NCBI GenBank assembly: GCA_021809525.1
Contig: JAKAYU010000013.1
Coordinates: 1 to 33,450 of the forward strand
Length of the DNA stretch: 33,450 bases
Direction: 5' to 3'
DNA from: Pseudomonadota bacterium
Lineage (GTDB): Bacteria > Pseudomonadota > Gammaproteobacteria > Steroidobacterales > Steroidobacteraceae
In this document: piece by piece, positions 1 through 33,450 of the stretch
Position numbering within the stretch: the stretch's first letter is position 1
How the letters are laid out: every line of letters begins with the position of its first letter
Program-made: the position numbers and the translations under genes
Notes under the pieces: model-generated
The model's database searches: none
Told to the model about the DNA's origin: nothing
The model's input: only the letters and a program-made list of their open reading frames with translations

Positions 1-2
1 CC

Positions 3-329
3 GATCTCATCGGCCAGCCGTATGGGTTGCCGGGCAGCTACCGGCTGCCGTTCGCGACCTGCTGGACGATTGCGGATGAGTTGGGCGTGCGCGCGGGTCG
101 GGCGAAGACCCTGAAGCTCCTGCTCGGCAGATCCTGGGGCGGCCCGGTCGCCTCGCAACAGCTAAACCCCGAGACCGATGCCCGCATCGGCGGCGGGGGT
201 GGCTTCGCGACCGCTGCGGGGGATCTCGGCGCGACGATCGGTCGGCTCTGCGGCCGGCCACGCCCCGCGGGTCCGCCGCGCCTGCTTCTCCAGTCAACCC
301 ATGGCAATAAGGGCATGCCCGATGAATAG
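3..329 (+). CDS. 3' end of an unidentified CDS entering from the left edge (partial)
   Basis: Frame 3 is open from the window edge (DLIGQPYGLPGSYRLPFATCWTIADELG...) to TAG at 327-329, with GC-rich third positions typical of coding DNA here. No family recognised. Confidence 0.4.
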   Translation, partial: DLIGQPYGLPGSYRLPFATCWTIADELGVRAGRAKTLKLLLGRSWGGPVASQQLNPETDARIGGGGGFATAAGDLGATIGRLCGRPRPAGPPRLLLQSTHGNKGMPDE

Positions 330-1929
330 TCGTCGCACAAAGTTTCACCGCGTTTGCGGGCTGATGGTCGGTTTCCTCGTCGTGCTCGGCGCTTTCGCGA
401 CCGCCAGTGCCCGCACGCTGCCGGTAGAGCACATCGTGGTCGATGCGCACACAGCGGGCCAGCCCTTCCCGCACTTCTGGGACCACATGTTCGGTTCGGG
501 ACGCGCCGTGCTCGTGCTGCGGGCGAACTATCAGCACGATCTCGCTCTGATGAAGGGCGCGACCGGCATCCAGTTCGTGCGCTTTCATGGATTGCTGGAT
601 CGAGGCGTGGGGCTGACCGGCAGGCACACGGCGGCGTTTTACAACCGGTATGCCGCCGGGCCGCGCGGCCACGCGGCAGGGCCACCGTACAATTTTTCCT
701 ATGTGGACCAGATCATGGACGCACTGCTGGCGCACGGAGTGCGCCCGTACGTGGAGCTCGACTTCATGCCGCCAGCCCTGGCGCGCGATCCGGAGATGAC
801 GCAGTCGTTCTGGTATCACCCGGTCGTTTCCCCACCACGCAGCTACGCGCAATGGGACGACATGATCAAGGCGCTGGCGCGCAACTTCATCCAGCAGTAC
901 GGGATCAATGAAGTCGCGACGTGGTATTTCGAGGTCTGGAACGAGCCGAACCTTGATTTCTGGGGCGGCGTGCCGAAGCAGAGCACCTACTTCACGCTGT
1001 ACGATCACACCGCCCGCGCCCTCAAGAGCGTGAATGAACGTCTGCGCGTCGGGGGTCCAGCGACCGCGCAAGCCGCATGGGTGACGGCCTTTCTGCGCCA
1101 CGATGCCAAGCACCACGTGCCGGTTGATTTCGTGAGCACCCACGTCTACGGCAACGATACGGCCATGAATGTCTTCGGCCGCAAGGTAAAGGTCTCGCGG
1201 CGCACCATGGTGTGCCGCGCGGTGCGCAAGGTTCACCGGCAGATCGCACGCTCGCCGTATCCGCATCTGCCGCTGGTCCTGTCGGAATTCAACGCCAGTT
1301 ACAGCAATGAACCGGATGTGACCGACACGCCCTACATGGGTCCGTGGATTGCGAGCACCATTCGCCAGTGCGACGGCCTGGTGCACATGATGAGCTACTG
1401 GACCTTCTCGGATGTGTTCGAGGAGCAGGGCGTGGTGCGCAAGCCCTTCTATGGCGGCTTCGGACTGATCGCCGAGGACAATATCCGCAAGCCCGCGTTC
1501 GATGCGTTCGAGCTGCTGCATCGGCTGGGACACGTGCGCCTGCTGCCGCAGGTGCGATCGGCGCTCATCACCCGGCGGCGTGACGGCGCGCTCGTCCTGG
1601 CGCTGTGGAATTACGCGCCGCCGGATGGCCGGGGACCGAAGTACACGCCCCCGCCCGCGCACCGCTCGCATCGGGTCTTCGAGATCGCCGTGCACGAGTT
1701 CCCGCCTGAGGCGCACGGGTTGCTGTGGCGGGTCGATGACCAGCACAGCGACGTGCTGCGCGCCTTCAATGCCATGGGACGTCCCCGCTGGCCGACGCGC
1801 GAGCAGATCGCGGTGCTCAAGGCCGCGGGGCGCCTCGCGCCCGCGCGCCCCGTGCAGCTGCGCGATGGCCGCATCACGGTGCGGGTGCCGCAGCACGGGC
1901 TCGCACTGCTGCTGCTTGAGCGCCACTGA
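322..1929 (+). CDS. GH39-like glycoside hydrolase (beta-xylosidase-type), secreted
   Basis: ORF 178..1929; ATG at 322 (MNSRRTKFHRVCGLMVGFLVVLGAFATASA) gives a signal peptide. Motifs WYFEVWNEPNLDFW (acid/base E in NEP) and LVLSEFNAS (nucleophile E) are typical of clan GH-A/GH39. Confidence 0.85.
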   Translation: MNSRRTKFHRVCGLMVGFLVVLGAFATASARTLPVEHIVVDAHTAGQPFPHFWDHMFGSGRAVLVLRANYQHDLALMKGATGIQFVRFHGLLDRGVGLTGRHTAAFYNRYAAGPRGHAAGPPYNFSYVDQIMDALLAHGVRPYVELDFMPPALARDPEMTQSFWYHPVVSPPRSYAQWDDMIKALARNFIQQYGINEVATWYFEVWNEPNLDFWGGVPKQSTYFTLYDHTARALKSVNERLRVGGPATAQAAWVTAFLRHDAKHHVPVDFVSTHVYGNDTAMNVFGRKVKVSRRTMVCRAVRKVHRQIARSPYPHLPLVLSEFNASYSNEPDVTDTPYMGPWIASTIRQCDGLVHMMSYWTFSDVFEEQGVVRKPFYGGFGLIAEDNIRKPAFDAFELLHRLGHVRLLPQVRSALITRRRDGALVLALWNYAPPDGRGPKYTPPPAHRSHRVFEIAVHEFPPEAHGLLWRVDDQHSDVLRAFNAMGRPRWPTREQIAVLKAAGRLAPARPVQLRDGRITVRVPQHGLALLLLERH

Positions 1930-2246
1930 GCGGGCGGCAGCAACCGGCCGGGTACCGTGCGGCGTCGAGCGCGGCCGCTGATCGCGCGCGAGATGGATGA
2001 CCGGCAGGACGGGTGTGCCGGAGTCGAAGCGGTCCGGGAGGGCGATGGCGACGATCGTAGCACTGGCGGGGCCACCCGGAGTCGAGAGACAATGGCCCGG
2101 CACGCGGAAATGGTGCGGCAAAATCCGGCCGCGAGACGCCAAAATGGTGTTCTCGCAGCGGAACTTCGCGCGGGCGTACCACAGCGCTTCGGCGGGTAAA
2201 CTTCAGTACGACGTCGCGCCGTTGCGCGTGAGGTGTGCGGGCTGCC

Positions 2247-2258
2247 GTAAACGTTTTC
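2247..2258. promoter_or_regulatory. Candidate LacI-family operator (GTAAACGTTTTC)
   Basis: Near-palindrome GTAAAC|GTTTTC (one mismatch) with a central CG, in the style of LacI/GalR operators, ~23 bp upstream of the lacI-type start. Confidence 0.45.
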
Positions 2259-2280
2259 CTCACAGCCATAGGATGTACAG

Positions 2281-3342
2281 TTGGCCATCAGCATTCGGGA
2301 TGTCGCGAAGCGCGCCGGAATTTCCACAGCGACCGTATCGAGGGTCATGAACGGCTCCGATGGGGTCACGGAGTCAGCGCGCGCGGCGGTTCTGCGGGCG
2401 GCGCGCGAACTGAATTACGTCCCACATGCCGCCGCGCGCGCGCTCATCACCGGCCGCACGCATACCATCGCGGTGCTGCTGCCTGACATGCATGGAGCGT
2501 TCTTTTCCGAATTGATCAGGGAGCTGGATCAGTGCGCCCACGCGCACGGACAGAGTCTGCTGGTGGCGAGCTTGCATGGGCGTCTTGCGGAGGCGCCGAA
2601 AGTTTTCGCGCTCATTCACGGACAGGTGGACGGGGTGATTCTCATGGCGCCGTTCGTCGACGCGGAACCCCGTCTCGCGCAATTGCCGTTTACGGTGCCG
2701 ACCGTGCTGCTCAATGCGCCGGGCCCCGTGAACGATGCGCCGTCGATCACCATAGACAATGCAGGAGGCGCTGCGCAGGTGGCCCGGCATTTCGCCGCGC
2801 TCGGCTACAAGGAGGTCGTGCATATTGCGGGACCTGCGGACAACTACGACGCGGCCGAGCGCGCCCGGGGGTTCCACGCCGCCGCGCGCAGACTCGGCAT
2901 GAGCGTGCAGCGCGATATCAGGGGCAATTACTCGGAGGAAGCCGGACGCGAGGCGGGCGCGGAACTGGCAAAGCGTCTGCGCAGGCCGCGGGCGGTCTTC
3001 GCGGCCAACGACAACATGGCCGTCGGCTGTCTCGAGGCCCTGGCCTCGGCTGGCATTGCCGTGCCCAATGAGATTGCGGTGGCCGGCTTCGACGATATTC
3101 CGATCGCGCGCTTCACCACGCCGCCCCTCACGACAGTGCGGCCGCCGGTGGCGCGACAGGGTCTCGAGGCCTTCGAATGGCTGGTGGCAGCCATCAAGCG
3201 CAAGAGCCCCACGCGGGTGCTTTCGAGCCGGCCGACGCAGCCGCTGCCGACCACCTTGATCGTCCGGGGCTCGACCGACCCGACGGCGCTCCCCTCGAGT
3301 GCGCGTGCGGCGTCGTCCCGGACCCGGCGGCCGCGAGGATAG
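2281..3342 (+). CDS. LacI family transcriptional regulator
   Basis: TTG start; N-terminal HTH ISIRDVAKRAGISTATVSRVMNGSDGVTESARAAVLRAARELNYVPHAAARAL and a periplasmic-binding-like core (VAGFDDIPIARFTTPPLTTVRPP). Confidence 0.95.
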   Translation: MAISIRDVAKRAGISTATVSRVMNGSDGVTESARAAVLRAARELNYVPHAAARALITGRTHTIAVLLPDMHGAFFSELIRELDQCAHAHGQSLLVASLHGRLAEAPKVFALIHGQVDGVILMAPFVDAEPRLAQLPFTVPTVLLNAPGPVNDAPSITIDNAGGAAQVARHFAALGYKEVVHIAGPADNYDAAERARGFHAAARRLGMSVQRDIRGNYSEEAGREAGAELAKRLRRPRAVFAANDNMAVGCLEALASAGIAVPNEIAVAGFDDIPIARFTTPPLTTVRPPVARQGLEAFEWLVAAIKRKSPTRVLSSRPTQPLPTTLIVRGSTDPTALPSSARAASSRTRRPRG

Positions 3343-3537
3343 AATCTGCAGGCGCGGCTGGCGGCGTGCCGAATCCATAGACCGCGTCGCAGTGGGGCGG
3401 CATCGGGCGAACGAGTTCTCTGTGCAGCAACTGAACCAACAGAGCGCATCGACGGTGAGTACCGGGTCGCATGAGCGCATATGCCTCGGGGGGACGCCCC
3501 GTACCGGGGCAGCGCGGCCCACTCCGGTGGGCACGGC

Positions 3538-4827
3538 GTGAGCCGCGTGACGAGGGTGCCGGTTCTGCGCAACGCGCTGACTCTGGCCGCGGCCGCCCTC
3601 GCCTGCGCGGGCTGTGCCCGCTCGCCCTGCGGGTTGAACGTCTGGGCCGTCGGCGTCGAGGCCAGTGCGTTGCAACGCATGGTCCCGGGATTCGAGCGGG
3701 AGCATCCGGGAACACGGGTTTGCGTGGCAAATCTCGCCTGGAGTTCCGCCGAGGCGCGCCTGCTCTCGGCGGTTGCGGCGGGCGATCCGCCCGATGTAGC
3801 CCAGGTTGGCGATACGGATCTGTCGACCCTGGTGACGCTCCATGCGATCGTTGCGCAGCGCCCGGTGGCTACGGATTTCTTCACCGAGGCACTGGCGGTC
3901 ACGCGCTTCCACGGGCGCTATTACGGCACGCCGTGGTATGTCGATACCCGAGTGCTCTTCTATCTTCCGGGAATCTTGCATCGCGCCGGCTATCGCCGGC
4001 CGGCACGCACGTGGCGCAAGTGGCTGCAGCAGCTCGCCGCCGTGCGCCGGGTTCTAAAGCCCGGTCAATATCCTCTGCTCGCCCCGATCAACGAATATGA
4101 ATTCCTCGAGGTACTGGCGTTGCAGCAGCCGGTGCCAGTGCTGCGGGACGGGGATCGCTATGGCAATTTCGCAAGTCCCACGTTTCGTGCCGCGTTGAGA
4201 TTCTACAAGAGCCTGTTCGCGCAACGGCTTGCCCCGCGCATCACCGACCGCCAACTAATCAATCTGTGGTGGCAGATGGCGCGCGGGGATTTCGTCTTCT
4301 ACGTGTCCGGACCGTGGAACATTGGCGAATTCCGCCGCTTCCTGCCGCCCCAGGATCAGCACCTGTGGATGACCGCCCCAATGCCGGGGCCGCGCGGCCC
4401 CGGCCGCTCGCTGCTCGATGGCTCGGACCTGGTGATCTTCAGGCGCTCACCCCGTCAGCGCATGGCGCGCGCATTCGTCCGCTACATGCTGGCGAACGCC
4501 CAACAGGTGCGCCTGTTCGAACTGACGGGAGATCTGCCTGCACGGCGCGCACCGTGGATCTTGCCGCCGCTTGCCGCCGACCGAAAGCTACGCGCGTTCC
4601 GCGTGCAGCTCGGGCGGGTCCGGCCCTTCCAGAAAATCCCCGAGTGGGGCGAGATCATGCACGGCATGCGCCGCATGGCCGAGCAGGTGGTGATCGGCGG
4701 GCTGCCCGTTGACGCCGCCACCACTCAGCTCGACCGCCGCGTGAACTACTGGCTCGCCGAGCGGCGCGCGCTGCTCGCACGCGGGGACAATGCAGCCGGT
4801 GCGCACGCGGCGCAGAAGCGACCATGA
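3538..4827 (+). CDS. Sugar ABC transporter substrate-binding lipoprotein (family 1)
   Basis: ORF 3481..4827; probable GTG start at 3538; lipobox LACAGC; family 1 features (AAGDPPDVAQVGDTDLSTLV; FVFYVSGPWNIGEFRR; GGSDLVIF-type region). Followed by permease genes. Confidence 0.88.
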   Translation: MSRVTRVPVLRNALTLAAAALACAGCARSPCGLNVWAVGVEASALQRMVPGFEREHPGTRVCVANLAWSSAEARLLSAVAAGDPPDVAQVGDTDLSTLVTLHAIVAQRPVATDFFTEALAVTRFHGRYYGTPWYVDTRVLFYLPGILHRAGYRRPARTWRKWLQQLAAVRRVLKPGQYPLLAPINEYEFLEVLALQQPVPVLRDGDRYGNFASPTFRAALRFYKSLFAQRLAPRITDRQLINLWWQMARGDFVFYVSGPWNIGEFRRFLPPQDQHLWMTAPMPGPRGPGRSLLDGSDLVIFRRSPRQRMARAFVRYMLANAQQVRLFELTGDLPARRAPWILPPLAADRKLRAFRVQLGRVRPFQKIPEWGEIMHGMRRMAEQVVIGGLPVDAATTQLDRRVNYWLAERRALLARGDNAAGAHAAQKRP

Positions 4828-5699
4828 AAGCCTCGACCGCGCTTCTATTCGTCATTCCGGCCTTGGCGATGATTCTGCTCTTTGTCTTCATCCCGCTGAT
4901 CGGCGTGCTCGGCCTCAGCCTTACGGACTTCAACGTCTATGCACTCGCCAATAGCGCCAATCTGCACTTCGTCGGCGTCGCGAACTTCACGCATCTGCTG
5001 CACGACCATGCCGCGTGGCAGGGCGTCGAGACCACGATGACCGTCGTGCTCGTCGGTGTGCCGGCCACCCTCGGGCTGTCGCTGGTCTGCGCATTGATGA
5101 TCGAGTCAATCGGTGCGCGGTGGCGTGGTCTGTTTCGAACCGCTTTTTTCCTGCCCGTCGTCTGTTCCACGGTCGCGGTGGCAATCGGCTGGCGCTACCT
5201 GCTCAATACGCGCTACGGGCTCGTGAACCGGTTGCTCGCCGCGGCGCATTTGCCGACGCCCAACTGGCTGGGTACACCCGGGTTGGCATTGCTCGCGGTG
5301 ACGGTGGTCGTGGTCTGGAAGGGTTTCGGGTACGGCATGATCATCGTCGCGGCGGCACGCCGCGAAATCCCCGATGAGCTTTACGACATCGCGCGCATCG
5401 AAGGGGCGGGCATGACGCAGCAGCTGCTGCGCATCACGATGCCGATGCTGGCCCCGACGCTCGGCCTGCTCGCGCTTCTGGACGCCGCGGGCTACTGGCA
5501 GCTGTTCGCCGAGCCCTACGTCCTGACCCAGGGTGGACCGATGGGCAGCACGATGAGTCTTCTGCTTCTGATGTACGATCGTGGCTTTCGCTGGTGGCGT
5601 TGGGGCGTGGCGAGCGCGCTGGCGATGGTGTTGACGGTCATCATGTGGCTGTTCGCGTGGCTGCAGCGCCATACGAGAGCGGCATGGCGAGGAGATTGA
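4824..5699 (+). CDS. Sugar ABC transporter permease (MalF/UgpA-type)
   Basis: ATGA overlap with the upstream gene; multiple TM segments; EAA-like loop (IPDELYDIARIEGAGMTQQLLRITMPMLAPT). Confidence 0.92.
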   Translation: MKASTALLFVIPALAMILLFVFIPLIGVLGLSLTDFNVYALANSANLHFVGVANFTHLLHDHAAWQGVETTMTVVLVGVPATLGLSLVCALMIESIGARWRGLFRTAFFLPVVCSTVAVAIGWRYLLNTRYGLVNRLLAAAHLPTPNWLGTPGLALLAVTVVVVWKGFGYGMIIVAAARREIPDELYDIARIEGAGMTQQLLRITMPMLAPTLGLLALLDAAGYWQLFAEPYVLTQGGPMGSTMSLLLLMYDRGFRWWRWGVASALAMVLTVIMWLFAWLQRHTRAAWRGD

Positions 5700-5700
5700 G

Positions 5701-6528
5701 GTGAGCGGCAGGGGCATGGTGCTGCGCGCATCGAGGTATGCGGTGCTCATCGTGATGGCGCTCGCCACCTTGTTCCCGCTGCTGTGGGTGACCTCCATTG
5801 CCTTCATGCGCTCGCCCGAGCGGTTTGCCGGCACGCCACCGTTGTGGCCCGATCATCCGACACTCGTGAACATGGTGAATATCGTTCATCAGCAGAGGAT
5901 CGGCCATTACTTCCTCAATTCGCTGATTGTCGCGGCGGCCACCACACCGTTATCGGTTCTGGTGGCGGGGCTGGCCGGCTATGCGCTGGCGCAAGCAAAG
6001 TTTCGCGGCCACCGCCTGGTGTCGTGGGTGGTGATGTTCGCGGTCCTGGTGCCCAATCAGGCGCTAGTGCTTCCTCTGTTCGAGATGTTCAGCGCGGTGC
6101 ATCTGGTCAATCACTACGCGGCCCTAGTGCTGCCTGCCGCGGCGAATGCGGTGAGTATCGTGCTCATTCAGGCGTATGCGCGCGCCATTCCCAAGGACAT
6201 TCTCGATGCCGCACGCATCGACGGCGCGAGCGAATGGCGCACATTTTTCTCCGTGGTGGTGCCGCTGATGGCCCCGATGCTGGCAGCGGTCGCGGTCCTC
6301 ACCTTCGTGGTGAGCTGGAACGATTTCATGTGGCCGATGATCGCCATGCAGAAGGTGGATATGCAGACCCTGCCGGTGGCATTGGCGTCGATCGACCGGG
6401 AGCACTATCAGAATATCGGTCTGATGGCCGCCGGCGCGACGGTGGCGATCTTGCCGATGATGTTGGTATTTCTGGCATCGCAACGCTACTATTTGCGCGC
6501 CGTCTCAGCCGGCAGCGTGACGGACTGA
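5701..6528 (+). CDS. Sugar ABC transporter permease (MalG/UgpE-type)
   Basis: GTG start; EAA loop IPKDILDAARIDGASEWRTFFSVVVPLMAPMLAAVAVLTFVVSWNDFMWPM. Confidence 0.93.
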   Translation: MSGRGMVLRASRYAVLIVMALATLFPLLWVTSIAFMRSPERFAGTPPLWPDHPTLVNMVNIVHQQRIGHYFLNSLIVAAATTPLSVLVAGLAGYALAQAKFRGHRLVSWVVMFAVLVPNQALVLPLFEMFSAVHLVNHYAALVLPAAANAVSIVLIQAYARAIPKDILDAARIDGASEWRTFFSVVVPLMAPMLAAVAVLTFVVSWNDFMWPMIAMQKVDMQTLPVALASIDREHYQNIGLMAAGATVAILPMMLVFLASQRYYLRAVSAGSVTD

Positions 6529-6529
6529 T

Positions 6530-7564
6530 ATGGCGCGCCTCGAACTGCAACGGGTGACGAAGAGTCTCGCCAACGGCCAGCGCGTCCTGCGGGACATCGA
6601 TTGCGCAGTCAACGATGGCGAGCTGATCTCGATGGTCGGGCCCTCCGGGTGCGGGAAATCGACGCTGCTGCGTTGCATCGCGGGACTCGAGGCAATCACC
6701 TCGGGCGAGATCCGCATCGGCGAGCAGCGGGTCAATGACCTGCCGCCGCGGCAGCGCAACGTCGCCATGGTTTTCCAGAATCATGCGCTCTATCCGCACA
6801 TGACGGTCTACCAGAATCTTGCCTTCGGTCTGCGCGTGCGGCACGTGGCAAGAGCGGCGGTGGACGCGCGCGTGCGCCGCACTGCCGCCCGGCTCGGTCT
6901 CGATGCGCTGCTCGGACGCTATCCACGCGAGCTTTCCGGCGGCCAACGGCAGCGGACCGCACTCGGGCGTGCGATGCTGCGCGAGCCCGGGGTGTTCCTC
7001 CTCGACGAGCCGCTCTCGAGTCTCGACATCCCGTTGCGGGCGGAGATGCGCCGCGAGCTCTCGGCTCTGCACCAGTCTCTCGGCACCACCATGGTGTACG
7101 TGACCCACGATCAATCGGAGGCCCTCTCGCTCGGTCAGCGCGTCGTGGTGCTCGCCGATGGTGCGATCGAGCAGATCGACACTCCGGATGGCATCTATCA
7201 GGCGCCGAGGAATCGCTTCGTGGCCGGTTTCGTCGGCTGGCCGCCGATGAATTTCCTGAGTGAGGACTGGTTGCACGATACCGGTCTCGACACGCAGTGC
7301 ATCGAGTACGGTATTCGGCCGGAGCGGTTGCGGCTGCGGCCGGGTGCGCGCGGTGATTTCAGCATTATCGGCAAGCTCGAGCGCATCGAGTCCTTCGGCG
7401 GAGAATGGCAGGTGGAGATCAGCCGTCAGGGCTCGCGGGTGATTGCGCGCGTGCCGCCGGAGACGAAGCTGCAACGGGGGGCCGAACTGCGTTTGTGGTT
7501 CCGGCGCGAGGACCTCTACGCGTTCGATCGGGCGACCGGCAGCCGTATGCAAGCGTGGCGGTGA
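6530..7564 (+). CDS. Sugar ABC transporter ATP-binding protein (MalK/UgpC-type)
   Basis: Walker A GPSGCGKST, signature LSGGQRQRTALGRA, Walker B VFLLDEPLSSLD, and a C-terminal TOBE-like regulatory region (FVGWPPMNFL). Confidence 0.95.
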   Translation: MARLELQRVTKSLANGQRVLRDIDCAVNDGELISMVGPSGCGKSTLLRCIAGLEAITSGEIRIGEQRVNDLPPRQRNVAMVFQNHALYPHMTVYQNLAFGLRVRHVARAAVDARVRRTAARLGLDALLGRYPRELSGGQRQRTALGRAMLREPGVFLLDEPLSSLDIPLRAEMRRELSALHQSLGTTMVYVTHDQSEALSLGQRVVVLADGAIEQIDTPDGIYQAPRNRFVAGFVGWPPMNFLSEDWLHDTGLDTQCIEYGIRPERLRLRPGARGDFSIIGKLERIESFGGEWQVEISRQGSRVIARVPPETKLQRGAELRLWFRREDLYAFDRATGSRMQAWR

Positions 7565-7681
7565 GTGGCACGGCCCGGCAGGCACTCGCGCCGTGGCACG
7601 GGCTGAGGTGAGGGCGGGCGCATGCGGGGTGGGTGCGCCTATCCAATGCTGTGCGCGCGAGTGGTTTTTTTGGGGGGAGGC

Positions 7682-9754
7682 ATGAGATCGACGCTTCGCG
7701 GTGTCGGCGCGGCGGTGGTGCCGCTGCTCGGTCTGGTGCTGGCCGGGTGCGGTGGGGGTGGCGGGCCATCGGCGCCGGGCGGCGGGTCGGGTGTGACGAG
7801 TCTGACACTCGCGGTGGACCCTGCAAGTGTCAGTGTCATCGCCGGGGGCTCCGCGACATTCACGCTCGAGACGAGTCCCGCGGCCTACAGTCCTGTGACC
7901 GTGGCCTCGGTCAACCCACCGGCGGGTCTTCAGGTGGCAACCGAGGCCGGGGCGAGCGCGGGATCGGGCACGCAGACGGAAATTATTACTGCGGCGACCA
8001 CGACGGCAGCGGGGACGTATACGCTTGCCCTCGAGGGGAGCGAGCGCGGGCTTACCGGTACCGTCGAGGTGACCGTGCAAGTGCAGGCGGCCGCGAATGG
8101 AACGCTCCAGATTCAGGCATCACCGGGCGTGTTGTCACAGCCGGCGGGCGGGTCATCGACATTTGCGGTGGACGTCAGCCCGGCGGTATCGAGCCCGGTC
8201 ACGCTGAGCTTGGTGAATGCGCCAGCGGGCATGCAGGTGAGCACCAACGCCGGCTCAGTCGCGAATTCCGGAGCGCAGAATGTGACGGTCAGCACGACGA
8301 CTACGGTCGCAGTGGGTACGTACACGCTCGAACTCCAAGGCGACGGTTCCGGTCAGACGGCAACGACACCGTTGACGGTTCAGGTGCAGCCGGCCCTGCC
8401 GGCGTCGTTCGTGAAAATCGAGCAGGAGACCTTCAACTACTTCTGGAATACGACCAACCCCAGCAATGGACTCGCGCCCGATCACTATTCGACCGCCGAT
8501 GGACCCTCGCCCTACGCCAGCATTGCCGCGACCGGATTCGCACTCAGCGCCTACCCCATCGGTGTCGAGAATGGCTGGGTGTCGCACGCGCAAGCAGCGC
8601 AACGGGTACTGACGACGTTGGGTTTCCTTTACAACGCCCCACAGGGAACGGCAGCTAGCGGGGACAGCGGCGATCAAGGGTTCTTCTATCATTTTCTCAA
8701 CCTCGATACCGGCGTGCGCTATGGCACCAGTACGGGGCTGTCGTCGATGGACAATGCCCTGCTGATGGCTGGAGTGCTGTTCGCGGCCAGCTATTTCAAT
8801 GACGGCAGCAGCACCGATAATCAGATCCAGAGCCTCGCGAGCGCCGTCTTCGACCGCGTCGACTGGCTCTGGATGGCGCACAGCGACCCGCCGCTCATCA
8901 ATCTAGACTGGACCCCGGAAGCGGGGTTCTCACCGGACAGTTGGCAGGGCTACAACGAGGCGATGATTCTTTATATCGAGGCGCTGGGCTCCAAAACCTA
9001 CCCGCTGCCGGCGAGTGCCTGGAGTGCCTGGACGGCAACCTATCCGCAATTCTGGGGCAGCTATTATGGACGGGAACAGCTGAGTTTTGGACCGCTGTTC
9101 GGATCGCAGTATTCCGAGGCATGGATCGATTTCCGTGGCATTCAGGATGCCTTCATGCAAAGCAACGGCATCGACTACTTCATCAACAGCCGTCGCGCGA
9201 GCGAGTCGCAGCAAGCCTACGCTGAGGCCAATCCCGGCGGCTGGAGCGGCTATGGGGCCAACCTCTGGGGTCTCACGGCATGCGACGGTCCCGGCGTCTT
9301 CACGGTCACGGACGCCAACGGTCAGATGCGCGATTTCCAGGGTTACCATGCGCGCGGCGCGGGATTGGAGTATGCCTACGACGATGGCACCATCGCGCCC
9401 ACAGCCGCGCTCAGTTCGATTGTGTTCGCGCCCGCTATCGTCATTCCGACCCTCGAGGCGATACAAGCGCAGTACGGGAACTACATGCTCGGTCAATACG
9501 GCTTTCACGATGCCTTCAATCCCAGTTTCCAGGATACGGCAGTGACCCCCGCTTCCGGCAGCGTGGTAGCCGGCGTGGGCTGGTTCGACAATCAATATCT
9601 CGGCATCGATCAGGGTCCAATTCTGCTGATGCTCGAGAACTACCGCAGTGGCCTGGTGTGGAGCGTGATGCGTGCAAACACCGTCATCCGCGCCGGTCTG
9701 CAGCGTGCCGGGTTCACGGGCGGGTGGCTCTCGGGAGCCCCGGCCCTGCAGTAA
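7682..9754 (+). CDS. Lipoprotein with two Ig-like repeats and a C-terminal glycoamylase/GH144-like domain
   Basis: ORF 7622..9754; ATG at 7682 after a GGGGGGAGG RBS; lipobox LVLAGC then a Gly-rich linker; two similar ~95-aa repeats; C-terminal domain with WSGYGANLWGLTACDGP and WFDNQYLGIDQGPILLMLENYRSGLVW motifs of PF10091/COG5368. Confidence 0.85.
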   Translation: MRSTLRGVGAAVVPLLGLVLAGCGGGGGPSAPGGGSGVTSLTLAVDPASVSVIAGGSATFTLETSPAAYSPVTVASVNPPAGLQVATEAGASAGSGTQTEIITAATTTAAGTYTLALEGSERGLTGTVEVTVQVQAAANGTLQIQASPGVLSQPAGGSSTFAVDVSPAVSSPVTLSLVNAPAGMQVSTNAGSVANSGAQNVTVSTTTTVAVGTYTLELQGDGSGQTATTPLTVQVQPALPASFVKIEQETFNYFWNTTNPSNGLAPDHYSTADGPSPYASIAATGFALSAYPIGVENGWVSHAQAAQRVLTTLGFLYNAPQGTAASGDSGDQGFFYHFLNLDTGVRYGTSTGLSSMDNALLMAGVLFAASYFNDGSSTDNQIQSLASAVFDRVDWLWMAHSDPPLINLDWTPEAGFSPDSWQGYNEAMILYIEALGSKTYPLPASAWSAWTATYPQFWGSYYGREQLSFGPLFGSQYSEAWIDFRGIQDAFMQSNGIDYFINSRRASESQQAYAEANPGGWSGYGANLWGLTACDGPGVFTVTDANGQMRDFQGYHARGAGLEYAYDDGTIAPTAALSSIVFAPAIVIPTLEAIQAQYGNYMLGQYGFHDAFNPSFQDTAVTPASGSVVAGVGWFDNQYLGIDQGPILLMLENYRSGLVWSVMRANTVIRAGLQRAGFTGGWLSGAPALQ
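7796..8389 (+). repeat. Tandem Ig-like domain repeat (two copies) within the GH144-like gene
   Basis: Copy 1 (TSLTLAVDPASVSVIAGGSATFTLETSPAAYSPVTVASVNPPAGLQV...TVQVQ, ~7796-8086) and copy 2 (GTLQIQASPGVLSQPAGGSSTFAVDVSPAVSSPVTLSLVNAPAGMQV...TVQVQ, ~8099-8389) align visibly at protein level. Confidence 0.75.
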
Positions 9755-10174
9755 ACCCGGCGGGTGTTCGAGCTTCGGCCTGCAGATGCTGCCTCACCGT
9801 CGGTGCGGTTGCAGGATCGGCTGTGCCCCAGTGCCCGAACCGGTCTCGGCGCATCAGTGATTCTGTCGGCAGATTTCACGTTGCGCCGTTCGGGCACCGT
9901 GCGGAGCGGGAAAGACCCATCGGCGCGGCGGCTGAACGATTGCCGGCCGCTTCAGGGCGAGTGCCGTGGCGAAGGCTGTCTTGGGCGCATGAGAGCCCGG
10001 CGCCGGCGGCAGGGACCGGGATCCGGCGATTCGACCGCGTCCGCCGAGGGCCCGCCGGGAACGAGATCCTCGGTCATCGATCCACGGCGACGGGCGGACG
10101 CACTCCCGATCCGCCCGCAGGCGCTATGCTGTGTGCGTGAGCCGCGAATCCGCAGCGAACCCAGGGTGATCATC

Positions 10175-10765
10175 ATGCGAACTGTTGCACTGCTCGGCAT
10201 GAGCGCCGTTCTCGCCGTAATTACGGCGGTATCTTTGGCTGCCACCCCGACTCCCCGTCCGATGGCGCTCTGGCGGACGGTGCAGGTGTTGCGCACAGCC
10301 GACGCGCGGATGTTCGAGAGCGCGGCATATCAGCCGGGCTCGCGCGCCGTGGATGCCTACACCATCGATCTGGCCAACCCATCCGCCAACGATGCCATCC
10401 GCAAGGCCGGCGGTATCACAAACGTGCGGCGTTATCCCAACGGCGCGCTTCTCGTGAAGGAGAACTTCAACCTGCATCGGCGAGCGACCGGTGTCACGGC
10501 CATGCTCAAGCTTTCCGGCTATGATCCCGCCGACCGCAACTGGGTCATGGCCGCGTACACTCCTGCGGGCAAGGTCATCGCCTACGGCAAAGTCCCCGCC
10601 TGCATCGCCTGTCACGCGATGGTGTCGACACAGGACTTCGTGTTCGCACCGCCGCCGAAGCAGCTGCTGTCCGTTGCCATCTGGAAGGCGTTCTTCCCGA
10701 AGCAGACTATTACATCTGCCTATGAGCAGCTGCTGCGCTGGCATCCCGCTGCCGTCGTGAGGTAG
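10175..10765 (+). CDS. Cytochrome P460-like periplasmic haem protein
   Basis: ORF 9764..10765; ATG at 10175 gives a signal peptide (MRTVALLGMSAVLAVITAVSLAA); one c-type haem motif CIACH near the C-terminus; P460-style segments (GALLVKENF, WVMAAYTPAGK). Confidence 0.75.
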   Translation: MRTVALLGMSAVLAVITAVSLAATPTPRPMALWRTVQVLRTADARMFESAAYQPGSRAVDAYTIDLANPSANDAIRKAGGITNVRRYPNGALLVKENFNLHRRATGVTAMLKLSGYDPADRNWVMAAYTPAGKVIAYGKVPACIACHAMVSTQDFVFAPPPKQLLSVAIWKAFFPKQTITSAYEQLLRWHPAAVVR

Positions 10766-10887
10766 GCACGCCTCGCACGGACCGCGCCCCGCTCCACTCA
10801 CGGGGTCGCCCGATGTCAGGTGGAGCCGTCTCCGTACAAGAAGTATGGACCGCAGTCCGGGTCAGCCTGAACGCCTCAGTGGCCGGA

Positions 10888-12183
10888 TCAGCCGCGTCGT
10901 TCGCGAGCGATAGCGCGGTGGCCGATGTCCCGCCGGTACTGCATGTCAGGCCAATGGATCGCCCCGACCAGCGCGTACGCGGTCTCGGCAGCCGTGGAAA
11001 CGGACTCACCGAGTCCTACTGCGCACAGCACCCGTCCGCCGTCGGTGAGAACCCGGCCGCCCTCCAGGCGCGTGCCGGCATGGAACACCTTGCCGCGCCC
11101 GGCGGCGAGCGCGGCCGCCTGCTCGAGCCCCTCGATGCGATCGCCCTTGCGCACCGTGTCAGGATATCCGCGCGCGGCGAGTACCACGCCGAGCGCGGCT
11201 CTGAGGTCCCATTGCGCGCTCACCGTATCGAGGCGGCCCGCGAGCGCCGCCTCGCACAGCACCGCCAAGTCCGAGCGCAGCCGGCTCAACACCGGCTGAG
11301 TTTCCGGGTCGCCGAGACGGCAGTTGAATTCGAGTACGTTCGGCGTGCCGTCCTCGGCGACCATCAGCCCGGCGTAGAGAAAACCCGTGTAGGGCGTGCC
11401 GTCGGCCGCGAGTCCGGCGATCGTGGGCTCGATGACCTCCCGCATGATGCGCGCGTGCAGCTCGGGCGTGACGCGCGGCGCCGGCGAGTACGCGCCCATG
11501 CCTCCGGTATTCGGGCCCCGGTCGCCGTCGTCGCGGCGCTTGTGATCCTGCGAAGTGGCGAGCGGCAGCACGTGCGCGCCGTCGGCCATGACGATGAAGC
11601 TGACTTCCTCGCCGCGCAGAAACTCCTCGACCACCACTTGCTCGCCAGCGTGGCCGAACCGGCCGGCGAACATCTCGCCGACCGCCGCGCGCGCCTCCTC
11701 GAGCGTCTCGGCGATGATCACGCCCTTGCCGGCGGCAAGCCCGCTCGCCTTGATCACGAGCGGCAGCGGCTGACGCTCGAGCCAGGATGGATCGTAGTCC
11801 TCGCGTGTGAAGGTGCGGGAGCGGGCCGTGGGAATGCCGTGGCGCTCGAGAAAGTCCTTGGTGAAGGCCTTGGAGCCCTCCAGGCGCGCAGCCTGCCGGC
11901 GCGGGCCGAAGCAGGCGAGGCCGGCTGCCTCGAAGGCGTCGACCACACCGGCCACGAGCGGCCCCTCGGGCCCGACGATGGTGAGCTGCACACCCTCGCG
12001 CCGGGCGAGATCGACGAGCGCCGGGATGTCCTCAGCGCCGACGGGCACGTTGCGGCACTTCGGCTCGAGGGCTGTGCCGGCGTTGCCGGGCGCGACCAGT
12101 ACTTCCTGCACGCGCGCGGAGGCGGCGCATCTCCAGGCGAGCGCGTGTTCCCGGCCACCCGCGCCGATGACGAGGACCTTCAT
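10888..12183 (-). CDS. purD: Phosphoribosylamine--glycine ligase
   Basis: [18 protein letters not shown]... [14 protein letters not shown]... [20 protein letters not shown]-grasp GARS. Confidence 0.97.
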
Positions 12184-12190
12184 CGGTGCG

Positions 12191-13759
<1,569 letters not shown>

Positions 13760-13765
13760 AACACG

Positions 13766-14056
13766 TCAGTTGGTCAGGCCGAACTGCTTGAGCTTCTTGC
13801 GCAGCGTGCCGCGGTTGATGCCGAGGATGTCCGCCGCGCGGCTCTGGTTGCCCGCGACGTAGTCGAGCACCACGCGGAAAAGCGGCTCCTCGACCTCGCG
13901 CAGCACCAGGCTGTACAGGTCCGCCGGATGCGAGCCGTTCAGATGCGTGAAATAGTCGCTGAGCGCCCGTTCGGCATGACTGCGCAGCGGCAGTTCGTGA
14001 CCATTGATGCGGATGCCCCCATCACGCCACTGCTCGTTCTTTTTTTTTGCTGTCAT
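13766..14056 (-). CDS. fis: Fis family DNA-binding protein
   Basis: C-terminal HTH GNQSRAADILGINRGTLRKKLKQFGL; located directly after dusB, as in other gammaproteobacteria. Confidence 0.95.
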   Translation of the reverse strand: MTAKKKNEQWRDGGIRINGHELPLRSHAERALSDYFTHLNGSHPADLYSLVLREVEEPLFRVVLDYVAGNQSRAADILGINRGTLRKKLKQFGLTN

Positions 14057-15069
14057 GTGAAATTCTCGAGTGAATCCGGTTCGTCAGGCCGCGCGCGCTC
14101 CGCTGCCCACGCGTCGAAGTGCCGGCGTGCGCGCGCGAACTGCTCGTCCGCGTCCATCGCCGCCATAAGATCCAGACGGATCGGCTCCGGATCGGAAAGC
14201 CATCGTTCGCAATACCAGCCTATGTGCTTGCGAGCGATGCGCACGCCAGTCTCCGCGCCGTAAAAACCGTACAGGGAGTCGAGGTGAGCGAGGATGATAT
14301 CACGCACCTCGCCGCGCGACAGCAGTGGACTCGCACGCGCATCGAGATATGCATCGACAGCACCGAAGATCCACGGCTCGCCGAAGCTCGCGCGTCCGAT
14401 CATGACACCGTCGGCCCCAGTGAAATCAATCACTTTGCGCGCATCCCGCGGGCTGCGTATGTCGCCGTTGGCAAACACCGCAATGCGCACGGCGGACTTG
14501 ATTTCGCGGATGGTTTGGTATTCGGCCTCGCCCTGGTAGAAATCCGCGCGCGTGCGGCCGTGGACGGCGAGCGCTTGAATCCCGTTGCGCTCGGCGATGC
14601 GCGCGATCGCGAGGCCGTTGCGGTGCGCGTGATCCCATCCGGTGCGGATCTTCAGGGTGACCGGCACATCCACCGCGCGCACCACGGCGGCGAGGATGCG
14701 CTCGATGAGCCCCTCATCGCGCAGCAGTGCCGAGCCGCAGAGCTTTCCACACACCTTCTTCGCCGGGCAGCCCATGTTCAGGTCGATGATCTGTGCGCCG
14801 CGATCCACGCTCAGGCGGGCCGCCTGCGCCAGCACCTGTGGCTCGGCGCCCGCGAGCTGCACGACGCGAGGCTCGGGCTCGCCGGTGTGATCGAGGCGGC
14901 GGCGCGATTTCGCCGTATGCCACAGCCGCGCATCCGAGGTGAGCATTTCCGATGCGGCGAGGCCCGCGCCCAGGCGGCGGCAGAGGATGCGGAACGGCCG
15001 GTCCGTCACACCCGCCATGGGCGCGAGCACTGCTCGCGAGGGCAGTGTGTACGGTCCGATGCGCAGCAT
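14053..15069 (-). CDS. dusB: tRNA-dihydrouridine synthase
   Basis: MLRIGPYTLPSRAVLAPMAGVTDRPFR... DLNMGCPAKKVCGKLCGSALLRD... VHGRTRADFYQGEA... NGDIRSPRDA; start at 15069 within ORF 14053..15093. Confidence 0.95.
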   Translation of the reverse strand: MLRIGPYTLPSRAVLAPMAGVTDRPFRILCRRLGAGLAASEMLTSDARLWHTAKSRRRLDHTGEPEPRVVQLAGAEPQVLAQAARLSVDRGAQIIDLNMGCPAKKVCGKLCGSALLRDEGLIERILAAVVRAVDVPVTLKIRTGWDHAHRNGLAIARIAERNGIQALAVHGRTRADFYQGEAEYQTIREIKSAVRIAVFANGDIRSPRDARKVIDFTGADGVMIGRASFGEPWIFGAVDAYLDARASPLLSRGEVRDIILAHLDSLYGFYGAETGVRIARKHIGWYCERWLSDPEPIRLDLMAAMDADEQFARARRHFDAWAAERARPDEPDSLENFT

Positions 15070-16061
15070 CAGCGCGGTGGCCCGTGCGCGCACACCACGT
15101 CGGCGCCTTCGCGCAGACAGGCGTCGATCTCGAACCCAACGGCGTGGGGCCCGGGGTTGACGAACGCCACGGTCGCATCGATGCGACCGCCCGCCGGTAG
15201 CATCGCGGAGGTCGAGGTCGCGTTCGCCAGGTAGTCGCGCGGCGGCACGTCGCGCGCGGCAATCGTTCGTCCGTAGCGGTCCTGCAGCGTCACACGCAGC
15301 AGCGGCAGGGGCAGCGGCCAGCGCCCGCGATTGGCGATGCTCGCCCGCACCGTGATCTGGTGAGGATCCTGGCCGCTCACGGTGGCCCCGAGCTGGCGGG
15401 CTTCGTAGGCGCGCACGTTCCAGAGCGGCACGACGGGAATGCCGAGCGCGCCGTAGAAGGCGCGCACCGTTCGCCCCACGGATGGCAGCGTGGCGAGCGT
15501 GCCCCGATAGTGGTTGATGAGCTGGCCGGCGAGCACCAGCAGCAGAACGAAGGCGCCGAGCAGCCAGCGACCGGTGTGTGGCTCATACGCCGGCTCGAGC
15601 TCAAATTCCGCCGGCCCCGGGGCTGGCTTCTGCGCAGGCAGTGGCGCATCGTGCAGGGCGGGCTCCGGGGCGGCAGCGGCCGGCCCAAGCGCCGCCGCAG
15701 GCTCTTGCGCGCCGATGGCTGCGGGCTCTTGTTCTTGTGGCTGGCGCTCCTGCGCAGCCGCCTCCGGCTCGAACCAGACGTCCTCCGCCGTCTGCGGCTC
15801 CTGGCCCATCGGCTCGGGCGCGGCGTGTTCCGCCTCGCCCTGCATCGGTCCGCTCGGCATTGCCGGCGGCTCGGGCGCCGCCATGCTGCGCGGTGCCGGT
15901 GCGGACGGCGCCGAGGGGGTCTCGGGGGGGCTCTCCGAGAGCGACTCGAGCGCATTAAAGACGCTGCGGCAGCGGCCGCAGCGCACGTGTCCCTGCGCCG
16001 CGCGCAGATCCCCGGCCGTCACGACCAGCATCAGGCCGCATTTCGGGCAGACGGTATACAT
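15069..16061 (-). CDS. DUF3426 zinc-ribbon membrane protein
   Basis: N-terminal zinc ribbon MYTVCPKCGLMLVV...VRCGRCRSVFNA (MJ0042-type), long Pro/Ala/Glu/Gln-rich linker, one TM (WLLGAFVLLLVLAGQLI), C-terminal DUF3426-like domain. Confidence 0.88.
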   Translation of the reverse strand: MYTVCPKCGLMLVVTAGDLRAAQGHVRCGRCRSVFNALESLSESPPETPSAPSAPAPRSMAAPEPPAMPSGPMQGEAEHAAPEPMGQEPQTAEDVWFEPEAAAQERQPQEQEPAAIGAQEPAAALGPAAAAPEPALHDAPLPAQKPAPGPAEFELEPAYEPHTGRWLLGAFVLLLVLAGQLINHYRGTLATLPSVGRTVRAFYGALGIPVVPLWNVRAYEARQLGATVSGQDPHQITVRASIANRGRWPLPLPLLRVTLQDRYGRTIAARDVPPRDYLANATSTSAMLPAGGRIDATVAFVNPGPHAVGFEIDACLREGADVVCAHGPPR

Positions 16062-16967
16062 TCAGGCCTGCGCTAGCGGGTCGGGAGCCGCAGTGCGCCG
16101 GCCGGCAAGGGCGATCCATCCCTCGCGCGAGCCGAACGGGCACAGCTCGAACCAGGGCGCGTATGCCGCGCACACCTGCGGCGCGTCGTGCTCGAGCAGT
16201 CCGGAGAGCAGGATCGATCCGTGTGGCGCGAGCAGTGCGGCGAAGCGCGGCGCGAGCGCCACGAGCGGCGCACACAGGATATTGGCCATCAGCAGCCCTA
16301 CGGGTGCGCTTAGCGCATCCGCCGAGTCGCACGGGCGGATCCGCTGCGCCAGCGCATTCGCCTCGGCGTTATCACGCGTCGCGAGCAGCGCTTGGGGGTC
16401 GATGTCGAAGCACTGCACGCCAGATGCCCCGAGCCGGGCCGCAGCGAGCGCCAGAACGCCGGAGCCGCACCCATAGTCGATCACCTCGCGCTCAAGCGGC
16501 GGGTGCGCGTCGAGCCACTCCAGGCACAGCGCGGTGGTCGGATGCGTCCCGGTGCCGAAGGCGAGGCCCGGGTCGAGCCGCACCACCGCGGCATCCGGGT
16601 CCTCGACCTGCTCGTGATGCGGGCAGATCCACAGCCGCACGCCGAAGCGCATGGCGTGAAAGTCGCGCAGCCACTCGCGCTCCCAGGCCCGGTCGGCCAG
16701 GTGCTGCACCTGCAGCCGCTCCGGCGGGACGCCGAGCGCGCTGCTCAGGGCGCGCACGGTGTCGGCCTGGGGCGCATCGGGCGCGAACAGCGCCTGCAGC
16801 CGGGTCACCGGCCACAGGCGCAACTCCCCCGGCGCCGGCTCGAGCACCGGCTCGTCACGCGCATCAGCGAAGGTGATCGCGCTCGCGCCGCACGCGAGGC
16901 AGGCCTCCTCGGCCTGTTCCGCCGGCAGGCCGAGTAGCTCGAAGCTGATCTGCAGAAACTCGCTCAT
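16062..16967 (-). CDS. prmA: Ribosomal protein L11 methyltransferase
   Basis: DPGLAFGTGTHPTTALCLEWLD... VIDYGCGSGVLALAAARLGA... LLMANILCAPLVAL. Confidence 0.95.
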   Translation of the reverse strand: MSEFLQISFELLGLPAEQAEEACLACGASAITFADARDEPVLEPAPGELRLWPVTRLQALFAPDAPQADTVRALSSALGVPPERLQVQHLADRAWEREWLRDFHAMRFGVRLWICPHHEQVEDPDAAVVRLDPGLAFGTGTHPTTALCLEWLDAHPPLEREVIDYGCGSGVLALAAARLGASGVQCFDIDPQALLATRDNAEANALAQRIRPCDSADALSAPVGLLMANILCAPLVALAPRFAALLAPHGSILLSGLLEHDAPQVCAAYAPWFELCPFGSREGWIALAGRRTAAPDPLAQA

Positions 16968-17027
16968 GCGTGCTGCGCAGGCGGGCCGTCCCTCATACGC
17001 TGCGGCGGCCCGGGGGCGGCGGGCGGG

Positions 17028-18371
17028 TCATTTCAGGCCGAGCCGCCGTTCCAGATAGTGGATATCGGTGCCGCCCTTCTGGAAGGTCGCATGATTGCAG
17101 ATCTCCTGGTGCAGCGGAATGTTCGTCTTGATGCCCTCGATCACCATCTCGGCGAGCGCGTTGCGCATGCGGGCGATCGCCGCTTCGCGCGTCTCGCCGT
17201 GCGTGATCAGCTTGCCGATCAGCGAGTCGTAGTTCGGTGGGACGTTGTAGCCCGAATACACGTGACTGTCGACCCGCACGCCGGGGCCGCCCGGAGCGTG
17301 CCAGAGTCGGATCGGTCCCGGCGAGGGCATGAATGTCTTGGCGTCCTCGGCGTTGATCCGGCACTCGATGGCATGTCCGCGGATCTGGATGTCGCTCTGG
17401 GCGTAGGGCAGGCGCTCCCCGGCGGCGATCAGCAGCTGCGTCTTGACCAGATCGATGCCGGTGATCAGCTCGGTGACCGGGTGCTCGACCTGGATGCGGG
17501 TGTTCATCTCGATAAAGTAGAACTCCCCGTCCTGGTAGAGGAACTCGAGCGTTCCGGCGCTGCGGTAGCCGACCGCCAGGCACGCCTCCACGCAGCGATC
17601 GCCCATGATGCGCCGCTGCTTGGGCGTGATGCCCGGCGCCGGCGCCTCTTCCAGCACCTTCTGATGGCGCCGCTGCATGGAGCAGTCGCGCTCGCCGAGG
17701 TGGATCACGTTGCCGTGATGGTCGGCGAGCACCTGGAACTCGATGTGCCGCGGCCGCTCCAGGAACTTCTCCATGTAGACCTGGTCGTTGCCGAAGGCCG
17801 CCTGGGCTTCGCTGCGCGTCACGCCGATGGAATTCAGCAGCGAGGCATCGCTGTGCACCACGCGCATGCCGCGTCCGCCACCACCGCCGGAGGCCTTGAT
17901 GATGACCGGATAGCCGATGTCGCGGGCGATGCGGAAGTTCTCCTCCGGATCGTCTCCGAGCGGACCGTCCGATCCGGGTACGCACGGCACCCCGTGGCCC
18001 TTCATCACGCGGATCGCCGAGACCTTGTCGCCCATGGTGCGGATGGTCTCGGCCTTCGGCCCGACGAACACGAAACCGCTGTTTTCCACCCGCTCGGCGA
18101 AATCGGCATTCTCGGAGAGAAAGCCGTAGCCGGGATGGATGGCCACCGCGTCGGTGACCTCCGCGGCGCTGATGATCGCCGGCATGTTCAGATAGCTCGC
18201 CGTCGAGGGCGGCGGTCCGATGCACACCGACTCATCGGCGAGCAGCACGTGCTTGAGGCTGTAATCGGCGGTGGAATGCACGGCGACGGTCTTGATGCCG
18301 AGCTCGCGGCAGGCCCTGAGGATGCGCAGAGCGATTTCACCACGGTTGGCGATAAGAACCTTTTCCAACAT
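17028..18371 (-). CDS. accC: Acetyl-CoA carboxylase biotin carboxylase subunit
   Basis: [36 protein letters not shown]... [14 protein letters not shown]... [14 protein letters not shown]; start at 18371 inside ORF 17028..18509. Confidence 0.97.
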
Positions 18372-18382
18372 GGCCGGGGCGC

Positions 18383-18832
18383 TTATTCGATGACGAACAG
18401 CGGCTGGCCGTACTCGACCGGATCGCCGTTGCGCGCCATGATCGAGGTGACCCGCCCGGCCCGATCCGCTTCGATCTGATTCATCATCTTCATCGCCTCG
18501 ATGATGCACAGCACCTGGCCGACCTTGATCTCATCACCGATATCCACGAACGGCTTCGCGCCCGGCGTCGGCGCGGCGTAGAAGGTCCCCACCATCGGCG
18601 CGGTGACCACGTGCTCATTGGGCCGCGGCTTGGCGGCCTCCACCGCAGCCGCAGCAGCGGGCGCCGCTTCGGCCGGGACTGCGGCGGCGATCTGCGGCAT
18701 GGCGTGCACCACCGCATTGCCCGTCGGCATGCGGCTGATGCGCACCGCTTCCTCGCCTTCCTTGATCTCGATTTCGGCGATGCCGGATTCCTCCAGCAAT
18801 TCGATCAATTTTTTGATTTTGCGGATGTCCAT
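18383..18832 (-). CDS. accB: Acetyl-CoA carboxylase biotin carboxyl carrier protein
   Basis: [34 protein letters not shown]... biotinylation motif [14 protein letters not shown]; start at 18832. Confidence 0.97.
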
Positions 18833-18884
18833 GTGGGAAAGCCCCCTTGCGTCATGGGACGGTGAGCAGCGGATTGCCTCGGAA

Positions 18885-19340
18885 TTACCCGGCGCGCGGC
18901 GTGCGGGCGGCGTGGTGCGCAGCGGCGCGCACGGCCAACTCGTACCCCAGGGCACCAAAGCCGGAAATCACTCCAAGGGCGATATCGGAGAAATAGGACC
19001 GGTGGCGGAAAGGCTCGCGCGCGTGCGGGTTGGACAGATGCACCTCGATCAGCGGCAGCTGGACCGCCAGCACCGCATCACGCAACGCAACGCTCGTATG
19101 AGTGAATGCCCCGGGGTTGAAGATCAGGCATCCCACCCCCTCGCCGGCGGCCTGATGGATGCGCTCGATGAGCGCATGCTCGGCATTGCTCTGAAAGCAC
19201 AGCAGCTCGCAGCCGTCTTGGCGCGCGCATTCGGCGGCGTGCCGCTCGATCGACTCGAGCGTGTCCGCCCCGTAGATCCCCGGCTCGCGGGTACCGAGCA
19301 GGTTCAGGTTCGGGCCGTTCAGGAGCAACAGGCGTGTCAT
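18885..19340 (-). CDS. aroQ: Type II 3-dehydroquinate dehydratase
   Basis: [28 protein letters not shown]... [17 protein letters not shown]... [20 protein letters not shown]. Confidence 0.97.
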
Positions 19341-19447
19341 GGGGACGTTCAGGAAGCCTCTGCACGGGATGTGCGCGGCAATTTACCCTAATTCCGGCGT
19401 AAATGGGTGGAATTTGTCTCGAACGGACGGGATCAAGCGGTGATCGG

Positions 19448-20152
19448 TCAACTGGAGGCGGTGTTCGCACGCTGCGCGGCCAGCCGTGCGATGCGGGCGG
19501 CGATCTGTCGCCGCGCCGTGGCGAGATCGATCTGGCCGCGGTCCAGGGCGCCGATTTGCTCCAGGATCACACGGGCTTGCGCGGCGCGCAGCCGGCCGAT
19601 TTTGAGGGTGACGATCTGTCCGCGCGCATCGACGAACACCGAGAACGGGAAGACCTCCACCATCCCCAGCGCCCGGATGGCCCGCATCCCGGCGCGCAGG
19701 CCGATCAGCAGAGGATAGCGGATTCCGGCGCGCCGCGCGTAGCGCAGCACGGCGGCCCGCCCGTCCACCGCCACGCCGATGACCTGCACGCCCTGCGGCC
19801 GAGAGCGGCTCAGCTGCTTCAGCAGGGGGATCTCCGCGCGGCACGGTGCGCACCATGGCGCCCAGAAGTTCACCAGCAGCGGCTGGCCGTGCCAGTCGGA
19901 GAAGCGGCGCAGCGCGCCGCGCCGGCCGCGGAAGGTGACATCGGGCAGGGTATCGGGGGCCACCCGCGCGGCTTCGCCCGCGTGTGTCCGGCCGGCGGGC
20001 GCGGCGGCAGGCCGCTGGCGTTGAGTGCGCAGCACCACGGCCCGCGGCGGGAGCGGCTGCTGCAAGGCCCGCAGCGCAAACCCCGCGATTGCGGCGGCGA
20101 GGATCAGCCCCGCGGCGAGCACGCCGCGGCCCACCCTGCGCGCGCGGCTCAT
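19448..20152 (-). CDS. TlpA/ResA-like membrane-anchored thioredoxin
   Basis: N-terminal TM anchor and thioredoxin fold with WCAPC motif (LLVNFWAPWCAPCRAEIPLLKQL). Confidence 0.88.
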   Translation of the reverse strand: MSRARRVGRGVLAAGLILAAAIAGFALRALQQPLPPRAVVLRTQRQRPAAAPAGRTHAGEAARVAPDTLPDVTFRGRRGALRRFSDWHGQPLLVNFWAPWCAPCRAEIPLLKQLSRSRPQGVQVIGVAVDGRAAVLRYARRAGIRYPLLIGLRAGMRAIRALGMVEVFPFSVFVDARGQIVTLKIGRLRAAQARVILEQIGALDRGQIDLATARRQIAARIARLAAQRANTASS

Positions 20153-22074
20153 GCGGACGGCCGCACCGCGAACGCGGCCCGCACCCGTCGCAGGAAGGCC
20201 GTGGCATCCAGGTAGCCCACCACGCGGTATCGGCGCCGCTCATGACCGTCGCGATCGTAAAATGCGACCGTCGGTGGCCCGAAGATGCCGAAGTATCTCA
20301 GCAAGGCCTGGTCGGCCGCGTCGTTCGAGGTGACATCGGCACGCAGCAGCACCGTATGCGCCAGCGCCCGGCGCACCGCGGGGTTGGTGAATGTCGTGGC
20401 CTCCATTTCCTTACAGGAGGTGCACCAATCCGCGTAGAAATCCACCATGACCGTCTGGTGCCGCGCGGCGGCACGGCGCACGGCGCGCTGCAGGCCCGCG
20501 ACTGAGCCGATTGCAGTGAAGCGCAGCGCCGGCGCAGCGCGCGTGTGCTGCAGCGGCGAGAGGGGATTGGTGCCGCCGAGCGCCGCGCCGGTCACCAGGA
20601 CCAGCGCATAGGCCGCGACCAGGCCGCCGGCGAGCGCCGCCGGCCACCGGCCGCGCCGCAGGCGGCGTGCCTGCGAGCCGAGCGCCCAGGCTGCCGCGAG
20701 CGCGGGCACGGCCCACAGCGCGAGCGTCGCGCGCTCAGGTGTGAGCCGCGCGAGCATCCACACCGCTACGCCCAGCAGCATTGCGCCGAAGAGCTTTTTG
20801 ATGAGATCCATCCAGGGGCCAGCCTTCGGCAGCAGCCGTCCGGCCGAGGCGCCGACGGCGAGCAGTGGCGTGCCCATGCCGATGCTGAGCGCGAACAGAG
20901 CTGCGCCCCCGCGCACGATCGCACCCGACTGGCCGATCACGGCCAGGGCGCCGACCAGCGCCGGCGCCACGCAGGTGGTGACGATCAGGGCCGACAGGGC
21001 GCCCATCGCGGCGACGCCCCCAAGGGTTCCCGCGCTGCGCCGGTTGCTGATCTCGGCGAGGCGCGTCTGTAGCGCGGCGGGCATCTGAACCGAGAACGCG
21101 CCCAGCATGGCCACGCCCATCGCCGCGAGCAGCGCCGCGAACGCACCGAGGATCCAGGGCTGCTGGAAGGCGGCCTGAACTTCTGCGCCCGCGGCCGCCG
21201 CTGCGATGCCGGCTAGCGTGTAGGTGAGCGCCATGCCGAGGACGTACGCGCCGGACAGCAGCAGCGATCGGGCGACGCTCAGGGTGCGTCCCCCGGCGAT
21301 CAGCCCGGAAAGAATGGGGATCATCGGCAGGCAGCAGGGCGTGAAGGCCAGCGCGAGGCCCGCCAGATAGAACGCGCCGAGCATTGCGAGGAGGTTCCCG
21401 GAGCGAACCAGTCCGGCGAAGCGGCTCTGGCTCGATGCGCCGGCAGCGTGCACCGCAGCCGGGATCGGCGCAGGGGCTGCCAGGCGTGTCGGGGCGGAGC
21501 CGGCGGCCGCGGCCGGCCCGTGTGCCGCGGCGCTGTCCCCGGCGCCTGCCGCCGGGGGCAGCGCGACGGTGATGGTCTTGGTGATGGGCGGGTAGCACAA
21601 GCCTGCGTCGGCGCAGCCCTGGTAGGTCACCGCCAGCGCCGCATCCCGCGGCGCGGCTGCCGTGCCGCGCAGGACAGTCAGCTCGCCGGTGACGGCGATT
21701 CGGTAGATCTGCTCGCGGCCGAAGTACGGGTCGACTTTGATGATGCCCTTCGGCAGGGTGAACGCCCCGATCGCAGTGCCCGAGAGCGCCTTGACGTGTA
21801 TCCGGCTGCGGTAGAGATAGAAGCCGGGCCGGATGGCCCATGAGAGCCGGATCCGGTGCGCGCCCGGTGAGGCTTTCAAATGAAAGACCTGATCCGGCGG
21901 GGGGAATTTGCTGCCGCCGCTCTGGGCAGCCCCGAGGGCGGTGAGCACGGCGCTCGAGAGGGACGGCGGGCTGGCGGCCCGCGCCAGAGCGACCAGACAG
22001 GGCAGCAGCGCCAGCACCGCCAGCAGGGTGCGTCCCCGACGCCAGCTCGGATTTAATCTCGACCGTATCGTCAC
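20149..22074 (-). CDS. dsbD: Thiol:disulfide interchange protein DsbD
   Basis: N-terminal domain with GCADAGLCYPP, multi-TM central domain (FTPCCLPMIPILSGLIAGG), C-terminal thioredoxin FYADWCTSCKEMEATTF. Likely GTG start at 22074 overlapping the cutA stop; ORF opens at 22098. Confidence 0.95.
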   Translation of the reverse strand: MTIRSRLNPSWRRGRTLLAVLALLPCLVALARAASPPSLSSAVLTALGAAQSGGSKFPPPDQVFHLKASPGAHRIRLSWAIRPGFYLYRSRIHVKALSGTAIGAFTLPKGIIKVDPYFGREQIYRIAVTGELTVLRGTAAAPRDAALAVTYQGCADAGLCYPPITKTITVALPPAAGAGDSAAAHGPAAAAGSAPTRLAAPAPIPAAVHAAGASSQSRFAGLVRSGNLLAMLGAFYLAGLALAFTPCCLPMIPILSGLIAGGRTLSVARSLLLSGAYVLGMALTYTLAGIAAAAAGAEVQAAFQQPWILGAFAALLAAMGVAMLGAFSVQMPAALQTRLAEISNRRSAGTLGGVAAMGALSALIVTTCVAPALVGALAVIGQSGAIVRGGAALFALSIGMGTPLLAVGASAGRLLPKAGPWMDLIKKLFGAMLLGVAVWMLARLTPERATLALWAVPALAAAWALGSQARRLRRGRWPAALAGGLVAAYALVLVTGAALGGTNPLSPLQHTRAAPALRFTAIGSVAGLQRAVRRAAARHQTVMVDFYADWCTSCKEMEATTFTNPAVRRALAHTVLLRADVTSNDAADQALLRYFGIFGPPTVAFYDRDGHERRRYRVVGYLDATAFLRRVRAAFAVRPSA

Positions 22075-22400
22075 GGCCCCACCTCGGTGCCCAGCCACGA
22101 CAGGTAGGCGGCCGAACCGGCGGTGATCGGCAGCGCGATGATTTCCGGCACGTCGTAAGGATGCAGCGATTTGAGGCGCATTTCGAGCTCCGCGAAGCGG
22201 CTGCCCACGGTTTTGATGAGCAGGAGCACCTCCGGTTCATCTTCGATGCGGCCCTGCCAGCGGTACGTCGAGCGCACCGCCTGGCGGCTCACGCAGGCGG
22301 CGAGCCGGGACTCGATGAGTTCCCCGGCGATGCGTATCGCGCTTGCCTCGTCCGGGCAGGTGGTCAGGACCACGAGAGATTCGGGCATGCGTTCGGCCAT
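22071..22400 (-). CDS. cutA: Divalent-cation tolerance protein CutA
   Basis: VVLTTCPDEASAIRIAGELIESRLAACVSRQAVRSTYRWQGRIEDEPEVLLLIKT... LHPYDVPEIIALPI. Confidence 0.95.
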   Translation of the reverse strand: MAERMPESLVVLTTCPDEASAIRIAGELIESRLAACVSRQAVRSTYRWQGRIEDEPEVLLLIKTVGSRFAELEMRLKSLHPYDVPEIIALPITAGSAAYLSWLGTEVGP

Positions 22401-22498
22401 GGCTCAAAAACTCATTCTAATGCGTCCGGGCGGCGGGCACCTCAGGGTTGTCCGCAGGGCTTCGTCCCCGGCGGCGCAAAAAAAAGCCCTCCACAGGG

Positions 22499-22526
22499 TT
22501 GAAAAACGGCGTCGCCTACCTATTAT
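22499..22526 (+). promoter_or_regulatory. Candidate promoter of groESL (TTGAAA-N16-TATTAT)
   Basis: TTGAAA at 22499-22504 and TATTAT at 22521-22526, 16-bp spacer, ~80 bp upstream of groES and touching the CIRCE-like repeat. Confidence 0.6.
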
Positions 22527-22554
22527 TAGCAGCCACGCGGGTAGAGTGCTAATA
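22524..22554. promoter_or_regulatory. CIRCE-like HrcA operator upstream of groESL
   Basis: TATTAGCAGCC-N9-GAGTGCTAATA. Right arm is an exact CIRCE half site (GAGTGCTAA); left arm matches TTAGCACTC at 7/9; spacer exactly 9 nt. Confidence 0.85.
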
Positions 22555-22606
22555 GCTCTCTCGCGGCTTTAACTTAACCCATTCGTGTCCTTAAGGAGCG
22601 TTCACC

Positions 22607-24554
<1,948 letters not shown>

Positions 24555-24559
24555 GGACC

Positions 24560-24650
24560 CCTCTAAAGAGGTATCGATTCCAGCGGAGGGAATCGCTAAG
24601 ATGACAACATCGGTTAGGGATTGTGCCCGACCCCAAAGCGGGGACAATCC
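24560..24650 (+). other. Tandem RNA hairpins in the groEL 3' region (possible structured UTR or ncRNA)
   Basis: Hairpin 1 CCTC-TAAA-GAGG (24560-24571); hairpin 2 CGATTCC-N7-GGAATCG (24575-24595); hairpin 3 GGATTGT-[GCCCGA]-CCCC-AAAGC-GGGG-ACAATCC (24618-24650). Confidence 0.5.
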
Positions 24651-24693
24651 TGAAAGACGCGGATCAAGACCCCCCTATTCCGCGCAATCCTCT

Positions 24694-24723
24694 AAGCCCC
24701 GCAACTCGCGGGGCTTTTTTTTT
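24694..24723 (+). terminator. Rho-independent terminator downstream of groEL
   Basis: AAGCCCCGC-AACTC-GCGGGGCTT perfect 9-bp stem followed by a T-run to 24723. Confidence 0.95.
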
Positions 24724-24828
24724 GGTTCTTCACCCAATTCCGGGGGCGCGGCCGGTGTTGTCTGTATCCAACGATCCCAGGTTGCCGTGGCCTGCAATCC
24801 GGATCGGTTTGCGGCAGTATGATGTCGC

Positions 24829-27684
24829 ATGAGCGCCGAGCTTGACGCGTGCGTACAACGGTCGCTGGAGGCCCTGGAGGCGGCTGCGCCGGGTCTGCGT
24901 GCGGCGCTGATGCCGCAGGTAGCGCAGAGCCTGCCGCGCGTGTTCGCGGCGAGCGACTTCGTGGCCGAGGCGTGCGCCCGCGATGCCCAACTGCTCCCCG
25001 ATCTGCTCACGCGCTTCGGGCTCGAGCGGCCGCTCGAGCCGCTCGAGCCGGCGCGCCGCGCGCCGCCGCCGGCGGACAGCGAGCCGCAGATGCTGACGGC
25101 GCTGCGCCGCTGGCGCCGCCGTGAGCTGGTGCGTATCGCCTGGCGCGCCCTTGCCGGCTGGGCCGACATCGAGGAGAGCCTGCGGGAGTCCTCCGAGTTC
25201 GCCGAGGCGGCGATCGCGGTCTGCCTCGAGTACGCGCGGCGAGAGCTCACCACGCGGTTCGGCGAGCCGCGCGGCCCGGACGGCGAGGTGCAGTCGCTGG
25301 TGGTGCTCGCCATGGGCAAGCTCGGCGGCCGGGAGCTGAACTTCTCTTCCGACGTCGATCTGGTGCTGCTTTTTCCCGAGCACGGCGAGACCGACGGCGC
25401 CCGAGCGATCAGCAACGAGGAGTTCTTCACGCGGCTCGCTCAGGGAATGATCCGACTGTTGGAGTCCCCGACGCACGAGGGCATCGTGCTGCGGGTGGAT
25501 ATGCGCCTGCGGCCGTTCGGCGACAGCGGGCCGTTGGTGACGAGCTTCGCGGCGCTGGAGGATTATCTGCCGCTGCACGGCCGCGACTGGGAACGCTACG
25601 CGTATGTCAAGGCGCGGCCGCTCATCGGCGAGGAGCGCTTCGCCGAGCTGAGGGCCGCATCGCTGCGGCCGTTCGTCTACCGCCGTTATCTCGATTACGG
25701 CGTGTTCGAAAGTCTGCGCGATATGAAGGCGCTCATCGAGCGGGAGGTGGCGCGCCGTGAGCTCGCCGATGACGTCAAGCTCGGCCCAGGCGGCATCCGC
25801 GAGATCGAGTTCATCGCCCAGACCTTCCAGCTCATCCGCGGCGGACGCGATCCGCAGCTGCAGACGCCCTCGCTGCTCGCGGCGCTGGCACTGCTTGGGA
25901 CGGGCCGGATCCTGCCCGAGGCGCAGGTTGCGGAACTGACCGACGCCTACCGGTATCTGCGCCGCGTGGAGAACGCCCTGCAGATGCTCACCGACGCGCA
26001 GACCCATCAGCTGCCCCAGGAGGCCCTTGCCCGCGAGCGCATCGCCGTGGCGCTCGGCGAGCCCGACTGGACGGCGCTACAGCGCACGCTGCAGCGGCAC
26101 CGGCAGCACGTCGCCCGGCACTTCCGCCGGCTGCTATTCGGCGGCAGGGAAACCCCCCGCCGCGGCGTGAAGCTCGACCTTGGCCGGGCCTGGGACGATG
26201 CGGCCGAAACCGCCTCGCTCACCGAGTCGCTCGCCGAAGCGGGCTTTGCCGCCCCCGGCGAGGCGGCCCAGAGGCTGCTCGAGCTGCGTGCCTCGACGCT
26301 GGTGCGCAAGCTCGATGAAGCCGGCCGGCATCGTCTGCAGGTGCTGCTCGGGCCTCTGCTCGCGGACGTTGCCGCGGGCAGTGCGGGCGCGCAGGAGCAG
26401 CTGACGGTGCTGCGGCGGATCCTGTCGATCCTCGAGGCGATGGGCAAGCGTTCGGCCTACTTCGCGCTGCTCAGCGAGAGTCCCGCAGTGCGCGTGCGGC
26501 TGGTGGAGATCTGCCGGCGGGGCGAGTTCCTCGCGCGGCAGATCGCTGCCTACCCGCTGCTGCTCGATGAGTTCATCGACGAGAGCGCCTTCGAGGCGCT
26601 GCCGGGGCGCGAGGCGCTCGAGCGTGAGCTCGATGCCGCCCTGGAGCGGGCCGAGCAGGACGATCCGGAGCGCCAGGTCGAGGCGCTGTGCCACTTTCAG
26701 CGCGCGGCGCTGTTCCGGGTGGCGGTCGCGGACCTCTCCGGCCGGCTGCCCGTGATGCGCGTCAGCGACCGGCTGACCGAGCTCGCCGAGATCATCCTGG
26801 ATCGGGCCATCGAGCTCGGCTGGCGGCAGATCACCGCGCAGTTCGGTGTGCCGTGCTGCGGCGAGGAGCGCCGGCCGGTGCACGTCTGCGCCATCGGTTA
26901 CGGCAAGCTCGGCGGCATGGAGCTCGGCTACGGCTCGGATCTGGATCTGGTGTTCGTGCACGACTCGCGCGGCGAGCGGCAGGAGACCGTCGGCGCGCAC
27001 CCCATCGACAACCAGGTGTTCTTCGTGCGCCTCGTGCAGCGCGTGGTCCACCTGCTCACCATGCACTCGGCGGCCGGCCGGCTGTACGAGATCGACGTGC
27101 GGCTGCGGCCGAGCGGCAAGGGTGGGCTGCTGGTGACGCAGATCGATGCCTTCGCCGAGTATCAGCGGCACGAGGCGTGGACCTGGGAGCATCAAGCGCT
27201 GCTGCATGCGCGCGCCGTGGCCGGCTCACGCGAGCTGTGCGGGGAGTTCGAGCGCATCCGGCTCGAGGTACTGCGCTTCAGCGTACGCCGCGAGCAGCTG
27301 CGCGAGGATGTGCGCGCGATGCGCGAGCGGATGCGCCGCGAGCGCTCCCGCAGCGAGCCGCTCTGGATGGATTTGAAGAACGATGCAGGCGGAATCGCCG
27401 ATATCGAGTTCCTCGCCCAGTACTGGGCGCTGAGGTGGGCCCGCGAATACCCGCCGGTGGCACTCTACGCCGATACCATCCGGCAGCTCGAGTCGGTGGC
27501 CTCGGCGAACCTGGTGCCCCAGGAGACCGTCGACCGTCTGACCGCGGCGTACCGGGCCTACCGGACCTGCCGGCATCATCTGGCGCTCGCGGGCTCCCGC
27601 GAGGAGCGGGTCCCGGCCGCGCAGTTCGCCGCCGAGCGTGCCGCAGTGAGCGCCATCTGGACAGACACATTCGGTGGTCGGTAG
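24829..27684 (+). CDS. glnE: Bifunctional glutamine synthetase adenylyltransferase/adenylyl-removing enzyme
   Basis: Two nucleotidyltransferase repeats: VLAMGKLGGRELNFSSDVDLVLLF and GYGKLGGMELGYGSDLDLVFVHD; DMRLRPFGDSGPLV and DVRLRPSGKGGLLV motifs. Confidence 0.96.
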   Translation: MSAELDACVQRSLEALEAAAPGLRAALMPQVAQSLPRVFAASDFVAEACARDAQLLPDLLTRFGLERPLEPLEPARRAPPPADSEPQMLTALRRWRRRELVRIAWRALAGWADIEESLRESSEFAEAAIAVCLEYARRELTTRFGEPRGPDGEVQSLVVLAMGKLGGRELNFSSDVDLVLLFPEHGETDGARAISNEEFFTRLAQGMIRLLESPTHEGIVLRVDMRLRPFGDSGPLVTSFAALEDYLPLHGRDWERYAYVKARPLIGEERFAELRAASLRPFVYRRYLDYGVFESLRDMKALIEREVARRELADDVKLGPGGIREIEFIAQTFQLIRGGRDPQLQTPSLLAALALLGTGRILPEAQVAELTDAYRYLRRVENALQMLTDAQTHQLPQEALARERIAVALGEPDWTALQRTLQRHRQHVARHFRRLLFGGRETPRRGVKLDLGRAWDDAAETASLTESLAEAGFAAPGEAAQRLLELRASTLVRKLDEAGRHRLQVLLGPLLADVAAGSAGAQEQLTVLRRILSILEAMGKRSAYFALLSESPAVRVRLVEICRRGEFLARQIAAYPLLLDEFIDESAFEALPGREALERELDAALERAEQDDPERQVEALCHFQRAALFRVAVADLSGRLPVMRVSDRLTELAEIILDRAIELGWRQITAQFGVPCCGEERRPVHVCAIGYGKLGGMELGYGSDLDLVFVHDSRGERQETVGAHPIDNQVFFVRLVQRVVHLLTMHSAAGRLYEIDVRLRPSGKGGLLVTQIDAFAEYQRHEAWTWEHQALLHARAVAGSRELCGEFERIRLEVLRFSVRREQLREDVRAMRERMRRERSRSEPLWMDLKNDAGGIADIEFLAQYWALRWAREYPPVALYADTIRQLESVASANLVPQETVDRLTAAYRAYRTCRHHLALAGSREERVPAAQFAAERAAVSAIWTDTFGGR

Positions 27685-27707
27685 GGCGAGAGGCAGCGCC
27701 CGGCCGG

Positions 27708-27713
27708 TATAAT
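27708..27713 (+). promoter_or_regulatory. Candidate -10 element TATAAT upstream of the zf-CHCC gene
   Basis: Perfect TATAAT hexamer in GC-rich sequence between glnE and the small ORF; no convincing -35 seen. Confidence 0.4.
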
Positions 27714-27750
27714 GGCCGCTTCATCGAACCTTCGCCCGCAAGGAATTGAC

Positions 27751-27948
27751 ATGGCCGCAGCCGCGCAGCCCCTGATTCAGCCGAACGCCCAGCATCACTA
27801 CGAGGTGGGGGTCGAAGACCTGCCGCTGTCCTGCCCGATGCCGCAGATGCAGCTGTGGAATTCCCACCCCAAGGTGTACCTGCCGATCGAGGCGAGCGGC
27901 TGGGCCAAGTGCCCGTACTGCGGGGCGGAGTACACCCTGCGACGCTGA
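27751..27948 (+). CDS. Small zinc-finger (zf-CHCC) protein, NDUFS6-like
   Basis: ATG at 27751 in ORF 27712..27948; HHYEVGVEDLPLSCPMPQMQLWNSHPKVYLPIEASGWAKCPYCGAEYTL has the conserved C/H/C/C pattern. Confidence 0.85.
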   Translation: MAAAAQPLIQPNAQHHYEVGVEDLPLSCPMPQMQLWNSHPKVYLPIEASGWAKCPYCGAEYTLRR

Positions 27949-27954
27949 GCGGCC

Positions 27955-29229
27955 TCAGCGGCCCGCCTCGCGAAGCTGCGCGCCGATCAGGGCGAGCAGC
28001 CGCTCGAGTGCGCCGCGATTTTCGGCGACCGCGCTGCGGCCGAGGGCGCCGATGCGCGCCCGCTCCCCGGGCTCGGCAAGCCAGGTGATCAGGCACTCGG
28101 TGAGCTCCTGCGCGTCGTGCACGAGCCGTGCCGCACCGCTCGCCAGGAGCAGCTGCGCGACGTCCGCGGCATTGAACTGATGGGGCCCGGTGGCGATCGG
28201 CAGGCCGAGCGCGGCAGGCTCCAGGAGATTGTGGCCGCCCACCGGCGAGAGACTCCCGCCCACGAAAGCGGCATCCGCCGCCGCATAGAAATCCAGCAAC
28301 TCGCCGAGCGTATCGAGCAGGACCACCGCCGCGTGCGCGCTGGCTGCGGCATCGGGTGAGCGCGAGTGGCGCACGCAAGCCACGCCTTGTGCGGCGAGCG
28401 CGGCCGCGACGCTCTCGAAACGCTGCGGATGGCGCGGGGCCAGCACCAGCAGCGCCTCCGGCAGCACCTCACGCACCCGGCGGTGGGCGGCGATCACCAC
28501 GGCCTCCTCGCCCTCATGGGTGCTGCCGGCGACCCACAGGGGACGCCCCGGAGCGTACCGCTCCCGCAGCCGCCCGCCGCGCGCGCCGATGTCCGGCGGC
28601 AGGGCGCAATCGAACTTGAGATTGCCCGTGACCTGCGTCCGGTCGGCCTCGGCGCCGATGGCGCGGAAGCGTTCGGCATCCGCCTCGCTCTGGGCTGCCA
28701 CGATGGCCCCGCGCAGCGCAGTGCGGAACAGCGCGCCGAAGCGCCGGTAGCGGCGCGCCGAGCGGCTCGAGAGACGCGCACTGGCGATGATCAGCGGTAT
28801 GCCGCGGCGCCGGCAGTGTCCGTAGAGCGTCGGCCACAGCTCCGTCTCCAGGATGATCGCGAGCCGCGGGCGCGTGCGCTCGAGAAAACGGCGCACCGGG
28901 CCCGGCAGGTCGTAGGGCAGGTAGCGCACGGTGACATCCGAGCCGAGCGTGACGGCGCGCGCCGCTCCGGTCGGCGTGAACGCGGTCACCAGGATCGGCA
29001 GGTCCGGCCAGCGCGCGCGAACGGCGCTGACCAGCGCCCCGGCCGGCCGCATCTCGCCGACCGATGCGGCATGGATCCACAGCGGCTCGCCCGGCACCGG
29101 CGGGCCGAAGCCGAAACGCTGCGCGAGGCGCGGGGCACGCGGGTCGCGGGCCCCGCGCGAGCGCGCCGCCAGCATTGCGGCGTGCACTGGCGCGGCCAGG
29201 TACACCACGAGCAGATACAGCCAGCGCAC
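27955..29229 (-). CDS. waaA: 3-deoxy-D-manno-octulosonic acid (Kdo) transferase
   Basis: GEPLWIHAASVGEMRPAGALVSAVR... VTAFTPTGAARA... ILETELWPTLYGHCRRRGIPLIIASARLSSRSARRYRR... FVGGSLSPVGGHNLLEPAALGLPIATGPH; probable GTG start at 29229. Confidence 0.95.
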   Translation of the reverse strand: MRWLYLLVVYLAAPVHAAMLAARSRGARDPRAPRLAQRFGFGPPVPGEPLWIHAASVGEMRPAGALVSAVRARWPDLPILVTAFTPTGAARAVTLGSDVTVRYLPYDLPGPVRRFLERTRPRLAIILETELWPTLYGHCRRRGIPLIIASARLSSRSARRYRRFGALFRTALRGAIVAAQSEADAERFRAIGAEADRTQVTGNLKFDCALPPDIGARGGRLRERYAPGRPLWVAGSTHEGEEAVVIAAHRRVREVLPEALLVLAPRHPQRFESVAAALAAQGVACVRHSRSPDAAASAHAAVVLLDTLGELLDFYAAADAAFVGGSLSPVGGHNLLEPAALGLPIATGPHQFNAADVAQLLLASGAARLVHDAQELTECLITWLAEPGERARIGALGRSAVAENRGALERLLALIGAQLREAGR

Positions 29230-29987
29230 TACGGCGCCTGCGCCGAGTGCTGCGGCTGCGAGTGGTAGCCGCCGAGCAACGCGTGCCAGTCCGCTTCGGT
29301 GAAGCGCGCGGCCGGCAGGGCATAGGTGACCTTTTCCAGCGAGCGGCGCAGCCGTACCAGATTGCCGTCGCGCCACAGGCCATCGGGCCGCAGCCGGCAG
29401 CGATCGAAATCCACTAAGTAAACCGACTCGGCGCCGAGCAGCACGTTGTGCGCGTTGAGATCGGCGTGATCGACGCCCAAGTCATGAAAGCGGCGGATGC
29501 ACCGCCCGATCGAGATCCACGTGAGCAGCGGCAGAGGCGCTTCCTGCAGCGCGGCGGTGAGCGGCTTCGTGGCGGGCAGCCGCTCGGTGATGATGTCGCC
29601 GCGGTAGTACCGGCCCTCGCGCAGATAGCGCGCGGCGATCGGCATGGGCACCGGCAGTCCCGCGCGGTGTAGCCGATGGGTGAGCAGCCACTCGGCGAAT
29701 GGCCGCGCGCTTTGCTCGTCGTGCCAGAGGTAGCGGTCGCCATACAGCCGCGCGATGAGTCCCCCGCGCCGGTAGTGACGCAGCACCAGCTCGCGTCCCT
29801 CGACTTGCACGAAATGGGTCGTGCCGCGGCCGCGCGCGGTACCGAGCAGCCGGCCCTGCGCGACCCAGTACTGTGCCTCGAACCACTCCGGCTGCCAATT
29901 GCGGGCCAGGGCCGCGTTGTATAGCATGGCGCCGCCCGCGATGGGCACATGCTTCACCAAAGGCCCGAGCGGCCAGTTTGCGCTCAC
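29229..29987 (-). CDS. kdkA: 3-deoxy-D-manno-octulosonic acid kinase
   Basis: GRGTTHFVQVEGRELVLRHYRRGGLIARLYGDRYLW... RFHDLGVDHADLNAHNVLL...VYLVDFDRCRLR; kinase-like catalytic motifs; adjacent to waaA. Start may be internal (e.g. 29927). Confidence 0.9.
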   Translation of the reverse strand: MSANWPLGPLVKHVPIAGGAMLYNAALARNWQPEWFEAQYWVAQGRLLGTARGRGTTHFVQVEGRELVLRHYRRGGLIARLYGDRYLWHDEQSARPFAEWLLTHRLHRAGLPVPMPIAARYLREGRYYRGDIITERLPATKPLTAALQEAPLPLLTWISIGRCIRRFHDLGVDHADLNAHNVLLGAESVYLVDFDRCRLRPDGLWRDGNLVRLRRSLEKVTYALPAARFTEADWHALLGGYHSQPQHSAQAP

Positions 29988-30019
29988 CGGATCGCGCTCC
30001 TCACTCCAGCTCCCCCGTG

Positions 30020-31063
30020 ATGTTGCCCACAGATCGACCGCCGCGCTCCGTGTGCATCCTCAGGCTTTCCGCGCTCGGCGACGCCTGCCACCTCGTGCCG
30101 GTCATACGCACGCTGCAGCGCAGCTGGCCCGAGACGCGTTTGACGTGGATCATCGGAAAGGCTGAGGCGCGGCTGCTCGGGCTCATCGAGGGGGTGGAGT
30201 TTATCACCGTCGACAAGCGCGCCGGACTCGCAACTGTGCGCGATCTGCGCGCCCGCTTCGCCGGTCGGCATTTCGACGTGCTGCTGCACATGCAGCTGGC
30301 GCTGCGCGCCAGCCTGATCGCGCGCCTGGTGCCCGCAACGGTGCGAGTCGGCTTCGATCGCGCCCGGGCGCGCGAGCTGCAGTGGCTGTTCACCAATGCT
30401 CGCATCGCCGCGCGGACCCGCGAGCACGTCCTCGACAGCTTCTTCGGATTCCCGGCCGCGCTCGGCATCACCGAGCGGGTGCTGCGCTGGGACGTGCCCC
30501 TGCCGCAGGAGGCGCTCGAGTACGCCGCACGGCTCATCCCCGATGAGCGCCCGACGCTCGTGATCAGTCCCTGCTCGAGCCATGCGCTGCGCAACTGGCG
30601 GCCCGAGCGCTATGCGGCGCTCGCCGAGCACGCCGTGCGCCGTCACGGCATGCGGGTGATCCTCGCCGGCGGCCCGTCGGCCGCCGAGCGTGTGATGGGC
30701 GAGCAGATCGAGCGCGCCGCGCCGGTCGAGCTCGTCAATCAGATCGGCCGCGACACCCTGCCACAGATGCTGGCGCTGCTTGCGCGCGCCCGGGCGCTGG
30801 TGAGCCCGGACTCAGGCCCCGCGCACATGGCCACCATGGTCGGCACACCAGTGATCGGATTGTACGCGGCCACCAATCCCGAGCGCAGCGGGCCGTACCT
30901 CTCGCGCCGCTGGTGCGTCGACGCCTACGGCGAGGCGGCGCGGCGATTTCGCGGCCGCGAAGCGCAGCAGCTGCCGTGGACCACGAAGATCGAGGTGCCG
31001 GGCGTGATGGACCTGATCGAGGTGCGGCAGGTGACCGCAAAGCTCGACGAATTGTTAGCATAG
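30020..31063 (+). CDS. Glycosyltransferase family 9 (heptosyltransferase-like)
   Basis: SVCILRLSALGDACHLVPVIRTLQRSWPETRLTWIIG... LLARARALVSPDSGPAHMATMVGTPVIGLYAATNPERSGP; start at 30020 inside ORF 29873..31063. Confidence 0.92.
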   Translation: MLPTDRPPRSVCILRLSALGDACHLVPVIRTLQRSWPETRLTWIIGKAEARLLGLIEGVEFITVDKRAGLATVRDLRARFAGRHFDVLLHMQLALRASLIARLVPATVRVGFDRARARELQWLFTNARIAARTREHVLDSFFGFPAALGITERVLRWDVPLPQEALEYAARLIPDERPTLVISPCSSHALRNWRPERYAALAEHAVRRHGMRVILAGGPSAAERVMGEQIERAAPVELVNQIGRDTLPQMLALLARARALVSPDSGPAHMATMVGTPVIGLYAATNPERSGPYLSRRWCVDAYGEAARRFRGREAQQLPWTTKIEVPGVMDLIEVRQVTAKLDELLA

Positions 31064-31068
31064 CGGCC

Positions 31069-31458
31069 ATGAAAGACATTCTGGTGCCGATCTCCCCGGG
31101 GGAGCTGCTCGACAAGATCACCATTCTGAGGATCAAGGCCGAGCGGATGCGCGATGCGGCCAAGCTCGCCAACGTGCGCCTGGAGCTCGAGCTGCTGGAG
31201 CGGACCTGGCGTGAGGCGTGCGGCGCGGCGGACGTCTCGGCCGAAGAGCGCGCGCTGCAGGCGGTCAACGAGCGGCTGTGGGACATCGAGGACCGCATCC
31301 GCGCCAAGGAGGCCGCGCGCAGCTTCGATGCGCAATTCATCGAGCTCGCCCGCGCGGTGTACGTCGAGAACGATGAGCGCGCGGCGGTGAAAAAGCGCAT
31401 CAACCTCGCGCTCGGCTCGCGGCTCATCGAGGAGAAGTCCTACCAGGCGTACCGCTGA
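31069..31458 (+). CDS. DUF6165-like protein of unknown function
   Basis: ATG at 31069 in ORF 30913..31458; [44 protein letters not shown]...; typical small helical protein beside LPS glycosyltransferases. Confidence 0.7.
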
Positions 31459-31504
31459 GGCGTCCGCCCTCGGCGCACCGGGCTCGAAGCAGGCACGGGA
31501 ACCT

Positions 31505-32461
31505 ATGAACAAGCGTTATTCACTGCGCAAGAGAATCCTGGTCACCGGCGGCGCCGGCTTCATCGGCGCGCACCTGTGCCGGCGGCTGGTGCAGGAGGGC
31601 AACGACGTGCTGTGCATCGATAACTTCTACACCGGCACGCGCGACAACGTCGCGGATCTGCTCGCCAGCCCGCACTTCGAGGTGCTGCGTCACGACGTCA
31701 CCTTTCCGCTGTTCGTCGAGGTCGACGAGATCTACAACCTGGCGTGTCCGGCCTCGCCCGTGCACTACCAGAACAACCCGGTGCAGACCACCAAGACCTC
31801 GGTGCACGGCGCGATCAACATGCTCGGGCTCGCCAAGCGTGTGCGGGCGAAGATCCTGCAGGCCTCGACCAGCGAGGTGTACGGCGATCCGACCACGCAC
31901 CCGCAGACCGAGGAGTACTGGGGCAACGTCAACCCGATCGGGCCGCGTGCCTGCTACGACGAGGGCAAGCGCTGCGCCGAGACGCTGTTTTTCGACTACC
32001 ATCGCCAGCACCGGCTGCGGATCAAGGTGGCGCGCATCTTCAACACCTACGGCCCGCTCATGCACCCCAACGACGGCCGCGTGGTGTCGAATTTCGTGAT
32101 GCAGGCGCTGCGCGGGGAGCCGCTCACCATCTATGGGGACGGCAGCCAGACCCGCTCGTTCTGCTACGTGTCCGATCTGGTCGAGGGCCTGGTGCGCCTG
32201 ATGAACTCCGCTGATGAGATCACCGGACCGATCAATCTCGGCAATCCCAACGAGATGACGGTGCGCGAGATGGCCGAGACCATCGTGCGCCAGTGCGGCT
32301 CGCGCTCCCCGATCAGCTTCGCGCCGTTGCCGGCCGACGATCCCAAGCAGCGCCAGCCGGACATCACCAAGGCGCAGCAGCTCCTCGGGTGGTGCCCGTC
32401 GGTCGCGCTCGCAGATGGGCTGCCGCCGACCATCGAGTATTTCCGCCGCTTCGCGCAATGA
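31505..32461 (+). CDS. UDP-glucuronate decarboxylase (UDP-xylose synthase-like), NAD-dependent SDR
   Basis: [18 protein letters not shown] (Rossmann), [63 protein letters not shown] (YxxxK), [24 protein letters not shown]. Confidence 0.9.
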
Positions 32462-33450
32462 GCCGGCCGTCCAGTGCCGCGCCGCGCCTGCTGTTCGTGC
32501 CGGTGTCCGGGCCGACTGGAATGGGCGAATACTTCCAATCGCTCGCCATTGCGCAGGCGGTGCGCCAGCGCTGGCCGGACGCGGCCGTTCACTTCCTCCT
32601 CAACCGTCAGGCGTCCTATGCTGCCACCACGCCGTTCGATGCGACGCTGCTGCCTTCCTCGCCGACGTTCCACACGCCGGAGGTGATCGAGGCGATCAAC
32701 ACGTTCCGGCCGGACGTCGTGATCTTCGCCAACTCGGGCCGCCGGGAGCAGTTCCGCGCGGCCCGGCGTTCGGGCGCGGCGGTCGTCTTCATCAGTTACC
32801 GGCGCAAGAAGCGGCTCAAGGCCGCACGGCTGCGCTGGATGCGTCTGATCGACGAGCACTGGATCGCCTTCCCGCGCTTCATCTCGGGCGGCCCGGTGCC
32901 CTTCGAGCGCATCAACCGCTGGCTGTGCGGCAAGCCCGCGCCGCGCTATCTGGATATCGTGCTGCCTCCGACGGACGGCGCGCATGAGGCGCCGCGGCAG
33001 GTCGAACCGGGGTCGGCCCCGCCCGCGGTGCTCGTCGTGCCCGGTGGGGGCGCCGCGCCGCGCAATGCTCCGGATGCGCCGCAGCGCTTCCGCGCGGCCG
33101 CCGTCATGCTGGCCGAGTCCGGCGTGAGCACGCTGTATGTGGGGCCCGGCGACGGACCGGTCCCTGCGGCGCTGCGCGCCTTGAGGTTCCTGCCGCAGCC
33201 GGAGCTGTTCGAGTTGATGGGCGCCGCGCGGCTGGTCGTCACGAATGGCGGTCAGACCTTGCTGCAGGCGATCGCCTGCGGCACTCCGTGCGTCGCGGCG
33301 CCCATCAACAGAGACCAGCCCATCCGAGTTCGCAACGCTGCGGCGGCGGGCGTCGCGGTGCCCGCGCGCCTCGATGCGGCGGCGATCGCGCAGGCGGCGC
33401 GCAGGCTCCTCGAGGATGAGGCCGAGCGGCTGACGATGGTGCGGCAAGAT
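32458..33450 (+). CDS. GT-B-like glycosyltransferase, partial (runs off the right edge)
   Basis: ATG at 32458 (ATGA overlap with the previous stop); 331 codons open to the edge: [49 protein letters not shown]...[35 protein letters not shown], a GT28/MurG-like C-terminal motif. Absent from the ORF track because no stop lies in the window. Confidence 0.75.

Follow-up and report, generated by a model that had tools for sequence, protein, structure and literature searches.

A LacI-associated gene set joining GH39 and GH144 glycosidases to a sugar ABC importer is a likely beta-1,2-glucan utilisation locus in a Steroidobacteraceae bacterium

The window analyzed here, the whole stretch of 33,450 nucleotides from contig JAKAYU010000013.1 of a Steroidobacteraceae bacterium, carries genes for a GH39 glycosidase, a LacI-family repressor, a CUT1 sugar importer (3538-7564) and a GH144 lipoprotein, all of them on the + strand and in a single direction throughout (Table 1). 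An earlier, sequence-only reading had described same-strand genes with short or overlapping junctions, and all of these were found again: the genes for the sugar-binding protein (SBP) and the MalF-type permease share an ATGA overlap at 4824-4827, the MalF gene ends at 5699 and the GTG start of the MalG gene lies at 5701, while the end of the MalG gene at 6528 is followed by the ATG start of the MalK gene at 6530. The SBP gene starts with GTG at 3538, with an upstream ATG at 3481 as a possible alternative. Pfam recognises an SBP, two MalF/MalG-type permeases and an ATPase with a TOBE domain in one gene run, so the complete and dedicated sugar importer claimed earlier is indeed present as a CUT1 carbohydrate ABC importer. 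Its MalK-type ATPase scored 406 bits against the NCBIfam model for UgpC, the cut-off of which is 432.

Table 1. Genes and predicted operator of the locus, with their positions in the window.
Feature	Position	Strand	Evidence
GH125-like glycosidase gene, C-terminal end	3..329	+	full-length-family HMM 8.4e-30; alignment
GH39 glycosidase, Sec-type signal sequence (by eye)	322..1929	+	PF01229 3.6e-93
Predicted LacI-family operator CGTAAACGTTTTCC, upstream of lacI	2246..2259	.	core AAACGTTT; motif score
LacI-family repressor, TTG start	2281..3342	+	PF00356 4.6e-16; PF13377 (Peripla_BP_3) 1.1e-34
CUT1 ABC importer sugar-binding protein, Lin1841-like	3538..4827	+	PF01547 (SBP_bac_1) 4.9e-22
MalF/UgpA-type permease	4824..5699	+	PF00528 (BPD_transp_1) 2.1e-16
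MalG/UgpE-type permease	5701..6528	+	PF00528 (BPD_transp_1) 2.2e-19
UgpC/MalK-type ATPase with TOBE domain	6530..7564	+	PF00005 3.6e-34; PF08402 (TOBE_2)
GH144 beta-1,2-glucanase, predicted lipoprotein	7682..9754	+	PF10091 'Glycoamylase' 3.4e-78

The closest NCBIfam model for the LacI-family protein was RbsR, matched under its cut-off. A generic search for palindromes gave no clear LacI operator, but the conserved core AAACGTTT revealed one at 2246-2259 (motif score 21.3 of 28.3), a site that had been missed before. This core occurs once in the window, where 0.05 occurrences are expected. Of the 35 core sites counted over all fetched loci, 26 are placed at the 5' end of a cluster gene, compared to 2-4 in simulated sequence. 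In relatives the operator stands before genes for TonB-dependent receptors (TBDT), lacI, GH1 or GH39, and it is also present ahead of isolated GH39 genes. Such a common predicted operator argues for co-regulation of the gene set.

The protein encoded at 7682..9754 had been taken for a GH144-type lipoprotein, and the PF10091 match, the lipobox and homology to XcSGL all agree with this. The start at 7682 (MRSTLRGVGAAVVPLLGLVLAGC, lipobox LAGC) is likelier than the one at 7622, and approximately 230 residues precede the catalytic domain. This (alpha/alpha)6 domain matches that of XcSGL from Xanthomonas campestris (XCC2207, PDB 8xul) at 1.4e-156, with 53.3% identity over 443 residues, and the endo-beta-1,2-glucanase 5gzh at 5.9e-38. 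XcSGL is an assayed beta-1,2-glucanase, specific for beta-1,2-glucan, and the roles of its residues E239, F286 and Y367 have been described (PMC12102758); the clan-defining E, F and Y are kept at the aligned positions in the window enzyme. The PDB chain of XcSGL has Q at position 239, which is taken to be a mutant. The N-terminal region of the window enzyme is longer than that of XcSGL and carries a lipobox, and the activity of the enzyme is predicted from sequence. Assignment of the PF10091 enzyme to GH192, one of the new families, was dropped, since XCC2207 has been placed in GH144 in the literature.

The best solved relative of the SBP is a sugar-binding protein of X. citri (3uor, 5.9e-90). 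The sophorooligosaccharide-binding protein Lin1841 (5ysb) is less close (7.2e-37, 31% identity), and besides 3uor it is the sole solved chain that matches the SBP at 1e-20 or better. The analysis as a whole suggests that 3uor itself may be a binder of beta-1,2-glucan fragments.

The assignment of 322..1929 to GH39 also holds: PF01229 scored 313 bits against a cut-off of 26, and the acid/base E208 and nucleophile E322, aligned to Gs E160 and E278, are invariant in 120 of 120 members of a clade from Gammaproteobacteria and Acidobacteriota with one Planctomycetota. HMM assignment therefore leaves both enzymes inside GH39 and PF10091/GH144. The solved structures nearest in sequence are all GH39 beta-xylosidases, and the closest folds to the predicted structure are beta-xylosidases as well, a comparison which only repeats the sequence result. 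The window enzyme shares its fold and catalytic pair with GsXynB1, TsXynB, XacXynB and CcXynB2, and its minus-1 subsite is mostly the same as theirs. Most of the XacXynB/GsXynB1 substrate-contact set (residue roles from PMC7242879) is matched, the other listed minus-1 residues being identical to those of GH39 beta-xylosidases, and the clade differs at two positions: Trp replaces Tyr/Phe at the minus-1 site of Gs Tyr116 / Xac Phe118 in 117 of 120 members, and one residue of a plus-subsite loop, at the Gs 164 / Xac Lys166 site, is deleted in 120 of 120. These differences make xylosidase activity less likely. GH39 enzymes acting on beta-1,2 bonds are known: SpGH39-1 of Sphingobium sp. RC1 takes off beta-1,2-linked glucose from beta1-tomatine, and others cleave beta-1,2-xylosidic bonds in ginsenosides (PMC10653915). 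The likeness to SpGH39-1 is one of described activity, not of sequence, and the substrate differs, being a steroidal glycoalkaloid, as does the setting of its gene in a saponin gene set. Neither GH1 nor GH94 was found in the genome (94% complete), and four GH3 genes elsewhere in it could supply a glucosidase. We infer that the window GH39 is the beta-1,2-glucosidase of the locus.

The gene order of the window was found again in sister genomes L039 and L040, and variants of it also occur. Of the related GH39 genes, 85 are flanked by 5 kb or more on each side, and 32 of these have GH144 no farther than 10 kb away; chance expectation is about 1% by our own estimate, which assumes that a genome of 3-5 Mb holds one or two GH144 genes and applies to relatives that are not independent. 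In an unbiased neighbor scan, done in two batches with recognised members of the window's genus left out, PF10091 was the commonest enzyme (17 of 130 immediate GH39 neighbors), followed among glycosidases by GH31 (5 of 130), while xylanases, GH43 and other xylan families were absent from the 25 commonest neighbor families listed in either batch. The linkage is scattered over the GH39 tree and occurs in two phyla, Gammaproteobacteria and Acidobacteriota. An endo-beta-1,2-glucanase is thus linked across species to an importer and a putative exo-enzyme, and the neighborhood is conserved in relatives. Rhodanobacter/Dyella relatives of the GH39 gene are situated in GH13/GH31 loci, and loci L103, L106 and L107 (Rhodanobacter or Fulvimonas) carry the window's set in relatives for which cultures exist. 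Loci L069, L077 and L103 carry GH39 and GH1 together, so GH39 is not simply a GH1 replacement; the GH1 proteins of variant loci gave many beta-glucosidase matches and no clue to specificity.

The GH39 enzyme could instead be an ordinary beta-xylosidase, as the names of its solved relatives and most of its minus-1 subsite would have it, in a locus for a xylose-bearing glycan or for two substrates, where the glucan part would fall to GH144 and the importer. A second GH39 in the same genome, 78% identical to the first, adjoins pentose-oxidation genes (a XylB-like dehydrogenase and aldehyde dehydrogenases), a GguC-family gene lies in the region of relative L043 that matches these surroundings, and a GH10 xylanase gene is found near a second GH144. 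We nevertheless consider this reading rather unlikely: GH144 is the commonest enzyme beside GH39 and the 25 commonest neighbor families listed in either batch include no xylanolytic one, two contact positions of the clade are changed, and the operator present at the window set is absent at the pentose-side copy. A different possibility is that the locus serves to recycle osmoregulated periplasmic glucans that the cell makes itself, and not to scavenge foreign beta-1,2-glucan. With OpgG/OpgD-type genes in the genome (three MdoG matches, up to 578 bits), the same periplasm may be where a beta-1,2-glucan is made, but sister loci begin with a TBDT, which points to external uptake, and the GH144 enzyme has a long N-terminal extension and is predicted to be a lipoprotein, so that this seems improbable. 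Least probable of all is that GH39 is a bystander kept beside a GH144/ABC locus by chance or shared regulation only; loci L044 and L045, in which GH39 accompanies the ABC genes and GH144 is not within reach, and L043 and L047 with GH39 alone, would fit it, yet GH39 and GH144 are found together in several gene orders and two phyla, and the operator also stands before isolated GH39 genes. The upstream TBDT and halogenase genes of relatives had escaped the sequence-only reading.

Beta-1,2-glucans are made by bacteria and have roles in symbiosis, virulence and osmotic adaptation, and new enzymes that consume them are still emerging. From the enzyme families, the importer and the conserved neighborhood we can conclude that the proposed glycan-utilisation locus is a sound candidate, likely one for beta-1,2-glucan. 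Of the earlier substrate guesses, beta-1,2-glucan or sophorose gains from homology to XcSGL and Lin1841, and a mixed xylose-containing glycan fares less well. The explanation that we favor as a whole, and hold to be reasonably probable, is LacI-controlled scavenging of beta-1,2-glucan by GH144, importer and GH39 glucosidase. The GH144 lipoprotein, like its homologue XcSGL, would cut the glucan endolytically to sophorooligosaccharides, the SBP-MalF-MalG-MalK importer with its Lin1841-like SBP would capture and import these, and the secreted GH39 would take terminal glucose off beta-1,2-linked oligosaccharides. The repressor would sit on a TGTAAACGTTTACA-like operator until released by a breakdown product.

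The known beta-1,2-glucan loci of Listeria innocua (lin1839-lin1841) and Streptomyces griseus (SGR_2422-2427; PMC12369401) likewise have an ABC importer with a Lin1841-like SBP beside glycosidases for sophorooligosaccharides, and the endo-glucanase of the latter, GH193, is of the same superfamily as the window GH144. They differ in that the endo-enzyme here is GH144 and its partner is GH39, not GH3, GH1 or GH94; GH39 probably fills the role of their GH3 or GH1 beta-glucosidases. A LacI operator is added here, and a TBDT and a halogenase-like gene in relatives. Because assayed proteins stand close to both the GH144 step (the homologue XcSGL) and the importer (the relative Lin1841), most of the pathway is of known kind. 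The earlier reading did not recognise the pairing as a described pathway, and what is new in it is the GH39 partner only, GH39 having no known previous link to beta-1,2-glucan. The literature searched, with most subscription journals outside its coverage, held no description of a GH39-GH144 pairing. That the clade consists largely of unrecognised exo-glycosidases specific for beta-1,2-glucan and partnering GH144 is a tentative generalisation, to which we give slightly less than even weight. If GH39 is the exo-enzyme, many soil and peat bacteria have GH39 genes that are wrongly annotated as 'beta-xylosidase'.

The set includes one more gene, not noted before, the GH125-like one at 3-329, which is truncated by the contig start; its end, stop codon included, overlaps the GH39 gene from the ATG on by 8 bases. 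Fold matches of its product to GH94 and others were set aside because the AlphaFold model is poor (pLDDT 49). The window copy has SQQ where five full-length proteins have SE(Q/G). Sister genomes L036 and L039 hold decayed forms of the gene, and the window copy may also be decaying.

The locus at the start of the window likely handles beta-1,2-glucan. That its GH39 enzyme is the beta-1,2-glucosidase of the locus is plausible, at a confidence slightly below even, and the joint statement of a beta-1,2-glucan locus with GH39 in this role is somewhat favoured, with the GH39 step taken as inferred. Re-reading the window gave the same gene junctions as the sequence-only reading.

Features of the window and of related loci
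Feature	Sequence	Coordinates	Strand	Remark
GH125-like protein, C-terminus	window	3-329		contig begins inside this gene, a further member of the set; stop overlaps GH39 start
GH39	window	322-1929	+	
LacI	window	2281-3342	+	
Solute-binding protein	window	3538-4827	+	
Two permeases	window	4824-5699 and 5701-6528	+	
ATPase	window	6530-7564	+	
PF10091 enzyme (GH144)	window	7682-9754	+	
Cytochrome P460-like ORF	window	9764-10765		has haem motif CIACH; lies between GH144 and purD
purD, purH, other housekeeping genes	window	after GH144	-	names by reading of proteins
TonB-dependent receptor, then tryptophan-halogenase-like gene	L039	91-4728		upstream of the set
TonB-dependent receptor, then tryptophan-halogenase-like gene	L040	15985-19900		upstream of the set
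Second GH39 copy	L047 (G000:C37)	8740-10335		window's genome; 78% identical to window GH39
Second GH144 gene	L048 (G000:C256)	8895-10682		window's genome
GH10 xylanase ORF	L048 (G000:C256)	11779-12888		

The GH144-type assignment proposed from the sequence alone was tested against the closest solved protein, XCC2207 of Xanthomonas campestris (8xul, 1.4e-156), which has been named XcSGL, assigned to GH144 and found active on beta-1,2-glucan only (PMC12102758). The assignment is borne out by 53.3% identity over 443 residues and by E, F and Y aligned with the clan-defining XcSGL residues E239, F286 and Y367 (PMC12102758). An Asp is aligned with the proposed base of CpSGL, E142. From this close homologue we infer probable activity on beta-1,2-glucan. 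The binding protein has two strong solved relatives, Lin1841 of Listeria innocua (7.2e-37, 31% identity) and, closest of all, 3uor of Xanthomonas citri (5.9e-90), entitled "ABC transporter sugar binding protein". The ligands of Lin1841 are the sophorooligosaccharides Sop3-5 (PMC12369401). These relatives support, short of proof, uptake of sophorooligosaccharides by the window importer, and the true ligand of 3uor may be a sophorooligosaccharide.

A survey of gene neighbourhoods, suggested in the sequence-only reading, found the whole set in one order in the sister genomes (L039 and L040): TonB-dependent receptor, tryptophan-halogenase-like gene, GH39b, GH39a, LacI, binding protein, MalF, MalG, MalK and GH144, with purD directly after it in L039. 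In the sister loci L037, L039 and L040 the cytochrome P460-like ORF was not called at the corresponding position. Elsewhere in the genus some genomes pair GH144 with GH39 but have no importer, and others have sets that include GH1 or a GH125-like gene of full length. The GH125-like gene is full-length in L041, L055, L056, L058 and L062 and decayed in L036 and L039. GH144 is present in the flanking sequence of 29 of 80 loci, at 1 kb or less in 20 of the 80. In an unbiased check of the genes directly beside 69 GH39 genes (n=130, recognised members of the window's genus left out) PF10091 was found 17 times, followed among glycosidases by GH31 (5) and by GH1 and GH13 (3 each). No xylanase was among the 25 commonest neighbour families of each batch, and since only these were listed, isolated xylanase neighbours may have been missed; a GH43 occurs in L118. 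The linkage is spread widely over the GH39 tree and is found in both Pseudomonadota and Acidobacteriota. This kind of locus is already known; as far as we searched the literature, no description of the GH39 partner and the wide GH144 linkage was found.

The window holds a single AAACGTTT core (2249-2256; 0.05 expected), 25 bases 5' of the LacI start. In 2.34 Mb of related loci there are 35 cores, 26 of them at 5' ends of GH39, LacI, TonB-dependent receptor, GH144 or MalK-region genes (for the last, the cores of L069, L070 and L081 stand at the start of GH1), compared with 12-22 in all and 2-4 at such ends in simulated sequence. A consensus near TGTAAACGTTTACA fits a predicted LacI-family operator. 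The core also stands ahead of GH39 in L098, L099, L104 and L105; in these loci and L110 a GH31-type gene precedes GH39, with a TonB-dependent receptor upstream, and in all of them except L105 GH39 is followed by an uncharacterised glycosidase of the six-hairpin type together with an MFS transporter.

The window GH39 has the catalytic pair E208 and E322. In an alignment with two solved beta-xylosidases, most substrate-contact residues listed for XacXynB (PMC7242879) are kept in the 120 clade members. One residue is missing in 120/120 at site 164 of GsXynB1, equivalent to XacXynB Lys166 (numbering mapped with the catalytic Glu as reference, at an offset of two), which affects substrate affinity (PMC7242879), and 117/120 have Trp at Tyr116 of GsXynB1 and TsXynB (XacXynB Phe118). 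A long, fully supported branch separates the clade from GsXynB1 and TsXynB. There are precedents for GH39 action on beta-1,2 bonds: Sphingobium SpGH39-1 acts on beta1-tomatine, mainly taking off its beta-1,2-linked glucose, and two further members cleave beta-1,2-xylosidic bonds (PMC10653915).

Against a glucosidase role stands the second GH39 copy, which adjoins XylB-like dehydrogenase and aldehyde dehydrogenase genes; the matching region of a relative (L043) has a GguC-family gene. This is a pentose-oxidation setting, which favours xylose as the substrate of that copy. No operator site was found near the second copy. Relatives in Rhodanobacter and Dyella lie in GH13/GH31 loci, and some sets hold GH39 and GH1 together. 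The genome has four GH3 genes, with no GH1 and no GH94 found. It also has OpgG/OpgD-type genes, which makes it possible that the locus recycles the cell's own glucan. The second GH144 gene of this genome lies about 1 kb from a GH10 xylanase ORF.
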